Positions 1 to 64,000 of a DNA stretch of 64,000 bases are shown one piece after another. The position numbers were made by a program, and so were the translations under genes. The DNA comes from Halovenus carboxidivorans. GTDB lineage: Archaea > Halobacteriota > Halobacteria > Halobacteriales > Haloarculaceae. Location: assembly GCF_009831575.1 (NCBI RefSeq), contig NZ_WUUT01000005.1, positions 62,001 to 126,000 on the forward strand, written 5' to 3'. The notes under the pieces are model-generated. The model searched no databases and was not told the DNA's origin. It worked only from the letters and a program-made list of their open reading frames with translations. Each line of letters begins with the position of its first letter. Position 1 is the first letter of the stretch.

Positions 1-754
1 TGTACTCCTCCGCCAGCGACTCGATCAGATCCTCGATTTTCGCGGTCGCGATCGGGTCCAGCGCGGAGGCGGGTTCGTCCATCAGGATCACTTCGGGGTC
101 GACGGCGAGACAGCGGGCGATACAGAGCCGTTGCTGCTGTCCGCCGGAGAGGCCGAGGGCGTTGTCTTCGAGTCGATCGCTGACCTCCTCCCACAGGGCG
201 GCGTCCCGGAGACACTGTTCGACCAGTTCGTCCTCGGCCTCCTTCTCGTCCTGTCCGAGCAGGCGAGCGACCAGCCCGCGGTTCAGATCGCCGTGCTTGC
301 GCGGTCCGTAGGCGACGTTCTCCCGGATCGATTTCGGGAACGGATTCGGATGCTGGAACACCATTCCGACCCGCTTTCTGAGTTCGACCAGATTCGCCGC
401 GTCCGCGTAGATATCCTGCCCGTTGAACTCGACTGTCCCCTCGACCCGGGCCTCCTTGATCCGGTCGTTCATACGGTTGAGACACCGCAGGAACGTCGAC
501 TTCCCGCAGCCGGAGGGGCCGATGAGCGCGGTAACGCTTTGCTCGGGAATCTCGATCGAGATGTCTTTCAGCGCGTGGTCGTCGCCGTACCAGACGTTCA
601 GATCCTCGACTGACAGCACCGGCTCGCCCGCGAAGGAGTACTCCCGCCACTCGGGTTTGGTCTGCTCCTCGCTTTCGGCGCTCGTACGCTCGTCGACAGT
701 CGTCTGTTCCGATTCGATGCTCCCGTCGGTCGTGGTGGTGACTGACTCTGTCAT
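1..754 (-). CDS. pstB: Phosphate ABC transporter ATP-binding protein PstB (partial)
   Basis: ATPase that powers high-affinity phosphate import by PstSCA at the cytoplasmic face of the membrane. The reading frame starts with ATG at 754 and runs off the window edge, so about 251 codons are visible. A Walker A motif GPSGCGKST lies near residues 79-87, the ABC signature LSGGQQQRL follows, then the Walker B stretch ending [12 protein letters not shown]. The first 45 residues are a Ser/Thr/Glu-rich extension before the ATPase core, common in haloarchaeal forms. The start overlaps the pstA stop by four bases (ATGA), which indicates translational coupling. Identity is firm from the motifs and the operon; only the C-terminal end is missing. 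Confidence 0.96.
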
Positions 755-2928
755 TGGTGCAGTTTCCGTCTGAAGTATCGTCTTGTCGCGATGCTCAACA
801 GGAAGAAGCCGAGGACAACCCCAAGCAGGACCAGCGCCGTCCCCCAGCCGAACGACTGTTCGGCACCGACGCCGGCGGTGATGACCGCATAGAGCTGGTA
901 CGGGAGGGCGCTGGCACGCTCCATCAGGGCCGGGTTCGAGACGTGGATAAAGGGCGGATCCGCGCCGATGCGAACGAGGAAGCTAGAGAGGACTTTCGGC
1001 CCCGAGTTCGGGAACGCCGGGCCGTTGAGCACCAACAGTAGCGGGGCAGTCTCGCCCGCGATCCGACCGACGCCGAGGATGACGCCGGTGATGACTCCTG
1101 GCATCGACGCGGGGACGACGACACTTCGGATCGTCTGCCACTTCGAGACGCCGAGGGCGGCGCTCGCGTCGCGGTACTCGTCTGGGACGCTTTTCATCGC
1201 CTCACGGCTCGTGATCAACACCAGCGGCAACAGCATGAAGCCAAGCACCAACTGCGCGGCGAGAATCGACGGCGTGTTTCCGAACCGGGGGACGATAAAC
1301 GCGAGTCCGAACAGCCCGAAGACGATACTCGGCGTACTCCACAGACCGTTGGTGGCGATGTCGACGGCACGGGTGAAGATGCTGTCTTCGGCGTACTCCG
1401 TCAGGAAGACCGCCGAGCCGACGGCCAGCGGGACCGCAAACGTGACCGCACCGATCACGATCCAGATGGTGCCGAACATTGCGGGCATCACGCCCGGCTG
1501 GATCCCCAGCCCCTGCGACGGGTTCGTGATGAACGGCCAGTCGATCGTCCCGCTGGCGACGATGCCCGCCTGATCGAGGCCCACCGGGAACCCGGTGGCG
1601 AACACACGGAGACAGGCCAGCAGGAAGGCGGTCACCGCGACCCGCCCGAGCCAGGAAACGGGCGGAATCACCTGGTCTGACTCCGTTCGCTCGTCGGTCG
1701 GCCGCACAGCGGCGACCAACAGCGCTGCGACGACGACGCCGCCGAGCAGCACGGAGACCGCTCCGATCCCGGCGACGGCGAGTTCCAGGCCGGCGACGAG
1801 TTCGAGAACTCCGATTCCGCCGGCGACCAGCAGCGCGGCCCTGAATGCACGTCTGATCGACCGGCCGCGTCCGCTCTCGGGACGCCACTCACCGGACTCT
1901 CTAGTGAGTCCAAAGACGACCCCGCCCGCGATCAGTCCGGGAACAGCACCGACGACCGCCGTGGGTTCGACCGTGATCGAGGCGGCGGAAATCGAGAGAT
2001 TCGTCCCGATGACCAGAACGAAGCCGAGCGTAGCGAGTGCGAGAAGGGACGCGACGGTGAGGTTGACGAAGGCGGCGACTCTGTCGGTGCCGTTCGCGAC
2101 CGTCGGCCGAACCGTGGCGGTTCGGAGCAACGCGAACAGCGCCGTCGCAAGCAGGACGGTGACCGTCCCCGCGCTGAGAGTGAGGTTTTCGAGGACGACC
2201 ATGATCCCTCGCTCGAAGACGAACGCCAGCAGGAAGACCAACACCGAGAGGGTGAGCAACACGACAAGCGAGATGAGGACGAACGCCCCGTTCTGTCTGC
2301 CACGCGTTCCGAACCCCTCGTAGGCCGACGCGCTCGCCCACCCCGTCATCAGAACGCCGCCCATGGTCAACAGCGGGATCACGAGCGTCCCCGGAATCGT
2401 CGCGTTCGTCCCGTTGGGTTGCCAGGCCCAGGACGGCGAGATGAGGCCCGTTACGAACAGCAAGCCGAGGAACGCGACGAACACCGCCGTGGGAGCGGTC
2501 GCGCCAAGATCCTCGGGCAACGCGAGCGCGAAGTATCCCACACCGACGCCCACGGCGACGGCGAGAAGCCAACTGACGCTTCCGATGCCGATGGTGTAAC
2601 GGAGGAAGAGACCGACGGCCACCGTCCAGATGCTCGCGTGGACGACCCCCACGACGAGACCGGCAGATCGGCTGGGGGTCGTCTGTGCCTCGCCCCACCG
2701 CGAGAACGCGCCGAGCGCTCCCGTCGCCACGCCGAGACCGAGGACGCCGACGCCAAAATACGTCGCCCCGGGAACGCCGCTGATCTCTCCGGCGACCGGG
2801 ACCCAGCCGAACAGCGTTCCGGCCGCGAGCACGAACGCGACAAACGAGGCGACGGTGACTCCGATAGCGAACTGTTCGTAGCTCGTTCCCTTCGTGTCGA
2901 CCAACTGCGTCCGGTAGCTGTCGCTCAT
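751..2928 (-). CDS. pstA: Phosphate ABC transporter permease PstA, with long membrane extension
   Basis: Inner-membrane permease subunit of the Pst phosphate importer. The canonical PstA domain occupies about residues 430-725 and contains the EAA loop ([14 protein letters not shown]) that contacts PstB. The protein is 725 residues, whereas bacterial PstA is near 290. The extra 430 residues are hydrophobic and appear to form about ten further membrane helices with no loop motif I recognise. The ATG start at 2928 overlaps the pstC stop (ATGA). Permease function is certain; the role of the N-terminal half is unknown. Confidence 0.93.
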
Positions 2929-4040
2929 TGTCCACCCCGTAGCTTGCGCTGCATGCGCTGTTGGATGAGCTGTGAGACGATCCCGAGGCCGGTAACGATG
3001 ACGAGCAGGAGGACACCGGCGACGAACAGCGCGCTCATGTACGTCGACTCCGGCGGTGCAGTGCCGTACCCCGATGCGATCAGCGTCGTCAGTGTCTCAG
3101 TGCTGTCGAAGACGTTGTACACGGTCGGCTCCAGCATCCGACGGCTGTGTGAGATCATCACCGTCGCAGCCATCGTCTCACCGATTGCCCGGCCGACGCC
3201 GAGCAACACCGCCGCCGAGACACCCGAAAACGCCGTCGGGATCGAGACGCTTTTCATCGTCTGCCAGTCCGTCGCGCCCATGGCGACGGAGCCGTCTTTC
3301 ATCGCGTCCGGGACAGCCGACAGCGCGTCCTCGGCCACGGAAACGACCGTCGGCAGCGCCATGAACCCGATGACGATCCCGATGGTGAACATCGCCCCGC
3401 CGGGAGTGATCGAAAACAGGTTCGAGACGTACTTGTTGATAATCGTGAAGCCGATAAACCCATACACAATCGAGGGGATACCGGCGAGCAGTTCGACGGC
3501 GGGTTTCGTGATCTCGCGCAGCCAGTCTGGTGCGATCTCGCTGATGAACAGCGCGCCAGCGACACCGAACGGGGCCGCGATCAGGATCGCGACTGCGGTC
3601 GTGACGAGCGTCCCCAGGATCATCGGGACGAGCGAGAACTGCCCCTGGGAGACCGACCACTGATTCGAGCCGAACGGCGACAGCACGTGTCCGAGTCCCA
3701 TCTCACGGAGTGCAGGCAACGCCTCCAGAAACAGGAAAAACGCGATGAGCCCGAGCGTCGACAGCGTCAGCGCCGTCATCTCGAACGTCAGGAGTTTCGC
3801 AGTCAGTTCCTGTCGCCTCGCCCACCCGATGCCCGTCACGAGCAGAAAGGCGTACAAAAGCGTCATCGCCCACGGTGACTGGATGAGGAAACTCGCGAAC
3901 GCCCCGAGGATCAGCAGCAACTGCACCACCGCAAACAGGAGGCTGGTACGATCCATCTCGACCACGGTCCGACCGAACGAGTCCACCCGCTGCTGGAGAG
4001 CCGATCCCGCCCGTCCGACCGAGTTCTGTGTCTTACTCAT
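2925..4040 (-). CDS. pstC: Phosphate ABC transporter permease PstC
   Basis: Second permease subunit, partner of PstA in the phosphate channel. At 371 residues it is slightly longer than bacterial PstC (about 320), with an N-terminal cytoplasmic stretch followed by eight or so membrane segments. The EAA-type loop AMKDGSVAMGATDWQTMKSV near residues 246-265 is the PstB docking site. It lies 54 bases downstream of pstS and its stop overlaps the pstA start, so it belongs to the pstSCAB operon. The chosen ATG at 4040 gives a normal cytoplasmic N terminus. Confidence 0.95.
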   Translation of the reverse strand: MSKTQNSVGRAGSALQQRVDSFGRTVVEMDRTSLLFAVVQLLLILGAFASFLIQSPWAMTLLYAFLLVTGIGWARRQELTAKLLTFEMTALTLSTLGLIAFFLFLEALPALREMGLGHVLSPFGSNQWSVSQGQFSLVPMILGTLVTTAVAILIAAPFGVAGALFISEIAPDWLREITKPAVELLAGIPSIVYGFIGFTIINKYVSNLFSITPGGAMFTIGIVIGFMALPTVVSVAEDALSAVPDAMKDGSVAMGATDWQTMKSVSIPTAFSGVSAAVLLGVGRAIGETMAATVMISHSRRMLEPTVYNVFDSTETLTTLIASGYGTAPPESTYMSALFVAGVLLLVIVTGLGIVSQLIQQRMQRKLRGGQ

Positions 4041-4094
4041 GATTGGAAAAATATCGACCGCCCGAGCGTACGCTAGCGCGGAGGTCTACTCCCG

Positions 4095-5159
4095 TCAGGC
4101 CTGATCGGCCAGTTTCGCGCGTTCCTCCTCGCGTCGGCTCGGTGGGAGCATGAAGTAGTTGTTCGGCGCGACGAAGTTCTGCTGGCCGAACTCCGAGAGG
4201 ATCATGTTAATGAAGGCACTCTCCCGCTCGTCGGTATCCTGCCAGGTGTAGCAGTGCAGGTCCCGGCTCAGCGGGTACCCTTTCGCACCGAGGTTCTTGC
4301 CGTACTCGTAGAGCGTGCCGTCGAGTTCGAGTCCGATCGGCGGCGTTCCGCCGTCGGGATTCACGAACGCCAGGGCGATGTACGCGATAGCGTTGTTGTT
4401 TTGCTGGACGAGTTGTGCGACCTGCTGGTTCTGGCCCTGTCGCGTGTCCGGGGAGATCGGCTCGTCTGGGTTGCCGTAGAGGTTCGCGCGGAACGCGGTG
4501 TCGGTCCCGGAGTCCTCCGCACGACCGATAGCGTAGATCTCCCGGTCCGGCCCGCCGACCTGACTCCAGTTCGTGATCTCGCCTTTGTAGATGGCCCGGA
4601 GCTGATCACCAGTCAGCTGCGTGACACCCGCATCGTAGATCTCCCGGCTCACGACGATAGGCTGCCCGTCGACGCCAACAACGTGGTCGACGAGGTTATC
4701 GACATCCTCGGAGTCCGACCCGAGGATCGACTCGGCCGTCGAACTCGCGTTCCCGATGTCCACGCGCTGGTTGGTCACCGCCTCGACGCCGGTTCCGGAG
4801 TGGCTGAGTGCCACCTGTGTCTGGAACGGGGGGACACTCCGTTCTCCTGTCGCCTCGAAGCCGTACAGCCCCGCCCAGTAGTCGGCAAGGTTCTGGTCCG
4901 TGTCGATGCCGTACTGGCCCGGACCCCAGTATTCCTGGTCGTCCGCTGGCGGGTTCCCGTTCCACAGCGACGCCGCCCTGTTCGCGATCGGATAGACCGT
5001 CGACGACCCGTCCGCGGTCAGGGTGTCGATTTCGGACTCGGACTCGTCACCGCTGCCGAGGGTACACCCAGCCAGGGCCGTTGCGCCGACTGTGCTGCCA
5101 CCGATGAGGAATTTTCGTCGTGATACTCGCCCTGAGAGACGCTTTGAATCCTGCGTCAT
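4095..5159 (-). CDS. pstS: Phosphate-binding lipoprotein PstS
   Basis: Extracytoplasmic phosphate receptor that delivers phosphate to PstCA. The N terminus has a twin-arginine signal (SRRKFLIGG) and a lipobox LAGC near residue 32, so it is exported folded by Tat and anchored by a lipid, the usual haloarchaeal arrangement. Later motifs DGSSTVYPI and SGTGVEAV are typical phosphate-contact segments of PstS. The frame also allows a GTG one codon earlier (5162); ATG at 5159 is preferred. The palindromic TATA box lies 31 bases upstream. First gene of the pst operon, so expression is presumably induced by phosphate starvation. Confidence 0.95.
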   Translation of the reverse strand: MTQDSKRLSGRVSRRKFLIGGSTVGATALAGCTLGSGDESESEIDTLTADGSSTVYPIANRAASLWNGNPPADDQEYWGPGQYGIDTDQNLADYWAGLYGFEATGERSVPPFQTQVALSHSGTGVEAVTNQRVDIGNASSTAESILGSDSEDVDNLVDHVVGVDGQPIVVSREIYDAGVTQLTGDQLRAIYKGEITNWSQVGGPDREIYAIGRAEDSGTDTAFRANLYGNPDEPISPDTRQGQNQQVAQLVQQNNNAIAYIALAFVNPDGGTPPIGLELDGTLYEYGKNLGAKGYPLSRDLHCYTWQDTDERESAFINMILSEFGQQNFVAPNNYFMLPPSRREEERAKLADQA

Positions 5160-5180
5160 CACCTGCCTCTTCCGGACACC

Positions 5181-5210
5181 TTATAAAAACATTTTATAAT
5201 ACTTATATAA
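5181..5210 (-). promoter_or_regulatory. pst operon promoter: palindromic TATA region
   Basis: A perfect inverted repeat, TTATAAAA, then ACA, then TTTTATAA, covers 5181-5199 and is centred 31 bases upstream of the pstS ATG, where a leaderless haloarchaeal TATA box belongs. A second AT-rich element (TTATATAA, 5203-5210) follows immediately. The surrounding 230-base divergent gap with phoU is unusually AT-rich for this genome and also contains ATATATAG at 5301-5308. The TATA role follows from spacing; an operator role for the palindrome is an inference. Confidence 0.7.
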
Positions 5211-5352
5211 ATTGCTCATAACGGCATGGAGCAGTCAGAATAGTACAGACCAGCACAGTTGGTTCTGAACGCTGTGTCGAGAACGTGTGTGGATAGAGAC
5301 ATATATAGCAATACATACCGGAGTGTGATCGCTATACACCTCATATCAATCG

Positions 5353-5360
5353 TTAATAAA
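5353..5360 (+). promoter_or_regulatory. TATA box for the AbrB-PhoU gene
   Basis: TTAATAAA is centred 34 bases before the ATG at 5390, slightly far for a strictly leaderless transcript, implying a leader of a few bases. It is the best TATA-like element near the start and faces away from the pst promoter. Confidence 0.5.
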
Positions 5361-5389
5361 CAAAACCGAGCAGATACAGATACCGCAGA

Positions 5390-6388
5390 ATGAAAGAACG
5401 AAAGATCCAGTTGGCTGGTGGATCGACGTATACGGTGTCACTGCCAAAAGAGTGGGCGAACGAGATCGACGTCGGGCCGGGCGATACCCTCCGTCTGTAT
5501 CCGCACGAGAGTCAGTTAGTCATCGAACCCTCAGAGGTGGGTGACGAACTCAAGGAAGCGTCCGTCGAGGTCGAAGGCTACTCCGACGAACGGATCCGCC
5601 GGACGATTCTCGCCTTTTATACAAGCGGGTTCAGTAGTATCACGCTCGCGGAACCGACGGGGTTCGACCACAGTCGTCGCGTCGTCGCCGAGACGACCCG
5701 GAAACTGATCGGTCTCGAAATCATCAGGTCGACGGAGACGGAGATCACGCTCAAGAACCTGCTCAACTCGACGACGGTCTCGGTCGAGCAGTCGACGAAA
5801 CAGATGCAACAGGTCGCGCTCTCGATGCACGAGGACGCGCTCGGTGCGCTGCTCGAACAGGACGCCGACCGGGCCGAACGCGTCGCCGAGCGCGACGACC
5901 AGGTCGACCGACTGTACGCGATGGTGCTACGACAGTTCCAGCGCGCGCTCGACAATCCGGTCACGACCGAGGAACTGGCCCTCGAACGGACGGCGCTGTC
6001 GGACTATCAGGTGACCGCGAGACAGTTCGAGCGGGTCGGCGATCACGCGGTCAAGATTGCGGAACTGGCGACGCAGTTCGAGCACCCCCTGCCGGGGGAT
6101 TTCGCCGACCGTATCGAGACGGCCGGTCGGACGGCCCGGGACATCGTCGACCAGGCGGCGGCGACGATCATCGACAACGGCGAGACGGAGACAGCACACA
6201 CCGCCCTAGATCGGCGCGACGAACTGAGTGCAGACCTCAAAGAGACCGAACGAGAGCTTCACGAACGGGACATCGAGGAGAGCCACCTGATCGCCCTCAC
6301 ACTCGACAGCCTGCTGCGGACCGCGGAGTACGGCGGAAACATCGCGGAGACGTCACTCAACACGGCCGCACGGGCCGAACACCTCTAA
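5390..6388 (+). CDS. PhoU family protein with N-terminal AbrB DNA-binding domain
   Basis: Likely regulator of phosphate uptake. Residues 1-50 form a SpoVT/AbrB swapped-hairpin domain (KIQLAGGSTYTVSLPKEW, then GDTLRLYPHESQLVIEP). Two helical PhoU repeats follow, about 115-215 and 220-325, containing the PhoU-type motif ARQFERVGDHAVKIAEL at 206-222. Classical PhoU lacks the AbrB part, but the fusion is common in archaea. It is divergent from pstSCAB across a 230-base promoter region, so it could bind that region directly, unlike bacterial PhoU, which acts through PhoR. Family assignment is firm; DNA binding and target are inferred. Confidence 0.9.
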   Translation: MKERKIQLAGGSTYTVSLPKEWANEIDVGPGDTLRLYPHESQLVIEPSEVGDELKEASVEVEGYSDERIRRTILAFYTSGFSSITLAEPTGFDHSRRVVAETTRKLIGLEIIRSTETEITLKNLLNSTTVSVEQSTKQMQQVALSMHEDALGALLEQDADRAERVAERDDQVDRLYAMVLRQFQRALDNPVTTEELALERTALSDYQVTARQFERVGDHAVKIAELATQFEHPLPGDFADRIETAGRTARDIVDQAAATIIDNGETETAHTALDRRDELSADLKETERELHERDIEESHLIALTLDSLLRTAEYGGNIAETSLNTAARAEHL

Positions 6389-6389
6389 C

Positions 6390-6407
6390 GAGTTGATCTG
6401 TCAACTC
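6390..6407 (+). terminator. Hairpin after the AbrB-PhoU gene
   Basis: GAGTTGA, TCTG, TCAACTC: a perfect seven-base stem with a four-base loop, starting two bases after the TAA stop. There is no strong T run after it (CCTTCGG), so it may act as a weak terminator or a 3' end stabiliser. Confidence 0.5.
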
Positions 6408-6556
6408 CTTCGGCACCGAACAGGTCATCTCTGTGATTGTTGCTCGGGTTTGCGAACAAATTCGGCAGAAGGCGGCGGTGATTCTGACGATTGCGTGAAT
6501 CGGGCTCGTTCCGTTCCGGTACAACTAACAGGCCCTCGGCAGAAAGAGTGGCTAGG

Positions 6557-7702
6557 ATGCGATTACACGAATATCAGGCGAAAGAAGTATTCGCCGATGC
6601 AGGGATTCCGACTCCCGACGCAACGCTCGCGCGGACAGTAGACGAGGCCGTCGAGGCCGCGGGTGAGATCGGCTACCCCGTCGCGATCAAGGCCCAGGTC
6701 CACGTCGGCGGGCGTGGCAAGGCCGGCGGGATCAAACTCGTCGAGAACGACGAGGAGGCACGCGAGGCCGCCGCCGAGATCCTGGGGATGGATCTCAAAG
6801 GCTACCAGGTCGACAAGGTGCTCGTCGAAGAGGCCGTCGACTTCGTCAACGAACTGTACGTCGGCGTGACGATGGACCGCGGCGAGGGCCAACCAGTCGC
6901 CATGGTCTCGACCCGCGGCGGCGTCAACATCGAGGAGGTCGCCGAGGAGGACCCCGACGCCATCGCGCGCGAACACATCGATCCCGCCTTCGGGATGCAC
7001 GAGTACGAGGCCCGGAAGGTCGTCTACGAGGCCGGCGTCGACCGGGACATCGCCATGGACGTGGCGAGTATCCTCTCGACGCTGTACGACCTCTGGGAGG
7101 AACGAGACGGGGCAGACGCCGAGATCAACCCGCTGATGGTCACCGCCGAGGACGACGTGATCGCGGCGGATGCCGTCTTCAACCTCGACGGCGACGCCCT
7201 GTTCCGCCAGCAGGATCTGGCCGAACTCGAAGACGAGGCCGCGGAGGACGACCTCGAGGCCAAGGCCAACGAGTACGGCTTCGATTACGTCCGACTCTCC
7301 GGAAACGTCGGCATCATCGGCAACGGGGCCGGACTGGTGATGACGACGCTGGATCTCGTGGATTACTACGGCGGCGCACCCGCGAACTTCCTCGATATCG
7401 GCGGCGGCGCGAAAGCCGAGCGGGTGGCCAACGCCCTCGATATGGTCTTCTCAGACGACAACGTCGACGCCGTCGTCTTCAACATCTTCGGCGGGATCAC
7501 CCGAGGCGACGAGGTCGCCAACGGGATCAACCAGGCGCTCGAACAGTTCGACGAAATCCCGAAACAGGTCATCGTCCGCCTCGCAGGGACGAACGCGGAG
7601 GAAGGCATGGAAATTCTCAACACAGATCTCGTCCAGGTCGAAGCGACACTCGAAGACGCCGTCCAGGCCGCTGTCGAGGCGGCCGCGGAGGTGGAACAAT
7701 GA
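6557..7702 (+). CDS. sucC: Succinyl-CoA synthetase beta subunit (ADP-forming)
   Basis: Nucleotide-binding subunit of succinate-CoA ligase, which interconverts succinyl-CoA and succinate with NTP formation in the TCA cycle. The 381-residue product starts MRLHEYQAKEVF, the family's conserved N terminus. The ATP-grasp domain fills residues 5-220 (VGGRGKAGG, AEINPLMV) and the CoA-ligase domain fills the rest (IFGGITRGDEVA). An in-frame upstream ATG at 6491 would add 22 residues unlike any SucC, so ATG 6557 is chosen. It is followed by sucD after an 82-base spacer. Confidence 0.96.
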   Translation: MRLHEYQAKEVFADAGIPTPDATLARTVDEAVEAAGEIGYPVAIKAQVHVGGRGKAGGIKLVENDEEAREAAAEILGMDLKGYQVDKVLVEEAVDFVNELYVGVTMDRGEGQPVAMVSTRGGVNIEEVAEEDPDAIAREHIDPAFGMHEYEARKVVYEAGVDRDIAMDVASILSTLYDLWEERDGADAEINPLMVTAEDDVIAADAVFNLDGDALFRQQDLAELEDEAAEDDLEAKANEYGFDYVRLSGNVGIIGNGAGLVMTTLDLVDYYGGAPANFLDIGGGAKAERVANALDMVFSDDNVDAVVFNIFGGITRGDEVANGINQALEQFDEIPKQVIVRLAGTNAEEGMEILNTDLVQVEATLEDAVQAAVEAAAEVEQ

Positions 7703-7755
7703 GTTCTGCTGATCGCTTGCTCGCTCGCATCGCTCGCAAGACTGCGCTCAACAAC

Positions 7756-7789
7756 CTCATGCGGACCAACACGGGGTGGTCCGCATGAG
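7756..7789. repeat. 13-bp perfect inverted repeat enclosing the sucD start codon
   Basis: The left arm at 7756-7768 (CTCATGCGGACCA) and right arm at 7777-7789 (TGGTCCGCATGAG) are perfect reverse complements with an eight-base loop. The sucD ATG (7785-7787) is inside the right arm. The rest of the 82-base spacer holds the low-complexity run of TCGC/GCTCGC units (7720-7738) often seen between haloarchaeal genes. As RNA the start codon would be paired in a stable hairpin. Confidence 0.85.
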
Positions 7790-8654
7790 CGTCCTCGTCG
7801 ACGACGATACCCGCGTCGTGGTCCAGGGGATCACGGGTGGCGAAGGGAAGTTCCACACCGAACAGATGATAGAGTACGGGACCAACGTCGTCGCCGGCGC
7901 AGTGCCGGGCCGCGGCGGTCAGGAGGTCGCCGGCGTCCCCGTCTACGACACCGTCGCGGGCGCGGCCCGCGAGGAAGACGCCGACGCCGCAGTCGTCTTC
8001 GTCCCGCCGGCCTTTGCCGGTGACGCGCTGTTCGAGGCGCTGGACGCGCCGCTCGATCTCGTCGTCGCCATCACGGAAGGCATCCCGACCCAGGACATGA
8101 GTCGAGTCTACCGTCAACTGCAGGACACCGACACCCACCTCGTCGGCCCGAACTGTCCGGGCGTCATCACCCCCGGGGAGGCGAAACTCGGTATCCTGCC
8201 GGGGAACATCTTCGAGGCCGGCAACGTCGGTCTCGTCTCCCGGTCGGGGACGCTCACCTACCAGGTCGTCGACAACCTGACCGAGCGCGGTCTCGGCCAG
8301 TCGACGGCCATCGGCATCGGCGGCGACCCGATCATCGGGACGGACTTCATCGACGCGCTCGAACTCTTCGAGGACGACCCCGACACCGACGCCATCGTGA
8401 TGTGCGGTGAGATCGGCGGCGAAGACGAGGAAGAGGCGGCGGCGTACATCGACGAACACGTCGACACGCCGGTCGTCGGCTTCATCGCCGGCCGAACCGC
8501 GCCGCCGGGCAAGCGGATGGGTCACGCCGGCGCAATCGTCTCCAGTTCCGGCACCGGCACCGCGGAGAGCAAGATCAACGCGCTCGAAAGCGCCGGCGTC
8601 CCGGTCGGAGACACGCCGAACGAGGTCGCCGACCACGTCGAAGACCTCTTCTGA
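7785..8654 (+). CDS. sucD: Succinyl-CoA synthetase alpha subunit
   Basis: CoA-binding subunit of succinate-CoA ligase that carries the phosphohistidine. Product of 289 residues starting [18 protein letters not shown], matching family length. The Rossmann CoA-binding domain covers about 1-140 and contains the conserved NCPGVI. The active-site histidine is in [16 protein letters not shown]-like sequence near residue 246 (RMGHAGAI). An ATG nine bases upstream (7776) is also in frame, but the chosen start agrees with the usual N terminus. Co-transcribed with sucC; the start codon lies in the inverted repeat described separately. Confidence 0.96.
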
Positions 8655-8668
8655 GCGTCTCGACGCTC
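8653..8668 (+). terminator. Hairpin at the end of sucCD
   Basis: GAGCGTC-TC-GACGCTC, overlapping the sucD stop codon, is followed by pyrimidine and T-rich sequence (CTCTCTGTCGTGTTGTTTG). The position at the operon end suggests a terminator. Confidence 0.5.
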
Positions 8669-8765
8669 TCTCTGTCGTGTTGTTTGTAGTCGAAACGGAC
8701 TGTTCGGAGCTGGCTCGATCGGTGGAACCCACAGCTATATTGCCGTCTTTTCTCCTTGGGTAGAT

Positions 8766-9620
8766 ATGGCAGTCGAGTTTTCGGACACGTTCGTCCGGAT
8801 CGTCGGGACATCGCCGCCCTGGCAGGCGCTCGCCGGTGGCATAGTTATCGCCCTGATGAATCTCTTCGGGGCGTCGCTCGTCCTCGTCTGGCGGGACCCG
8901 TCCGAGCGCGCGCTGGACGGAATGCTGGGGTTCGCTGCCGGCGTCATGCTCGCAGCGGCCTTTACGAGTCTCATCATCCCGGGTATCGAGGAGTACTCGG
9001 GCGGCGATCCGGTTCCCACGCTGATCGGGGTCGGATTGGGCGCGTTGTTTCTCGACCGTGCGGACGTACTCGTCCCGCACGCCCACTATCTACTGACCGG
9101 AAGCCGCCGGACGGACGCGGCGAAACCCGGCGAGAACTTGGGGGTCTCCGAGGACAAACTGACCGGGGTCGTCCTGTTTATCCTGGCGATCACGCTTCAC
9201 AACATGCCCGAGGGGCTGGCCGTCGGCGTCGGATTCGGCGCGGCCGGACAGGATCCGGCACGACTCGGGTCCGCGTTGTCGCTGATGCTCGCAATCGGCC
9301 TACAGAACATCCCCGAAGGGTTGGCTGTCTCCGTGGCGGCGATCAACGCCGGCCTCGACCGACGGCTCTACGCCGCCGTCGCCGGCATCCGCGCCGGGGT
9401 CGTCGAGATTCCGCTGGCGGTGCTCGGAGCCGTGGCCGTTGCAGCGGTCGACCCCCTTCTCCCGTACGCGATGGGCTTTGCGGCGGGCGCGATGTTGTTC
9501 GTCATCTCCGACGAGATCATCCCCGAGACCCACCGGAGCGGCTACGAACGCGTCGCGACGCTCGGTCTCATGGCGGGGGTCATCATCATGCTCTATCTTG
9601 ATATCGCCCTCGCCGGGTGA
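8766..9620 (+). CDS. ZIP family divalent metal transporter
   Basis: Membrane carrier of the ZIP family, moving zinc or another divalent cation toward the cytosol. The 284-residue protein has about eight hydrophobic segments. The metal-site signatures of the two central helices are clear: HNMPEGLAVGVGFG near residues 145-158 and LQNIPEGLAVSV near 179-190; the second has Gln-Asn where many ZIPs have His-Asn. A charged cytoplasmic loop (SRRTDAAKPGENLGVSEDK) sits between helices 3 and 4. Metal specificity cannot be read from the sequence. Single-gene unit next to a convergent channel gene. Confidence 0.9.
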   Translation: MAVEFSDTFVRIVGTSPPWQALAGGIVIALMNLFGASLVLVWRDPSERALDGMLGFAAGVMLAAAFTSLIIPGIEEYSGGDPVPTLIGVGLGALFLDRADVLVPHAHYLLTGSRRTDAAKPGENLGVSEDKLTGVVLFILAITLHNMPEGLAVGVGFGAAGQDPARLGSALSLMLAIGLQNIPEGLAVSVAAINAGLDRRLYAAVAGIRAGVVEIPLAVLGAVAVAAVDPLLPYAMGFAAGAMLFVISDEIIPETHRSGYERVATLGLMAGVIIMLYLDIALAG

Positions 9621-9625
9621 GACGC

Positions 9626-10285
9626 TCACGGGTCGAGGGCGGACTGTAACCGCTGGACCGTCGGCACGTACCAGTCTCTCGTGGCTGCGATCAACCGGAG
9701 TGTGACGGTCACGGCCGCACACGCCGCCGCGGCGCCGCTGGGAATGACACCGACGCCGTCGACGAGCCAGTACGAGATTCCGCCGAGGACCGCACAACTC
9801 GCGTAAAAGTCGTCGAACAGAATGAAGGGGGACCGGTCCAGGAGGATGTCAGCGAACGCGCCGCCGCCGACCGCGTTGATCGTCCCGATGGCGACGACCC
9901 CGAACGCCGACACGCCCGCCTCCGTCGCGACGATGGCACCCGTCGTCGTGAACGCCGCGAGACCGATCGCATCGGAGACGACCGTGATCGTGTGCTCGTC
10001 CGGGGCCGACAGGCCGACGCTCAACACCACCGCCAGGACGACACCCAGCAGTCCCAGCGCGATTTCGATCGGGGACTGCAGCGCGAGTGGCACTCGATTC
10101 ACGAGTAGATCCCGCGTGACGCCGCCGACGAACGCCGTCGCCAGGCCGACGACGGCAACCCCGAACAGGTCGAACTCCTCGCGGATCGCCTTGGCCGAAC
10201 CGACCAGCGCGAACGCGACGAGTCCTATCGTGTTCATGACCGCGAAGGGGTCGCCGAACAGCACCGAACCCAACTGCTGACTCAT
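9626..10285 (-). CDS. TRIC/UPF0126 family cation channel protein
   Basis: Seven-helix membrane protein of the trimeric intracellular cation channel-like family (UPF0126, YadS/YvgT relatives). The 219-residue length is typical. Two repeats of three helices each are visible: the first with LVGSAKAIREEFDLFGV and GGVTRDLLVNR, the second with ATEAGVSAFGVV and GGGAFADILLDRSPF. The glycine-rich GGxxRD / GGxxxD turns are diagnostic. Prokaryotic members conduct monovalent cations in vitro; a physiological role here is unknown. Confidence 0.88.
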   Translation of the reverse strand: MSQQLGSVLFGDPFAVMNTIGLVAFALVGSAKAIREEFDLFGVAVVGLATAFVGGVTRDLLVNRVPLALQSPIEIALGLLGVVLAVVLSVGLSAPDEHTITVVSDAIGLAAFTTTGAIVATEAGVSAFGVVAIGTINAVGGGAFADILLDRSPFILFDDFYASCAVLGGISYWLVDGVGVIPSGAAAACAAVTVTLRLIAATRDWYVPTVQRLQSALDP

Positions 10286-10415
10286 CGGTTTCGATTAGGT
10301 GATCGGCCTCTTGAGGGCTGTGTCTCCGTCCGCCGACCACCCAGATGCCGCACGGGATACGACGGGGGTTTCCAGAAGCGAGCCGGCGTCGTACGGGTCG
10401 ATAGCGAGGCCATCC

Positions 10416-11318
10416 TCACTGCGAGGGCGGCATCGCAGTTTCGAGTTCGCTCGTCGCCAGGAACTGCTCGACGAACGACTCGGCGGCCGCGCTCATCTCC
10501 GAGACGTTCGACAGCAGGACCGTCTCACTCGGGAACAGTCTCTCACCGATCAGGAGGCCGTGTTCGCGTGCAGTCGAGCCGGTCACCGTGAGATAGACGC
10601 CGAGTCCGCACTCGGCAATGGCGGCTTCTTCCTCTTGGCCCTCTTCGGGGTAGGTGAACTCGACGCCCTCGACGGCCTTCGATCCGAGCGTCGCTTCGAC
10701 CAGACGCTCGTATCGCGGCGAGACACAGAGCGGCCCGCTGTAATCGCTAATAAACGCCCGGTCCAGCGGCTGATCGGGCGAGTCGAGGACGTTCGGGCGG
10801 GCCAGCAGCGTGTGATGGACCGTATCCCCCAGTCCGGTGACGAGCCGAACGTCCGTGTCCGACGGGCTGATCCGCTCGTTGACCGCCTGCAGACTCCGCA
10901 GGGGTTCGTCCGCCAGCGAAACGATCTCTTCGAGAACGAGATCCGCGCTGTCGAATCCGAGCGCGAACTCGTGTTTTCGCAGCGCCCGCAGTGGCTCCTC
11001 TCTGCCGACTAACTGGAGACGGCGGTCCCCGAACGGGAGCGTGATACTGTCGAAGACGATCCGGCGGGGCATCCCCTTTCGCGCGTCCCGAAAGAGCGTG
11101 AACTCCGGCTGTTCCGGCGTCGAGAGGTCGCTGTACGACGCCAGACGCTCGTAGACGGTCCGCTCGTCCGTCCGCTCTCCCTTCGTGATCGCTTTCTCGT
11201 ACCGGAGCGTCGAGATAATCTCGTCGGCCGTCTCCTCGAACCCGCTGCGGGCGACCCGTTCGAGGACCGCCTCCAACGGTCGCCCCTTGCGGGGCACCGC
11301 GACGCGTATCGGCTCCAT
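10416..11318 (-). CDS. HisG-like (ATP phosphoribosyltransferase-related) protein of unknown function
   Basis: A 300-residue soluble acidic protein. The N terminus VAVPRKGRPLEAVLERVARSG resembles the start of HisG (ATP phosphoribosyltransferase). ALGFDSADLVLEE at 119-131 resembles the HisG GITGxD segment, and TGSTAREHGLLIGERLFPSE at 246-265 resembles the HisG PRPP-binding loop (TGxTLxANGL). The segment between is much less like HisG, and 30-90 carries an insertion-like region. It may be a diverged paralogue using the same periplasmic-binding-protein fold, not the histidine pathway enzyme. No histidine gene is nearby. Family resemblance is from reading motifs; function is unknown. Confidence 0.6.
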   Translation of the reverse strand: MEPIRVAVPRKGRPLEAVLERVARSGFEETADEIISTLRYEKAITKGERTDERTVYERLASYSDLSTPEQPEFTLFRDARKGMPRRIVFDSITLPFGDRRLQLVGREEPLRALRKHEFALGFDSADLVLEEIVSLADEPLRSLQAVNERISPSDTDVRLVTGLGDTVHHTLLARPNVLDSPDQPLDRAFISDYSGPLCVSPRYERLVEATLGSKAVEGVEFTYPEEGQEEEAAIAECGLGVYLTVTGSTAREHGLLIGERLFPSETVLLSNVSEMSAAAESFVEQFLATSELETAMPPSQ

Positions 11319-11436
11319 TATCTCTCGGCAGGTGACCCAGCCCCAAAACGAAACCGGTTCTCCCCGGCCACTGAGCCGAGAACTCCCCGTCCCGTCGAGA
11401 GCTGAGCTTTACAGCAGTCGACTACCGCCGAACTGA

Positions 11437-11499
11437 GCTAACTCCTGTTCTCAGATCGGGTAGTTTTGTTAACAGCGGAAACAAGTTAGCGAGGAGTTA
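11437..11499. repeat. Inverted repeats in the divergent HisG-like / thioesterase promoter
   Basis: GCTAACT (11437-11443) pairs with AGTTAGC (11484-11490), and TAACTCCT (11439-11446) pairs with AGGAGTTA (11492-11499). The two right-hand copies lie side by side, so the left site can match either. The 247-base gap around it holds no other feature that I see apart from an AT-rich stretch (TAGTTTTGTTAACA, 11461-11474). Could be a regulator binding site. Confidence 0.4.
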
Positions 11500-11565
11500 A
11501 GGGGACGGAGCGTGTCCCTCCGGCAGGGATGATTCGACGGACGCTCCGGATCGAGGTGGGTATCG

Positions 11566-12009
11566 ATGGATGAAGACGTGCTCGACTCCGTGCAAGCGGT
11601 GATCGACGACCACGACTTTCTCTCCTGGCTCGGCGTCGAAGTCACGGAGTTCGAGGAGGGCCGGGCCGTGTTGTCGATGCCCCACGACCAGAAACTCACG
11701 AACATCGTCGAGGGGTCCCGCGGGACAATCCACGGCGGTGTGACCGCCTCGCTCGTCGACACCGCGAGCGGGTTCGCGCTGCGGACGACGTTTGCTGACC
11801 CGACGGCACCGGCGCTGACGACGACGGATCTCGACGTGACGTATCTCCGACCGGCGCGGAGCGACCTCACCGTCGAGGCGGAGGTCGTCCGCGCGGGGGA
11901 ATCGATGGGATTCACCGACGTGACAGTCTTCGGTGAGACGCCCGGCGGTGAGCGAAAGGCGGTCGTCAAAGGGTCCGCGAGCTATCGGCTGTTCAGAGAA
12001 TCGCAGTAA
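11566..12009 (+). CDS. PaaI-type hotdog-fold thioesterase
   Basis: Acyl-CoA thioesterase-like protein of 147 residues, a normal length. The PaaI active-site pattern is visible: GTIHGGVTASLVDTASGFAL near residues 57-76 with the catalytic HGG and Asp, then a beta-strand run TTDLDVTYLRPARSDLTVEAEVVRAG. Likely hydrolyses an aromatic or short-chain acyl-CoA; the substrate is not evident. It sits beside the acyl-CoA dehydrogenase group at 12022-14553 but on the opposite strand. Confidence 0.87.
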   Translation: MDEDVLDSVQAVIDDHDFLSWLGVEVTEFEEGRAVLSMPHDQKLTNIVEGSRGTIHGGVTASLVDTASGFALRTTFADPTAPALTTTDLDVTYLRPARSDLTVEAEVVRAGESMGFTDVTVFGETPGGERKAVVKGSASYRLFRESQ

Positions 12010-12021
12010 GCGAACTCGGGG

Positions 12022-12546
12022 TTACTCCTCGGCGGTCGCCGAGAGGTCCTCGAGCACCTCGGGGTCGGTTCGGAACTTGAGGACGTTGTGGACCACCGAG
12101 TTGCGGATGTTGTGGATCACTTCCCCGTGCTCCTTGTAGAAGTCGTGGATCCACTTCGACTCCGCTTCCCGGTCTGGGAACATCATCACCGACTTCCACT
12201 GGTACTCCCCGTCGGAGAGGAAGTAGAAGATGGTGTGTTCGTCGTCGCGGATGTCCTCCATCGCCTCCCGCCAGCCGTCCTCGAAGGCGGTCGGGTCGAT
12301 CTTGAACTCGAACAACCCGAAGATGAAATACTCCTCGTTGGGGATGATCGCTTCCCGGAAGACGCCCTGTTCGCGCATTCCGCGAATCGATTCGCTGACG
12401 GTGACGTGCGAGACATCGATCCCGTGGTCCTCTTCGAGGATGCGGGCCAGATCCCGCGAGGAGAGCTGTGGATCGCGCGACAGCTCCCGCAGGATCAGAA
12501 TATCCCGCTCCTTGAATTCCCAGTCCGGGGCATCATCGTCGTTCAT
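12022..12546 (-). CDS. AsnC/Lrp-like winged-helix transcriptional regulator
   Basis: DNA-binding regulator of 174 residues. Residues 10-75 form a winged helix-turn-helix (ERDILILRELSRDPQLSSRDLARILEED, then HVTVSESIRGMREQGV), close to the AsnC/Lrp type. The C-terminal 95 residues do not match the usual RAM domain and look like a family-specific effector or dimer domain (FYFLSDGEYQWKSVMMFPDRE). It lies 21 bases downstream of the hydrolase gene on the same strand and probably regulates this fatty-acid-like operon. The ligand is unknown. Confidence 0.8.
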   Translation of the reverse strand: MNDDDAPDWEFKERDILILRELSRDPQLSSRDLARILEEDHGIDVSHVTVSESIRGMREQGVFREAIIPNEEYFIFGLFEFKIDPTAFEDGWREAMEDIRDDEHTIFYFLSDGEYQWKSVMMFPDREAESKWIHDFYKEHGEVIHNIRNSVVHNVLKFRTDPEVLEDLSATAEE

Positions 12547-12567
12547 GATTTGACCAACTGTGTCTTC

Positions 12568-13410
12568 CTACCCAAGGTTTTCGGTCAGGAACGCCTCCAG
12601 ATGCTCGACGTACTCTTCGGGGCGGTCGTACGGCACCCAGTGGTAGGCCTCCAGTTCGACCATCTCGCCGCCGAGATCGTCGACCAGGCGTTCGCCGTAC
12701 TCGATGGGCTGGAACGTGTCTTCGCCGCCCCACAGACAGAGCAACTCCGTGTCGATCTCGTCGTAATCCAGCTCGGTCGTGTGATTCGTGTTCGTCGAGA
12801 CCGCACAGCGGGACAGCGACGTGACGCCCTCCTCGCTGAGCCACGGCGCGACCATCCCCTCGACGAACTCGGGATCGGCCTCGTCCTCGTAGACGCCGGC
12901 CTCGAAGGCCCCACCGACCTGTTGTTCGATCTGCTCGACCGGCGCGTCTGCGGTCTCCGGGAGGCCGAGGTCGCTGATGAACTCGACCGGCCAGGAGTCG
13001 TAACAGACCGCGTTCGACATGACCAGCCCCGCGACGCGGTCGGAGTTGTGAGCGGCGTAGCGCAACGCGACGCCGCCGCCGATGTCGTGGGCCGCGAGGA
13101 CGACGTCGCCGTCGACGAGGTCGTCGATCAGCTGTTCGAGCATCTGCTCCTGGGCACGGATCGAGCGGTCGAAACCGTCCTCCATCGAGGAGTTTCCGTA
13201 CCCGAGCAGATCCGGCACGATCACGCGGCGGTCGGAGCCGACCTCGGGGGCGATGTCACGCCAGAGATACGACCACGTCGGAATCCCGTGGACGAAGATC
13301 ACCGGTGGCTCCTCGCCGCCCTCGAACTCGTAGTACGCGGCGGTCAGGTCGTGACCGTCGACGGTGACCGACAGTTCGTCCTGACCCTCCGACCACTGTT
13401 CGTGATCCAT
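12568..13410 (-). CDS. Alpha/beta hydrolase with Asp nucleophile (haloalkane dehalogenase / epoxide hydrolase type)
   Basis: Soluble alpha/beta hydrolase of 280 residues. The oxyanion motif is HGIPTWSYLW (41-50). The nucleophile elbow reads AAHDIGGGVALRYA, putting Asp109 where esterases have Ser; this is the haloalkane dehalogenase, fluoroacetate dehalogenase and epoxide hydrolase pattern. Catalytic His is probably His257 (AYHWVPYDRPEEY) and an acidic partner lies in LWGGEDTFQP. The Trp that often follows the nucleophile in dehalogenases is Ile here, which weakens a dehalogenase call. It sits 3 bases from the acyl-CoA dehydrogenase stop, in an operon with that gene and the AsnC-type regulator. 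Confidence 0.83.
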   Translation of the reverse strand: MDHEQWSEGQDELSVTVDGHDLTAAYYEFEGGEEPPVIFVHGIPTWSYLWRDIAPEVGSDRRVIVPDLLGYGNSSMEDGFDRSIRAQEQMLEQLIDDLVDGDVVLAAHDIGGGVALRYAAHNSDRVAGLVMSNAVCYDSWPVEFISDLGLPETADAPVEQIEQQVGGAFEAGVYEDEADPEFVEGMVAPWLSEEGVTSLSRCAVSTNTNHTTELDYDEIDTELLCLWGGEDTFQPIEYGERLVDDLGGEMVELEAYHWVPYDRPEEYVEHLEAFLTENLG

Positions 13411-13413
13411 GGA

Positions 13414-14553
13414 TTAGATGATCTGGTCTGCGATGATGTTCTTCTGGATCTCGCTGGTACCCTCGTAGATCTTGGTGATCCGGGCGTCTCGGTAGTAGCG
13501 TTCGACGGGGTGATCCGTGACGTAGCCGGCACCACCGTGGACCTGGATCGCCTCGTCGGCAATTTCGACAGCGTTCTCGCTTGCGAAGTACTTCGCCATG
13601 CTGGCGAACTTCGTCGCGGTCTGCTCGTTGCCGGCCTCGACCTGGGAGGCTGCGCGGTAGGTGAGCGAGCGAGCGGCTTCGTTCGTCGCCGCCATGTCGG
13701 CCAGTTTGTGCCGGATGGCCTGGTACTCGCTGATCTTCTGGCCGCCCTGCTCGCGCTCTTTGGCGTACTCCAGTGCGGCGTCCAGCGCGCCCTGGGCGGC
13801 ACCGACCGCCTGTGCGGCGACGCTGGTTCGACCTGACGCGAAGAAGTCCATCAGCTGGTAGAAGCCCTTGCCTTCCTCGCCGATGATGTGCTCCTCGGAG
13901 ACGCGAACGTCGTTGAGCATGACCTCCGCGAGGTCGGAGGCTCGGATGCCGAGCTTGTTGTCGATCTTCTCGGTCTCGACGCCGTCTTTGTCCATCTCGA
14001 CCAGGAAGGCCGTGATGCCCTTGTGACCCGCGCCGGGGTCGGTCTTGGTCATACAGACACCGACGTCCGCGACGGTGCCGTTGGTGATCCACATCTTGTT
14101 GCCGTTGATGACGTACTCGTCGCCGTCCTTCTCGGCGGTCGTCTCGATCCCGGCGACGTTCGAGCCGTGTGCCGGCTCGGAGATCATCGAACAGGAGGCT
14201 GTCTCACCGGCCGCGATCTTCGGCAGCCACTCCTCTTTCATCCACTCTTTCCCGTACTTCGTGATCATGCTGGATCCGAATCCAGCGCTCCCGACGGCGC
14301 TACCGATACCGGGGTCCGCGCGCCAGAGCTCCTCGGTCACGATGGAGGAGGCCAGCGAATTCATCCCGGCACCGCCGTACTCGACGGGGATGTTCGGCGC
14401 GACGAAGTCGTTCTCCGCGGCCTTCTTGCGGATCTCTTCGGGATACGTGTGGTTCTCGTCGTACTCGCGGGCGACGGGCTTGATCTCCTCTTCACCAAAC
14501 TCGCGCACCGCCTTTCTAATCATTCGGTGCTCGTCGGACAGTTCGAACGACAT
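13414..14553 (-). CDS. Acyl-CoA dehydrogenase
   Basis: FAD flavoprotein that forms the trans-2 double bond of acyl-CoA in beta-oxidation or branched-chain breakdown. At 379 residues it has standard family length. N-terminal helical domain about 1-115, central beta domain with SMISEPAHGSNVAG and NGNKMWITNGTVAD (about 117-230), and C-terminal helical domain with IQVHGGAGYVTDHPVERYYRDARITKI-type ending, of which QVHGGAGYVTDHPVER is diagnostic. Glu in KIYEGTSEIQ is the likely catalytic base. First gene of the unit with the hydrolase and regulator; substrate chain length cannot be told. Confidence 0.93.
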   Translation of the reverse strand: MSFELSDEHRMIRKAVREFGEEEIKPVAREYDENHTYPEEIRKKAAENDFVAPNIPVEYGGAGMNSLASSIVTEELWRADPGIGSAVGSAGFGSSMITKYGKEWMKEEWLPKIAAGETASCSMISEPAHGSNVAGIETTAEKDGDEYVINGNKMWITNGTVADVGVCMTKTDPGAGHKGITAFLVEMDKDGVETEKIDNKLGIRASDLAEVMLNDVRVSEEHIIGEEGKGFYQLMDFFASGRTSVAAQAVGAAQGALDAALEYAKEREQGGQKISEYQAIRHKLADMAATNEAARSLTYRAASQVEAGNEQTATKFASMAKYFASENAVEIADEAIQVHGGAGYVTDHPVERYYRDARITKIYEGTSEIQKNIIADQII

Positions 14554-14575
14554 ATACGGCCTTTACACTTCCATT

Positions 14576-14585
14576 GTAAAATAAA
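14576..14585 (-). promoter_or_regulatory. TATA box for the acyl-CoA dehydrogenase operon
   Basis: On the minus strand this reads TTTATTTTAC, centred 28 bases before the ATG at 14553, the spacing of a leaderless haloarchaeal promoter. The rest of the 238-base divergent gap has other AT-rich stretches but no clear repeat. Confidence 0.65.
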
Positions 14586-14791
14586 TTCTGGACGAGTTTT
14601 CATCCGTTAATAGGAATTTGTTACGCGTCGAAATCTCGTTACCGACATCCGATACCATATTTCAGATTCGTCCCAAATCTGTGGTCCCGGTCGCGCCTGG
14701 CAATTCTCGGGGCGGTCGTCCGATCCGATCACCAGCGGGAGTTCTGTCAATCCTGAACGCTTAAGAGGATCGTTGAATTACGGGGCGAAGG

Positions 14792-15772
14792 ATGGACTCC
14801 CCGAGTACGTCACAATCACAGACGGAGATCCACCGGATCGAGATCGGTGTCGACTGGCCGCCCGGCCACGTCGCCGCGTATCTGATCGACGCCGACGAAC
14901 CGATCCTCGTCGACGCGGGGATGGACGGCGAGGAATCCGCGACAGAGTTCGAGGCGGGACTTTCCGAGGCGGGATACACGCTCGCGGACATCGACCACCT
15001 TGTTCTCACGCACCCGCACGTCGATCACATCGGACAGGTCAACGCCGTCCGCGAGGCGGGGTCACCGACGGTGTACGCCCCTGTCGGTGCGCGTGCGCGA
15101 CTGTCACGAGATGTCGACGACCTCGGCGCGACGGTCAGACGACACGCGTCCCGCGCGGGACTTCGCGGCGAGATGCTCGATACGGTCGTCGAACAGTCGG
15201 TCAACTCTCTGGAACGAAACCGGACGTTGCTCGATCCCGACACCGTCGATGTCTGGATCGAAGACGGCGACGAGGTTCCGGTCGGGGGGGTCACCTTTCG
15301 GGCGATTCACACGCCCGGCCACCAGGCCGATCACCTCTGTTACGATGTCGACATCGACGGTGAACAGATCCTGTTTTCCGGTGATATCCTGCTGGAGCCG
15401 TTCCGGTCGGTGATGATTCACACCGGCCTCGACACCGGAGTCGAGGACGCCGTCGAGGCGTTTTTCACGGCCCTGGATCGCCTCGATAGCCTGGGGCCGC
15501 GGCGCGTCTTCCCGGGCCACGGCCCGACCCACGACCGCCTCCACGAGACTGCGACACGCTCCCGTGAGAATATCGAGGAGATGCTGGCCGGCGCGCGAGC
15601 GGTCGTCGCCGACGGGGGGACGACAGTTCTCGAACTCGCACAGAAGCGCTCCGGCGACAGGAACTTCCACTACGTTCTCCCGGAGGTCTACAGTGCACTC
15701 TCACACCTGGAGGCCGAAGGAGAGGTGCAGTCCCGCGTCGAGGACGGCATCAGCTACTACTTCGTCGACTGA
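14792..15772 (+). CDS. MBL-fold metallo-hydrolase
   Basis: Metallo-beta-lactamase-fold hydrolase of 326 residues. The zinc motif HPHVDHIGQ (HxHxDH) is near residues 74-82, with DAGMDG before it, IHTPGHQADHLCY downstream, and FPGHGPTHDRL supplying the last ligand. The C-terminal 70 residues form a helical domain with a winged-helix look (VYSALSHLEAEGEVQSRVEDG), as in many LACTB2/RNase Z-unrelated MBL proteins. Substrate unknown. Its last 23 bases overlap the convergent protease gene. Confidence 0.88.
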   Translation: MDSPSTSQSQTEIHRIEIGVDWPPGHVAAYLIDADEPILVDAGMDGEESATEFEAGLSEAGYTLADIDHLVLTHPHVDHIGQVNAVREAGSPTVYAPVGARARLSRDVDDLGATVRRHASRAGLRGEMLDTVVEQSVNSLERNRTLLDPDTVDVWIEDGDEVPVGGVTFRAIHTPGHQADHLCYDVDIDGEQILFSGDILLEPFRSVMIHTGLDTGVEDAVEAFFTALDRLDSLGPRRVFPGHGPTHDRLHETATRSRENIEEMLAGARAVVADGGTTVLELAQKRSGDRNFHYVLPEVYSALSHLEAEGEVQSRVEDGISYYFVD

Positions 15773-17861
15773 GGCGAGCGCCGAGGAGCAGACCGAGCAT
15801 GACGACCGGGACCGCCACGGGACCGAACGCGTTGCCGTCCCCGCTGTCGTCCGTCGAGGGTGCTGATGCGCTGGTGTCGTCACTCGACTGCTCCGAGGAC
15901 TGATTCGTCGAGTCGTCCGCGGACGCCGGCTCGACAGTTACGGCCACTGTGTCGGTCGTATTCCCCGAGCCGAAGGTGTACGTGCCGGGCTCTTCGATCC
16001 GGACGACGACGCTGACCTCCTCGGTAGCAGTTCCGTCGAGTCGAACCCTCGAATCGGTGAATCGCCGTCCGTCGCGGGTTAAGCCGATGCTCCCCGCCGC
16101 CGGCCAGGCCGCTTCGTTGGTCACCGTCGCCGAGAGTCGAACCGCGGCTCCCGCACTGATGGTCGACCTGTTGACAGACAGCGACTCGACTGTCGGGGTC
16201 GCCGGCCGGATGACCTGCACGTCGAGCACGCGCTCCCCGACCGCGAGGCGTACGGGGCCGGGGGCCGTGAACGTGTACGCGAACTCGATGCGGCGCTGTT
16301 CGCCGGCGTCGAGCGTGCCCGTGGTCGTGCTGACGACGGACCCGTCCGCGAACAACCGAGCGGTAAACGTCCCGGGTCGGCCGCCGAAGTTCTCCGCGAG
16401 GACGGCGAATCGAACTGTCTCTCCGGGGACGACCGGTTCTCCCTCCGCCAGCCGTCGGTCCCTGTACGGACCGCTGACGTCGACTCGGTCGTCCGCCGTC
16501 GACAGCGTGATACGGGCGGGCTCGGGCGGTTCTGCGAAGGCCGTCTCGTGGGCCGCCTGATCCCACATCGCCGGACGATCCGTCGTCGTCGTCCACCGCT
16601 CGGCGCGGGCCGCGACGGTCTCCCCCGCCGTCTCGGCGATCACCGACTGGAGATCGGTCCGATTCAGGACGGTCGCGCGGCCGTTGAACCGTCGAAAGAC
16701 GGCCTGGAGGGACTTGTTACTGGCAGTTTGGCGACGAATGCGCCTGTCGAGTTCGCCCGCGACCAGCGCCCCGACGTGGTACTGCGCGGTGCCCTGCCAG
16801 GTCGCCGGATCGGCCAGGATCGACCCGCCGAACTGCTCGCTCGTCCCGACCGCCAGTCGGCGCCGGAAGCGCTCGAAACTGATCGATCCCTGATCGAGAG
16901 AGAGCAGTGCCGCGTAGTAAGTCGCCCCGCCCTCGGTCAGCCAGCCCAGGTCGCTCGCCGCCGCCCAGTTCTGGCGGGTGTGGACGTACTCGTGGAGCCA
17001 GACGTTGTCCGCGTCGGCGAGTCGCTCCCTGTCACGAACCCACATATCCGCCGGACCGGTCTGGAGCCCTCGAACCCCCCAGTCGATGTTGTCCGACGGC
17101 GTGGCGATCACGAACACCGTCTCGTCCCGGTCACCGACCCGGAGTTCGTCGGACGCCGCCGACAGCGAATCGAACAGCGCAGCGGGGGATTCGGACAGGC
17201 TCGCTGCCGCGGGGACGATGAGCCTGAACCGCTGGCCGTGGGCGTTGTGAGTGAACTCCTCGTACGCGCCGAGATACGCCATCACGTCACCCGCGGCACC
17301 GGGTCCGTCGACGACCGTCTCGCGCTCGAATCCGACGCTGTCGGGCTCCCGCCAGCCCCAACTGTGTCCGGTCGCGGGTTGGGAGACGACTCCCCAGGCA
17401 CCGACGTCGGCGTAGACGAGCCGTCCCGGTCCCGCGATGGGTCCGGTCCTGTCGAGCGACTCGTTCGCCTGGACCGCGTAGGCGAGCGTCGGTCGCCGCG
17501 TCGTGCCGTCCCAGCGATACGTGTGATCGTCCTCCCGGACGAACCCGTCAGCGGAGCGAACGACCGACGACGCCGGCAGCGTCACGCGCAGTAGCGCCGC
17601 CTCCGTGGGCATCTCGTAGCGGTGTCGGGCGAGATACTGTCCCCGCTGCTCCGGCAGGCGGGCCAGTTCCTGCGTGAGTGTGATCGTCGTCTCTCCGGGC
17701 ACCTCCTGCGCACCCCGTTCCGTGTCGAACTCCGTCGAGTCCGTGACCAGTTTCGGGTCCTCCGGCGAGGAGTCGGCGGCCGCGCCGCCGGTAGACAGCA
17801 CGAGAATGTCCCCAAACAGCAACAGAAACGCGGCGCCGCGGGACGCGCGGGTGAAATCCAT
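15750..17861 (-). CDS. Secreted, membrane-anchored gluzincin metalloprotease-like protein
   Basis: A 703-residue exported protein. The N terminus has a hydrophobic signal segment (residues 10-28), and the C-terminal end has a Ser/Thr/Asp-rich linker, a single helix (about 676-694) and RRSSS, so it is tethered outside the cell. The zinc motif HEYVH is at 290-294 and a third ligand Glu310 follows in WLTEGGATYY, the M1/M61 gluzincin pattern. Residues 1-280 look like a beta-rich M61-type N-terminal region. Residues 450-650 contain two Ig-like/CARDB-type beta domains (PVVPGETVRFAVLAENFGG; ISAGAAVRLSATVTNEA). Substrate unknown; protease activity is inferred from the motif. Confidence 0.8.
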   Translation of the reverse strand: MDFTRASRGAAFLLLFGDILVLSTGGAAADSSPEDPKLVTDSTEFDTERGAQEVPGETTITLTQELARLPEQRGQYLARHRYEMPTEAALLRVTLPASSVVRSADGFVREDDHTYRWDGTTRRPTLAYAVQANESLDRTGPIAGPGRLVYADVGAWGVVSQPATGHSWGWREPDSVGFERETVVDGPGAAGDVMAYLGAYEEFTHNAHGQRFRLIVPAAASLSESPAALFDSLSAASDELRVGDRDETVFVIATPSDNIDWGVRGLQTGPADMWVRDRERLADADNVWLHEYVHTRQNWAAASDLGWLTEGGATYYAALLSLDQGSISFERFRRRLAVGTSEQFGGSILADPATWQGTAQYHVGALVAGELDRRIRRQTASNKSLQAVFRRFNGRATVLNRTDLQSVIAETAGETVAARAERWTTTTDRPAMWDQAAHETAFAEPPEPARITLSTADDRVDVSGPYRDRRLAEGEPVVPGETVRFAVLAENFGGRPGTFTARLFADGSVVSTTTGTLDAGEQRRIEFAYTFTAPGPVRLAVGERVLDVQVIRPATPTVESLSVNRSTISAGAAVRLSATVTNEAAWPAAGSIGLTRDGRRFTDSRVRLDGTATEEVSVVVRIEEPGTYTFGSGNTTDTVAVTVEPASADDSTNQSSEQSSDDTSASAPSTDDSGDGNAFGPVAVPVVMLGLLLGARLSRRSSS

Positions 17862-17911
17862 ACGGTATGCAGTGGCTACCGGTAGTTAGTCCTGCCGGCG
17901 GCCGCGAGCGA

Positions 17912-18157
17912 TCACAGGTCCCGAGCGACTCGCAGCTCCGTGTCGGTGATCGTTGCGACGCTGTCGGCCGGCACCTCGATGTCGTCCTCGCCGGCGTCAC
18001 CGAAGCCCAGCCCCTGGATGACGGAGTTCGCGACGCTCGGCTCCGGATCGACGAACGCGACCTGTTCTTCCGGATCGACCGCCGTGACGACGCCGATCTC
18101 TTCGCCCTCGATATCGATGAGCACTTTGCCCTCGTCCTGCGTCGACAGAACTGTCAT
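17912..18157 (-). CDS. Small PRC-barrel-like protein
   Basis: An 81-residue acidic protein starting MTVLSTQDEGKVLIDIEGEEIGVVTAV. The pattern G-K-x-V-x-D-x-x-G-x-x-I-G-V-V is that of PRC-barrel domains, which mediate RNA or protein contacts in several settings. An in-frame start nine codons upstream exists, but its extra residues look unlike coding sequence of this family. Function unknown. Confidence 0.75.
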   Translation of the reverse strand: MTVLSTQDEGKVLIDIEGEEIGVVTAVDPEEQVAFVDPEPSVANSVIQGLGFGDAGEDDIEVPADSVATITDTELRVARDL

Positions 18158-18280
18158 ACTCGCTTCTTGTTCCAACGGACACAAAAAGCCCGGCGGCGCG
18201 TTTCACGGTGGGAGGCGCGACGGCAGATGGACGGACTCGGTGACGGTACACTCATACTGGTGGTGAGAGAACGTCCGGAT

Positions 18281-18793
18281 ATGTTGGAGCGGATCCGTGA
18301 TCTCGGTCCGGTCGTGTTGGTTCCCGCGGCGTGGGCCGCGACGGCGGCGAGCGTGCTCGGCGCGCTCGGTTCGGACGGAATGCTCATCGCCCACGCGGTG
18401 ATGGTGATGTTCATCACCTTCTTCGCCGTCACTGGCTGGTCCGCGATGTCCGACGGGGCCTTCCGGGCCTGGCGGCTCGTGATGGTCGTCGGGATTCCTG
18501 TCACGCTCGCCGGATTAGCCGGCTTCTTCGTCCCGGAGTTCGACCGCCTCCTGTTCAGCGTGAGCCTCGTCGGGTGGATGGTGTTACCCGCCGGGGGACT
18601 CGCGTACACCGGCCGAGAGGTGGCTCCGGCCCGACGGTTGTACTTCCTGACGGCGGGGCTGTCGGCGCTGGGTGCCGTGGTGGCGACTGGTGGACTGCTC
18701 GCCGGCGAACAGGGCGTGCTACTGGTCGGGATCGCATTCGTCGGGGTCGGTCAGACGGTCGGGATCGCCGACGCTTCGTACCGGGACCGGTAG
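18281..18793 (+). CDS. Integral membrane protein of unknown function
   Basis: A 170-residue protein made almost only of hydrophobic helices, about six membrane segments (for example PVVLVPAAWAATAASVLGAL and LVMVVGIPVTLAGLAGFFV). I recognise no family motif. The frame is open further upstream, but the stretch before 18281 overlaps the promoter of the divergent PRC-barrel gene and looks non-coding, so ATG 18281 is preferred; GTG 18263 is an alternative. It ends five bases from the hflX stop. Confidence 0.65.
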   Translation: MLERIRDLGPVVLVPAAWAATAASVLGALGSDGMLIAHAVMVMFITFFAVTGWSAMSDGAFRAWRLVMVVGIPVTLAGLAGFFVPEFDRLLFSVSLVGWMVLPAGGLAYTGREVAPARRLYFLTAGLSALGAVVATGGLLAGEQGVLLVGIAFVGVGQTVGIADASYRDR

Positions 18794-18798
18794 GACGG

Positions 18799-20109
18799 CT
18801 ACACGGAGGCACCTGACTCGACCAGGGCCTTCGCCTTGGCCCGGGACTGCTCGACAACCGCAGGTCGGGCCTCGAACTCCATGACCACCTGGTCGCCGTA
18901 CTCGACGGTGTCGACGTGGGCGTTGTCGTGGATCCAGGAGACGACGCTCATCGTCTCGTCAGTCATCGGCATCACGAGTCGCTCGCGTTCGAGATCCGGG
19001 AGTTCCCGGTGAATTCGCTCGCGAAGCGCGTCGATGCTCTCGCCGGTCTTGGCGCTGATGACGACCGGATTCGGCGCGAGCGCCGACAGCGCCGCTTTCG
19101 TCTCCCGGATCTCCTCGTCGTCGACCTTGTCGCACTTGTTGAGAACGGTGACGATAGGGGCCTCGTTGCGCTCGTACAGCGTGTCGTGGCTCGTCACGAT
19201 CTTCTCGCGGATCTCCTCGATCGGTTCGCTCACGTCGACGACTAATAACACGAGATCCGCGCGGTAGACGGCATCGAGCGTCGATTTGAACGATTCGACG
19301 AGCCAGTGTGGGAGATCGGAGATGAACCCCACGGTGTCGGTGACGAGCACGTCCCGGCGGTCGAAATCGGCCTGGCGGGTCGTCGTCCCCAGGGTCGTGA
19401 ACAGCCGATCCTCGGACTCGGCGGTCGTGTCCAGATCCGGGTGGATGTCTTCGTTCTCGTCGACGGAGAGATCGGCCGCGAGTCGGCGCAGCAGCGTCGA
19501 CTTGCCGGCGTTCGTGTAGCCGGCGAGCGCGACCAGATCGAAACCCGACTCCCGGCGCTGTTCGCGGCGGTGCTGGTCGGTCTGTTCGATCTGGTCGAGT
19601 TCCTCGCGGATCCGCGCGATCTGGGCTTTGATGTCGCGCTCGCGGCTCTCGTCGTACTCACCGAGGCCCATGAAGCCGGGCCGCTCGTCGCGCTTGGCCA
19701 GACTCGCCTTCGCCTCCGCGCGCGGCAGTTCGTAGCGGAGTTGTGCGAGTTCTACCTGTAGCTGTGCCTTTCGAGTCTGTGCCCGCTGTGCGAAAATCTC
19801 CAGAATGAGCCGGAAGCGGTCGATGACGCGGACTCCCTCGGGGAGTTTGTTGCCGATGTTGAACGTCTGGTACGGACCGAGTTCGTTGTCGACGATGAGT
19901 GCCGTCGCGTCCGCCTGCACGACCCGCTCGGCGATGCTCTCGACTTTTCCCTCTCCGAAGTGAAATGCCGGATCCTCTGTTCGCGTCTGCGTGACGACAT
20001 CCTCGACGGCGTAGCCGGCCGCGCGCGCTAACTCGGTGATCTCGTCGGTGTCGGCTTCCCCCGCGTCGACACGCTTCGCGACGACTGTCCGTTCTGGCGT
20101 TCCTGTCAC
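18799..20109 (-). CDS. hflX: HflX family ribosome-associated GTPase
   Basis: GTPase that binds ribosomes and, in bacteria, rescues or splits stalled 70S particles. The 436-residue protein has the HflX N-terminal domain (DNELGPYQTFNIGNKLPEGV, then RTQKAQLQVELAQLRY-like coiled region about 95-150) and a Ras-like G domain from about 195: G1 GYTNAGKST, G3 DTVGFISDLPHWLVESF, G4 NKCD. The start is a GTG at 20109 with TATA box 28 bases upstream; no better start is nearby. It lies downstream of sbds on the same strand with its own promoter. Confidence 0.95.
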   Translation of the reverse strand: MTGTPERTVVAKRVDAGEADTDEITELARAAGYAVEDVVTQTRTEDPAFHFGEGKVESIAERVVQADATALIVDNELGPYQTFNIGNKLPEGVRVIDRFRLILEIFAQRAQTRKAQLQVELAQLRYELPRAEAKASLAKRDERPGFMGLGEYDESRERDIKAQIARIREELDQIEQTDQHRREQRRESGFDLVALAGYTNAGKSTLLRRLAADLSVDENEDIHPDLDTTAESEDRLFTTLGTTTRQADFDRRDVLVTDTVGFISDLPHWLVESFKSTLDAVYRADLVLLVVDVSEPIEEIREKIVTSHDTLYERNEAPIVTVLNKCDKVDDEEIRETKAALSALAPNPVVISAKTGESIDALRERIHRELPDLERERLVMPMTDETMSVVSWIHDNAHVDTVEYGDQVVMEFEARPAVVEQSRAKAKALVESGASV

Positions 20110-20132
20110 TTGCTCACACGTATGTCGTGATC

Positions 20133-20140
20133 ACATATAA
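20133..20140 (-). promoter_or_regulatory. TATA box for hflX
   Basis: Minus-strand TTATATGT centred about 28 bases upstream of the GTG start at 20109; supports that start and a leaderless transcript. Confidence 0.6.
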
Positions 20141-20163
20141 ACCCAAAGTCCACCCCTCGGGCG

Positions 20164-20889
20164 TTACCGAGTGTCGAGGTCGTCTTCGTCCTTGATGATC
20201 TGCGTCTCGGCCTCGCCGCTCGAGACCTCGTTGACCAGATCGTAGAACTCGTTTTGCATCCCGGCGGGGAACTCGACGACGCCGATCCAGGAGCCGTCAG
20301 GCTGCCACTCCTCGCGCTGGAGGTCGCCGAACTCGCGGATCTTCGCCTGGCCGCTGCCGGCGTAGTCCGCAGGCAGGTTCGCCGCGACGGTGATCGTGTC
20401 GAAGCGGATGGGGATCACGGGCCGCAACGCGTCGAGCGCGTCGTCTACCTGTGACTCGACCGGTTCCATCGGATCGATCCGGAAGTCGGTCTCCTCCAGC
20501 GCCGACTCGATCCGATCCGGGGGGTGGGGAGCGTCGTCCATCTGTGGGTTGACCGCGTTGCGCGCGATCCGGTTGATGAGCTGTCTGCGCTTCTGTTCTT
20601 TCATCTCCTTGCGCTGCTCGGCGGTGATCTGGATCTCCCCCTCCCTGACCACCTCCGGGATGATCTCCAGCGGATCAGTCGTGCCGAAGACCTCCTCCAG
20701 AGCGTTCTCCGCCGGTCGATCGCCTCGCGAGGCGTCCTCGAAGACGTCCTCCGCCGCGATGACATCCTCCAGGTCGCCGTCGAACTCGCCGCGTTTGATT
20801 GCCAGGGCGGCGTCCGGGTCGACGAGCACCTCGAACCGCTCCCCGTGGGATTCGAGTCGTGCCGTCACCGCTTCGTCAAGCGATATCAT
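20164..20889 (-). CDS. SBDS family ribosome assembly factor
   Basis: Archaeal homologue of SBDS/Sdo1, which with aEF2-like GTPase releases aIF6 from the 50S subunit. The 241-residue product starts MISLDEAVTARLESHGERFE; domain I with DLEDVIAAEDVFEDASRGDRPAE (about 38-60), domain II (EIQITAEQRKEMKEQKRRQL, IARNAVNPQ) and a ferredoxin-like domain III (VIPIRFDTITVAANLPADYAG) follow in the usual order. The open frame extends upstream, but ATG 20889 is the homologous start and has a TATA box 26 bases ahead. Confidence 0.95.
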   Translation of the reverse strand: MISLDEAVTARLESHGERFEVLVDPDAALAIKRGEFDGDLEDVIAAEDVFEDASRGDRPAENALEEVFGTTDPLEIIPEVVREGEIQITAEQRKEMKEQKRRQLINRIARNAVNPQMDDAPHPPDRIESALEETDFRIDPMEPVESQVDDALDALRPVIPIRFDTITVAANLPADYAGSGQAKIREFGDLQREEWQPDGSWIGVVEFPAGMQNEFYDLVNEVSSGEAETQIIKDEDDLDTR

Positions 20890-20910
20890 ACCCGGATGTA
20901 CTTGTGGATG

Positions 20911-20920
20911 CGTTAAGTTT
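20911..20920 (-). promoter_or_regulatory. TATA box for the SBDS gene
   Basis: Minus-strand AAACTTAACG centred 26 bases upstream of the ATG at 20889; typical haloarchaeal leaderless spacing. Confidence 0.6.
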
Positions 20921-20933
20921 GTTGTGACAGCGG

Positions 20934-21653
20934 TCAGGCGAGCCAGGCGTCCTCGATCTGGAGCGTACCGCGGGTTCCGTCGAACTCGGTCTCGTAGTCG
21001 AGTTCGATCCGTCGGTCCATGTGCGGCCCGTCCTGAACGAGCGTCTCGAACTCGCCGCCCTCTCCGAGGGGGTGTACACCGTACTCCTCGCTGAGTTCGA
21101 CGAGATCGGCAATCGCGTCGGCATCGAGCGTGCGACCGAGCCAGGACTCGTCGAGTCCGCCCGCCGCGACCCGGATGATCGTGATCTCGAACCCCGCGGT
21201 CAGCATGTCGGCGGCGATCTGTTTCGGGTCTCGTCCCCACAGCGGCGCGAAGGTCTCGATACCCAGTCGCTCGCTCATCGCCTCGACCCGGGAGTTCTGA
21301 AACTCGCTTTCGACGGCCCCGACGGTGACGCCGCCGACGCCGCCCGGAAGGTCGTCGTCAAGATCGGTCAGCGCCTCCTCCAGGACCGCCAACTCGGCGT
21401 CTCCCTGTTCGCTCGCGTCGGCTGTCTCCGCCGCGTTGAAGTCGTCGGGCCGAACGTCGACGAGTTCGATCCCGATGCTCTCGGCGGCCAGCGAGGCGAG
21501 TTCGGTCGCCGGAACGTGGTACATGTACGAGTCGCCGTCCGGGTGGACAGTGAGCAGTCGCTCGACGGGCAACCCCTCCTCGAGTGCACGATAGAGCGCC
21601 CACGAGGAGTCTTTCCCGCCTGAAAACAGACTCACCCAGGCGTCGCCAGTCAT
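20934..21653 (-). CDS. Diphthine--ammonia ligase family protein (Dph6-like)
   Basis: ATP-dependent amidase-like enzyme; Dph6 converts diphthine to diphthamide on elongation factor 2. The 239-residue protein has the PP-loop SGGKDSSWAL (residues 10-19), and the Dph6 signature stretch RLGIETFAPLWGRDPKQI and GGEFETLVQDGP. Length matches archaeal members (220-240). It is 44 bases upstream of the sbds start on the same strand. Role in aEF2 diphthamide formation is the standard family inference. Confidence 0.87.
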   Translation of the reverse strand: MTGDAWVSLFSGGKDSSWALYRALEEGLPVERLLTVHPDGDSYMYHVPATELASLAAESIGIELVDVRPDDFNAAETADASEQGDAELAVLEEALTDLDDDLPGGVGGVTVGAVESEFQNSRVEAMSERLGIETFAPLWGRDPKQIAADMLTAGFEITIIRVAAGGLDESWLGRTLDADAIADLVELSEEYGVHPLGEGGEFETLVQDGPHMDRRIELDYETEFDGTRGTLQIEDAWLA

Positions 21654-21735
21654 ACCGAGTATTGCCGGCTGGCGGATTTACGCTTGCCGGTTCGGCAACA
21701 ACACATTCATTGATCGTCCTGCGCTCTGTTCTGCT

Positions 21736-22212
21736 ATGCGGCGACGACGGTATCTCGGGGCCGCCGCGGGAGTGGCCCTCAGCGCCCTGGCTGGCTGTTT
21801 CGGCGGTTCCGAGACCAACAGTCCGCGGTCGGTCGTCCGCGCGTATCTCGAAGCCGAACACGACGGCGATGCCGGGGCGATGGCCGACCTGCTACACAGC
21901 GCATCCCCGCTCGATCCGACTGCCGGCGACACCGAGATCGAACAGCGATCGCTGCAGATCGACGAGATACTCGTCGAGGCGAGGAATCTCTCCCGGGAGC
22001 GGATCGCGTCACTCGATATGCGGTTGCCCGAGGAGACGATCAGCGCGATTGCCGACCGAGAGAACGCGCTGGTCGATGCGGCCTACGAGGCCGAACCGCC
22101 GGAGACGGACGGCGGCGGAGAGACGGTCAGCGGTCGGGTGGCCGTCGAGAACACGTATCTCACTGCCACCGAAGACGGGAAGTGGTTCGTCGTCGCCTTC
22201 GAGGTCGTCTGA
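21736..22212 (+). CDS. Tat-exported lipoprotein of unknown function
   Basis: A 158-residue protein with RRRRYLGAAAGVALSALAGC: twin arginine, hydrophobic core and lipobox cysteine at residue 20. The mature part is acidic with one compact domain that resembles NTF2-like/DUF4878-type folds in pattern (RSVVRAYLEAEHDGDAGAMADLLHS, and a C-terminal ENTYLTATEDGKWFVVAFEVV). No catalytic motif is evident. Divergent from the Dph6-like gene. Confidence 0.8.
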   Translation: MRRRRYLGAAAGVALSALAGCFGGSETNSPRSVVRAYLEAEHDGDAGAMADLLHSASPLDPTAGDTEIEQRSLQIDEILVEARNLSRERIASLDMRLPEETISAIADRENALVDAAYEAEPPETDGGGETVSGRVAVENTYLTATEDGKWFVVAFEVV

Positions 22213-22218
22213 GGCCCG

Positions 22219-22365
22219 TCACTTCGCGACGGTGATCGTCACCGCGCCACAGCAACACTCGTACGCCCGCCGCTCTCCCGCCGGTGTCTCGTAGACGATC
22301 AACGGGTCCGAAAGCGCGTTCGAGCAGCCGTCGCCGCCACAGGTCTGTGAGAGGTCTCTGAGCAT
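22219..22365 (-). CDS. 48-residue cysteine-rich putative zinc-binding protein
   Basis: Read directly from the minus strand: ATG at 22365, TGA at 22219-22221. The product begins MLRDLSQTCGGDGCSNALSD and ends YECCCGAVTITVAK. Five cysteines: Cys9 and Cys14 in one knuckle, Cys37-Cys38-Cys39 in the other, a zinc-ribbon-like pattern in the class of haloarchaeal small zinc-finger proteins. Codon use fits the neighbours, with strong third-position GC. It fills the gap between convergent and tandem neighbours exactly. Function unknown. Confidence 0.75.
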   Translation of the reverse strand: MLRDLSQTCGGDGCSNALSDPLIVYETPAGERRAYECCCGAVTITVAK

Positions 22366-22431
22366 ACTCGTCGGTTCCGGCGGAGGATACGTTAAACCGA
22401 GCCAGCCCCGGAGTGAAAGTGAAAGTGAAGC

Positions 22432-23124
22432 TCAGAGCCGGTGACGAAACGCCCCGAGGGTCGGGAAGGTGAGCGTCTCACCGGCGTCGGCGTCTCGGAC
22501 GACCGGCGCGAGCGCGTCGGCGTCGGTCACGAGCGGAGACATGAAATCGGCGGCAGACATGTCGTTGATCCGGACGCCCCGGACCAGTTTGTTGAACGAC
22601 GGGAGCATCACCAGGTCCGCGCCCCGATAGATCTCTTCACCGGCGAGTACACAGGCTCGCCGTCTCCCCTCGATGTCGATTGTCGGGTGGTCGTGGCCGA
22701 CGATGTACCGGTCGGCCTCGGCCTCCGGTTCGACGTGGCCGTGGCAGACGACCGTGTCTCCGAGGCGGTACTCCTCCTCGACCGGGCCGGACCAGACGGC
22801 GTCCAGAAGTGTGTCGTGGTTCCCCGGGGTGACGACGATACGTGCGCCGACGTCGCGGGCCGCACGCCTCAGCCCCGAGAGCGTGTCTCTGACCGGACCG
22901 GGGACGGTCTCGAAGGAGTGTAACAGATCGCCGGCGACGACGACCTCCTCCGGGTCGAGGTCGGCACACAGCGACTCGAACCGCTCGACCATCTCCTCGC
23001 CCTCACCGACGGGGAGTTCGACGTTCGAGGCCGCCCCTCTGCCGACGTGGAGGTCGGCGACGACGAGCGTGTCGCCGACGGAGATAGCCAGGTCGTGGAC
23101 CGTCACTCCCGAGAGTGCGCCCAT
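22432..23124 (-). CDS. Calcineurin-like metallophosphoesterase
   Basis: Metal-dependent phosphoesterase of 230 residues. All signature motifs are present in order: VADLHVGRG (DxH), AGDLLHSF (GDxxH), TPGNHD (GNHD) and VCHGHVEPE with VGHDHPTI (GHxH). This is the archaeal phosphoesterase often encoded near large helicases; no helicase is adjacent here. The frame has an in-frame start nine codons upstream, but ATG 23124 fits homologues better. Substrate unknown. Confidence 0.88.
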   Translation of the reverse strand: MGALSGVTVHDLAISVGDTLVVADLHVGRGAASNVELPVGEGEEMVERFESLCADLDPEEVVVAGDLLHSFETVPGPVRDTLSGLRRAARDVGARIVVTPGNHDTLLDAVWSGPVEEEYRLGDTVVCHGHVEPEAEADRYIVGHDHPTIDIEGRRRACVLAGEEIYRGADLVMLPSFNKLVRGVRINDMSAADFMSPLVTDADALAPVVRDADAGETLTFPTLGAFRHRL

Positions 23125-23175
23125 ACGCTTTGGTTGTGCGCGGACGATCAAAGGGGTGCCGACCCGCGGCGAGGG

Positions 23176-23721
23176 TCAGATGAGCAGCGTGAGCGCGACG
23201 ATGTGCAGGCTCGAAAACGCGAGGGCGAGGGTGATCGGTAACGCGGGCGTCGAGGTCCAGAGCAGCGAGTAGTCACCCGACGGGTTCCCCCGGTACAGCG
23301 TCCCAACGGCGTCGATTGCCGCGTAGACGACGAAGACGAGAAGGGACGCGGACAGAATCGTCACCCCAACATCGGGGTCGACAACGATGCCGACTGCGAG
23401 TCCGATCGGGGCGACGACGCCGGCCTGGATGAGATCGCCCGCGGCGGCGAACCGCCGTTCGTGTTCGCGGTCGGGATCGTGGCGGCGATACGCCGACCGG
23501 TACTGCTGGAGGCGCGTCGGTCCGACCCACTCCTCGCCGTCCCGGAGCGCGACGTACCGGGGCAGGTACGGCGTTACCAGTTTGATCTCGTCGCGCGGGA
23601 TGCCAGTGATCCGCCGACCGGCGTAGTAGTGTCCGAGTTCGTGGATCAGGATGATCGCCCAGATGAGGAGAAATGCGAAGACGGTAGTACCGACCATACC
23701 GGACGGGACGAGCGCGAGCAT
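23176..23721 (-). CDS. Membrane metalloprotease-like protein with HELGH motif
   Basis: A 181-residue integral membrane protein. HELGH at residues 27-31 sits inside the first hydrophobic segment (LLIWAIILIHELGHYYAG), the arrangement of site-2-type intramembrane or related proteases. A second conserved-looking region follows in LIQAGVVAPIGLAVGI. A canonical S2P NPDG-like second motif is not evident. Start ATG 23721 is chosen; the upstream extension begins at GTG 23784. Substrate unknown. Confidence 0.7.
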   Translation of the reverse strand: MLALVPSGMVGTTVFAFLLIWAIILIHELGHYYAGRRITGIPRDEIKLVTPYLPRYVALRDGEEWVGPTRLQQYRSAYRRHDPDREHERRFAAAGDLIQAGVVAPIGLAVGIVVDPDVGVTILSASLLVFVVYAAIDAVGTLYRGNPSGDYSLLWTSTPALPITLALAFSSLHIVALTLLI

Positions 23722-23803
23722 ATCGGTGCTCGGAGTTCCCGCATCAAGAATCCCTCCGTTCCGGACATGAAAAGTTATGCGCACGGCGTGGTCTCATTAG
23801 GGT

Positions 23804-24925
23804 ATGCCATCGTTCTCACATCGTGTCGAACAGGTCTCGATCAGCGGCATCCGCGAGGTGTTCGAGGCGGCCGGCGAGGACGCCATCAACCTCGGTCTCG
23901 GCCAGCCGGATTTCCCCACGCCCGACCACGCCCGGGAGGCTGCTGTCGAGGCGATTCGGGAGGGGAAAGCCGACGCCTACACCTCGAACAAGGGGACCGA
24001 ATCCCTCCGGGAAGCGATTGCCGAGAAACACGCCCGCGACAACGACCTCGATGTCGATCCGGAGGACATCATCGCCACCGCGGGGGGTAGCGAGGCGCTG
24101 CACATCGCTCTCGAAGCACACGTCGACCCCGGCGAGGAGGTCGTCTTCCCCGATCCTGGTTTCGTCTCCTACGAGGCGCTGACACACATCGCAGGTGGCA
24201 CGCCCCGGCCGGTTCCGCTCCGAGACGACCTCACCCTGGACCCGGCGACCGTCGAGGAGGCGATCACCGACGACACCGCCGCGTTCGTCGTCAACAGCCC
24301 CGCGAACCCCACCGGTGCGGTCCAGTCGACCGACGACATGCGGGAGTTCGCACGGATCGCGGACGAACACGACGTGCTCTGTCTCTCCGACGAGGTCTAC
24401 GAGTACCAGATCTTCGAGGGGGAACACCGCTCGCCGGCCGAGTTCACCGACGGGGGCAACGTCGCCGTCGTCAACGCCTGCTCGAAGGCCTACTCGATGA
24501 CCGGCTGGCGACTCGGCTGGATCACCGCCTCGACCGACCGGATCGAGCGGATGCTTCGGGTCCACCAGTACGGACAGGCCTGTGCGAGCGCGCCCGCGCA
24601 GTACGCGGCCGAAGCCGCGCTGACCGGCCCGCAGGACGTGGTCGAGGAGATGCGCTCGGCCTTCGAGCAGCGCCGGGACGTGCTGCTCGACGGACTGGAT
24701 TCGATGGGCATCGACTGCCCGCGTCCCTCCGGGGCGTTCTACGCGATGCCGAAAGTGCCGGACGGATGGGTCGACGAAGTGATCGACCGCGGGGTCGTCG
24801 TCGTCCCCGGTGAGGCGTTCGGTGACCACGGGGAAGGCTACGCGCGCATCTCGTACGCGACCGACATCGAGACGATCAAGGAGGCGCTCGAAATCATGGC
24901 CGAGGCGACCGAGGCCGTTCGGTGA
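23804..24925 (+). CDS. Class I/II pyridoxal-phosphate aminotransferase
   Basis: PLP aminotransferase of 373 residues, aspartate aminotransferase superfamily fold type I. Conserved features: LGLGQPDFPTPDHA near the N terminus, TAGGSEALHIALEA (PLP phosphate pocket), NSPANPTGAV, CLSDEVYEYQIF, and the Schiff-base lysine in NACSKAYSMTGWRLGW (about residue 228). Arg in YARISYATDIE near the C terminus binds the substrate carboxylate. Exact donor and acceptor cannot be assigned; archaeal neighbours of this type are broad-range. TATA-like AAAAGTTATG lies about 30 bases upstream. Confidence 0.92.
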   Translation: MPSFSHRVEQVSISGIREVFEAAGEDAINLGLGQPDFPTPDHAREAAVEAIREGKADAYTSNKGTESLREAIAEKHARDNDLDVDPEDIIATAGGSEALHIALEAHVDPGEEVVFPDPGFVSYEALTHIAGGTPRPVPLRDDLTLDPATVEEAITDDTAAFVVNSPANPTGAVQSTDDMREFARIADEHDVLCLSDEVYEYQIFEGEHRSPAEFTDGGNVAVVNACSKAYSMTGWRLGWITASTDRIERMLRVHQYGQACASAPAQYAAEAALTGPQDVVEEMRSAFEQRRDVLLDGLDSMGIDCPRPSGAFYAMPKVPDGWVDEVIDRGVVVVPGEAFGDHGEGYARISYATDIETIKEALEIMAEATEAVR

Positions 24926-24970
24926 GTCCCGGGTCCGACAGAACAATACTCCTCCGATCCAACTAGGGGT

Positions 24971-25366
24971 ATGGATCGACTCGCACCCCAGCACGTTCCG
25001 ATCTACGAGAGCGGATCACAGCGGCGCTCACTCTGGGAGGAGTGTGCGAACGAGGATCGGCCGGTCGTCGGAATCCGTGATGCCCGTCGCGGTTACATCG
25101 TCCGGTACGATCTCCAGCATCTCGATGCCGAACTCTCCCGGTCCGCGCTCCGGGATCTCAGAGCCCGAACCCGCGCCCAGCGGACGTATCCGACCGGTTC
25201 GACCGACTCCTACCCGGCGGGGACGGATCCGATCTCGGCGGCCGAGGGCGTCGGCGGCGAGGCCGGACCCGTCTCGGGGGAGTTACACGCCGACACGGAG
25301 ACCGAGGCGCGGGAACTGGCCTCGCGGCTCTCCGAAATCGTCTTCGAGAGCGAGCGCTGGCGGTGA
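24971..25366 (+). CDS. Haloarchaeal hypothetical protein
   Basis: A 131-residue acidic soluble protein, no domain recognised. The N-terminal 70 residues look folded (ECANEDRPVVGIRDARRGYIVRYDLQHL), a low-complexity linker rich in Ser/Thr/Gly follows, and the end is a charged helix (ETEARELASRLSEIVFESER). It follows the aminotransferase by 45 bases and may share its transcript. Confidence 0.65.
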   Translation: MDRLAPQHVPIYESGSQRRSLWEECANEDRPVVGIRDARRGYIVRYDLQHLDAELSRSALRDLRARTRAQRTYPTGSTDSYPAGTDPISAAEGVGGEAGPVSGELHADTETEARELASRLSEIVFESERWR

Positions 25367-25400
25367 ACCTCTACACAGGTACGGCGTCACGAGTTCGGGG

Positions 25401-25964
25401 TTAGACGAGGTTCTGGAAGGCCTCGGCCGGTTCGTCGAACTCCATCACGGTCTCGTCGAGGTCGTCCTTGAGCGACTCCGCGCGTTCTTTGATCTGTTGG
25501 ACCTCCTCGGACTCTTCGAGTTCCTGGGTCGGCTTTTCCTCTTCGAGCAGCCCGATTTTGGTGTTGAGTTCGAGAAACTCGTCGACCTGTTCGTCGTATT
25601 CGCTGGCGGCGAGTTGGTTCTGGATCGCGTCGTGAAGGTCGTCTCTGTCGACCGGTTTCTGGAGGTAGTCCTCGAACGGCATCTCGACGATGTCGAAGTC
25701 GGGATCCACCGCCGTCACCATGATAACTCGGCAGTCGAGTTCGCGCTCTCTGATCTCATCGAGCACTTCGTCGCCCGAGATGACCGGCATCCGCCGGTCT
25801 AGCAACACCACGTCGACAGACGAATCGACGGCATCGAGCGCCTCCTCGCCGCCGTAGGCCGTACGGACATCGTACTCCCGCTGGAGTTGTGCTGTGTACG
25901 CGTCCGCGACGGCTGTTTCGTCGTCCACGACCAGTACGGTCGTGTCATCCTCTGCAGCTCCCAT
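25401..25964 (-). CDS. Response regulator with HalX output domain
   Basis: Two-component receiver protein of 187 residues. Receiver domain 9-125 with acidic pair Asp14-Asp15, phosphoacceptor Asp56 (VVLLDRRMP) and Lys in YLQKPVD near residue 102. The remaining 60 residues are the helical HalX domain, found behind receivers in haloarchaea. No histidine kinase gene is adjacent, so the partner is elsewhere. The output role of HalX is not settled. Confidence 0.92.
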   Translation of the reverse strand: MGAAEDDTTVLVVDDETAVADAYTAQLQREYDVRTAYGGEEALDAVDSSVDVVLLDRRMPVISGDEVLDEIRERELDCRVIMVTAVDPDFDIVEMPFEDYLQKPVDRDDLHDAIQNQLAASEYDEQVDEFLELNTKIGLLEEEKPTQELEESEEVQQIKERAESLKDDLDETVMEFDEPAEAFQNLV

Positions 25965-26032
25965 ACCTGAACAGTTTGTTGCCGGTGGTTTGTACCTACC
26001 GATCCATTATCAGTAGTGAAAATTGGAACCCG

Positions 26033-26470
26033 TCAATTTATGTCGGTATCGACGCCGATGTCCTCCTTGATCGCTGTTTCGAGGTTCTTCAGTTCCGAAT
26101 CAATATTCTTTTTGAAAAATCGCTCCACCCCCGGAACCCGCCCGTCCACGCTGAAGGAGTTCCGGAGTTCGGTGACTCCGTCGACCTCCTCGAGTTCGTG
26201 TTCTCCGACGACGCGGAAGGCCTTGGAGTTGCCGACGAACTCGACGTACTCCGGCGGGGTTCGCGTTCGCTCTTCTGTCTCGATGCGGATCGTCCGGTCA
26301 CTGAGCGGGATGGGGAGCGAGACGTGCCAGACGGCGCGGCCGTCTTCGAGCAACTCGAAATCCTGGACGACGCTGATGGGCCGTGCTCGCTTCTCCGGGT
26401 CGTCGATGAACTCCCAAACGCGCTCTCGTGAGGCCGGAATCTCCACAACTCGCTCCGCGCGAACAACCAT
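26033..26470 (-). CDS. SRPBCC (START-like) family protein
   Basis: A 145-residue protein starting MVVRAERVVEIPASRERVWEFIDDPEKRARPI, the standard opening of SRPBCC/polyketide cyclase ligand-binding folds. A long C-terminal helix follows (VERFFKKNIDSELKNLETAIKED). It likely binds a hydrophobic ligand, but no catalytic residues can be named. The start ATG at 26470 fits the fold. Confidence 0.8.
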   Translation of the reverse strand: MVVRAERVVEIPASRERVWEFIDDPEKRARPISVVQDFELLEDGRAVWHVSLPIPLSDRTIRIETEERTRTPPEYVEFVGNSKAFRVVGEHELEEVDGVTELRNSFSVDGRVPGVERFFKKNIDSELKNLETAIKEDIGVDTDIN

Positions 26471-26500
26471 ACCACCCGTTACGGGTACGCGAATAAAAGC

Positions 26501-26725
26501 CTAGCTCCGGGTGACTCGCCAGGTCGTCGACCGGGCGCGGCCCCACTTCTCGATCTCGACGTCGTCGGACTGTTCGTCCAGTTTCGGTAGGCGTGCGCCG
26601 ACCTGCTTCGAGGACAGTCCGAGCTGGTTCGCAATCGTCTTCGAGCGGATATACTGTTCGCCCCGGGAGACGCTCTCCCGCAGATAATCGAGGATCTCTC
26701 GATCCGTCTCACCGAGTTCTGTCAT
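26501..26725 (-). CDS. Small winged-helix DNA-binding protein
   Basis: A 74-residue protein that is one winged helix: TDREILDYLRESVSRG, then QYIRSKTIANQLGLSSKQ (recognition helix) and a basic wing WGRARSTTWRVTRS. This is a haloarchaeal small HTH family (DUF7123-like). It lies just upstream of the SRPBCC gene on the same strand, 30 bases apart. Target genes unknown. Confidence 0.78.
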   Translation of the reverse strand: MTELGETDREILDYLRESVSRGEQYIRSKTIANQLGLSSKQVGARLPKLDEQSDDVEIEKWGRARSTTWRVTRS

Positions 26726-26788
26726 TAGACGAACCTACGTGTGCGAGCGTCTTAAATTTGCAGTTACGAACGGTTCTTGCGCGGGCGA

Positions 26789-27001
26789 TCAGTCGTAGAG
26801 ATGGACGGCGGCGACGGCGATGCCGGAGGCCAACAGCGCGACCGTGAGGAAGACTCCGGAGAGCAGTTGCAGTGTCTCGTCGTGCTCCGCGAACGACATG
26901 TACGAGCTACCGGCCATGGCAATCGCGCCGAGGGCACCGATTGCACCGAACGTTAACACGAGTCCTTTGCCGAGATCGGAACTCTGCGTCGTCTCTGCCA
27001 T
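26789..27001 (-). CDS. Small two-helix membrane protein
   Basis: A 70-residue protein with two hydrophobic helices (VLTFGAIGALGAIAMAGSSY and LSGVFLTVALLASGIAVAAV) and a short acidic loop between them. No family motif. Haloarchaeal genomes contain many such short membrane proteins of unknown function. Confidence 0.65.
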   Translation of the reverse strand: MAETTQSSDLGKGLVLTFGAIGALGAIAMAGSSYMSFAEHDETLQLLSGVFLTVALLASGIAVAAVHLYD

Positions 27002-27043
27002 ATCGGTGCTTTTCGCGGTCGGTACTTAACGAATGCGATTGCC

Positions 27044-27475
27044 CTACCGGCCCAGCCACCAGCCGGCGGCCACCCGCCAGGGAGTGATGAACACCGCGCC
27101 GAAGACGATGTTCACGAGCAGGAAGGTCAGCGGTGCGTTGCCGGGGACGAGGCTCGTCGAGCGGATCAGCCCGGCGATCAGTGCCGCTCCCGTCCAGACG
27201 ACGAGCACCGTTGGGACCAGTCGCTTGAGATTCCGGACCGTACTCGGGACGAACAACCCCGCTGGGACCGCTACCACCAGCCATCCGACGACGGCTGGCA
27301 TCGTGATCAGGACGGTCCGGGCCGGTGCCTCCCAGAAGACGTAGCCGTGGGAGATCTGTCCCGTCGCGATGAACGCGAACAGGACGAGCAGATCCCCGAG
27401 CAGGACGGCAGCCATCGACGACGATGTCGGGAGCTTGGCGCGGAGCAGCGGTCGCATCTGTTGTCCGTAACTCAT
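27044..27475 (-). CDS. DUF3054 family membrane protein
   Basis: A 143-residue protein with four membrane helices matching the DUF3054 pattern, including VLLGDLLVLFAFIATGQISHG in the first helix and WWLGR at the end. The function of the family is not established. It ends 42 bases upstream of the small two-helix protein gene, on the same strand. Confidence 0.78.
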   Translation of the reverse strand: MSYGQQMRPLLRAKLPTSSSMAAVLLGDLLVLFAFIATGQISHGYVFWEAPARTVLITMPAVVGWLVVAVPAGLFVPSTVRNLKRLVPTVLVVWTGAALIAGLIRSTSLVPGNAPLTFLLVNIVFGAVFITPWRVAAGWWLGR

Positions 27476-27566
27476 TGTTTGTGGTTATCTACGGGTCAGT
27501 TCGGCCTGTTTACGCTTTTATGTATCGCTCCCGGTGCGCTGACCGACAGCCGCCTGTCCCGAGTGC

Positions 27567-27986
27567 TCAGACTACGCTGCCGATCCGGTCGACCGGCATC
27601 ACCGAGTAATCGATCGACAGCGTGTCCTGGGTGGCACGGATCTTCCCGACGAACGTAGAGATGTTGTCGAGAGTCCCTTCCAGGATGAACAACTCCATGC
27701 AGTAGTGGTTGCCGACGTGGTTGTGGACGTGAGAGGTGACGAGGTGGTCGTACTCGTGGCGGAGATGCATCATCTTCTGTTCGACATCCGTCGACTCGAA
27801 GTCGAACAGTACCGTCACGACGCCCATCAGATCCCGGTCCTCGAGCTGTTTGTCCTCGAACTCCGTCAGCAGGTTCCGCGAGGCCTCCCGGACGACTTCG
27901 CTTCGCCCGGTGTAGCCGTGTTCCTCGGCGAAGGTATCTAGCCGTTCTAACAGCTCGTCCGGCATCGAGACACTGACAACTGTCAT
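27567..27986 (-). CDS. nikR: NikR-type nickel-responsive regulator
   Basis: Ribbon-helix-helix regulator of 139 residues. N-terminal RHH domain ([29 protein letters not shown]) and C-terminal ACT-like metal domain. The square-planar nickel ligands are kept as H-x-H-x5-C: His88, His90, Cys96, with His77 or His81 as the partner from the other subunit. No nickel transporter or urease gene is in the window, so its targets are elsewhere. Metal identity is inferred from the ligand pattern. Confidence 0.85.
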
Positions 27987-28056
27987 ATATTAACTCCCGG
28001 CCCCGCGGTAGTAGAATCTTATTATCACAGGGCTGGAAGTTCGCAACACGGGCGGC

Positions 28057-28896
28057 TCAGAGCCGGTCGGCGGCGGTGCCGAGGCTCAGTGCCGCTCCGA
28101 GCACGAACAGGACGGCACCGATTCCGACACTCGCCGTCTCGGAGACGATGACGGGATACGCGCTCACCTGCCCCGAGAGGGCGACGAGCACGCCGAGGGT
28201 GACGAAGAGGATGCCGCCGACTCCGAGCAGTGTTCCCCCGATGACGCCGAATCGCCCGGTCGTCTCCTGCTTTTGCAGCGCGACCTCGAACTGGCTCTCG
28301 ACGGTATCGCTGACGTTGTTTTCGAGCGCCTGGATCCGCTCGCCGACGACCTTCTCGATACGGTCGACGCGGCCGTCCAGCGACTCCGCGACCCGGTCGT
28401 CGACGTAGGTTTCGAGCACCTGCTCCTTGTCTTCGAGTTCGCTCGCCCGCCGTTCGAGGGCGCTTTCCTCCTGTTCGATGGCCGTCTCTCGCTCGTCGAG
28501 GTCGGCGGCCCGCTGTTCGAGTTCGGCCTCCCACTCGTCGAGGTCGGCCTGCCGTCCCTGGAGGCGTTCCTCGAACTCCCGGAGTTCCTCCTCGCGTTCG
28601 TCGAGATCGGCCTCGCGCTGGTCGAGTTCGGACCGCAACTGGTCGAGCCCCCGCTCTCGCTCGTCGAGCCGTCGCTCTCGCGTCGCGAGTTCCTCTTCAC
28701 GGGTCTGGGGCGTGCTCTCCTCCGGTGCCTCCTCCCGTTGCTCGCTTTCGGCCGACGGTTCGTCCGGTCCCTCGGTCGTCTCCGACTCGGGTTGGACGGT
28801 CTCGTCGGCCGCCGTATCCTCCTCCGTGTCAGGTGTGTCGTCGGCCTGTTCGGGAGCTGTGAGGTCACCAGCCTGTGATTCTCCGTCATTACTCAT
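28057..28896 (-). CDS. Coiled-coil protein with C-terminal membrane helices
   Basis: A 279-residue acidic protein. Residues 1-75 are disordered and rich in Glu/Asp/Ser/Thr. Residues about 80-190 form a long coiled coil built of seven-residue units of the type LDERE-x-x, repeated at least twelve times with little divergence. Two hydrophobic helices near the end (GGTLLGVGGILFVTLGVLVALSG-type and VSETASVGIGAVLFVLGAAL) anchor it. A start seven codons upstream exists; ATG 28896 is preferred. No family recognised; likely structural or a membrane spacer. Confidence 0.7.
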   Translation of the reverse strand: MSNDGESQAGDLTAPEQADDTPDTEEDTAADETVQPESETTEGPDEPSAESEQREEAPEESTPQTREEELATRERRLDERERGLDQLRSELDQREADLDEREEELREFEERLQGRQADLDEWEAELEQRAADLDERETAIEQEESALERRASELEDKEQVLETYVDDRVAESLDGRVDRIEKVVGERIQALENNVSDTVESQFEVALQKQETTGRFGVIGGTLLGVGGILFVTLGVLVALSGQVSAYPVIVSETASVGIGAVLFVLGAALSLGTAADRL

Positions 28897-28965
28897 ACGT
28901 ACCCAACCTGTTCGCACCCCGTCACGTAACTCTTTGGGGTCAATGAAACGAAAAGAGCGAAACGG

Positions 28966-29202
28966 TTACTCCTCGGGCGTCCGGGTCGTCAGTTCCACGG
29001 CGTGGATATCCGTCGTCATGTGGTCGTCGAGGGCCTCGTAGACCATGTCGTGCTGGTCGACGAGTGACTTCCCCTCGAACGCCGGGGAGACGACAGTCGC
29101 GGCGAGATGGTCGTCGTCGTCGACGCCGCGGGGCTGGCCGACCTCCGCGGTCGCGTCAGGAATGTTCGATTCGATGACCTCTTCGACTTCTTCTGGTGTC
29201 AT
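28966..29202 (-). CDS. BolA family protein
   Basis: A 78-residue protein with the BolA fold pattern: MTPEEVEEVIESNIPDATAEV, then LAATVVSPAFEGKSLVDQHDMV with the conserved FxGKSLVDQH. BolA partners with monothiol glutaredoxins in iron-sulfur handling in other organisms; no glutaredoxin gene is adjacent. The chosen ATG at 29202 removes a 19-residue upstream extension that does not resemble BolA. Confidence 0.85.
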   Translation of the reverse strand: MTPEEVEEVIESNIPDATAEVGQPRGVDDDDHLAATVVSPAFEGKSLVDQHDMVYEALDDHMTTDIHAVELTTRTPEE

Positions 29203-29287
29203 ATCCGAACGAACGTGTTCGAGGCGAAAAAGTATCTCGGGTCGCCGGGACCGAACCACTCACAAGGAATGACGACGATGTGTCAGT

Positions 29288-31150
29288 ATGCTCGCCGGCG
29301 TCGGCCCGGTCCGGATCGGAATCGTCACGGCGCTGTTCGTCGCGTTCGGCTATCTCTGGCTGCTCTCCGGCCGCGGAGTCTGGTACGACCGACTCTCCGA
29401 ACGGTTCATCTTCGGCGTGCCGTGGGGGACTGTGCTCTGTATCGCCGGCGTCGTCGGGTTCTATCTGAGCGCACAGAGCGGGTTCACACACTGGAACTCC
29501 CCTGTAACGCTCCCGTTTCGTAGTTGGTCCTATCTGTATCCGCTGGGGCTTCTCACCTCGGGGTTCGCACACGCCGGTCCAGGACACTTGATGGGAAACA
29601 TGATCGGAACGCTCGTCCTCGCCCCGATTGTCGAGTACGCGTGGGGACACTACCCCCCGCAGGACTCGAACGACGAGTACGAGTATCCGCCGCCGGCCGA
29701 GATTGACGGCCCACGAGACTCGTCGCCGGGGACCGTGTCGCGATGGCACACCCCCTGGGTCCGGGCGCTGGTGATCTTTCCCGCTATCGTCGCCGTCGTC
29801 TCGCTGGTGACCTCAGTGCTGGCCTTCGGCTGGTCGCTCGGGTTTTCCGGGACGGTCTACGCCTTCGGCGGGTTCGCGGTCGTCTACTTCCCCGTCGCGG
29901 CGGTCATCGCGATGGTCGGGTTCACCGGCACCGCAGTCCTCGTCAACACGCTGCTCGATCCAGTAGTCAGGGCGACCGCCGAAGCGGGGTCGGGTGGCCC
30001 GCCGTCCTGGTGGGGGGTCAACGTCCAGGCACACCTGCTCGGATTCCTGCTCGGCGTCCTCCTCGCGCTCGTGTTGTTGCACCGTCGAAACGAGTCGCGT
30101 CGTCCCGCGCTCGTCTTCTTCGCGACACTGCTGTTCGGTCTCTCTCGGCAGCTATACGTCTTCGCAGATTCGCCCGAGGAGGACGTTTTTCTCCAGTTAC
30201 GGGGGGTCGGTGTCATCTTCGTGCTCGGGCTGAGCGTACTCGTCACGGCGGCGGTGGCGGCCGACGAATCGCCGCTCCCGGACCGCGTGAGCGAGATTTC
30301 CTGGGTGCCGAGGATGCGACTGGTGTCGGTGCTCTGGATCGGATCGGTCGCGGTGTTGATCTGGGCGGCCTGGTCGGGGACGTTCAGCAGGGGATCAGTA
30401 CCCCCGTTCGGGATCGGAACAATCCCGGTGCTTTTGATACTGCTGCTCTATCCGTTCTTTCCGTCGCACCGGCCGTCCCGGATCGGAACCCAACTCACCC
30501 GACGCGACCTGTTCGTGTTCTCGCTCGCCTTCGTCGTCGCGGTAGTCGCCCTCCCGAGCATCGTCACCAACAACGCGCGGATGGCCGAGGATCCGGTCCC
30601 GGACGGCGAGAGCATCACGGTCGACGGATACGAGGTCACCTACGCTGAGGGAACGAGACACGGACGGATCGGGACAGAGGAGAGCGGCCTCATCGTCGTC
30701 AACGAACAGCGCCAGATATGGATCGCCGCCGCCGGCAAGAGCGACCTCAAAAACAGCGGGACAGTGACCGTTCCGGTCGGCGGGATCGGGTGGCGCGAGA
30801 CCGTCACCGCGACGCGACGAGGCTGGAACGTCGTCGGGAACGACTCCGCGTACACCGTGGAAGTGAGCCACGGCGACGAGACGGTCCAGGCGTTCCGCTC
30901 CGGGCGGTCGACGGCCCGCGCGGAGATTGCGAACAAGACCGTCGCCGTCGAACCCGGCGACGGGCAGTTCAGGTTGAACGTGACGCGCGGAGATACCGTT
31001 CTCGGCACGACAGCAATCCCGGCGGTAAACGACTCGGCCCGCGTCGGGTCGCTCAGTTTCGAGACCGAACGAACCGACGGGACGCCCTCGGTGTTCGCAC
31101 GGGAAGACGGAACGCGAGTGCTGATCGCCAAGCAGGAGCGCGGGGGCTGA
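29288..31150 (+). CDS. Rhomboid-family membrane serine protease with C-terminal beta domain
   Basis: Intramembrane protease of 620 residues. GPGHLMGNM at 97-105 gives the conserved HxxxN-like loop, GFSGTVYAF places the catalytic Ser187, and the partner His249 is in VNVQAHLLGF. About ten membrane helices cover residues 1-420; rhomboid cores have six to seven, so extra helices lie behind (residues 255-420). Residues 430-620 are a beta-rich region with Ig-like features and no catalytic motif. Substrate unknown. Converges with the TrkA-N gene, two bases apart. Confidence 0.85.
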   Translation: MLAGVGPVRIGIVTALFVAFGYLWLLSGRGVWYDRLSERFIFGVPWGTVLCIAGVVGFYLSAQSGFTHWNSPVTLPFRSWSYLYPLGLLTSGFAHAGPGHLMGNMIGTLVLAPIVEYAWGHYPPQDSNDEYEYPPPAEIDGPRDSSPGTVSRWHTPWVRALVIFPAIVAVVSLVTSVLAFGWSLGFSGTVYAFGGFAVVYFPVAAVIAMVGFTGTAVLVNTLLDPVVRATAEAGSGGPPSWWGVNVQAHLLGFLLGVLLALVLLHRRNESRRPALVFFATLLFGLSRQLYVFADSPEEDVFLQLRGVGVIFVLGLSVLVTAAVAADESPLPDRVSEISWVPRMRLVSVLWIGSVAVLIWAAWSGTFSRGSVPPFGIGTIPVLLILLLYPFFPSHRPSRIGTQLTRRDLFVFSLAFVVAVVALPSIVTNNARMAEDPVPDGESITVDGYEVTYAEGTRHGRIGTEESGLIVVNEQRQIWIAAAGKSDLKNSGTVTVPVGGIGWRETVTATRRGWNVVGNDSAYTVEVSHGDETVQAFRSGRSTARAEIANKTVAVEPGDGQFRLNVTRGDTVLGTTAIPAVNDSARVGSLSFETERTDGTPSVFAREDGTRVLIAKQERGG

Positions 31151-31152
31151 GA

Positions 31153-31569
31153 TCAGCTAATCGGTTCGGATATCTGCTCGACCGTCCGCTCCGCGGCCAG
31201 CGCCGCCGGATAGACGACGTGGTCGACGTGGTTGAGGTGAGCGTACGCTTCCTGACCGTCGTCGTCGATTCGAAGGTGGGTCTCGGCCTGCGGCGCGAGT
31301 TCCCGGGCCAACTCACAGACGAGGAGGTTCGTCTCCACGTCGTCGGTCAGCGCCGCAACGATGTCTGCCGTCTCCGAGTTTGCTTCCTGCAGCACCTCCA
31401 TGTCCGTCCCGTCTCCCTCGATGATCCGGCCGGCGAGCGGATCCGGAAACCGTTCGCACATCTCCTCGTCTTTCTCGATGACCGTTACCATGAAGCCGTC
31501 GTCCATGAGTTTCGCGGCGCTGTGTCGGCCGACGCGCCCACCACCGACGATGATGATCTGTCTGAGCAT
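31153..31569 (-). CDS. TrkA-N (RCK N-terminal) NAD-binding domain protein
   Basis: A 138-residue single-domain protein: IIIVGGGRVGRHSAAKL (residues 4-20) is the dinucleotide-binding loop, EKDEE the acidic strand end, and GDGTDMEVLQEA the typical RCK segment. It has no RCK C-terminal domain, and no TrkH or ion channel is nearby. The start is ATG 31569; the frame extends 22 codons further upstream with no sense as coding. Likely regulates a potassium transporter encoded elsewhere. Confidence 0.83.
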   Translation of the reverse strand: MLRQIIIVGGGRVGRHSAAKLMDDGFMVTVIEKDEEMCERFPDPLAGRIIEGDGTDMEVLQEANSETADIVAALTDDVETNLLVCELARELAPQAETHLRIDDDGQEAYAHLNHVDHVVYPAALAAERTVEQISEPIS

Positions 31570-31747
31570 TCGTGCTCTCTCGTACGCGACAAATGGATAA
31601 ACAGATAGGTGTCGCCCTAGAAATTGCCTGTACAATCACAAAAGTCTGAAAATCGAATACGAACCAAGATTCTAAGGGCGAAATAGTGTACAGTTCGAGA
31701 TCTCGTCACCGAAAAAGTGTATAACTTCGATAGGTAACGAAAAATCG

Positions 31748-33466
31748 CTACAGAACGGTCCCGTGTTTCTTGTCGGGCAGGTCCTTGTCGACGTCCTCGT
31801 AGAACGCGAATCGGTTGGTCAGTTCGGTTCGGAGCGTGCTCGGCGGGACAATCTCGTCGATGACAACCTCGCTGGCCATCCGGTGTACGTCGATGTCCTC
31901 GCGGTACTCCTCGCGGAGTTGTTGCTCTTTCCGCTCGCGCTCGTCGGGATCGTCGATCTCTGCGAGTTTGTTCGCGTACACCGCGTTGATCGCCGCCTCC
32001 GGTCCCATGATGGCTATCTCGCCGGAGGGCAGCGCAATCGTCGACTCGGGCTGGTAGGCGGGGCCTGCCATCGCGTAGACACCCGCGCCGTAGGCCTTCC
32101 GGACGATCACGGACTGGATCGGAACTGTCGCAGAGGAGGTGGCGTAGATCATCCGTTTGCCCTGTTCGAGAATGCCCTCCTTCTCGACGGCGGAGCCAGC
32201 CATGAACCCGGGCGTGTCACAGAGATACAACAGCGGGACGTTGTAGGCGTCACAGGTCCAGATGAACTGCGCGGCCTTCTCGGCCGCGTCGGGGAAGATC
32301 GCACCCGCACGGTTGGCCGGCTGATTGGCGACGATCCCGACCGGTCGGCCGTCGATCCGCGCGAACGCGGTGATGATCTCGCTGCCGTACTCCGGCCGGA
32401 GTTCGAGCACCGAGTCGGCGTCGACGACTCGCTCGATCACGTCGCGCATGTCGTAGCCCTTGTTCGGGGACTGCGGAACGACCGAGTCGATTCCGTCCGG
32501 GGACTTCGCCGGCCCGACGGGGTCGCTCCGGGGTGGCGCGTGGTCGCTGTTCCGAGGCAGATAGCTCAGCAACTGCGCGACCAGTTCCCGAGCGTGCTCC
32601 TCGTCCTCGGCGATCAGGTCGGCGCTTCCCGAGACGCTGGTGTGCATCTCCGCCCCGCCTAGCTCCTGCATATCGATCTCCTCGCCGGTGACCATCTCCA
32701 CCATCCGCGGGGAGGCGATCGCCATCGCGCTCACGTCCCGCACCATGATCGTGAAGTCGGCGAAAATCGGCGTGTAGGCGGCCCCGGCGATACAGGGGCC
32801 GTAGAGGACACAGATCTGCGGGACTCGACCGGAGAGCATCGAGTGGTTGTAGTAGTACTTGCCGATCCCCTCGCGGTTGGCGAAAAAGCCGGTCTGCTGG
32901 TCGATTCGCCCGCCGGAGGAGTCCATCAGATACAGCACCGGACGGCCGGTCTTGAGCGCGCGGTGTTGCATCCGGAGAAACTTCTCGACGCCTTTCTCGG
33001 CCATCGAGCCGGCTTTGACCGAGAAGTCGTTGGCCATGAAGTGAACGTCCCGCCCCTCGAACTCCGCCGCGCCGGTGATCAGGCCGTCCGCGGGCAGTCG
33101 CTCCTCGGCGTCGAACTCCGCGAACTTGCCGTCCTCGAAGGCGAGTCCGTCTTCCCCGAACCACAGGTCCAGACGGTCTCGGACGAACAGTTTACCCTGC
33201 TCTTCGAGCCGTTTTCGGTACTTCTCCGGACCGCCCCGTTCGATGTCTTCGATCTCCTTCCACAGGTTCCGCTCGCGGTCGGTCGGGCCGAGGTCGTCGG
33301 TCTCGGGGGCGCTGGCCCCGTTCGTGCTCGCCCGTTCGACGGTCGCCAGCGGAGTGTCCCCGCCGCGGGCGTACACCTCGATGTCGTCTTCGAGGTGCTG
33401 TGCGAGCGCCTTTGCGATGATCTGTGCGTCCTGCTCGGTCGTCTCCGGCTGTACGCGTATCTTCAT
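31748..33466 (-). CDS. Acyl-CoA carboxylase beta (carboxyltransferase) subunit
   Basis: Carboxyltransferase subunit of propionyl-CoA/acetyl-CoA/3-methylcrotonyl-CoA-type biotin carboxylases, 572 residues. The crotonase-type pair of domains is clear: FMANDFSVKAGSMAEKGVEKF, then SGGRIDQQTGFFANREG in the first half, and NQPANRAGAIFPDAAEKAAQF, DTPGFMAGSAVEKEG in the second. An N-terminal extension of about 60 residues (MKIRVQPETTEQDAQIIAKA...) precedes the usual start and looks like a short epsilon-type or partner segment. Start ATG 33466 overlaps the upstream gene stop by one base (TGATG). No biotin carboxylase or biotin carrier gene is in the window. Confidence 0.93.
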   Translation of the reverse strand: MKIRVQPETTEQDAQIIAKALAQHLEDDIEVYARGGDTPLATVERASTNGASAPETDDLGPTDRERNLWKEIEDIERGGPEKYRKRLEEQGKLFVRDRLDLWFGEDGLAFEDGKFAEFDAEERLPADGLITGAAEFEGRDVHFMANDFSVKAGSMAEKGVEKFLRMQHRALKTGRPVLYLMDSSGGRIDQQTGFFANREGIGKYYYNHSMLSGRVPQICVLYGPCIAGAAYTPIFADFTIMVRDVSAMAIASPRMVEMVTGEEIDMQELGGAEMHTSVSGSADLIAEDEEHARELVAQLLSYLPRNSDHAPPRSDPVGPAKSPDGIDSVVPQSPNKGYDMRDVIERVVDADSVLELRPEYGSEIITAFARIDGRPVGIVANQPANRAGAIFPDAAEKAAQFIWTCDAYNVPLLYLCDTPGFMAGSAVEKEGILEQGKRMIYATSSATVPIQSVIVRKAYGAGVYAMAGPAYQPESTIALPSGEIAIMGPEAAINAVYANKLAEIDDPDERERKEQQLREEYREDIDVHRMASEVVIDEIVPPSTLRTELTNRFAFYEDVDKDLPDKKHGTVL

Positions 33467-34632
33467 CAGTAGGACTTGGGGAAGCCGATCTGCTGGCTGA
33501 TGTGGTTGTACGCCATCTGCTGGGTCACGGGGGCGAGGCGGGTGAGGTTGATCTCGCGCCACCACCGCTCGACATCGTACTCCTTTGCGTAGCCCCACCC
33601 GCCGAAGGCCTGCATCGACTGTTTGACCGCCTCGATCCCCGCCTCGACGGCGGTGGCCTTGGCGACGTTGGTCTCGTACGCACAGTCCTCGCCGTTGTCG
33701 AACTTCCAGGCAGCCTTCTCTCGCATCACCGACGCCGTCTCCATGCGCGCGTATGCTTTCGTTATCGGGAACGAGACGCCCTGGTGTTCGCCGACGGGAC
33801 GGCCGAACACCTCGCGGTCGTTCGCGTACTCGATTGCGGCGTCGGCCGCCAGTGTTCCGATTCCGGTTCCCGCGGCGGCGAACCCGATCCGCTCGGGGTT
33901 GATCATGTGGACCAGCGGCTCCCACCCACCATCTTCTTCCCCCAGCAAGTTCTCCTCGGGTACGCGCACGTCGTCGATGAACACCTCACAGGAGTTCGAG
34001 TAGTTGATCCCGTGTTTCTCGATTGGCGAGGTCTCGATACCGGGGTCGTCCATGTCGACGACGAACAGCGAGATGCCGTCGGTCCCGCGCTCGACCTCGG
34101 ATTTCGGCGTCGTGCGGGTGACGAGAATCATGTTGTCAGCGATGTCGGAGAAGGTGATCCACGCCTTCTCGCCGTTGAGGACGAACTCGTCGCCGTCGCG
34201 CTCTGCGTGCGTTGCCACGTTGAGCGTGTTCGTTCCGGCCTCCGGTTCCGTGATTCCGATCGAGAAGTTCCGGTTGCCGGCGGCGATGTCCGGCAGGTAG
34301 CGCTCCCGCTGTTCTGGAGTGCCGTAATCGCGGATGCCGAGCGCCGCCATCCCCCCGGTGAGGACGAGATACCACGTGCCGGCCATCCCGCAGCCCTCGG
34401 CACAGAGCGTCTCCATCGCCACCCCCATCTCCTGCATCCCCATACCGGCACCGTCGTACTCCTCGGGAACGAGCAGCCCGTGGAAGTCGGCCGCCGCGAG
34501 TTCGTCCCAGAAGTCGGCCGCGAACTCCCCTTTCTGCTCTTTCTCTCGCCAGTACTCCGGTCCGTACTCCCCCGCAATCTCGGTCGCAGTCGACTGGATC
34601 AGGCTGTGGGTCTCCTCGGTCGCAAAATCCAT
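33466..34632 (-). CDS. Acyl-CoA dehydrogenase
   Basis: FAD acyl-CoA dehydrogenase, 388 residues. Features: ITEPEAGTNTLNVATHAERDG-type central domain start, LNGEKAWITFSDIAD (FAD-binding), FGGWGYAKEYDVERWWREINL at the C-terminal end, ending with KSY. It is coupled by a one-base TGATG overlap to the carboxylase beta subunit, suggesting a shared pathway such as branched-chain acyl-CoA or methylcrotonyl-CoA breakdown. ATG 34632 begins MDFATEETHSL; a longer upstream start is not supported. Confidence 0.93.
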   Translation of the reverse strand: MDFATEETHSLIQSTATEIAGEYGPEYWREKEQKGEFAADFWDELAAADFHGLLVPEEYDGAGMGMQEMGVAMETLCAEGCGMAGTWYLVLTGGMAALGIRDYGTPEQRERYLPDIAAGNRNFSIGITEPEAGTNTLNVATHAERDGDEFVLNGEKAWITFSDIADNMILVTRTTPKSEVERGTDGISLFVVDMDDPGIETSPIEKHGINYSNSCEVFIDDVRVPEENLLGEEDGGWEPLVHMINPERIGFAAAGTGIGTLAADAAIEYANDREVFGRPVGEHQGVSFPITKAYARMETASVMREKAAWKFDNGEDCAYETNVAKATAVEAGIEAVKQSMQAFGGWGYAKEYDVERWWREINLTRLAPVTQQMAYNHISQQIGFPKSY

Positions 34633-34729
34633 ACGTAGTGGTATGTGAGTCCGTCTCTTAGTAGTTGGTGTCAACGGGTGAACTGTCGAGCCGATATCCT
34701 CAAACGCCTGGGCGTCCTCCGTCGATACG

Positions 34730-35359
34730 ATGATGCTTCCGGTCCATGCCCTCGTCGGCATGGTACTCATGATCCCCGTCGGCGCCGTCGCGCCGGAGTT
34801 CGCCGGTGTTGCGCTCTGGGGCGGACTGGTCGGCGGGGTGGTCCCCGACCTCGATATGGTCGTTGCACACCGGAAAACGCTCCATTTCCCGACCTACTAC
34901 TCCGTGCTGGCCGGCGGATCGGTCGTCCTTGCCCTCCTCGTTCCGACGGCGCTGACGGTAGCCGCGATGGCGGCCCTCGTCGGCGCGGCCGTCCACAGCG
35001 TCATGGATATCCTCGGCGGAGGGCTCTCACTTCGGCCGTGGGAAGCCACGTCCGACCGCGCCGTCTACGATCACTACCGCCAGCACTGGTACGCACCCAA
35101 GCGGTGGGTGCGCTACGACGGCTCCCCCGAAGGACTGGTGCTGACGCTGCTGCTCGGCGCGGTGCTGTGGACAGTCGTCGACGGAGCGTTGCGGTGGCCC
35201 GTCGTCGCGTCTGTCGTCGTCGCCGTCGTCTACACCGCCGTCCGGCGGCGCCTCCCCACGCTCGGCCAGCAGGTCGTCCAGCGAGTGCTCGAACCGCTCC
35301 TGCCGAATCGGTTGCTCCGGTATCTGCCTGCGCATTTATTGTCCGACCGGGACACCTAA
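34730..35359 (+). CDS. Membrane-bound metal-dependent hydrolase-like protein (YdjM/DUF457 type)
   Basis: A 209-residue membrane protein with conserved histidines and aspartates at helix ends: PVHALVG at the start, GGVVPDLDMVVAHRKTLHFP in the first third, and GAAVHSVMDILGGG near residue 90. This arrangement matches the LexA-binding, inner membrane-associated YdjM/DUF457 proteins. The catalytic nature is by family resemblance only. Followed after 5 bases by the next gene. Confidence 0.7.
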   Translation: MMLPVHALVGMVLMIPVGAVAPEFAGVALWGGLVGGVVPDLDMVVAHRKTLHFPTYYSVLAGGSVVLALLVPTALTVAAMAALVGAAVHSVMDILGGGLSLRPWEATSDRAVYDHYRQHWYAPKRWVRYDGSPEGLVLTLLLGAVLWTVVDGALRWPVVASVVVAVVYTAVRRRLPTLGQQVVQRVLEPLLPNRLLRYLPAHLLSDRDT

Positions 35360-35364
35360 CCCAC

Positions 35365-36375
35365 GTGTCACGGACGAGCGGACGAGCCAGTATCGCGGCC
35401 GGATTTCTCGCGGGTGCAGTGGCACTGGCTCTGTTCGGTTGGTTCGTCGGCCCGGGACAGATACTGGCGGCACTGTCCGAACTCCGACTCGGTCCGTACA
35501 GCCTCGGCTTTCTGGCGGTGAGTGGTGCGCTTTTCGCACAGTATCGGGGGTTGCTCGTACTGCTGGATATTCCCCCCGCTTCGGATTCCGGGTTAGCGTA
35601 TCTCCGCGGGGTCTACGCCAGACAGCTCCTGCCCGCCGGAAGCGTCGCCGGACCGGTGTTGATCGTCTACTCGATGCGGCGATCGACCGGACTCTCGACC
35701 GAGGAGGGGCTCCCCGCGGCGCTCATCTCGCAGGCCGTGAGCTTTCTCGGACTGAGCCTCGTCGCACTCGCTGGTTCCGTGCTCCTCCTCGGCCGCGGGC
35801 ATCGCGCTCTACTCCCCGTAGTCGGTGCGCTCGCGCTCGTCTGCATCGCCTGGGTCGTCGTACTCGGGGCGCTCGTCGCCGGGTTCGGCATCGACCGGAC
35901 GGTAGCGTGGATCGCGACGGCTCTCAACCGGAGTCTCGGGCGCGTCTCCGCGACCGTCGCGCGGGCGACGGCTCGCGAACCCGTTTCGGAGTGGCTCGCG
36001 AGGTTCGGGGACGCGAGACGGCTGATTCGGGAGAGTCCGGGTCGCATCGTCGCCGCGGTCGTCTGGTCTATCGTGGCCTGGGTGTTGCTCTCGGCGGCGT
36101 TGGTTACCACCGGGGCCGCGCTGGGAGTCGCAGTTCCGCTCGGCGTCGCGTGCGTCGTGATGCCAGCGAGTGATCTGCTCAACGTGCTCCCGATCCCCGG
36201 CGGGATCGGCGGCGTCGAGGTCGCGATAACGGTATTGCTCGTCGTGTTCGCGGGCGTCGAGGTCGCCACTGCTGCTATGACTGCTTTCTGTGTCCGGCTC
36301 TGTACCTACTGGTTCGTCCTGCTACTCGGCGGAGTTGCGACGACGCTGGTCTCGACGGGTATCGCGTCCGACTGA
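35365..36375 (+). CDS. UPF0104 / lysylphosphatidylglycerol-synthase-TM-like membrane protein
   Basis: A 336-residue protein with about eight membrane helices. LPIPGGIGGVEVAITVLLV near residues 273-291 is the typical signature of UPF0104. AglD-like and flippase-related roles have been proposed for members. It probably starts with GTG 35365, five bases after the previous stop; the reading frame is open far upstream only as a shadow. Likely co-transcribed with the DUF457-like gene. Confidence 0.8.
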   Translation: MSRTSGRASIAAGFLAGAVALALFGWFVGPGQILAALSELRLGPYSLGFLAVSGALFAQYRGLLVLLDIPPASDSGLAYLRGVYARQLLPAGSVAGPVLIVYSMRRSTGLSTEEGLPAALISQAVSFLGLSLVALAGSVLLLGRGHRALLPVVGALALVCIAWVVVLGALVAGFGIDRTVAWIATALNRSLGRVSATVARATAREPVSEWLARFGDARRLIRESPGRIVAAVVWSIVAWVLLSAALVTTGAALGVAVPLGVACVVMPASDLLNVLPIPGGIGGVEVAITVLLVVFAGVEVATAAMTAFCVRLCTYWFVLLLGGVATTLVSTGIASD

Positions 36376-36453
36376 CTCCGACTGCAGAGGAAAGGCAGAG
36401 AGCCCGAAAATGCCGGGTTCGGCCCGAGGCCGCCACCGGCGCCGACCCCTTAC

Positions 36454-36460
36454 CTTTATG
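36454..36460 (+). promoter_or_regulatory. TATA box for the biotin operon
   Basis: CTTTATG centred 28 bases upstream of the GTG at 36485, consistent with a leaderless transcript beginning at bioB. An ATG inside this element (36458) is in frame but would make the TATA box coding, so it is rejected as the start. Confidence 0.6.
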
Positions 36461-36484
36461 ATGTTGTCAACCGCTACTGTGGAC

Positions 36485-37594
36485 GTGGTTTACGAGACGG
36501 GGAACCAGACAATCGACGACGCGGTCCGGCGAGTGCTCGACGGCGAGCAGCTCGACCGGACCGATGGACTGGCGCTGTACGCACAGCCAGTCGAGGAACT
36601 CGCCGCCGGCGCGGATCTCGTCCGCCAGCAGTTTTCCGACGGGACCGTCGACGCCTGTAGTATCGTCAACGCCAAAGCCGGCAACTGCGCGGAGGACTGC
36701 GGGTTCTGTGCACAGTCAGTTCATTTCGACACCGGTATCGACACCTACGACTTTCTCGGCCCGGAGAAGGTCCTCGATGCCGCGAAACGAGCGGAGGCAG
36801 ACGGTGCCCAGCGGTTCGGCATCGTCGTCGCCGAGAAGGGCGTTTCCAAGGAGAACCGCCCGGAGGAGTGGGCGGAGATCTGTGAGTCGATCCGACTCAT
36901 CCGCGACGAGACCGACGTCGAGGCCGACGCCTCGCTCGGTCTGCTCACCGAGGAGGAGGCAGAGGAACTCGCAGACATCGGCCTCAACCACTACAACCAC
37001 AACATCGAGACCTCCCGGCGCTACTTCGACGAAATCGTCAACACCCACGACTTCGAGGACCGACTGGTGACGCTCCGTCGGGCGAAGGCCGCCGGGATGG
37101 ATCTCTGTGCCGGCGTCATTCTCGGCATGGGCGAGTCACCGACTGATCGGATCGACGCCGCCGTCGAGTTGCAGGACATCGGCGTCTCCTCGCTGCCGGT
37201 GAACATCCTGAACCCGGTGGCCGGGACGCCGCTGGGCGACCAGGACCACGCCGACATCACCAGATCCGAGATCATGAAGACGATCGCCGTCTACCGGTTC
37301 CTCCACCCCGACGTGCGGGTGCGACTGACCGGTGGGCGGGAGGCGAACCTCGCGCCAGAGGACCAACACCTGCCCTTCGAGGCGGGTGCCGACGGGCTGT
37401 TGACCGGCGATTACCTGACCACGGAGGGCCAGGACCCCGGCGACGACATCGAGATCATTCAGCGGGCGGGACTCGAACCGAACCGCTCGTCGAACTCGTT
37501 CGATCCGAAGGCGGTGAAGGACCGACACCGTGAACCGAACCCCGGCAAGGCCGCGGGAACGGCCACGAGCAACGCGACAAACATCGACGACTGA
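36485..37594 (+). CDS. bioB: Biotin synthase
   Basis: Radical SAM enzyme that inserts sulfur into dethiobiotin. The cluster motif is NCAEDCGFCAQS (CxxxCxxC), followed by NHYNHNIETSRRYF and GVILGMGE, typical of BioB. Start codon is likely GTG 36485 (giving MVYETGNQ); GTG 36479 adds two residues and ATG 36458 nine. At 369 residues the length agrees with haloarchaeal forms. First gene of the operon bioB-bioU-bioF-bioD. Confidence 0.95.
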   Translation: MVYETGNQTIDDAVRRVLDGEQLDRTDGLALYAQPVEELAAGADLVRQQFSDGTVDACSIVNAKAGNCAEDCGFCAQSVHFDTGIDTYDFLGPEKVLDAAKRAEADGAQRFGIVVAEKGVSKENRPEEWAEICESIRLIRDETDVEADASLGLLTEEEAEELADIGLNHYNHNIETSRRYFDEIVNTHDFEDRLVTLRRAKAAGMDLCAGVILGMGESPTDRIDAAVELQDIGVSSLPVNILNPVAGTPLGDQDHADITRSEIMKTIAVYRFLHPDVRVRLTGGREANLAPEDQHLPFEAGADGLLTGDYLTTEGQDPGDDIEIIQRAGLEPNRSSNSFDPKAVKDRHREPNPGKAAGTATSNATNIDD

Positions 37595-37596
37595 CA

Positions 37597-38625
37597 ATGG
37601 ACGACATACACTTTGCGGTACTTGGCACCGGAGGTATCGGCCGACGCGCAATCGAATACTCGAGCTCGAAAGACCACCTCGTTCCAGTCGCGGCCTGCGA
37701 CCGCGACGGCGTGGCCATCGATCACGAGGGTCTCGACGGAGACGAACTGCTCGCGGCGACGGAGGGCAACATCGCCTCCGACGGCGGCGCGACCGCAGTC
37801 AAACAGACCGGCGAACAGCAGGGCGTCGTCGCCTCGGCACAGGCTACACCGACGGAGACGCCCATCGACGACATCATCGCCGAGTCAGACGCCATCGACG
37901 CCGTGTTGATCGCACTGCCGAATCTCGAACACGATTTCATCCCGCGGGTCGCCGAGCGATTTGCCGAGGCCGACTACGAGGGGGTTCTCGTCGACGTCCT
38001 CAAACGATCACGTGTGATCGGGATGCTCGACGACCGGGCGGAGATGCTCGAAGACAGCGGCATCACCTTCATCTGTGGCGCGGGCGCGACGCCCGGGTTC
38101 CTCACGGGAGCGGCCGCGCTGGCCGCACAGTCCTTCGTCGAAATCGAGGAGGTCGAGATCTGGTGGGGCGTCGGACTCAAGTCCGGCTACGAGGACAACC
38201 GCGGCACCGTCCGGGAAGACATCGCTCACCTCGACGGCTACGACATCGAGACGGCCAGAGATCTCACCGACGAGGAGATCGAAGCGATCGTCGACGACCA
38301 CGACGGCGTCATCGAGTTCAACGACATGGAACACGCTGACGACGTCCTCCTCGAACGCGCCGGGATCTGTGACGCCGAGGACGTGACCGTCGGCGGAATC
38401 CTCGACGTGCGCTCCGACGAGAAGCCGACGACGACGACCGTCCGGGTCACGGGTCGGACCTTCGATGGCGAACGCGGGACCAACACTTTCGAACTCGACG
38501 ACGCGACGAGTATGGAGGCGAACGTCAACGGTCCGGCGCTGGGCTATCTGAAAACCGGCGTCCGGCGGAACCGCGCCGGCGAGTACGGCGTCTTCGGGCC
38601 GGCGGAGCTGATGCCCGGCTTCTGA
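37597..38625 (+). CDS. Putative BioU-type (S)-8-amino-7-oxononanoate synthase / DAPA-forming reductase
   Basis: A 342-residue NAD(P)-binding protein between bioB and bioF. The nucleotide motif LGTGGIGRRAIE is at 9-20, with a Rossmann-like N domain and a C-terminal domain containing WWGVGLKSGYEDN. Lys136 in VLVDVLKRSRVIGML occupies a position like that of the sacrificial lysine of cyanobacterial BioU. The operon has no bioA, so conversion of KAPA to DAPA needs another enzyme. BioU is known to do this as a suicide enzyme; homology is inferred from fold and context, from memory, and is not proven. Confidence 0.7.
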   Translation: MDDIHFAVLGTGGIGRRAIEYSSSKDHLVPVAACDRDGVAIDHEGLDGDELLAATEGNIASDGGATAVKQTGEQQGVVASAQATPTETPIDDIIAESDAIDAVLIALPNLEHDFIPRVAERFAEADYEGVLVDVLKRSRVIGMLDDRAEMLEDSGITFICGAGATPGFLTGAAALAAQSFVEIEEVEIWWGVGLKSGYEDNRGTVREDIAHLDGYDIETARDLTDEEIEAIVDDHDGVIEFNDMEHADDVLLERAGICDAEDVTVGGILDVRSDEKPTTTTVRVTGRTFDGERGTNTFELDDATSMEANVNGPALGYLKTGVRRNRAGEYGVFGPAELMPGF

Positions 38626-38626
38626 G

Positions 38627-39826
38627 ATGTCGCTACAAACCGGGTTCGGATTCGGGCTCGACGAGCGGCTTCAGCAACGGGAAGCCGACGGGCTACGGCG
38701 GGATCTCACGCCAGTCGATTCCGTCGCCGCCACCAGCCGCGTCGCCGCCGATCCTGGCGGCGACGAACCGGCCTTCGGCGACCGACGGACGATTTTCGCC
38801 GCGAACAACTACCTCGGACTGGCCGGAGACGAACAGGTGATCCGAGCCGCCGCCGAGACGGCCCGAGAGATCGGAACGGGTGCGGGCGCGTCGCGTCTCG
38901 TCGTCGGCGACACGCCCGCGCATCGGTCCCTGGAGCGTGCGCTGGCCGAGCGGAAAGGCTCCGAGCGTGCGCTGGTCTTCTCCTCGGGTTACGCCGCGAA
39001 CGTCGGAACGCTGACCGCGCTCGATCCGGACGTGATCTTCTCGGACGAACTGAACCACGCGAGCATCATCGACGGGGCACGGCTCTCCGCGGCCGATGTC
39101 GAGGTGTACGACCACTGCGACGCGAGCGCGCTCGCCGACGCGATGGCCGAGCGAGCAGTGACTGCCGCGCCCGGGGAGTCCTGGCTGGTCGTCACCGACT
39201 CCGTGTTCTCGATGGACGGCGACGTGGCTCCCCTGGCCGAAATCTGTGAAGTTGCCGAGGAGTACGGAGCGTGGGTGATGGCGGACGAGGCCCACGCGAC
39301 AGGCGTCTACGACGGGGGCATCGTCGGTGAGCGAGGGCTCGAAGATCGGATCGACGTGCAACTCGGGACCCTCTCGAAGGCGCTGGGCGCGCAGGGGGGG
39401 TTCATCGCGGGCGACGAGACGCTGATCGAGTGGGTGCTCAACGCCGCCCGCTCGTTCGTCTTCTCGACGGGACTCGCCCCGCCCGCCGCGGCAGCGGCCG
39501 AGTGCGCGCTCGAACGCGCACCTGCACAGCGTGACGATCTGTGGGCCAACGTCGAACTGCTCCGGGACGGACTGGAATCGATGGGTTACGAGGTCTACGG
39601 GGAGACACACATCCTCCCGGTACTGGTCGGGACGCGCGAGGACGCCGTCGCGCTGGACGACCGGCTTCGAGAGGCGGGTATCGTCGCCCCGGCGATCCGA
39701 CCCCCGACCGTTCCGGAGGGGACGAGTCGGATCCGGGTCGCGCCGCAGGCGACACACACCCACCGGGAGATCGAACGCTGTCTGGCGGCCTTCGAGGCCG
39801 CCGGCGAGGAGGTCGGTCTGCTGTGA
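38627..39826 (+). CDS. bioF: 8-amino-7-oxononanoate synthase
   Basis: PLP enzyme that condenses pimeloyl-thioester with alanine to KAPA. The 399-residue protein has FAANNYLGLAGD at the N-terminal side, GAGASRLVVGDT, and DEAHATGVYDGG; the Schiff-base lysine is in LGTLSKALGAQGGFIAG. One base separates its ATG from the bioU-like stop. The GTGA overlap at its end starts bioD. Confidence 0.95.
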   Translation: MSLQTGFGFGLDERLQQREADGLRRDLTPVDSVAATSRVAADPGGDEPAFGDRRTIFAANNYLGLAGDEQVIRAAAETAREIGTGAGASRLVVGDTPAHRSLERALAERKGSERALVFSSGYAANVGTLTALDPDVIFSDELNHASIIDGARLSAADVEVYDHCDASALADAMAERAVTAAPGESWLVVTDSVFSMDGDVAPLAEICEVAEEYGAWVMADEAHATGVYDGGIVGERGLEDRIDVQLGTLSKALGAQGGFIAGDETLIEWVLNAARSFVFSTGLAPPAAAAAECALERAPAQRDDLWANVELLRDGLESMGYEVYGETHILPVLVGTREDAVALDDRLREAGIVAPAIRPPTVPEGTSRIRVAPQATHTHREIERCLAAFEAAGEEVGLL

Positions 39827-40485
39827 GTCTCGCCGTCGTCGGCACGGACACCGGCATCGGGAAAACTGTCGTCACGGCCGGACTCGTCTCGTCGTTCCGG
39901 GAGTCGGGATACGACGCCCGGGCGATCAAGCCCGCCCAGACGGCCTTTCCCGAGGACGACGACGCGGCCTACGTCGCGGCGGCCTGCGGCGAGGAGTCGG
40001 CGGCGGTCCGGCTCCGATCCAGACCGGAACCGCTCGCTCCCGCGGTCGCCGCCCGGCGGGCCGACGACCCGATCAGCTACGAGTCACTGCTCGCGGACAC
40101 GCGGGAAGCACTGGCCGAAAGCGAGGTCGGGATCGTCGAGGGCGCGGGCGGGCTTCGCGTTCCGCTGTCAAACGAGCCCCGCCGCGAGATTGTCGATCTG
40201 GTAGCCGACCTCTCGGTCTCGGCGGTGGTCGTGGCCCGCTCCGGGCTCGGAACGCTGAATCACACCGCCCTGACTGTCGAGGCACTCCGGAGGCGAGACG
40301 TTCCGGTCGAGGGGGTCGTGTTGAATCAGTACGACGGCGAGACCGTCGCGGAGCGGACGAACCCGGACGAACTCGAACGGATGTGTTCGTGTCCGGTCTG
40401 GACGGTGCCGACAGTCGAACTGGAAGTGCCGAGGGACGCGACGGCTCTCACCGAGCACCTCCCCGAGCCGTCGGCGTTGCGCTGA
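39823..40485 (+). CDS. bioD: Dethiobiotin synthetase
   Basis: ATP-dependent carboxylase that closes the ureido ring of dethiobiotin from DAPA. Signature VVGTDTGIGKTVVTAGL (P-loop) near the N terminus, KPAQT, and EGAGGLRVPLS. 220 residues, family length. It starts with GTG 39823, overlapping the bioF stop by four bases (GTGA), and ends the operon. Confidence 0.94.
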   Translation: MSLAVVGTDTGIGKTVVTAGLVSSFRESGYDARAIKPAQTAFPEDDDAAYVAAACGEESAAVRLRSRPEPLAPAVAARRADDPISYESLLADTREALAESEVGIVEGAGGLRVPLSNEPRREIVDLVADLSVSAVVVARSGLGTLNHTALTVEALRRRDVPVEGVVLNQYDGETVAERTNPDELERMCSCPVWTVPTVELEVPRDATALTEHLPEPSALR

Positions 40486-40498
40486 GCCATCCGGCAGG

Positions 40499-40506
40499 CT
40501 TATTTC
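40499..40506 (+). promoter_or_regulatory. TATA box for the XRE-type regulator
   Basis: CTTATTTC centred 25 bases upstream of the ATG at 40528, spaced as for a leaderless transcript, so this gene is probably not only read through from the bio operon. Confidence 0.6.
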
Positions 40507-40527
40507 AGATCCTCTCCGTGACAGCAT

Positions 40528-41235
40528 ATGGCTCGGGAGGATCGGAACAGACTCGCCGAGAAGATGGCGGGTGAGATCACGCTGAGCGACGATCCGGGGG
40601 CGACACTGCGGAAGTGGCGTACCGATTTCGAGGTCGCACAGACCGATCTGGCCGACGAACTCGGTGTCTCCCCGTCGGTCGTCTCGGACTACGAGAGCGG
40701 CCGCCGGGACAATCCGGGGATCGGGATCGTTCGTCGGGCGGTGCAAGCCCTCCTGGAGATCGACGAACGCAGCGGCGGCCGACACATCCGCCAGTTCGCA
40801 CGCGTCCTCTCCGCCGGGTTCGACAGCGCCGTCGTCCACGACCTCAGAGAGTATCCGGCGAACATCCCGCTGGATCGGTACTACGAGGCCATCGGGGCGA
40901 CCGAGCTAGTACGGGGGAGCCGCGACACCATCGCGGGACACACGATCATCGACAGCATCGAGGCGATTCGCAGACTCTCCAGTGACGAGTTCTACAATCT
41001 CTACGGGCAGAGCACGAATCGCGCGCTGGTCTTTACGAACGTCACGCGCGGCGAATCCCCACTCGTGGCTCTGCGAGTCGTCAAGCCGACGCCGCACGCG
41101 GTCGTCTTACACGGTCTCGAAGAGAGCGACGTGTGGGAGCACGCGGCCGACCTGGCCCGCGTCGACGGGTTCTCACTCGCCGTCACGAATCTCGATTTAG
41201 AAACGATGCTCGAACGCCACCAGGATCTGCCCTGA
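40528..41235 (+). CDS. XRE-family transcriptional regulator
   Basis: A 235-residue regulator. A Cro/C1-type HTH is at about 25-80 (LRKWRTDFEVAQTDLADELG, SPSVVSDYESGRRDNPG). The C-terminal 150 residues form a separate domain (LVRGSRDTIAGHTIIDSIEAI, VFTNVTRGESPLVALRV) of unknown ligand. It follows bioD by 42 bases with its own promoter; a link to biotin control is only positional. Ends at the terminator region 41236-41361. Confidence 0.85.
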   Translation: MAREDRNRLAEKMAGEITLSDDPGATLRKWRTDFEVAQTDLADELGVSPSVVSDYESGRRDNPGIGIVRRAVQALLEIDERSGGRHIRQFARVLSAGFDSAVVHDLREYPANIPLDRYYEAIGATELVRGSRDTIAGHTIIDSIEAIRRLSSDEFYNLYGQSTNRALVFTNVTRGESPLVALRVVKPTPHAVVLHGLEESDVWEHAADLARVDGFSLAVTNLDLETMLERHQDLP

Positions 41236-41239
41236 CCCA

Positions 41240-41361
41240 CCACTTTTTATTTCGTCGAGTGCGCTTCGCGCACCACTCCTCGCAAAAACTTGAAAAACGG
41301 TCTCTGCCGTCGCTACGCTCCGGCAGAGTGAACCGCGCTCACTCCGTTCGCGCGGAGGTTT
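41240..41361. terminator. Bidirectional terminator region with three hairpins
   Basis: Between the convergent XRE and HMG-CoA synthase genes there are a T run (CACTTTTTATTTCG, 41241-41254), a six-base-stem hairpin (GTGCGC at 41259, GCGCAC at 41268), an eight-base-stem hairpin (CTCTGCCG at 41302-41309, CGGCAGAG at 41321-41328), and a six-base-stem hairpin (CCGCGC at 41333, GCGCGG at 41350). A-rich runs between (AAAAACTTGAAAAAC) give T runs on the other strand. Together they fit termination in both directions. Confidence 0.65.
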
Positions 41362-42699
41362 TCATTCGACGTAGGTGTACTTGCGCTCACCCATCCGGCC
41401 CCAGCCGTCGAAGACGAACTCGCCTTCGGGCGTCGTCAGCGGTTCCATGTCCGTCTCGGCGTCGTGGTTGTGCACGTCGTGAATCGCTTCGTACTGCTCG
41501 AAGTCGATGGGTTCGCGGCTCTCGATCTGCTCCTGGATGTTCAGTTGCGCGATTTCGTCCTCCCAGCCGGGCTGGACCGTCTCGGCGTGGATCTCCGCCT
41601 GGGCACCGCTGCCGTAGGAAGCGACCAGTAGATCCCGTCCGCTCAGCTCACGCCCTTCTTCGAGCGCCTCCGCGAGTCCGGCGGCCCGGGCGATGTGGAC
41701 GGAGCCGGTGTACCAGTTGCCGACCTGTTCCGAGATGGCGAGCGTCGGCTGGACCGTCCGTTCGTACCAGTCGGCGTAGGCGTCGGTCTCGCCAAGGGCT
41801 TCAGTGTACTCTTTGACCGCGTCCAGATACTCCTCCTCGTCGTCGAACGCCTCGGGGCGGGGCTGGCGGCCGATCTCCTCGGCGAGTTCGTCCTCGATCT
41901 CGGTGTCGCGGATACAGTGTCGGTAGCCGAGGACGGCCGCCTTCCGGACCATCCCCGGGAACGGCGTGTGGAAGGGGATCAGCTCGAAGTTGTCCGGGTG
42001 GGTGTCGCCGCCGTTGCGCTCGAAGTCCATCATCGCTTCGCGCATCCGGGCGAGATACACCTGCATCGAGCGCTTGCCGTCGACGCTCGGGAACTGCTGG
42101 TTCGGCTTGAGGAAGTCCGTCTCGTCGGCGCTGCCGAAGCCCTGTGCGTCACTCAGTGCGGTCACGTCCGGATCCTCGTCGATCAGCATCGCGACGGCAC
42201 CGGCACCCTGAGTCGCCTCGCCGGGGTCGTCACGCTCGTACAGCGCCGTGTCGGTCGCGATCACGAGCGCCTTCCGGCCGCGGTTCCGGCCCGCTCGAAT
42301 CCAGTTGTACGCGTCGTCGAGCGCCTGCGTCCCCGACACACACGCGAACTTCCGCTCGCCCTTGTTCGCGTGATGGAAGTCCCCCTCGAAGGTCTGTTCG
42401 AGACAGCCAGCGACGTACGTCGAAATCGGCTTCGATTTGTCGAAGGAACTCTCCGTGGCCACGTCGATCCGGCCGATGTCGTCCGGCGTGAGGCCTTTCC
42501 GTTCGAGCAGTCGTTTCGAGGCGTTCGCCGCCATCGTCACGATATCCTCGTAGACGTCCGGCAGCGAGGACGAATAGAGGCCGAGCCCCTTGGTGTATTT
42601 CCCGGGGTCGTCGTCCTGCGCGGGCGCGAACGTCTCCGCGAGATCCAGTTCGAGCTTTCCTGCCCAGATTTCGATGCCGTCGATTCCCACTTCTGTCAT
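41362..42699 (-). CDS. hmgB: Hydroxymethylglutaryl-CoA synthase
   Basis: Condenses acetyl-CoA with acetoacetyl-CoA at the head of the mevalonate pathway, the source of archaeal isoprenoid lipids. The 445-residue protein has the thiolase-like fold with the active-site Cys120 in KFACVSGTQALDDAYNW. Later motifs PFHTPFPGMV and GSGAQAEIHAE are those of archaeal-type HMG-CoA synthase; family length is 390-450. Own promoter 25 bases upstream. Confidence 0.92.
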   Translation of the reverse strand: MTEVGIDGIEIWAGKLELDLAETFAPAQDDDPGKYTKGLGLYSSSLPDVYEDIVTMAANASKRLLERKGLTPDDIGRIDVATESSFDKSKPISTYVAGCLEQTFEGDFHHANKGERKFACVSGTQALDDAYNWIRAGRNRGRKALVIATDTALYERDDPGEATQGAGAVAMLIDEDPDVTALSDAQGFGSADETDFLKPNQQFPSVDGKRSMQVYLARMREAMMDFERNGGDTHPDNFELIPFHTPFPGMVRKAAVLGYRHCIRDTEIEDELAEEIGRQPRPEAFDDEEEYLDAVKEYTEALGETDAYADWYERTVQPTLAISEQVGNWYTGSVHIARAAGLAEALEEGRELSGRDLLVASYGSGAQAEIHAETVQPGWEDEIAQLNIQEQIESREPIDFEQYEAIHDVHNHDAETDMEPLTTPEGEFVFDGWGRMGERKYTYVE

Positions 42700-42720
42700 A
42701 CACCTACTGTCGGTGAATAG

Positions 42721-42728
42721 CTATAAGT
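42721..42728 (-). promoter_or_regulatory. TATA box for HMG-CoA synthase
   Basis: Minus-strand ACTTATAG centred 25 bases upstream of the ATG at 42699. Confidence 0.6.
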
Positions 42729-42765
42729 CTCTGTCGACTGTCAGTTCGTCAATTGTCGAACTGCG

Positions 42766-44982
42766 TCACGGGCCGTTCCCTTCGGCCGTGTCTTCGACGG
42801 TTCGGCTGTCGACGACGACGCCGTCGGAGTCACGGACGAGGAGTCCGACCTTGTATACTGTGTTGGTGCCATCGCCGGGCTCCACGTCGACGTTCTGGTT
42901 CTGTCGGACATTCGTGGTCTGCGTCGTCGATGCCCCGTTTCCGTTCCGGTTAAGGACCAGCAGTTCGACTTCGGAGAAGTCTCCGCTGGAGACGTCCCAA
43001 TCGAATCGGTAGATGACCTCGTTCTGGTTAGGCTTCGACCGGTCAACGATATCGGAGGAGAGGAGTTGTGCACTGGACGAGCGACTCAGGTCGTCGTTTT
43101 CGGCGGGGTTCTGAGTATCTGCGTTTGTCACGAAGGTCCGTTCTGCAACAGTGCTACCGCTTTCCAAAGCTCGAACGGTAATCTCAAACTCTTCCCCGTT
43201 CCCGAATCCGGGAGCGAGCAGACGACCGTCACGGCCCACCGCACCGGTCGCCTGGGCGCTTGCAGAACTCTCCGTGCTCTCGGCGATGATCTCGACATTG
43301 TCGTGGGAGACGCCAACGTCGTACGAGACGTAGAACCTGGGCTCGTTCGCCCGCCGGTTGGTGAGGTCGTCGACCCGCATGGCGATGTCCGTCGTGGCAG
43401 CAGCAGTGACATTCTCGACGGTGACGTTGATCACGTCACTCGACCCACCACTCGCCGTGTAGATACCAACGGTCCCGTTCTCCTTCGCCGTCAACTCGGT
43501 CGTGGCTTCGCCCGCGGCCGTCGTCGTATTCTCTCCGGGCGTGATGCTGCCGACCGTGCTGTTGTCGACCGAGAAATCGAGGCTTGCACCCTCGATGGTC
43601 GGGCTAGTTGCTGCGCGGAGGGTCAGCGTGTCGTCTCCACTCGCCCCGACATCCCACGTGCAATCCTCGGCGTCGCAGTTCGTGAGGCTGCTCCCGGTAT
43701 TGTCGCCAGTTCCGGATGGCGATTGCCAGGTCGTCGAGTAGGCACTGTTGCCGCCCCCGCCGTTCTGCGAACTCGTCACCGCCACCTCCATCGTCACGTT
43801 CGTCGGCGAATTCCTGTCGTAGCCGGCCCCGATCGGCCCGTCGATGCTGAAGTTGATCCGGGTCGTCCCGGTCGAGGTAGTGCTGTCCGTCTGGTAGGTG
43901 AACGTCGCCTGCCCGCTGGTGTCCGTCGGTTCGCTGTTGGTGATCGTACCCGCCTCAGCGTCGGCGAACACCCGCTGGCCGCTCACCGGCCGGTTGTACG
44001 CGTCCCGCACTTCGAGCGTCAGTTCGACCGACTCGCTGCGCTGGATCTCGGTGCCGTTCCCCTCGACGGGAGTCAGATACGCCGCGTTCGGTGTCGTCGT
44101 ACCGGTCCCGATGCCGACTTTCGCGAGCTGTAGCCGATAGAAGTCCTGACTGCCCACGGGGTCGGGACGTAGCGGAACGCGGAGCAGACCGACTCCCTCG
44201 TCACCGAAGGCGGACTGATCGAGCGTGACCGCCGAACTGTTGACGTTCGGTTCGCTCTCGAAAAGCGTCCGCCAGCGGTTCACCCCCAGCCGAGTCGGGA
44301 GTTCGAGTACGATCCGTTCGCCCGGTTCCGGCTCGATCTCGACCTCGCGGGTTTGCGTGCTGAGCGGCTCGAAGTCGAGTGATCGGCTCCGGACGCCGTT
44401 CTCGCTCAGCGAGCCGTTCAGCGCGACGACCGAGATCCGATTGCCCCGGACCAGCGACTGTCCGCTGACCGGCAACTGCTGGTTCTCCCGGTCGAAAGCG
44501 TTGTACAGCACCGTCCCCGAGTAGATGGTTCGGGGCGCACTCTCGTACTCGTTGTAGGAAGGGCGGTACTCGATCGCGCCGGTGTTGTAGGTCGCGCCGT
44601 CGCGCGCCCAGAGTTGACCGAAGTCGTCGTTCTGTGCCTCGGCGTTTCGAATCGTGACGTTGAACGACTCGTTCGTCGTGTCGAGTGTCTGTATCGTGCC
44701 GCTCACTGGCGGCGGATTCCTGAAGATCGTTCGGGAGGGATACCGGAGCCCCAGATCGACCGTGACCGACTGGGGCGTATCCGCACCCGGCATCGAGATG
44801 ACGGTGCTTCGGAGGTCGGTCATCTGCTGCTGGACTCGCTCGTTGTGATTGAACTCGACCTCCTGGTTCTGGTTCGGAATCACGAACGCCTGCCACGTCG
44901 AGAGGAGGATGATGAGAATCCCGAACAGCAACACGGCTCCGATCTGGACCGATTGAGCCCTGCTGTCCGAGAGAAACCGCAT
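42766..44982 (-). CDS. Pilin-like membrane-anchored surface protein with Ig-like repeats
   Basis: A 738-residue protein. The N terminus is RAQSVQIGAVLLFGILIILLSTWQ..., one hydrophobic helix after a short basic segment, similar in layout to archaeal type IV pilin-like proteins. The rest is extracellular and beta-rich, with one Big/invasin-type repeat pattern visible (LTLEVRDAYNRPVSGQRVFADAEAGTI, then TVEPT-like and Thr/Ser-rich segments). Very low lysine and high Thr, Ser and Asp indicate a secreted glycoprotein-like surface component. Role is likely structural or adhesive; not proven. Confidence 0.75.
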   Translation of the reverse strand: MRFLSDSRAQSVQIGAVLLFGILIILLSTWQAFVIPNQNQEVEFNHNERVQQQMTDLRSTVISMPGADTPQSVTVDLGLRYPSRTIFRNPPPVSGTIQTLDTTNESFNVTIRNAEAQNDDFGQLWARDGATYNTGAIEYRPSYNEYESAPRTIYSGTVLYNAFDRENQQLPVSGQSLVRGNRISVVALNGSLSENGVRSRSLDFEPLSTQTREVEIEPEPGERIVLELPTRLGVNRWRTLFESEPNVNSSAVTLDQSAFGDEGVGLLRVPLRPDPVGSQDFYRLQLAKVGIGTGTTTPNAAYLTPVEGNGTEIQRSESVELTLEVRDAYNRPVSGQRVFADAEAGTITNSEPTDTSGQATFTYQTDSTTSTGTTRINFSIDGPIGAGYDRNSPTNVTMEVAVTSSQNGGGGNSAYSTTWQSPSGTGDNTGSSLTNCDAEDCTWDVGASGDDTLTLRAATSPTIEGASLDFSVDNSTVGSITPGENTTTAAGEATTELTAKENGTVGIYTASGGSSDVINVTVENVTAAATTDIAMRVDDLTNRRANEPRFYVSYDVGVSHDNVEIIAESTESSASAQATGAVGRDGRLLAPGFGNGEEFEITVRALESGSTVAERTFVTNADTQNPAENDDLSRSSSAQLLSSDIVDRSKPNQNEVIYRFDWDVSSGDFSEVELLVLNRNGNGASTTQTTNVRQNQNVDVEPGDGTNTVYKVGLLVRDSDGVVVDSRTVEDTAEGNGP

Positions 44983-45003
44983 TGTCGGCGGTAGGATGCT
45001 CCT

Positions 45004-45013
45004 AAATATAAAG
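45004..45013 (-). promoter_or_regulatory. TATA box for the pilin-like gene
   Basis: Minus-strand CTTTATATTT centred 27 bases upstream of the ATG at 44982, a leaderless promoter spacing. Confidence 0.65.
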
Positions 45014-45070
45014 GTGTTTGCCGGCGGGCGACCACAGTGGCTTGGTAGCAGCTCTCACGGCCGGGGAAGG

Positions 45071-45079
45071 CTTATTTAC
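45071..45079 (+). promoter_or_regulatory. TATA box for the GTPBP1-like gene
   Basis: CTTATTTAC centred 26 bases upstream of the ATG at 45101, divergent from the pilin-like gene promoter. Confidence 0.65.
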
Positions 45080-45100
45080 AGTGGCATGTAACCCCACCCC

Positions 45101-46723
45101 ATGGGCCCGCAACCCGCCGCGCTCGAACGCGTCGTCGAGCGTGGCGAACGCGAGGGTGGCAGCGTCGAGTTCAAAGAACGGCTCACGAAGGATCTTCATC
45201 TCTCGGATGATCGGTTAGACAGCCTCGTTGCACAGCTACGCCACCGCGTACTGTCCGGCGACGGGACCGCAACGTACGTCATCGGCGTCAGCGACGACGG
45301 GACGATCACCGGGATCGAACAGGAGACCTTCTCGGAGTCGATGGACGTGCTGTCGTTGCTCGCCGAGAAAGCCGATGCACACATCGCCGACGTCGAGACC
45401 TGGGGCGTCGACTGGCGCGACGGAGACGGCGACGAGACGCGACTGGTCGGCCTGGCGACCATCGAGGAAGGCGCAGTCATGGAGGACGACGAGCACATCG
45501 TCATCGGCACGGCCGGCCACGTCGACCACGGGAAATCGACGCTGGTCGGTTCCCTCGTCACCGGCGATGCCGACGACGGCCAGGGCGGAACCCGGGGCTT
45601 TCTCGACGTCCGACCACACGAGATCGAACGCGGCCTCTCGGCGGACCTCTCCTACGGGGTCTACGGCTTCGACGACGAGGGTGCCGTCCGGATGGACAAC
45701 CCGCACCGCAAGGGCGACCGCGCGCGGATCGTCGAGGAGGCCGACAGGCTGGTTTCGTTCGTCGACACGGTGGGTCACGAGCCGTGGCTCCGAACGACGA
45801 TCCGCGGGCTGGTCGGCCAGAAACTCGATTACGGGCTGTTGACCGTCGCGGCCGACGACGGGCCGACCAAAACCACGCGAGAGCATCTCGGAATCCTGCT
45901 CGCGACCGAACTCCCGACGATTGTCGCGATCACGAAGGCCGATCTGGTCGACGACGACCGACTCGCCGAGGTCGAACGCGAGATCGAACGCCTGCTTCGG
46001 GACGCCGACCGCTCGCCGCTGCGGATCGAGCGACACGGGGTGGAGGCGGCCATCGACGAGATCAGCGAGACGGTCGTCCCAATCGTCACGACCAGCGCCG
46101 TCACACAGCGGGGATTAGAGACGTTAGACACGCTCTTCGAGCAGTTGCCGAAGACCGGAGAGACGCCCGAAACGGAATCGTTTCAGATGTACGTCGACCG
46201 GACGTACAACGTCACCGGCGTGGGTGCGGTCGCCTCCGGAACCATCCGCACCGGGACCGTCGAAACGGGCGACAAACTCAGCCTCGGACCGATGCCCGAC
46301 GGAACCTTTCGGGACGTCGAAGTCCGCAGTATCGAGATGCACTACCACCGCGTCGAGGAGGCGACGGCCGGCCGAATCGTCGGAATCGCGCTGAAAGGCG
46401 TCGACGAGGAGGAGATCGAACGCGGGATGGCGCTGCTTCCGAGGGAGGCCGACCCCGAACCGGTTCGAGAGTTCGAGGCCGAGATAATGGTACTCAACCA
46501 TCCGACGACCATCGGAGAAGGGTACGAGCCGGTGATCCACCTCGAAACGGTCAGCGAGGCGGCGGCGATCTATCCCGACGACGGACAGCTACTGCCCGGT
46601 GACAGCGGGACGGCGACGGTTCGGTTCAAGTTCCGCCCGTATCTCGTCGAGGAGGGCCAGCGATTCGTCTTCCGCGAAGGCCAATCGAAAGGTGTCGGGA
46701 CCGTCAGCGATCTCGACCCCTGA
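45101..46723 (+). CDS. GTPBP1/EF-1A-like translational GTPase with N-terminal AlbA_2-like domain
   Basis: A 540-residue GTPase. G1 is GTAGHVDHGKST (137-148), G3 is DTVGHEPWL, and G4 is ITKADL; the sequence after it is EF-1A-like (domains II and III), matching the eukaryotic GTPBP1/2 type and its archaeal relatives. Residues 1-125 form a separate domain with GGSVEFKERLTKDLH and TATYVIGVSDDGTITGIEQE, a pattern that looks like the AlbA_2/Schlafen fold. Biological role in archaea is unresolved; ribosome or RNA related by family. Confidence 0.85.
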   Translation: MGPQPAALERVVERGEREGGSVEFKERLTKDLHLSDDRLDSLVAQLRHRVLSGDGTATYVIGVSDDGTITGIEQETFSESMDVLSLLAEKADAHIADVETWGVDWRDGDGDETRLVGLATIEEGAVMEDDEHIVIGTAGHVDHGKSTLVGSLVTGDADDGQGGTRGFLDVRPHEIERGLSADLSYGVYGFDDEGAVRMDNPHRKGDRARIVEEADRLVSFVDTVGHEPWLRTTIRGLVGQKLDYGLLTVAADDGPTKTTREHLGILLATELPTIVAITKADLVDDDRLAEVEREIERLLRDADRSPLRIERHGVEAAIDEISETVVPIVTTSAVTQRGLETLDTLFEQLPKTGETPETESFQMYVDRTYNVTGVGAVASGTIRTGTVETGDKLSLGPMPDGTFRDVEVRSIEMHYHRVEEATAGRIVGIALKGVDEEEIERGMALLPREADPEPVREFEAEIMVLNHPTTIGEGYEPVIHLETVSEAAAIYPDDGQLLPGDSGTATVRFKFRPYLVEEGQRFVFREGQSKGVGTVSDLDP

Positions 46724-46778
46724 ACGAGGATAACCCAAAGCATTACCAACCCCGACGGGGAAACATCGGGCCGAACGA

Positions 46779-48614
46779 ATGTCGAACGACGGCCCACCAG
46801 AGACCGGAGAGCAGAGTGCAGCCGCCGATCCCGACCCACAGCGACCGGCCGCGCCGTCGGAGGGATCGGTCGTCCGTGACCGGTTCTCCTCGGACGAAAT
46901 CTTCCAGCGGATCATCGCCGCGGCGGAGGAGGAGATCACCGAGGGGCGACGGGAGTTGTTCTTCAGTGCCGTCGCCGGCGGGTTCGCAATTACGATCACG
47001 CTGCTCATCTACGCGTCCCTGCTGGCCAGAACGTCCCCGACCGGGAAGTTCGGCGACGCTGCCCCGGTCCTCTCGGCGTTGCTCTATCCGATCGGCTTCA
47101 TCTACATCATCATCGGCGGCTACCAGCTGTACACCGAGAACACGCTGCCCCCGGTCGCGCTCACGCTCGAACGACTCGCGTCCTTCCCCGCGCTCTTTCG
47201 CAACTGGACCGTCGTCGCGCTTGGAAACTTCACGGGCGGTGCCATCGGTGCGGTCGTCCTCGCGCACACGGGCGTGCTCTCGCCCGAGGCGTTCGGGATG
47301 GTCGAGTACCTCGGCCAGAAAGGAGTGAGCGAGCCGGTCTGGAACCTGTTTTTCAAGGGGGCCGTCGCCGGACTGATCGTCGCCGGGGTCGTCTGGGTGG
47401 AGTACGCCTCCCGTGATACCATCTCTCGGCTGGTCGTCGTCTACCTCGCCTTCCTCTGCATCCCGCTCGGAAACCTCTATCACGTCGTCGTCTCGTTCAC
47501 CGAGATGGTCTTTTTGCTCTCGCTCGGGCAGGTCGAGGCGGCCACCGGGATGCTCCAGTTCGTGATTCCGGTCTTCTTCGGCAACACCCTCGGCGGCGTC
47601 GTCCTGGTCACGGTCGTCAACTACTACCAGACCAGCGAGGGGCGTCTCGGCGCGATGGACGACGCCCGGACGTTCAGCAGGCTGTCGATGCCCGAGTGGT
47701 TTTTCGGCAGCCTCGTCGGCAGACAGTACGTCCCCCTGCTCGACACCCACAGCGGAAGCGAGACCGAGGCCGGCAACGGCTACCGGATCATGGTTCCGAT
47801 CTTCAACCCCCGAACGGAGTCCGGCCTCGTCGATTTCGCGTACACCCTCGCAAGCCAGCGAGAGGACGTGTCGGTCCACCTCGTCCACATCGTTCAGGTA
47901 CCGAACAGGATGACGATGCGGGCCGGGACGGGCCAGCGAAAGCGGATCGTCTCCGAGTCCGAGCGAAAGCTCCAGGACTTCTGTGACCGCGCCGAGGATT
48001 TCGACGTGCACGTCGAGAGTTCGACGGTCGTCTCGTACAACGCCTTCCGGGAGATTTTCCACCAGGTGACCCAGGATCAGCCCGATCAGGTCGTGATGGC
48101 CTGGGACGACAACAAGCCGTGGGGCACGATCAAATCCGCGAGCAAGATCGACGAACTCACCGGAACGCTCCCCTGCGAGTTCTTGGTCCTGAAAGACCGC
48201 GGGCTGGAGTTAGACGAGGTCCTGCTGGCGACGGCCGGCGGCCCGGACTCCGATCTCAGCGCGGAGGTCGCTCGGGCGCTTCGGCGGGAACTCGGGACCG
48301 GAATCTCGCTACTGCACGTCGTCGAAGGCGACACGACCAAGGAGGAGGGCGAGCGATTCCTCAGCAACTGGGCCGCCGACCGCGGCCTCGACGACGCGAC
48401 GATGATCGTCGACGACTCCGGCGACGTCGAGCGGGCAATCAGGCGGGAAGCCGAGAAGCGCTCGCTCGTCCTGATCGGGGCGACCGAACGGGGACTGCTC
48501 TCCCGTCTCGCCTCGAACTCTCTGCACCTCGACGTGGTCAACCAGGTCGACTGCTCGGTGCTGCTCGCCGAGAAACCGTACGAGCGCTCGCTTCGCCAGC
48601 GGCTGTTCGGCTGA
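46779..48614 (+). CDS. Formate/nitrite-family transporter fused to tandem UspA domains
   Basis: A 611-residue fusion. Residues 35-300 form an FNT channel: six helices with FRNWTVVALGNFTGGAIG, a central-histidine stretch GNLYHVVVSF, and FFGNTLGGVVLVTVVNY. Residues about 320-455 and 460-605 look like two universal stress protein domains (VDDSGDVERAIRREAEKRSLVLIGATERG is the second domain's nucleotide-loop region). The FNT substrate could be formate, nitrite, hydrosulfide or a weak acid. UspA parts suggest nucleotide-linked gating. The fusion is read directly from one open frame; function is inferred. Confidence 0.85.
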   Translation: MSNDGPPETGEQSAAADPDPQRPAAPSEGSVVRDRFSSDEIFQRIIAAAEEEITEGRRELFFSAVAGGFAITITLLIYASLLARTSPTGKFGDAAPVLSALLYPIGFIYIIIGGYQLYTENTLPPVALTLERLASFPALFRNWTVVALGNFTGGAIGAVVLAHTGVLSPEAFGMVEYLGQKGVSEPVWNLFFKGAVAGLIVAGVVWVEYASRDTISRLVVVYLAFLCIPLGNLYHVVVSFTEMVFLLSLGQVEAATGMLQFVIPVFFGNTLGGVVLVTVVNYYQTSEGRLGAMDDARTFSRLSMPEWFFGSLVGRQYVPLLDTHSGSETEAGNGYRIMVPIFNPRTESGLVDFAYTLASQREDVSVHLVHIVQVPNRMTMRAGTGQRKRIVSESERKLQDFCDRAEDFDVHVESSTVVSYNAFREIFHQVTQDQPDQVVMAWDDNKPWGTIKSASKIDELTGTLPCEFLVLKDRGLELDEVLLATAGGPDSDLSAEVARALRRELGTGISLLHVVEGDTTKEEGERFLSNWAADRGLDDATMIVDDSGDVERAIRREAEKRSLVLIGATERGLLSRLASNSLHLDVVNQVDCSVLLAEKPYERSLRQRLFG

Positions 48615-48878
48615 GGAGGGGTCCGGCGAACGCCGTAGAACGCTTATCACGTGATCGAGCCGATAGAGACGCACGCTCTGCTGGCGCCCGATGATCCATC
48701 TTCAGGGCCAGGTCGTCGGCACTCTCGTTCGGACTGAAGTGGAGTGGTCGGACGACGTATCGACGACCGATTTCACGAGCAGATGCGACGGGACCCAGAG
48801 TGATCGGGCAGTCTTCCCGAAGAGTTGTTGGGCGACACACACATTCTTGGAGATCCGCTCGGAACTGTACAGGGCAGG
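48615..48878. other. 264-base intergenic stretch without a convincing gene
   Basis: Largest gap in the window. It holds a TATA-like GCTTATCACGTGATC near 48640-48655. A 63-codon open frame from 48691 to 48882 runs across the next start; its composition (three cysteines, no recognisable domain) and low base bias do not convince. It could be a leader or an unrecognised small gene. Confidence 0.4.
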
Positions 48879-49562
48879 ATGACCGATCAGGAGGAGTGCA
48901 CTAGCGCCGAACTATACAGGGCCTCAGTTCGGGCGATACGCCAGTATCTCACCCACGCACGCGAGTGCCGTCGCGCGGACCGACTCGAACGGGCCGGAGC
49001 CTACTACGTCGCCGCTGCGATGGGCAACCAGATGCGGCTCCGGCCCTCTCCGGAGAACACGTCGATAGACGAACCGGTAGGGGTCTGGCCGACCGCGTTC
49101 GGGTATGCGGTCGAGAATCTGTTCGCGGGGGCGCTCTGCTATCGCCTCGCTGACGCGCCGACACAGTGTCGTCGATACGCTCGACGCGGCCACGACCTGG
49201 CGACGGAACTGTTCGAGGCGGGGGTGTTCGAGGGTGCACGGGAGGGGCTGCTCCACGAGGTTCGGGGTGACTTTCGCGTCCTCGGCGGCTTAGACGAACC
49301 CGACCCGGCGTACGAGCGTGCTGCGGAGCACTACCGAGAAGCGGAGACTGATCTGGGCTGGCAGATGGAAGACGACTTCGATGCAGTCAGTCGATACGTC
49401 GTCGAACTCGCCCACTCGGCCGAGTACGGACTCGACGAGACGACCAGAGAAAAGATCACGCGCCGGTCGCTCGCCGCGCGGATTCAGTACAAACGAGCGG
49501 AACTGCCGGGGATACTCGACGCCGTCATCGCGGACGGAAACTGGGAGTCCGAAACACTGTAA
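48879..49562 (+). CDS. Haloarchaeal hypothetical protein
   Basis: A 227-residue soluble helical protein, no domain recognised. Long helices dominate: AELYRASVRAIRQYLTHARE, YRLADAPTQCRRYARRGHDL, RAAEHYREAETDLGWQMEDD. The helix-turn-helix pairs resemble TPR-like repeats but no clear TPR consensus is seen. ATG 48879 starts MTDQEECTSAELY; an ATG 18 codons upstream lies in the doubtful leader. Ends ten bases from the gatE stop. Confidence 0.68.
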   Translation: MTDQEECTSAELYRASVRAIRQYLTHARECRRADRLERAGAYYVAAAMGNQMRLRPSPENTSIDEPVGVWPTAFGYAVENLFAGALCYRLADAPTQCRRYARRGHDLATELFEAGVFEGAREGLLHEVRGDFRVLGGLDEPDPAYERAAEHYREAETDLGWQMEDDFDAVSRYVVELAHSAEYGLDETTREKITRRSLAARIQYKRAELPGILDAVIADGNWESETL

Positions 49563-49571
49563 CGGGCGGTC

Positions 49572-51440
49572 TCAGGCTCGCTTCTGGATCTCCTCGCGCA
49601 GTACGTCGCTGACCACGTCGCCGTCGGCTTTTCCGCGAAGCGCACCCATGCACTCGCCCATCAGCGCGGAGAACGCGCCCATGCCCTCCGCTTCGATCTG
49701 CTCCTCGTTGCGCTCGACGACGTCGACGACGGCCTCCCGGACCTCGTCCTCGCCGGCACTGCCGAGATCCTGCTGTTCGGCGGCTTCGCTGGCCGATAGC
49801 TCCGGATTCTCCGCCAGTGCGGTCAACAGCTCCGGAATCCCCTCCTTGGCGAGTTCGTCCTCGACCAGCAGCGCGAACAGCTCCTCGAAGTGTTCGTCGG
49901 TGACGTTCTCGACGGGCACGTCGTCACGTCGGAGTTCTGTCATCGTCGATTCGAGCGTGTCGGCCGCAAGCGTCGGGTCGACGCCCATCTCGACGGCCTG
50001 CTCGAACAGCGGCATCCGATGGCCGTAGGCGACCTGCTCGGCCAGCGCCGCGTCCAGCCCGAACTCCTCCTGGTAGCGGCTGATCTTCTCGGTCAACAGC
50101 TCCGGCGGGTCGACCTCGCTCGGATCGAGATCGACCGACGGCACATCGGTTTCGGGGTACATCCGCGCCGCGCCGGGGAGCGGACGGAGATAGCGGGTGG
50201 TGCCGTCCTCGTTGGCTCCGCGGGTCTCCTCTGGGACGCCGTCGAGCGCCTGCTCGGCCCGGTCAGCGACGGCTTCGATCGCCAACTCGGCCGTTTCGGG
50301 ATCGTCCGCCACCAGCGCAACCGCGTCCTCGGGACCGGCACCGACGGCGTCTCGGAGATCCTCGACTTCGGCCTCGGTTACGCCGTAGGCGGGCAGTTCG
50401 TCGGTGTGGAAGATGCCGCCCGCGCCGTGGCGTTTGGCGTGATCCGCGAACTCGGTTCCGAGGCGACGGTCGGGCAGGATCTCTCGGCCGACCAGTCCGT
50501 CGAAGCCGAACAGCGGCACGGCCATCGCTCTCCCGTCGCCGGAGAGCGCACCGCCGATAACGCCGCTGTCGGTCTCGGCGAACACCTCGGAGACATCCCG
50601 CACGTCACCGACCGCCGCATCGCGGTCGGCGAGTTCCGCCGCGATGTCGAGCAGTTCGACCTGTCGGCCGACCTCGTTGCGAACGATGTCGTCGATGTCG
50701 TCCAGGCTCTGTACGCCTTTGATCTCGACGCGGGCACCCTCCGCGATGGAGACGTTGACGTCCTGGCGGATCGTCCCCAGTCCGCGTTTGACCTTACCGG
50801 TCGAACGCAGCAGCATGCCGATCTGTTCGGCCGCGTCGCGGGCCTGCTCCGGCGAGGAGATGTCCGGGCGCGTCCCGATTTCGACGAGCGGGATTCCGAG
50901 CCGGTCGAGGCTGTAGCGGACGCCGGAGTCGGTCTCCTCGACGCGCTGGGCGCTCTCCTCTTCGAGCATGAGATCCTCGATGCCGACGTTGCCTTCCTCG
51001 GTCTCGATGACGCCGTCGGTCGCGGCGAGCATCGTGCGCTGGAACCCGGTCGTGTTCGAGCCGTCGACGACGATCTTTCGCATGACGTGGGCCTGATCGA
51101 CCGGCTCCATCTCCATCAACTGGGCGATTTCGAGAGTCGTCTCGATCGCCTCTTCGTCGACCCGGCCCGGCGGTTCGTCGTCCTCCTCGACGAGACAGGT
51201 GGTGTCGTATGCGAGGTACTCGAACTCGCGGTCGACGCGGCTCTCTTCGACGGCGGCCTGATCGAGTTCACCGAGTTCGCTTTTGGTCGGATGCAGATAG
51301 CGGGTAAACGTCCGACTCGCCTCCTCGGGGTCGCGCAGCCGCGTGGGACACGCGCAGAACAGTTTCGTCTCGGTATCGAGTTGCTGGTGGATCTCAAGTC
51401 CCGCAACCAACCCGAGATCGTCGTAGTCGTACTCGCTCAT
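49572..51440 (-). CDS. gatE: Glutamyl-tRNA(Gln) amidotransferase subunit E
   Basis: GatE is the archaeal tRNA-binding subunit of the GatDE amidotransferase, which makes Gln-tRNA(Gln) from Glu-tRNA(Gln). The 622-residue protein begins GLVAGLEIHQQLDTETKLFC (GatB/E catalytic domain), with VDGSNTTGFQRTML and ESAQRVEETDSGVRYSLDRLGIPL-type stretches, an inserted AspRS-like domain in the middle (GEILPDRR..., YPETDVPSVDLDP), and a C-terminal YqeY-like tail. Start ATG 51440 is chosen over GTG 51458. gatD is not in the window. Confidence 0.95.
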   Translation of the reverse strand: MSEYDYDDLGLVAGLEIHQQLDTETKLFCACPTRLRDPEEASRTFTRYLHPTKSELGELDQAAVEESRVDREFEYLAYDTTCLVEEDDEPPGRVDEEAIETTLEIAQLMEMEPVDQAHVMRKIVVDGSNTTGFQRTMLAATDGVIETEEGNVGIEDLMLEEESAQRVEETDSGVRYSLDRLGIPLVEIGTRPDISSPEQARDAAEQIGMLLRSTGKVKRGLGTIRQDVNVSIAEGARVEIKGVQSLDDIDDIVRNEVGRQVELLDIAAELADRDAAVGDVRDVSEVFAETDSGVIGGALSGDGRAMAVPLFGFDGLVGREILPDRRLGTEFADHAKRHGAGGIFHTDELPAYGVTEAEVEDLRDAVGAGPEDAVALVADDPETAELAIEAVADRAEQALDGVPEETRGANEDGTTRYLRPLPGAARMYPETDVPSVDLDPSEVDPPELLTEKISRYQEEFGLDAALAEQVAYGHRMPLFEQAVEMGVDPTLAADTLESTMTELRRDDVPVENVTDEHFEELFALLVEDELAKEGIPELLTALAENPELSASEAAEQQDLGSAGEDEVREAVVDVVERNEEQIEAEGMGAFSALMGECMGALRGKADGDVVSDVLREEIQKRA

Positions 51441-51574
51441 TGCTTTCGGGTGGGTCACCCAGAGTCAAAAAACGTACTATGCGTGGGTGTCGCCCAACCG
51501 GGGGTTTTTAACTGGAATTTTACTGAGTGATAACGTCTCCTGGATTTAGGTAGCTCCAGTCCAAGGGGCGTGCT

Positions 51575-52057
51575 ATGGGAGTGGTGGAGCAGACAAGCGG
51601 CGCTGTGGAGTCACAGCTATCGGCGCTGGAGGAGTCATACGGCTCGTTTTCGGTGAACCAGCGCACGGTGACGGTTCCGACAGCGGAGTACGAACGGAAA
51701 CGAAACGAATCAGGGTGCAAGGAACTGGACGTACACGCGAAAGTGCTCAACGACAAGACGGAGGTGCTGTACGTCGACGAGGACGGGCGAGAGGTGCTCC
51801 CGTCGACGACGACGACTTTCGACGTCGAACTCCACCGGGTCGCACGGCAGACGGTCGACGAGATGGCGGGGATCACCTGTCAGATCGACGGACTCGAAGC
51901 CGTCACGATCCTCGGTCTCCACGACGGCAACGACGAGAGCCGGGAAACTGTCTACACGCTCGCGGTGCTGTTCGAGGGCGAACACACGTCCGGGACGGCG
52001 GGTGCGGGCGCCGTCTGGAAATCGTTCGACCCCAACGATCACCCCGTCTACGCGTGA
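51575..52057 (+). CDS. Haloarchaeal hypothetical protein
   Basis: A 160-residue soluble acidic protein. No domain recognised. The first half has a helical start (ESQLSALEESYGSFSVNQRTV) and strands with LNDKTEVLYVDEDGREVLPSTT; the second has LGLHDGNDESRETVYTLAVLFEGEHT, which has a NUDIX-like feel but lacks the NUDIX box. Gene with its own start; TTTTTAAC near 51510 is a possible TATA region. Confidence 0.62.
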   Translation: MGVVEQTSGAVESQLSALEESYGSFSVNQRTVTVPTAEYERKRNESGCKELDVHAKVLNDKTEVLYVDEDGREVLPSTTTTFDVELHRVARQTVDEMAGITCQIDGLEAVTILGLHDGNDESRETVYTLAVLFEGEHTSGTAGAGAVWKSFDPNDHPVYA

Positions 52058-52075
52058 CTGCCGAGGCGGACGCGC

Positions 52076-53134
52076 TCAGATCACGCCGGTGACGCTCGCG
52101 GCCTCGCGGGCGGCGGCCTCGCTGATCCCGTCACCGAGAATCGTGTACCGGTCACGGATCTCGTGGGCGGTCGTCAGCGCCTCGATCACCGTCTCGTCGT
52201 CGATGCCGAGTTCGGCGGCGGTCGTCGGTGCGCCGATGCTCTCCAGGGCGTCCCGAACGTCGTGCCACTCCTCGCGGTCGCCGCCCTGGAGGTAGGCGGT
52301 GATGATCGATCCGATTCCGACCTGGTGGCCGTGCAGCGCCGTGCCCGGCGCGAGGCGGTCGAGTTGGTGGCTGAAGAGGTGCTCAGCGCCGCTTGCGGGC
52401 CGGGACGAGCCAGCGATGCTCATCGCCACTCCCGAGGAGACCAGCGCCTTGACCACGATCCACGCCGACTCTTCGAGGCCCTCCCTGATCGAATCGGAGT
52501 TCTCCACGAGAATCTCCGCGGTCATCTGAGAGAGAGCGCCGGCGTACTCGGAGTACTGGGCGTTTTTGAGACGGTGCGCGAGTTGCCAGTCCCGGACGGC
52601 GGTGTAGTTCGAGATGATGTCCGCACAGCCGGCGGTCGTGAGCCGCCACGGTGCCTGAGCGATGATCTCCGTGTCCGCGATGACCGCAAGCGGCGGTTCG
52701 GCCGCCACGCTGTGTCTCGTGTCGCCGTCCGGAACCGATCCGCGCCCGGAGACGATTCCGTCGTGGCTCGCTGCCGTCGGGATAGAGATAAAACCCAGAT
52801 CCCGGTCCGCGGCGGCCATCTTCGCGATGTCGATTGCCTTGCCGCCGCCGAGGCCGACGAGATAGCCGGGATTGACCTCTGCCGCGCGCGAGAGCACTTC
52901 CTCGATGGCGTCGAAACTCGCCGTCTCGACGACGATCACCTCCGGTTCGGGGCCGACCGTCGACAGCGCCTCGATGACCTGCTCGCCCGCGACCTCCCGC
53001 GGCGTCGGACTCGTGACGATCAACGGCTGGCCGGGGAGGTGGCTGTCCGCGACCACCTCCGCCGTCTGGCCGAGAACGCCGTGGCCGACTACGACGCTTC
53101 GCGGGAGTCGAATCCAGGTCGTCTTCTCGAACAT
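52076..53134 (-). CDS. egsA: sn-Glycerol-1-phosphate dehydrogenase
   Basis: Makes sn-glycerol-1-phosphate from DHAP, setting the archaeal lipid stereochemistry. The 352-residue protein has the iron-dependent-ADH/GldA fold with zinc ligands: IPTAASHDGIVSGRGS (Asp/His), EHLFSHQLDRLAPGT and HGHQVGIG. GLGGGKAIDIAKMAA is the NAD(P) phosphate loop. Length and motif order match archaeal G1PDH. Single-gene unit upstream of RqcH. Confidence 0.95.
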   Translation of the reverse strand: MFEKTTWIRLPRSVVVGHGVLGQTAEVVADSHLPGQPLIVTSPTPREVAGEQVIEALSTVGPEPEVIVVETASFDAIEEVLSRAAEVNPGYLVGLGGGKAIDIAKMAAADRDLGFISIPTAASHDGIVSGRGSVPDGDTRHSVAAEPPLAVIADTEIIAQAPWRLTTAGCADIISNYTAVRDWQLAHRLKNAQYSEYAGALSQMTAEILVENSDSIREGLEESAWIVVKALVSSGVAMSIAGSSRPASGAEHLFSHQLDRLAPGTALHGHQVGIGSIITAYLQGGDREEWHDVRDALESIGAPTTAAELGIDDETVIEALTTAHEIRDRYTILGDGISEAAAREAASVTGVI

Positions 53135-53207
53135 GTCCCTCCCTATTCCGCCCGACAGTAAGAAGATGGGGATCTATCCGGCGGCTGGAGGCCGGTGCTC
53201 CGGACTC

Positions 53208-55328
53208 TCACTCGCGCATGACGCTGCCGCCCGGCGGGAGAAACTCCTGGATGAGATCCGGACTCGCGACCTTCCGGACGAAGGAATCGTCGGTGAAGCG
53301 GTCCCGAAATTCCCGGTAGAGCCGCTTCGCGATGTCGTTTTGGGCGTACTTGCCCGGTTCGACCTCGATAACTGTCTCGGCGCGCTCGCGGATCGGTTCC
53401 GGCGGGCCACCGATGACGCGCGTCTCCGGCTCGCAGGTAATCCCGACGGCGACCCCGACCGGCGTGTCCTCGAAGTACGTCCGGTCGCCGCGGATCGCGA
53501 ACCCCCCCTTTTCGAGGAATTCGCCGCTCTCGGGCGTCTTCGACACCTGGTCGTGATCGACCATGTACGCGTCTGCGGCGAACTTCCCGTCTTTCCAGAT
53601 CGAGGAGTACGAGACGGCGAACTGCGCGGCCTGTTCCGTCGAGCGATCCGGAATCTCGATCGAGTCGTCGTAGGCCTCGCTCGGTCCCGTGGCTTTCAGC
53701 ACCGTCGCGGGACCGCCGTGGGCCTGCGTGTGGAAGAACAGGTCACCGCGAGAGAGATACTTCTTGACGATTTCCTCGTTCTCGTCGGCGTTGCGCCCGC
53801 CGATGACCAGGAAGCCGTCGCTCGTGTGAAACCACCGGAAGTCCTCGTACCAGTACTCGGATTTCCGGACGGGGACAGACGACCGATTCAGCCAGTCGAT
53901 GTCCTCGTCCTCGTCCTCGTCTTCGTCGTCCTCGCCTCGGTCCTCTGCTTCCCACCGCTCGCGCCGCGCTTTGATCTCTTCGAGTTCCTCGCGGGTGTTC
54001 TCGATCGCCTCCTGTGCGCCCTGCTTTTTCTCCTCGATTCGCTTCGCCTCCGTGTAGAGGCGGTCGGCGTTCTTCTCGACCCCGTCGCTCACCCGGAGCG
54101 TAACGTCGCTGTCGTCGATGGAGACCGTCACGGTGCCCTCGCTCCCGTCGACCGACCGGACCGCCTCGGCGGCGGGAATCCCCTGTTCGCTGCCCTGCTC
54201 GAACCGGGCTTCGATCTCGTCCCAGGGCGTTCCGTCCGCGCGGGCCTCCCGGACGGTCGTCAGAATCTCGTCGACCAGGTCGTAGTGGGCGTACAGCGAC
54301 TCCGCCTTCTCACGCTCGGCCTCGGCTTGGCGCTCGAAGTTCTCGATTGCTCCCTGTTGCTGTTCGATGATCCGTTTCTGCTTCTCGATTTCGGCCTCGA
54401 AGTCCGGCCGGTTGCGGTCCTCCGACGCCGCGGCCTCCTCGTCGTCCTCGTCGAAGTGGGTGAAGTAGTCGTCCAGCGCGTCGGTGAACTGCTCGAACCG
54501 GACCGGTTCGAGGTCGGCGTACTCCTCCATCGGAACCGCAGTCACGTCTATCCGGCGGCCTGGCTCGTCGCCGTCGGTCCGCTCGCGGTAGACACGCGGG
54601 TCGAAGTCGCCGCTGTCGATGCGGTCACGCAGGGCACGCAGTTCCTCGTAGATGGCCTCGAAGTGCCGGGATTCGGCCTCCTCGATGTCGAGTGTCTTCT
54701 CGACGCCGGCCCGGGTACACAGTTCCTCCCCCCAAATACCGCCGAGATTCAGTTGGGTCGCGAGCGTGCGAACGACATCGGTGTCCGATTGGGTGAGTCT
54801 GGCCTCGAAGGCGTCGTAGTCCACGCGGAGGGGGTTGAATCGGGCGTCGGGGAACTCGTATTTCGCGCCGGGGACGACCGTCCGGGATTTGAGTCGGACG
54901 GTGTTGAGACAGTCGACCACCTCGCCGTTCTCGTCCAGGACGGCGAGATTGCCGTCGCCGAACAGCTCCGCGACCAGCGTCGTCGACCCGTCGGGACGGT
55001 CGAAGGTGATGGAGACGATCCGGTCGAACTCGAACTGCTCGACGCCTACCAGTTCCGCCCCTTCGATGCGGTTCCTGAGCATCATCGCGAAGTTCGGCGG
55101 TCGCTCCGGGGCCGGCGGGACGTGTTCCGGTGGGGCGACCCGGAGGTGCTTGGTCTCGCCGGTGTCGATCAACAGCTCTGTCCGTCCGAGATCGAAGTGT
55201 CGCATCTTCAGCCGCACCAGGCCGTTCTCGTAGAGATAGGCCTTGTCGAGTTTGGCCCCCTCGTACGCCGATAGCTCGCCCGTCAGGGCGGCCAGATCGA
55301 CGCTGGTGAGCTCCCGCTTTTGCTCCAT
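53208..55328 (-). CDS. RqcH/NEMF-type ribosome quality-control protein
   Basis: Homologue of bacterial RqcH and eukaryotic NEMF/Rqc2, which binds split 60S/50S subunits and elongates nascent chains. The 706-residue protein has an NFACT-N domain (SVDLAALTGELSAYEGAKLD; EFPDARFNPLRVDYDAFEARL), a coiled-coil middle with acidic linker (RGEDDEDEDEDEDIDWL), and an NFACT-R domain with DLFFHTQAHGGPATVLKATG. ATG 55328 starts MEQKRELTSVDLAA; the longer upstream frame is a shadow that would overlap the DUF309 gene. Domain assignment is strong; mechanism in archaea is inferred. Confidence 0.93.
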   Translation of the reverse strand: MEQKRELTSVDLAALTGELSAYEGAKLDKAYLYENGLVRLKMRHFDLGRTELLIDTGETKHLRVAPPEHVPPAPERPPNFAMMLRNRIEGAELVGVEQFEFDRIVSITFDRPDGSTTLVAELFGDGNLAVLDENGEVVDCLNTVRLKSRTVVPGAKYEFPDARFNPLRVDYDAFEARLTQSDTDVVRTLATQLNLGGIWGEELCTRAGVEKTLDIEEAESRHFEAIYEELRALRDRIDSGDFDPRVYRERTDGDEPGRRIDVTAVPMEEYADLEPVRFEQFTDALDDYFTHFDEDDEEAAASEDRNRPDFEAEIEKQKRIIEQQQGAIENFERQAEAEREKAESLYAHYDLVDEILTTVREARADGTPWDEIEARFEQGSEQGIPAAEAVRSVDGSEGTVTVSIDDSDVTLRVSDGVEKNADRLYTEAKRIEEKKQGAQEAIENTREELEEIKARRERWEAEDRGEDDEDEDEDEDIDWLNRSSVPVRKSEYWYEDFRWFHTSDGFLVIGGRNADENEEIVKKYLSRGDLFFHTQAHGGPATVLKATGPSEAYDDSIEIPDRSTEQAAQFAVSYSSIWKDGKFAADAYMVDHDQVSKTPESGEFLEKGGFAIRGDRTYFEDTPVGVAVGITCEPETRVIGGPPEPIRERAETVIEVEPGKYAQNDIAKRLYREFRDRFTDDSFVRKVASPDLIQEFLPPGGSVMRE

Positions 55329-55393
55329 ACCCCGCTTTGGTGCATCCCCGGCAAAGAGGTGTCGTTGCCGGTTCGCCGGAGCGCAACGCCGGG

Positions 55394-56035
55394 TTACCCC
55401 TCGGGATCGAACAGACCGGCCACGTCGTCCGCCTTGGCCTGCCGGCGGTCGCAGTGCTGTTCGAGCCGTCGAGCCACGAGCGAGCGGTGGTCGGGGTCCC
55501 GGACGTAATCGAAGACGAGCGGGAGGATGCGACTGTCGGTCTCGCCGCGGCCTGGCTCGGCGGTTCCGTCGAGGTCTTCCCGGGCGTAGCTCGTCGCTCG
55601 GTCGAGTAGATCCTCCTCCCCGCGGCGTTCGGCAAGCGCCTCGGCCGCGATGGCGGTCGCCTCGAAGTCGAGATCCTCCGGGGCGAGCGCCTCTCCACGG
55701 TGTGTGAGCGCGAGCGGCCGGCGGCGTTCGATCACCTCCGGGTCGTCGCGGAGACGCCGGAGGGACGACCGGATCGACTCGACCTCGACACCGCGGTACT
55801 GTGCGGGGAGGGATCCGAGATACTCCAGGGCGGAGTCCGCGAGTCCGGTCGCCCCGGCCCAGTTGCCGTCGCGGGCGTGATGCACGGCGGCGGTGTACTG
55901 GATCAGACCGTGGAGAAATCGCTCGTCGTCGGTTCCCGAGTCCAACCCCAGCCAGTACTCCTCCCAGGCGTCGTGGGCCGTGTGATACCCTCCCGCGTTG
56001 AAGATGGCGATACCGGCCCGGAGGTGAGCGTCCAT
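55394..56035 (-). CDS. DUF309 family protein
   Basis: A 213-residue helical protein. The DUF309 signature is at the start: AGIAIFNAGGYHTAHDAWEEYW, with HDAWEEYW conserved and IQYTAAVHHARDGNWAGA further on. Haloarchaeal members are longer than the roughly 60-residue domain and have an extra C-terminal helical region, as here. No function is known for this family. Divergent from the transglutaminase operon. Confidence 0.82.
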   Translation of the reverse strand: MDAHLRAGIAIFNAGGYHTAHDAWEEYWLGLDSGTDDERFLHGLIQYTAAVHHARDGNWAGATGLADSALEYLGSLPAQYRGVEVESIRSSLRRLRDDPEVIERRRPLALTHRGEALAPEDLDFEATAIAAEALAERRGEEDLLDRATSYAREDLDGTAEPGRGETDSRILPLVFDYVRDPDHRSLVARRLEQHCDRRQAKADDVAGLFDPEG

Positions 56036-56128
56036 ACCCGCTCTCGTCGGCCGAGGGTGAAAAGGTCACTGTACCGAACGATACATCTAACTGCGTCGGT
56101 CTCGAATCTCGCGGCAACTTGCCGCCCT

Positions 56129-58816
56129 ATGGACGGAGACTCAGCTGAGCCCGCTGGCCGGGACTGGACCCGTATCGGCTTGGTCGTCGGCTGCCTGTGT
56201 GCTGCCGTAGCAGTCACGCTGTTGATGCCCGCGTTCGCGGTCGACGGGCTGGCCGGCAGCCCGCTCGAACAGGTGCTCCCCGGCGAGAGTGCGGCGCCGA
56301 ACCCCGGCGCCGGCTCCGGCGGAGGCGGGGGCGGACTTGGTGCACTGAGTCCAGGGGCAGGGACCGGCGTCGGCGGCAAAATCGGGCTCAACAGTGAGAC
56401 GTTCGCGACGACGAGCACCGAGGTTCACTTCGTCGTCGAGAGCTCGAAGCGAACGTACTGGCGGACGGCCGCCTACGGCACGTACACCGGGTCGGGCTGG
56501 ACGCGTTCGACGGAGACGAGTCCCGTCGACGGGAGGATCAGCCACCCCGGTCCAGACGGCGAACGGATCGACTACGAGATCACCCTCAAGAAGCGGGCGT
56601 CGGCCGTGCCGACGGCGTACCGTCCGGCGCTGGTCAGCGGCATCGAGAACCCGCTCGTAAGCGACAACGGCGCGGTTCAGGCCGGATCGTCGCTGAGTCC
56701 GGGAACGACGATCGAAGGGGTCAGTTTCGCCCCGCGAAACGATGTCGACCGGCTTCGTTCGACCTCGGAGTCGTATCCGGACGCGATCGAGGATCGGTTC
56801 ACGCAGTTGCCGGAGGACACGCCCGACCGAATCGCCGAACGGACCGAGAGCGTCTTCGAGCAGGCCGACGCGGACGACCCCTACGAGAAGGCCAGGGCCG
56901 TCCAGGAGTATCTCCGCTCGAACAAGGAGTACGATCTCAGCGTCTCCGAACGCAGCAACTCGATTGCTGATACGTTCATCTTCGAGATGGACGCCGGATA
57001 CTGCGAGTACTTCGCCACGTCGATGGCCGTCATGCTGCGTTCACAGGGTATCCCGGCACGATACGTTGTCGGGTACACCTCCGGGCAGCGCGTCGGCGAG
57101 AACACCTACGAGGTTCGGGGGATGAACGCCCACGCCTGGGTCGAAGTGTACTTCGAGAGCGTCGGCTGGGTCCGGTTCGATCCCACACCGGGCAACGAAC
57201 GCCTCCAGCGCCAACAGGAGGCACTCGAGAACGTCGACGGGGAGTTCGACATCGAGGATCCGGGCAGCCCCGGCGAGGCGTTCTCGCCGGGCGGGCAGGG
57301 ATCGGACGCCGACGAGCAGACCGGGCTCGAAACCTCGCTGAACCGGACCGCCGTTCCGGGGACGGCCGTCGAACTCACAGTGACGTACAACGACGCCGCG
57401 GTCCCGGGAGTCGAGGTGCTGTTCAACGGCGAATCGGTCGGGATCACCGACCGGAACGGAACGGTCGTCGGGACCGTTCCAGACGCCGAGGAACTGACGG
57501 TACAGATCAGGGAGGGGACTGACGCGACACCGGACGCCCTGGAGACCGCGATTTTCGACTCCGAGGGGAACGGAACCGACCAGCTATACGAATCACCCGA
57601 GGGGAACGCGACGGTTCTCGGCGGGTCGAGTTCCGCGGCGGGATCGCTCGGCAGTGCCCCCACGACAGCCACAACAGTATCGAGCAACCAGGTTGGACGG
57701 CCCTCGCTCAGCCAGTCAGAGGAGCCGACTGATACGCATCCGATCGACCGAACGGCGTCTATCGTCACGAGCGGCGAACCGGCACCCGGCGGAGAGTTGT
57801 TGTTGACCGCCCGGATCGGTGACGTCGTGATCGACGGCGCGACCGTCAGGGTCGACGGACAGCGGGTCGGGCGGACGAACGAGAGCGGCCAACTCGTGAT
57901 CGAACTGCCTGATCGCACCGGCGACGTGACGGTGACAGTCGAGCGCGATCCGATCTCCGGCGAACGGACGATCACCATTCCGGAACTGACGCTGTCGGTC
58001 GAGACGGGACCGCTCGGGCCGAATCCCTTCGGCGCGGCGACGGTGACGGCGCGACTCGACGGCGAACCGGCGGCTGGCGTGCCGGTTACCGTCGCCGGGG
58101 AGCAAGTCGCTGTGACCGATGCCAACGGGACGGCTGAGGTGTCACTCCCGTTCAGCCCGACCGCAACAATCAGCGTTCGAACCAACGGGCAGACGATCTC
58201 GACGACACTGACGGGGCTGTTGTACGTTCCGGCTGGGGTCGGTCTCGGACTGCTCGCGTTGCTCGGCCTGGTCGGGTACGTACTCGGGCGGCGGGGGATC
58301 GGTCCGCAGGCGATCGGGCAGTTGTTCCGGGGGGTCCTCGCGAAGGGCATCGGCGGTCTCCAAAACGGATTTGTTGCGCTGGTCACAGACGGTGATCGCT
58401 ACGTCGTCGTTGCGGTCCGGCGGATTCGGTCCGGCCTGCGCACCGTCGGTGGAGTCTTCACGGGAACGACGAGCCTGAGCCAACTCCGCCGCGAGATCGG
58501 AGGTATCGTCGACAGGATTTGGCGGGTCGTTCGCTCGGACGCGGGGTCGGATCACTCGTCGGGAGAACAGCTCACGGTCCGGGAGGCGTGGAACAGGTTC
58601 CTGGATTCGGTCAGCGCCGACTCGACGACGACGAGCACACCCGGTGAGTTGGCGGACCACGCGGTCGAGGAAGACGGCCTGCCCGAGCAGCCAGTCGCCG
58701 AACTCCGGGACACGTTCAGGGAGGTCGAGTACGGCTCTCGGTCGCCGTCGGATCGGCTCGAACGGGTGCAGCAGGCAATCGAGCAGATCGAACAGACGGA
58801 GGGGAGAGAGTCGTGA
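56129..58816 (+). CDS. Membrane-anchored transglutaminase-like protein
   Basis: An 895-residue protein. N-terminal membrane helix at about 12-37, then an extracellular region with a transglutaminase-like core: Cys292 in DAGYCEYFATSMAVMLRSQG, His335 in NAHAWVEVYF and Asp351 in WVRFDPTPG form the papain-type triad. Two or three Ig-like segments follow (TVEL-type, VDGQRVGRTNESGQLVI), a second membrane helix at about 700-720, and a cytoplasmic tail of roughly 170 residues. GTGA overlap couples it to the next gene. Start ATG 56129 is chosen over a much longer shadow frame that would overlap DUF309. Confidence 0.86.
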   Translation: MDGDSAEPAGRDWTRIGLVVGCLCAAVAVTLLMPAFAVDGLAGSPLEQVLPGESAAPNPGAGSGGGGGGLGALSPGAGTGVGGKIGLNSETFATTSTEVHFVVESSKRTYWRTAAYGTYTGSGWTRSTETSPVDGRISHPGPDGERIDYEITLKKRASAVPTAYRPALVSGIENPLVSDNGAVQAGSSLSPGTTIEGVSFAPRNDVDRLRSTSESYPDAIEDRFTQLPEDTPDRIAERTESVFEQADADDPYEKARAVQEYLRSNKEYDLSVSERSNSIADTFIFEMDAGYCEYFATSMAVMLRSQGIPARYVVGYTSGQRVGENTYEVRGMNAHAWVEVYFESVGWVRFDPTPGNERLQRQQEALENVDGEFDIEDPGSPGEAFSPGGQGSDADEQTGLETSLNRTAVPGTAVELTVTYNDAAVPGVEVLFNGESVGITDRNGTVVGTVPDAEELTVQIREGTDATPDALETAIFDSEGNGTDQLYESPEGNATVLGGSSSAAGSLGSAPTTATTVSSNQVGRPSLSQSEEPTDTHPIDRTASIVTSGEPAPGGELLLTARIGDVVIDGATVRVDGQRVGRTNESGQLVIELPDRTGDVTVTVERDPISGERTITIPELTLSVETGPLGPNPFGAATVTARLDGEPAAGVPVTVAGEQVAVTDANGTAEVSLPFSPTATISVRTNGQTISTTLTGLLYVPAGVGLGLLALLGLVGYVLGRRGIGPQAIGQLFRGVLAKGIGGLQNGFVALVTDGDRYVVVAVRRIRSGLRTVGGVFTGTTSLSQLRREIGGIVDRIWRVVRSDAGSDHSSGEQLTVREAWNRFLDSVSADSTTTSTPGELADHAVEEDGLPEQPVAELRDTFREVEYGSRSPSDRLERVQQAIEQIEQTEGRES

Positions 58817-59409
58817 ACTGGCATCGCTCGGCGTTCGGGGTCGTCGGCATCCTCTCGATTCTGTTCGGAATCGCCCTGCTTTTCGTCCCGGCGGTGGGTT
58901 CGCTCGGGGCGGTGCAGTCGCTTCTCGAACGGATCGAAACCGTCGGGCCGACCCGGACGCTTCTGTTTACCGGGGCGGGACTGATCGGCTACCTGCTCAT
59001 CGGGCTTCGCTCGCCGGCGGCCGACCGCGAGGGGACGACCGATCAGTTCGACCGGGACCCGGGAGACTCCGACTCCGTCGAGGGACTTGCCGGACATCAC
59101 CTCCAGCGGCAGGTGCAGACGGCAATCGAGGACGGCAGCGAGGACTTCGTCACCGTGCGCGAGCGTCTACAGGAGACCGCAGCAGCCGTGTACGCCGATC
59201 TAGTTGGCTGTACCGAACAGCAGGCACGAACAGCGGTCAGCGACGGGACGTGGTGTAATGACCCGCTCGTGGCGGCGTTTCTGGCCGGCGAAGACGGGCC
59301 TGCAACGCCTCTCGGGGCACAGGTTCGGCTGTTCGTCTTTCCGCGTCGTGAACGCCGCCGACGGATCGAGCGGACCGTCGCGGTGATCGAGGAGGTCGAA
59401 CGTCGATGA
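58813..59409 (+). CDS. Two-helix membrane protein of the transglutaminase operon
   Basis: A 198-residue protein. Two hydrophobic helices at about 7-28 and 46-66, then a cytoplasmic acidic helical region (HHLQRQVQTAIEDGSEDFVTV, VYADLVGCTEQQARTAVSDG). It matches a haloarchaeal family associated with DUF58 genes (DUF7269-like, from memory). Starts at GTG 58813 overlapping the upstream stop, and its own stop overlaps the DUF58 start by four bases (ATGA). Confidence 0.72.
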   Translation: MNWHRSAFGVVGILSILFGIALLFVPAVGSLGAVQSLLERIETVGPTRTLLFTGAGLIGYLLIGLRSPAADREGTTDQFDRDPGDSDSVEGLAGHHLQRQVQTAIEDGSEDFVTVRERLQETAAAVYADLVGCTEQQARTAVSDGTWCNDPLVAAFLAGEDGPATPLGAQVRLFVFPRRERRRRIERTVAVIEEVERR

Positions 59410-60752
59410 CGGTCAGCCGCTGGGATGTCGGACTCGTCGCGGCGTTCGTGACGGCCGGGTTCGGACTCCTGCTCGCGAATCTCGTCCTCGTCGCCGGCGC
59501 GGTCATCGGACTGGTCTTTTCGCTGTACGGCTCGGTATCGAGCGTTCCGGACGGTGTCGACCTCACAGCGACCCGGGAGTTCGAGGCGACCGGCGCGGGC
59601 CCCGGCTCGGAGGTACGCGTCACGCTGCGCGTCGAGAACACGGGATCGACGGTGCTTCCCGACCTGCGCGTGGCCGACGGCGTTCCGGATAGCTGTCCCG
59701 TCGTCGACGGGTCCGCGCGGGGGAGCAAGCCGCTCCGACCCGGCGAGAGGCTGACAATCGAGTACACCGTCGTCCTCGAACGCGGTCGATTCGAGTTCGG
59801 AGACCCCGACTGTCGCCTCCGGTCGTTCGCCGGGACCGATCTCCAGAAACGAACGATCTCCGCGGAGGGTGACCGGACGCTGCGGTGTGGCGGGCCGCTC
59901 AGCGACCCACCGCTGATGGAGGCGACGCTGCAGCACACTGGGACTGTCGCCACCGAGACCGGCGGAAGTGGTCTCGAGTTCTACTCGACGCGGCAGTACC
60001 ACCCCGGCGATCCGATGAACCGGATCAACTGGCATCAGGTCGCCAAGACCGGGGAGTTCGTCACCGTCCAGTACCGCCGCGAACAGGCGGCCAGAACGGT
60101 AATTATCATCGACTGCCGGCCGTGTACACGCGTCCGACACAGCCGCGGCTACCCGACGGGGGCGAGCCTGGCCGCGTACGCGGCCGAGCGGATGTACGAG
60201 TCACTCGACAGCGCGGGCGTCATCACGGCGCTGTCTGCCGTCGGTCTCGAGGACAGTCCGGAACCGCTGGTCGGGGCCGACGGAGTCCCCTGGGTGGACT
60301 CGAACTCGCCGGACGGGGCGTCGACCGCGCTGTTCCGGACGGCGACCCGCGCGGCGGCCGACACACAGGGCACGGTCGGGACCGACGGGCCGAATGCGCG
60401 GGCGAAAACAGGGCAGACACCGCTCCGCGCCGACGGGGGGGCCGGTCCGGGGCGGGGATCGCTGACCGAGCGGCTCGTGGCCCGCGTTCCCGCCGACGCA
60501 CAGGTCGTGCTCTGCTCTCCGCTGGTCGACGACTGGCCGATGGAATGTGCCTCCGCGCTGGCGGCCCGGGACCACGCGTGTCACGTCATCAGTCCGGACG
60601 TTACCGCGGGGACGACGACCGGCCACCGGATCGGCGCGATCCACCGCAGACGGCGACTCAGCGCGCTCGAACGCGCGGGCGTAACTGTCACTGACTGGCC
60701 CGCCGAGTTCCCCGTCGAGTACGCACTCGACCGAACGCTCCCACAGCTATGA
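59406..60752 (+). CDS. DUF58 domain protein
   Basis: A 448-residue protein. Two N-terminal hydrophobic helices (about 11-40), a beta-rich region (VRVTLRVENTGSTVLPDLRV-like), then the DUF58 signature: YHPGDPMNRINWHQVAKTGE near residue 200 and EQAARTVIIIDCRPCTRV, a VWA-like strand with Asp. DUF58 proteins accompany MoxR AAA ATPases in many genomes; no MoxR gene is in the window. Coupled to both neighbours by ATGA overlaps. Confidence 0.88.
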   Translation: MTVSRWDVGLVAAFVTAGFGLLLANLVLVAGAVIGLVFSLYGSVSSVPDGVDLTATREFEATGAGPGSEVRVTLRVENTGSTVLPDLRVADGVPDSCPVVDGSARGSKPLRPGERLTIEYTVVLERGRFEFGDPDCRLRSFAGTDLQKRTISAEGDRTLRCGGPLSDPPLMEATLQHTGTVATETGGSGLEFYSTRQYHPGDPMNRINWHQVAKTGEFVTVQYRREQAARTVIIIDCRPCTRVRHSRGYPTGASLAAYAAERMYESLDSAGVITALSAVGLEDSPEPLVGADGVPWVDSNSPDGASTALFRTATRAAADTQGTVGTDGPNARAKTGQTPLRADGGAGPGRGSLTERLVARVPADAQVVLCSPLVDDWPMECASALAARDHACHVISPDVTAGTTTGHRIGAIHRRRRLSALERAGVTVTDWPAEFPVEYALDRTLPQL

Positions 60753-62350
60753 CCGGATCACGCTCACTGCGGACGAGTTCGATGCTCGCGATCGGGCTCG
60801 GAGCCGTCGCCGGCGGGCTGTTGTTCCGAGAGGTGCTCGAACTCTGGGCGCCGGTCGTGATGGGGGTCGTCGGGATCCTCTGTCTGGCCGCGTGTTTCGC
60901 GCTGACCGATCACGGGGAGACCAGCCCGGGGCGGGGATTCGCACTCGGGCTACTGGCGATTCCCGTCGGGATCGGCTTCATCGGCGGCATCTTCGGGACG
61001 ACGCTGCTTCTGGTCGGCTCGCAGTTTCCGGTCCCGAGTTCGCCGCTGATCTCGGTCGCGATCCTGGAGATTCTCGGCGGGCTGAGCATCGTTATCGGCT
61101 GTACTATCGCGCTGTTCGGGTTCGTACTCGGCTGGCGTGACATTCTCGACGAACCCTCGCTGCGTGCGTATACCCGCATCGCGTTCGTGACGGCGAGCGC
61201 CCCGGTCACGACGGGACTGGTCCTGTTCGTCCGGGTCGCGCTCGGGGGGGCGCCGAGCGCCTCGCAGAGTCCGTTCGGGCAGGTGCTCGCCCGGTCTGTA
61301 CGGGTCGTCTTCGCTCCGAGGCTGACGCATCTCCACCTCGGATCGTTCCTGTTCGTCTTCACCGTCACCGGCGTCTCCGTGCTGCTGTTCCTCCGACAGG
61401 TGCCGGTGGCGGACCTGCTCGCCGGGGACGGCAACCGCTCCAGATACAGGACCGTCTCCCGGCTCACGAGTGGCCTGCGGGCTGCCGTCAGCCTGACCGG
61501 GGTCGCGATGGTCCCCGCTATCGTGATCGAGGCGAGCGTCCCCCCCGGGCAGTTGCAGGCGGCGCTCGGCCCCGGCCTCTACGCGGCGATCCAGTCCGTC
61601 ACGACAGCGGGCGCGCTCAGGGTACTACTGTTCGGCGTTGTCGTCGTCACAGTCGGCTGGATTCTGGTCGATTCGCTGTTACGGCAGTGGGCGGAGTGGT
61701 CCGAACCGGGCGGAAGCCAGTGGCTCGGCCCGTTCGCCGCCGGCTGTCTGCTCACCGTCGTCGCCGCCGCCACCGCCGGACGGGTATTCGACCGAATCCT
61801 CACCGAGACGACGGCCCGGTTGCCCTCGTCGCTGGCGCTGGAGGTCCAGAGCCGGGTGCTTCCGGTGGTCACCGTCTACGGCGAGACGGCGGTGGTCGTC
61901 CTGCTGGCCGGCGTGCTGGTTGCACTCGCGGGCGTGATCGGGCTGAGTTCGTGGTCGGCGGTCTACCTGGGCTATCTGACCGACGACGGCGCGGGCTTTT
62001 CGATCGCGAGCGGCGGATTGCTCCTCGGGGCGATCGGACTGGTCGTACAAGGGGGGCCGACCTGGCTCGTTCTCGGGACGGTCGTGGTGAGCCTCGCCGT
62101 CTGGGATATCGGTAACTTCGGCGCGGAACTCGACCGAGAGATCGGACCCGGCGAGAGCCGGGCCGTCGAGATAGTGCACGCGAGCGCCACGCTTCTGGTC
62201 GGTGCCGTCGCGCTGGCCGCCGCGTTCGCCCTGCTGTCGGTCGCTCCGGACTCGGTGAGCGCCTCGCCCCGCGCGACGCTCGCGGTCGCCTGCCTCGGCG
62301 GCGGGTTCATCGCCCTCTCGCTCGCGCTCCGGGACTCCGTGCTCGGGTGA
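60749..62350 (+). CDS. Polytopic membrane protein of the transglutaminase/DUF58 operon
   Basis: A 533-residue protein with about a dozen membrane helices (for example LAIGLGAVAGGLLFREVLEL, GFALGLLAIPVGIGFIGGIF). No catalytic motif. It matches the haloarchaeal membrane protein family found at the end of such operons (DUF7519-like, from memory). ATGA overlap with DUF58; ends two bases before the convergent helicase stop. Confidence 0.75.
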   Translation: MTGSRSLRTSSMLAIGLGAVAGGLLFREVLELWAPVVMGVVGILCLAACFALTDHGETSPGRGFALGLLAIPVGIGFIGGIFGTTLLLVGSQFPVPSSPLISVAILEILGGLSIVIGCTIALFGFVLGWRDILDEPSLRAYTRIAFVTASAPVTTGLVLFVRVALGGAPSASQSPFGQVLARSVRVVFAPRLTHLHLGSFLFVFTVTGVSVLLFLRQVPVADLLAGDGNRSRYRTVSRLTSGLRAAVSLTGVAMVPAIVIEASVPPGQLQAALGPGLYAAIQSVTTAGALRVLLFGVVVVTVGWILVDSLLRQWAEWSEPGGSQWLGPFAAGCLLTVVAAATAGRVFDRILTETTARLPSSLALEVQSRVLPVVTVYGETAVVVLLAGVLVALAGVIGLSSWSAVYLGYLTDDGAGFSIASGGLLLGAIGLVVQGGPTWLVLGTVVVSLAVWDIGNFGAELDREIGPGESRAVEIVHASATLLVGAVALAAAFALLSVAPDSVSASPRATLAVACLGGGFIALSLALRDSVLG

Positions 62351-62352
62351 GC

Positions 62353-64000
62353 TCACTCCTCCGGCCCGGGTTCCTCGGCCGCGTCGTCCGCGGAATCGTC
62401 GACTCTCTCCTCGAAGCCGCCGGATTCGACGGTCGTTTCGGTCACTCGGACGCCTTTCTCTGCGAGGTGGCGCATGCGGCGGCGGGCGAACTCCTCCTCG
62501 CGGGTCCCCTGGGTGGCGAGCACGTACATCTGCGCGCGGCCGGTGGGCCGCATCGTTCGGCCGGCGCGCTGTGTTCCCTGTCGTCGGGAGCCGCCCAGCC
62601 CGGAGGCCACGATAGCGAGCGCGGCGCTCGGGAGGTCGATCCCTTCGTCACCGACCCGCGAGACGATCAGCGTCGAGAGCGTCCCGTTGCGGAACTGCTC
62701 GAAGTACTGTTCCCGACGGGCGTGGGGCATCTCGCCGCTGATAAACGGTACCCCGAGCGCGTCGGCGTAGGCCCGGCCCTGGTCGAGATACTCGACGAAC
62801 ACGAGCGCCTGCTCGTCGGGATGGGCGCCCAGCAGCGCCTCGATCTCGCTCAGTTTCGCGGGGTTGGTCGCCGCGAGTTGGCGGCGTTCGTGGCCCTCCG
62901 AACTGACGTACTGGTTGCGCGCCTCGCGGTCGCCCCAGGGAACGAACCGAATCTCGACTTCCGGTTCGGCAACGTAGCCGGCCTCGAACAGTCCGTCCCA
63001 GTCCGTGCCGATCGGCGGGCCGATCAGCGTGAAGATGTCGCTCTCGTTGTCGTCTTCGCGGACGGGCGAGGAGGAGAGGCCGAGACGATGTCTCGTCTGG
63101 AGGTCGGCGCTGCGACGGTAGACGGGCGCGGAGATGTGATGCACCTCGTCGTAGACGATCAGGCCCCACTCGCGGCTGTCGAACAACTGGCGGTGTCGGT
63201 CCATCCCCGCGGTTCGGTAGGTGGCGATCGTGACCGGGCGGATCTCCTTCTGGCCGCCGTGGTACTCACCGATCTGCTCCGGATCTAAGTCGGTGCGTGC
63301 GAGCAGTTCGTCGCGCCACTGACTCGCCAGTTCCCGACCCGGCACGAGGATGAGCGTCTCGCCTTCGATCTCACTCAGGATGCCGAGTGCGGCGACTGTT
63401 TTGCCGCTGCCCGGCGGGCCGACGAGGACGCCGGAGGCGGTCTCCAGGAAGTTCGAGACCCACTGCTTCTGGTAGGAGCGCAGTTCCAGTTCTAACTCGA
63501 CCGGGAGCGGTTCCCCTCGCTCCAGGTCGCGCTCGTCCCGAACCGGATAGCCGGCCTCGTAGAGAATCCGTTTGACCGCCGCGATCGACTCCTCGGCGAC
63601 CCAGCTCTCGGTCTCGGAGATCGGCGCCCGTAGCTGGTCGTCGTCGAGTTTCTGCCGGGCGACGTTACCCATGAGATCGGCTGTCTGAGCTTCGAGCACC
63701 GTGTAGCCGTCCTCGTGGGTCCGCAGACGGAACTTGTTCGCCCGCTCGTACTGTGAGCGAATCCACGACTCCAGCGGGTCGGACCGCTCGGGCAACACCG
63801 ACCGGACGGTGCCGAGCAGATCGTCGAGCGTCTCGTACGGTGCCTGCCAGATGTCCTCCTGACGGATCTCGTACTTGTAAGCCCCCGAGCCAGTCGTCTC
63901 GACGAGGTGGGCGAACTGCGAAAGTTGTGCGCGGGTGAACTGCTCGGGCTGGTCGACGACGATCTCCCGGCGGTCCGGGAAGAGGATGACCCGCTCGCGG
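62353..64000 (-). CDS. XPB/Rad25-like DNA helicase (partial)
   Basis: Superfamily 2 DNA helicase, cut at its N-terminal side by the window edge: the frame is open from 63999 down to 62353, about 549 codons. Walker A is GPPGSGKTVAAL, motif II is YDEVHHISAP (DEVH type), and motif VI is QRAGRTMRPTGRAQMY. N-terminal sequence before it (QFAHLVETTGSGAYKYEIR...) fits archaeal XPB DRD-like regions. Bacterial/archaeal XPB-type enzymes act in DNA repair or transcription opening. The C-terminal tail is acidic. Confidence 0.88.
   Translation of the reverse strand, partial: RERVILFPDRREIVVDQPEQFTRAQLSQFAHLVETTGSGAYKYEIRQEDIWQAPYETLDDLLGTVRSVLPERSDPLESWIRSQYERANKFRLRTHEDGYTVLEAQTADLMGNVARQKLDDDQLRAPISETESWVAEESIAAVKRILYEAGYPVRDERDLERGEPLPVELELELRSYQKQWVSNFLETASGVLVGPPGSGKTVAALGILSEIEGETLILVPGRELASQWRDELLARTDLDPEQIGEYHGGQKEIRPVTIATYRTAGMDRHRQLFDSREWGLIVYDEVHHISAPVYRRSADLQTRHRLGLSSSPVREDDNESDIFTLIGPPIGTDWDGLFEAGYVAEPEVEIRFVPWGDREARNQYVSSEGHERRQLAATNPAKLSEIEALLGAHPDEQALVFVEYLDQGRAYADALGVPFISGEMPHARREQYFEQFRNGTLSTLIVSRVGDEGIDLPSAALAIVASGLGGSRRQGTQRAGRTMRPTGRAQMYVLATQGTREEEFARRRMRHLAEKGVRVTETTVESGGFEERVDDSADDAAEEPGPEE

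Follow-up and report, generated by a model that had tools for sequence, protein, structure and literature searches.

What does a haloarchaeon that already has an ordinary hisG do with a second protein of the HisG fold? The question is raised by an open reading frame in a 64,000-nucleotide stretch of Halovenus carboxidivorans DNA (contig NZ_WUUT01000005.1, positions 62,001 to 126,000; hereafter the window), which encodes a HisG-like haloarchaeal protein, HisGL. The frame, 300 codons long with an ATG start on the minus strand, was found where a preliminary description had placed it (Table 1), and in 67 of 67 family rows (the window protein, L039, included) a start codon lies at the aligned start or at most four codons from it. 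The same description regarded the gene as a HisG paralogue outside any histidine operon and asked whether a separate, normal hisG exists. The genome does have an ordinary long-form hisG (G000:C4:206653-207108; match E 7.8e-49, 281-aa ORF), the product of which scores 206.3 bits on the hisG equivalog and also matches the C-terminal domain TIGR03455. The position outside a histidine operon agrees with the neighbours scanned, although this says little because the normal hisG also sits between unrelated genes, for an Rce1-like protein and a DNA methylase. In curated profile searches the C-terminal HisG regulatory domain was not found in HisGL.

The resemblance to HisG had been noticed in three stretches, residues 4–25 (IRVAVPRKGRPLEAVLERVARS), 121–127 (GFDSADL) and 246–255 (TGSTAREHGL), all of which are present and rank among the best-conserved parts of the family. 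The resemblance goes beyond chance, in that 46 of 50 HisGL members match the HisG profile PF01634 with an E of 1 or lower, the best being 1.1e-5, and the predicted fold puts HisG structures well ahead of other proteins. The window protein itself falls below the curated cut-offs of both PF01634 (E 0.014, 15.7 of 25.5 bits) and the hisG equivalog TIGR00070 (E 0.028, 14.3 of 75.75 bits). When alignments of haloarchaeal HisGL and HisG, both low in diversity (Neff about 2), were compared by hhalign, only the region of the TGST loop was matched (21 columns, prob 7.6, E 0.0046), and a forced global comparison gave no useful alignment (prob 0.04). Sequence-only searches of solved structures returned one match at E 1 for the single protein and seven matches at E of at least 0.23 for a 50-row profile, with HisG among neither set.

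The AlphaFold2 model of HisGL, built from a 50-row alignment, has a mean pLDDT of 91.5 and a pTM of 0.86. With this model Foldseek gave E. coli HisG (1h3d) as its first match (E 2.6e-9), and HisG made up all of the best 50 among 866 matches with an E of 10 or below. VIA-align superposed the model on Methanothermobacter HisG (2vd3) over 203 residues with a Z of 15.1 and an rmsd of 3.4 Å; among its best 50 rows, rows 1–35 were HisG (Z 15.1–12.1) and rows 36–50 (Z 9.9–8.9) were VCA0144, the title of which states no function, and for the most part solute-binding proteins or sensors constructed from such proteins. The predicted model thus adopts the catalytic-core fold of HisG, with which it aligns between residues 1 and 293 of 300, and supports the view that HisGL is a remote homologue of HisG, an ATP phosphoribosyltransferase. 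The homology proposed in the preliminary description is supported by the predicted structure and, weakly, by profiles, the protein's own score lying below the family cut-off.

Table 1. HisGL and its conserved elements in the window, with the basis on which each was assigned
Feature	Codons	Coordinates	Strand	Basis
HisGL (HisG-like haloarchaeal protein)		10416..11318	(-)	300 aa plus stop, ATG start
PRKGR, the HisG 'P-x-KGR' N-terminal motif	9-13	11280..11294	(-)	9/9 alignments
Extra segment region	~24-84	11067..11249	(-)	DSSP of model; ~50 residues longer than HisG
RR, start of strand matching HisG strand 2	85-86	11061..11066	(-)	4/9 alignments
GREEPLRALRKHEFALGFDSA, replaces HisG 'R-x-x-DIP...LGITG'	105-125	10944..11006	(-)	4/9 alignments
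G-x-GDTV-[mostly Y]-H, at the place of HisG 'GGC-R', family-specific	162-169	10812..10835	(-)	6/9 alignments
VYLTVTGSTAREHGL, counterpart of HisG TG-x-T loop	241-255	10554..10598	(-)	9/9 alignments

An insertion at residues 30–90, as first proposed, proves to be about right: relative to the genome's own HisG there are some 50 extra residues, and the KGR arginine and R85 are 72 residues apart in HisGL, as against 22 in that HisG. According to DSSP of the model, the extra segment consists of a first helix extended to residue 45, a helix at 55–62 and a strand at 72–76. A match to the GDS1 winged helix (PF25318) in this segment falls below cut-off in the window protein (E 0.23, 12 of 27 bits); across the family, 18 of 50 members matched at E up to 1, the best at 0.0041.

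Mean column identity over 50 HisGL members is 61%. Among 67 rows (66 distinct sequences, window protein included), a chosen list of positions was inspected, and many of them are invariant. In the N-terminal part these are P9-R-K-G-R-P14, and in the extra segment and its end E41, K42, K46, Y56, R58, S63, R77, D78 and R80. They are followed by P84, R86, F89, D90, G105-R-E-E-P109, R111, R114 and H116, by G121-F-D123, A125, D126, E130, N147, R149, P152, D156 and V157, and by G162, G164-D-T-V167, H169, P201-R-Y-E-R205, E230 and E231. Towards the C-terminus G240, Y242, T244, G247, T249, A250, G254, L255, G258 and F262-P-S-E-T266 never vary.

In HisG the aspartate of the D-x-x-x-T/S-G-x-T loop contacts the ribose of PRPP and binds it. 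In nine alignments of HisGL with HisG, three of them full-length and six after removal of the extra segment, this residue falls every time on Tyr242, which all 67 rows share; the remainder of the motif (T/S246, G247 and T249) is kept. Judged by the curated cut-offs and by the loop Asp, then, HisGL is not a HisG. Numbering of Psychrobacter arcticus HisG was transferred by motif, by spacing or offset and by the range over which the genome's own HisG matched, and the correspondence of residues is therefore inferred. On this basis R13 of the KGR motif, Arg in all 67 rows, lies on Arg32 in nine of nine alignments. For the short-form P. arcticus HisGS, an enzyme that operates with HisZ, one report gives Arg32 and Arg56 as important for catalysis, with 25- and 42-fold losses, and lists a kcat only about 4-fold lower for C115A and D179A and a more severe, 117-fold, effect for C115S (PMC9734150). 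A salt bridge from Arg73 to the ATP gamma-phosphate is described in a second (PMC10795190).

Alignment of the intervening region depends on how the extra segment is cut. R85/R86 fall on Arg56/Lys57, and Gly105 on Arg73, in four of the nine alignments, namely all four with residues 27–76 or 27–80 removed, and in none of the two with 30–70 removed or the three at full length; in these other five the region is aligned otherwise. The order of the strands in the model speaks for the four. R85 is Arg in 66 of 67 rows and R86 in all, and the residue at the putative Arg73 position is Gly in every row, with the adjoining Arg106 also invariant. The HisG cysteine (C115) falls on residue 168, beside the invariant His169, in six of nine alignments; of the 67 rows, 50 have Tyr at this residue, 10 His, three Trp and three Phe. 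The side of the cleft that would receive PRPP and its leaving group thus looks kept (R13 and the TGST loop, and also R85/R86, where the alignment is less certain), and the ATP side looks to be replaced by family-specific residues that are equally strict.

HisGL is a haloarchaeal family without a curated model of its own. In a draw of 294 genomes it was present in 46 of the 53 from the haloarchaeal order and in none of the 241 others of the phylum, and in a second draw 119 of 145 genomes of the order carried it, 118 as a single match and one (G307) as a split match; the other 118 proteins of this draw are 58–70% identical to the window protein. The split gene (C1:1264380-1265378, minus strand) is interrupted by 105 extra bases near residue 27 within a 373-aa open frame, which points either to an insertion close to the segment peculiar to the family or to an error of sequencing. 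HisGL occurs in 41 of 51 genera and is missing from the 10 others drawn, so its function is dispensable. For 20 listed among the 26 genomes that have none, no other drawn genome of the same genus carries it, and hisG is present in all nine HisGL-less genomes common to both searches. Outside the order the HisGL profile matched 40 of 241 genomes at E up to 1; for 32 of these (E up to 0.034) the matches fall within profile positions 200–286, in frames of 281–366 aa (31) or 561 aa (one), and by frame size and position most read as true HisG. The remaining eight (E 0.06–0.57) were taken as chance.

A pattern scan of 84,980 species genomes found 37 loci, with haloarchaeal titles that include Actinarchaeum halophilum (Halobacteria), at 59–84% identity; of the named relatives, a Halovenus metagenome genome (84%) comes nearest, followed by Halobacteriaceae bacterium SHR40 (74%). 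The sole annotated record found, from Natrinema thermotolerans, says 'hypothetical protein'. Among open-licence PMC papers on haloarchaeal HisG paralogues and phosphoribosyltransferases no title deals with this family, and the terms hisG and PRPP do not occur in the review PMC8305020.

The genes upstream of HisGL on the same strand recur at the 37 named loci (of which L020 reaches just 633 bases upstream): a metallo-beta-lactamase-fold gene at 32, a coiled-coil gene at 28 and a YlbF-like gene at 21, with the coiled-coil gene within 200 bp at 23 and the metallo-beta-lactamase-fold gene that close at five. This conserved same-strand block is seen, for example, at L004:2536-6894, and its coiled-coil protein is variable in length. 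With the NCBIfam model 'halo-CC-star protein HcsL' the YlbF-like protein (L004:2536-2931, plus strand) additionally scores 58.2 of 140 bits, under the cut-off. In Natrinema thermotolerans the order is dph2, metallo-beta-lactamase-fold hydrolase, 'AAA family ATPase' and then HisGL, the annotated ATPase having Pfam matches of the coiled-coil kind. All three upstream genes are absent from the loci of the two closest relatives (L002 and L003), and in the window's genome the metallo-beta-lactamase-fold gene lies on another contig (G000:C4:29067-29891). This neighbour belongs to PF12706, its nearest solved relatives being a metal-dependent hydrolase and the L-ascorbate-6-phosphate lactonase UlaG. 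A functional linkage between it and HisGL was considered and set aside, for despite its place upstream at 32 of 37 loci 144 of 145 genomes have it (E of 1e-50 or lower), as against 119 of 145 for HisGL; the two are therefore not lost together and the metallo-beta-lactamase-fold gene is independent of HisGL. The conserved cluster names no pathway, and adjacency alone is insufficient to assign one.

Other genes in the surroundings may be recorded here. A small HTH-like protein encoded in the window at 12022-12546 (minus strand), with Pfam matches all below cut-off, is 93% and 85% identical in L002 and L003, where its gene precedes HisGL on the same strand. Downstream of HisGL there is a recombinase-like gene at 17 of 37 loci (L004:8844-10294 and similar), with a small partner gene at 15; its distance and orientation vary, and in Natrinema it is annotated 'integrase'. 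Elsewhere in the window, at 5390-6385 (plus strand), a PhoU domain is joined to an N-terminal domain of the MazE-antitoxin type, and beside this gene another (4095-5162, minus strand) encodes what by eye is a protein like a phosphate-binding lipoprotein.

Collectively, these features lead us to prefer, tentatively, the reading that HisGL binds PRPP or a similar phosphoribosyl compound and would most likely be a phosphoribosyltransferase acting on an acceptor other than ATP. HisGL would be a haloarchaeal protein with an old relationship to the HisG catalytic core, and PRPP or a closely similar compound would bind in its interdomain cleft. The 5'-phosphate would be held by the TGST loop, and the pyrophosphate would be stabilised as it leaves by R13 together with R85/R86. 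The acceptor may sit, in place of ATP, against the GREEPxRxLRxHEFxLGFDxADLVLEE and GxGDTVxH elements. These residue roles, like PRPP binding and catalysis themselves, are what we infer from the comparison with HisG. The strength of conservation and the many invariant charged residues suit an enzyme, and since the PRPP side appears kept and the ATP side strictly replaced, a change of acceptor is a better fit than a pseudoenzyme under relaxed constraint. With the loop Asp lost, however, the protein might equally well bind a ligand without chemistry. More speculatively, HisGL could form a separate class of phosphoribosyltransferase, derived from a HisG core that was adapted, ahead of haloarchaeal diversification, to transfer a phosphoribosyl group to another acceptor; most haloarchaea would then make a nucleotide-like metabolite or modification so far undescribed.

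The alternative that survives best, possible though doubtful, is a non-catalytic sensor in which the HisG cleft binds PRPP or a nucleotide and the extra N-terminal segment signals to a partner. Such a role would sit well with the missing loop Asp and regulatory domain, with the appearance of solute-binding proteins after HisG in the structural list and with the frequent position of HisGL downstream, often closely so, of the coiled-coil gene; the invariant residues of the extra segment and its end could then form the partner surface. However, the arginines tied to departure of the leaving group in HisG appear kept, for which a pure sensor would have no need, and no second domain above cut-off was recognised in HisGL by the curated profile searches. 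A separate and unlikely reading is that the TGST loop of HisGL serves to bind a different phosphorylated metabolite, unrelated to PRPP. The exchange of the loop Asp for Tyr and the apparent exchange of the Arg that contacts the ATP gamma-phosphate for Gly would be in keeping with this, as would the same general fold of the solute-binding proteins, but the HisG matches lie clearly ahead of these (Z of 12.1–15.1 versus at most 9.9). That HisGL is a second ATP phosphoribosyltransferase for histidine synthesis is highly improbable, for although the predicted fold is the same and the KGR motif, the TGST loop and, it appears, the arginine pair are kept, a normal hisG is present both here and in every HisGL-less genome compared, other residues stand in place of the loop Asp and, as far as the alignments tell, of the Cys and the ATP gamma-phosphate Arg, and the score is far under the hisG equivalog cut-off.

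Many haloarchaea, then, have a second and highly conserved protein of the HisG fold, its active site partly changed, that probably handles a related sugar-phosphate for another purpose. The fold is that of the gateway enzyme of histidine synthesis, and HisGL has it in most haloarchaeal genomes while belonging to no curated family. If HisGL is an enzyme, it points to a PRPP-using reaction missing from what is described for haloarchaea; as a sensor, it would serve archaea as a read-out of PRPP or nucleotide status.

Among known systems, HisGL may be set beside the solute-binding proteins (for example sulfonate-binding 3uif and ProX 1sw1), which by structural alignment have the same two-domain architecture at the lower similarity given above; unlike them, it has no N-terminal secretion signal that could be seen by eye. 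The long-form archaeal HisG of the same genome has the N-terminal motif and the TG-x-T loop in common with HisGL and, in contrast to it, a TIGR03455 domain. Short-form HisGS of P. arcticus, like HisGL, has no C-terminal regulatory domain; counterparts of its R32 and, less surely, of R56/K57 are kept in HisGL, whereas the ATP-side residues differ. From the HisG catalytic core as a whole (PF01634, TIGR00070; 2vd3, 1h3d) HisGL departs in its extra residues after the first helix, its family-specific invariant motifs, the replacement of the loop Asp and, apparently, of the ATP Arg and active-site Cys, and scores below cut-off in both curated models, yet it shares with that core the predicted fold, the P-x-KGR start, the TG-x-T loop and, likewise, the LG-F-x-x-x-D-x-x-x-E element.

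Follow-up and report, generated by a model that had tools for sequence, protein, structure and literature searches.

BioA, a SAM- or lysine-dependent diaminononanoate (DAPA) aminotransferase, and BioU fill the same step of biotin synthesis, the conversion of 8-amino-7-oxononanoate (KAPA, also AON), although BioA is an unrelated PLP enzyme. In BioU of Synechocystis sp. PCC 6803 (Slr0355), a lysine of the protein reportedly forms an imine with KAPA, which is reduced by NAD(P)H before the bound DAPA is carboxylated. Oxidation by NAD(P)+ is then said to free DAPA carbamate and to leave allysine behind, the enzyme serving for one round. Synechocystis BioU is accordingly described as a suicide enzyme (PMC7133116, summarising Sakaki et al. 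2020).

The window analyzed here, a stretch of 64,000 nucleotides from the haloarchaeon Halovenus carboxidivorans, encodes a protein with full-length homology to Slr0355 (45% identity, 1.5 Å fold), with which it shares the reactive Lys, the His, the NAD(P) glycine motif and the missing bioA step. Relative to Slr0355, the haloarchaeal protein has an insertion of ~16 residues around positions 50-66, most of it modelled with low confidence. Its gene lies in a bioB-bioU-bioF-bioD operon, whereas no bioB, bioF or bioD was found within a flank of up to 5 kb at the best 80 cyanobacterial loci. The gene very probably encodes a haloarchaeal BioU that converts KAPA to DAPA carbamate at the cost of Lys136.

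Organization of the biotin operon

The bioU reading frame is open over its full length (342 aa) and stands second among four closely packed genes on the + strand, in the order bioB-bioU-bioF-bioD (Table 1). A 2-bp gap separates bioB from bioU and a 1-bp gap bioU from bioF, while the GTG start of bioD overlaps the bioF stop by 4 bp (GTGA); this spacing is operon-like. No bioA lies within the operon. The gene content given by an earlier note on this DNA, namely BioB, BioF and BioD with a reductase-like protein and without BioA, agrees with both the family profiles and the spacing.

Table 1. Features of the biotin operon and its upstream region in the window.
Feature	Position	Strand	Basis
TATA-like element TTAT, putative operon promoter	36456..36459	+	conserved 88-100% per position, 140 haloarchaeal bioB loci
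Putative BirA-type operator TTGTCAACC-N14-GGTTTACGA	36464..36495	+	between TATA-like element and bioB start
bioB, biotin synthase	36485..37594	+	TIGR00433 345.5 bits, cut-off 225
bioU, (S)-8-amino-7-oxononanoate carboxylating dehydrogenase, Slr0355 orthologue	37597..38625	+	phmmer, NF047886, model superposition
Lys136 codon, counterpart of sacrificial Lys124 (Slr0355)	38002..38004	+	aligned with K124A Ala; K 226/226
His246 codon, counterpart of His233 (Slr0355)	38332..38334	+	aligned with H233A chain 6k38; H 226/226
bioF, 8-amino-7-oxononanoate synthase	38627..39826	+	best family TIGR00858 390.7 bits, just below the family cut-off of 426, and context
bioD, dethiobiotin synthase	39823..40485	+	TIGR00347 113.5 bits, cut-off 83

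Directly downstream of bioD, on the same strand, lies a gene for an HTH-domain protein (40528-41235, +). It was rejected as a conserved operon member, since no counterpart was found next to bioU in any other genome of the survey. The - strand encodes, a few kb away from the operon, a carboxyltransferase like those of biotin-dependent acyl-CoA carboxylases (31748-33925) and an acyl-CoA dehydrogenase (33466-34770).

Family membership and fold

In a phmmer search, residues 5-342 of the window protein matched the PDB chains of Slr0355 with an E-value of ~1e-81 and 44-45% identity, and the only further PDB sequence match was a superoxide dismutase (E 0.096). The best family was NF047886, the NCBIfam model of BioU, at ~332 bits (331.7), well below the curated cut-off of 600 bits, which no haloarchaeal copy among 391 haloarchaeal genomes reached. 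An AlphaFold model (pLDDT 87.5, pTM 0.86, from a 55-sequence alignment) superposed onto 6itd with a Z of 45.4 and 1.5 Å over 324 residues, and fitted all five BioU (Slr0355) structures (PDB 6ir4, 6itd, 6k36, 6k37 and 6k38) with a Z of 45 and 1.5-1.6 Å. It is near certain that the protein is an orthologue of Slr0355 and a member of the BioU family. The earlier note, which had put it forward as a candidate BioU, was right in substance.

An unrelated NAD(P)-dependent reductase of the saccharopine, diaminopimelate or amine dehydrogenase type, standing in the operon by chance, would have a common general fold to speak for it. The next-best folds were carboxyspermidine, amine and lysine dehydrogenases (reaching Z 19-21; amine dehydrogenases 18-20), with saccharopine and diaminopimelate reductases at a Z of about 17. 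Against such a reductase stand the Z of 45 and the 44-45% identity to BioU, the lack of any sequence match to the saccharopine, diaminopimelate or amine dehydrogenase families in the PDB, NCBIfam and Pfam searches, the nearly fixed operon position and the co-occurrence with bioD. A better fit to such reductases would have spoken against the earlier note's candidate; saccharopine- and diaminopimelate-type reductases fit far worse (Z about 17 vs 45). We regard the reductase reading as exceedingly improbable, and it is refuted at the level of sequence and structure. Carboxyspermidine dehydrogenase, lysine dehydrogenase and saccharopine reductase share the Rossmann and C-terminal domain fold of the window protein (Z 17-21) but are only 9-18% identical to it and act on other substrates; to our knowledge, no single-turnover lysine is known in this fold family.

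Some haloarchaeal bioU copies are plasmid-borne, and complete plasmid copies, e.g. on NZ_CP078064.1, carry the annotation 'transcriptional regulator' or 'hypothetical protein'. Were the public records correct, as several of the plasmid entries have it, the protein would be a transcriptional regulator. The Pfam search with the window protein, however, returned a weak Rossmann match alone and no DNA-binding domain. The protein matches, over its full length, an enzyme with solved substrate complexes, and the genome has an HTH-domain BirA at another locus. Contradicted by the lack of a Pfam DNA-binding domain and by the enzyme match, a regulatory function is scarcely credible. The haloarchaeal protein is an archaeal addition to an already known, unusual enzyme family and not another kind of enzyme. 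An unrooted tree, built with no outgroup, splits haloarchaeal from cyanobacterial BioU cleanly.

Active-site residues

Lys136 stands in the segment VLVDVLKRSRV, and the earlier note had proposed it as the counterpart of the reactive lysine. Alignment with the K124A structures bears this out, the mutated residue of 6itd and 6k37 (titled K124A) sharing a column with Lys136; likewise, the mutated residue of 6k38 (H233A) shares a column with His246. Conservation was assessed in an alignment of 226 BioU sequences, comprising 146 haloarchaeal loci (the copy from the window's own genome counted among them), 78 cyanobacterial loci, the window protein and Slr0355. Asp133, Lys136, Arg137, Asp208, His211, Glu245 and His246 were invariant in these 226 sequences. 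G10, G12, G13 and G15 of the N-terminal NAD(P) glycine motif are also invariant. The segment DVLKRSR was kept in all 149 readable haloarchaeal copies, and Asp-Ala-[Leu/Ile/Met]-Lys-Arg was found in all of the best 80 cyanobacterial loci, so that no copy without the lysine occurs in either set.

A BioU orthologue might instead carry out the KAPA-to-DAPA step catalytically, with the lysine regenerated or with an outside amine (free lysine, ammonia) as donor, and would then be no suicide enzyme. The sequence contains no proof of single turnover, and the nearest other folds, the carboxyspermidine, amine and lysine dehydrogenases, belong to multi-turnover enzymes. We nevertheless consider a catalytic BioU highly unlikely: Lys136 is invariant in 226/226 aligned sequences, as expected of an amino donor, and the Synechocystis enzyme, which has these residues too, is reported to be a suicide enzyme (PMC7133116, citing Sakaki et al. 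2020).

Absence of bioA and distribution of bioU

The earlier note had left the genome-wide absence of bioA unchecked. Profile searches of the window's own genome (3.25 Mb, 98.3% complete) found one copy of BioU and no bioA above the TIGR00508 cut-off of 405 bits; its three class III aminotransferases scored 218, 131 and 112 bits against the bioA model. These three were rejected as bioA candidates. The first is a LysJ/ArgD-type enzyme adjoining a LysZ/ArgB-type kinase and a deacylase (both neighbors named by reading their sequences), the second an ornithine/aspartate aminotransferase-family protein and the third glutamate-1-semialdehyde aminomutase (HemL). The same search found no bioA above the cut-off in any of the 391 haloarchaeal genomes.

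Among these 391 genomes, bioB was present in 177, bioD in 151 and bioU in 150, and the order bioB-bioU-bioF-bioD was nearly universal. All 150 genomes with bioU also have bioD, and 150 of the 151 with bioD also have bioU. The sole exception (G226) can be explained by an assembly gap, since bioF and bioD are cut at contig ends there. None of the 28 genomes with bioB but without bioU has bioD. BioU takes the place of bioA throughout the haloarchaea surveyed.

Those bioB-positive, bioU-negative genomes that were inspected mostly contain bioB alone, while two have bioB-bioF and one (G181) has BioU fragments. The other five sampled genomes of the window's genus are without BioU, with bioB in two of them. 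These two (G179 and G301) and about 20 others carry bioB without bioU or bioD, and the VVYE start region is kept in most. In these genomes bioB, which often stands alone, perhaps serves dethiobiotin salvage.

In G181, only fragments of 25 and 28 aa of BioU are left between bioB and bioF (locus L187), and no bioD is present in the genome; bioU has decayed here along with loss of the pathway. At two other loci (L191 in G264 and L153 in G247), BioU is fragmented or truncated, with bio genes otherwise present next to it; this could be decay or sequencing error. One genome (G229) has two bioU copies (L108 and L140) on different contigs, each beside bioB, with bioF and bioD near just one of them.

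No BioW was found in the window's genome, although bioF is present. For cyanobacteria, the origin of the pimeloyl unit is described as unknown (PMC12903740).

Promoter and putative operator of the operon

From the TTAT element to the GTG at 36485 the distance is ~27 bp, which suggests a leaderless start at that codon; this GTG is the likely start of bioB, with the ATG at 36461 as an alternative. The box at 36464-36495 resembles the BirA operator (TTGTAAACC-N14/15-GGTTTACAA). Boxes of this type recur at a similar position in 143 of 167 haloarchaeal bioB loci, with 1 background match, and the exact pattern in the window is unique in the 3.25 Mb genome. Since the box overlaps the coding sequence, codon use in bioB was checked. 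The second Val codon was GTT in 140/140 loci, whereas GTT makes up 5.8% of the Val codons elsewhere in bioB, a pattern that shows constraint beyond the protein. In most haloarchaeal loci, a putative BirA-type operator lies over the bioB promoter and start. Genes for a BirA with N-terminal HTH domain and for a BioY transporter are present in the window's genome.

Predicted reaction and biological implications

No biochemistry of any archaeal BioU was found in the papers searched, and the reaction steps and single turnover given here for the haloarchaeal enzyme are carried over from the published work on Slr0355. KAPA would be supplied by BioF, and its ketone would condense with the epsilon-amino group of Lys136 to an imine. 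Reduction of the Lys136-KAPA adduct by NAD(P)H would give BioU-bound DAPA, which CO2 or bicarbonate would carboxylate. Oxidation dependent on NAD(P)+, together with hydrolysis, would then free DAPA carbamate, with allysine replacing Lys136; because of the allysine left at this position, each BioU molecule would work once. BioD would close the ureido ring and BioB would insert the sulfur.

For haloarchaea as a class, we lean toward a picture in which biotin is made only via self-sacrificing BioU, from an operon that BirA switches off at a leaderless archaeal promoter. One protein would be paid per biotin, and a bacterial-type operator would hold the supply down.

The public names 'transcriptional regulator' and 'hypothetical protein' for haloarchaeal bioU are misannotations, corrected here. 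With the haloarchaeal family members, what is probably a single-turnover metabolic enzyme moves from cyanobacteria into archaea, and BioU explains how haloarchaea without bioA can finish biotin synthesis. The conserved BirA-type box suggests a means by which haloarchaea limit the cost of BioU. What a suicide enzyme costs and how it is controlled can be studied in vivo with the genetic systems of Haloferax and other tractable haloarchaea.
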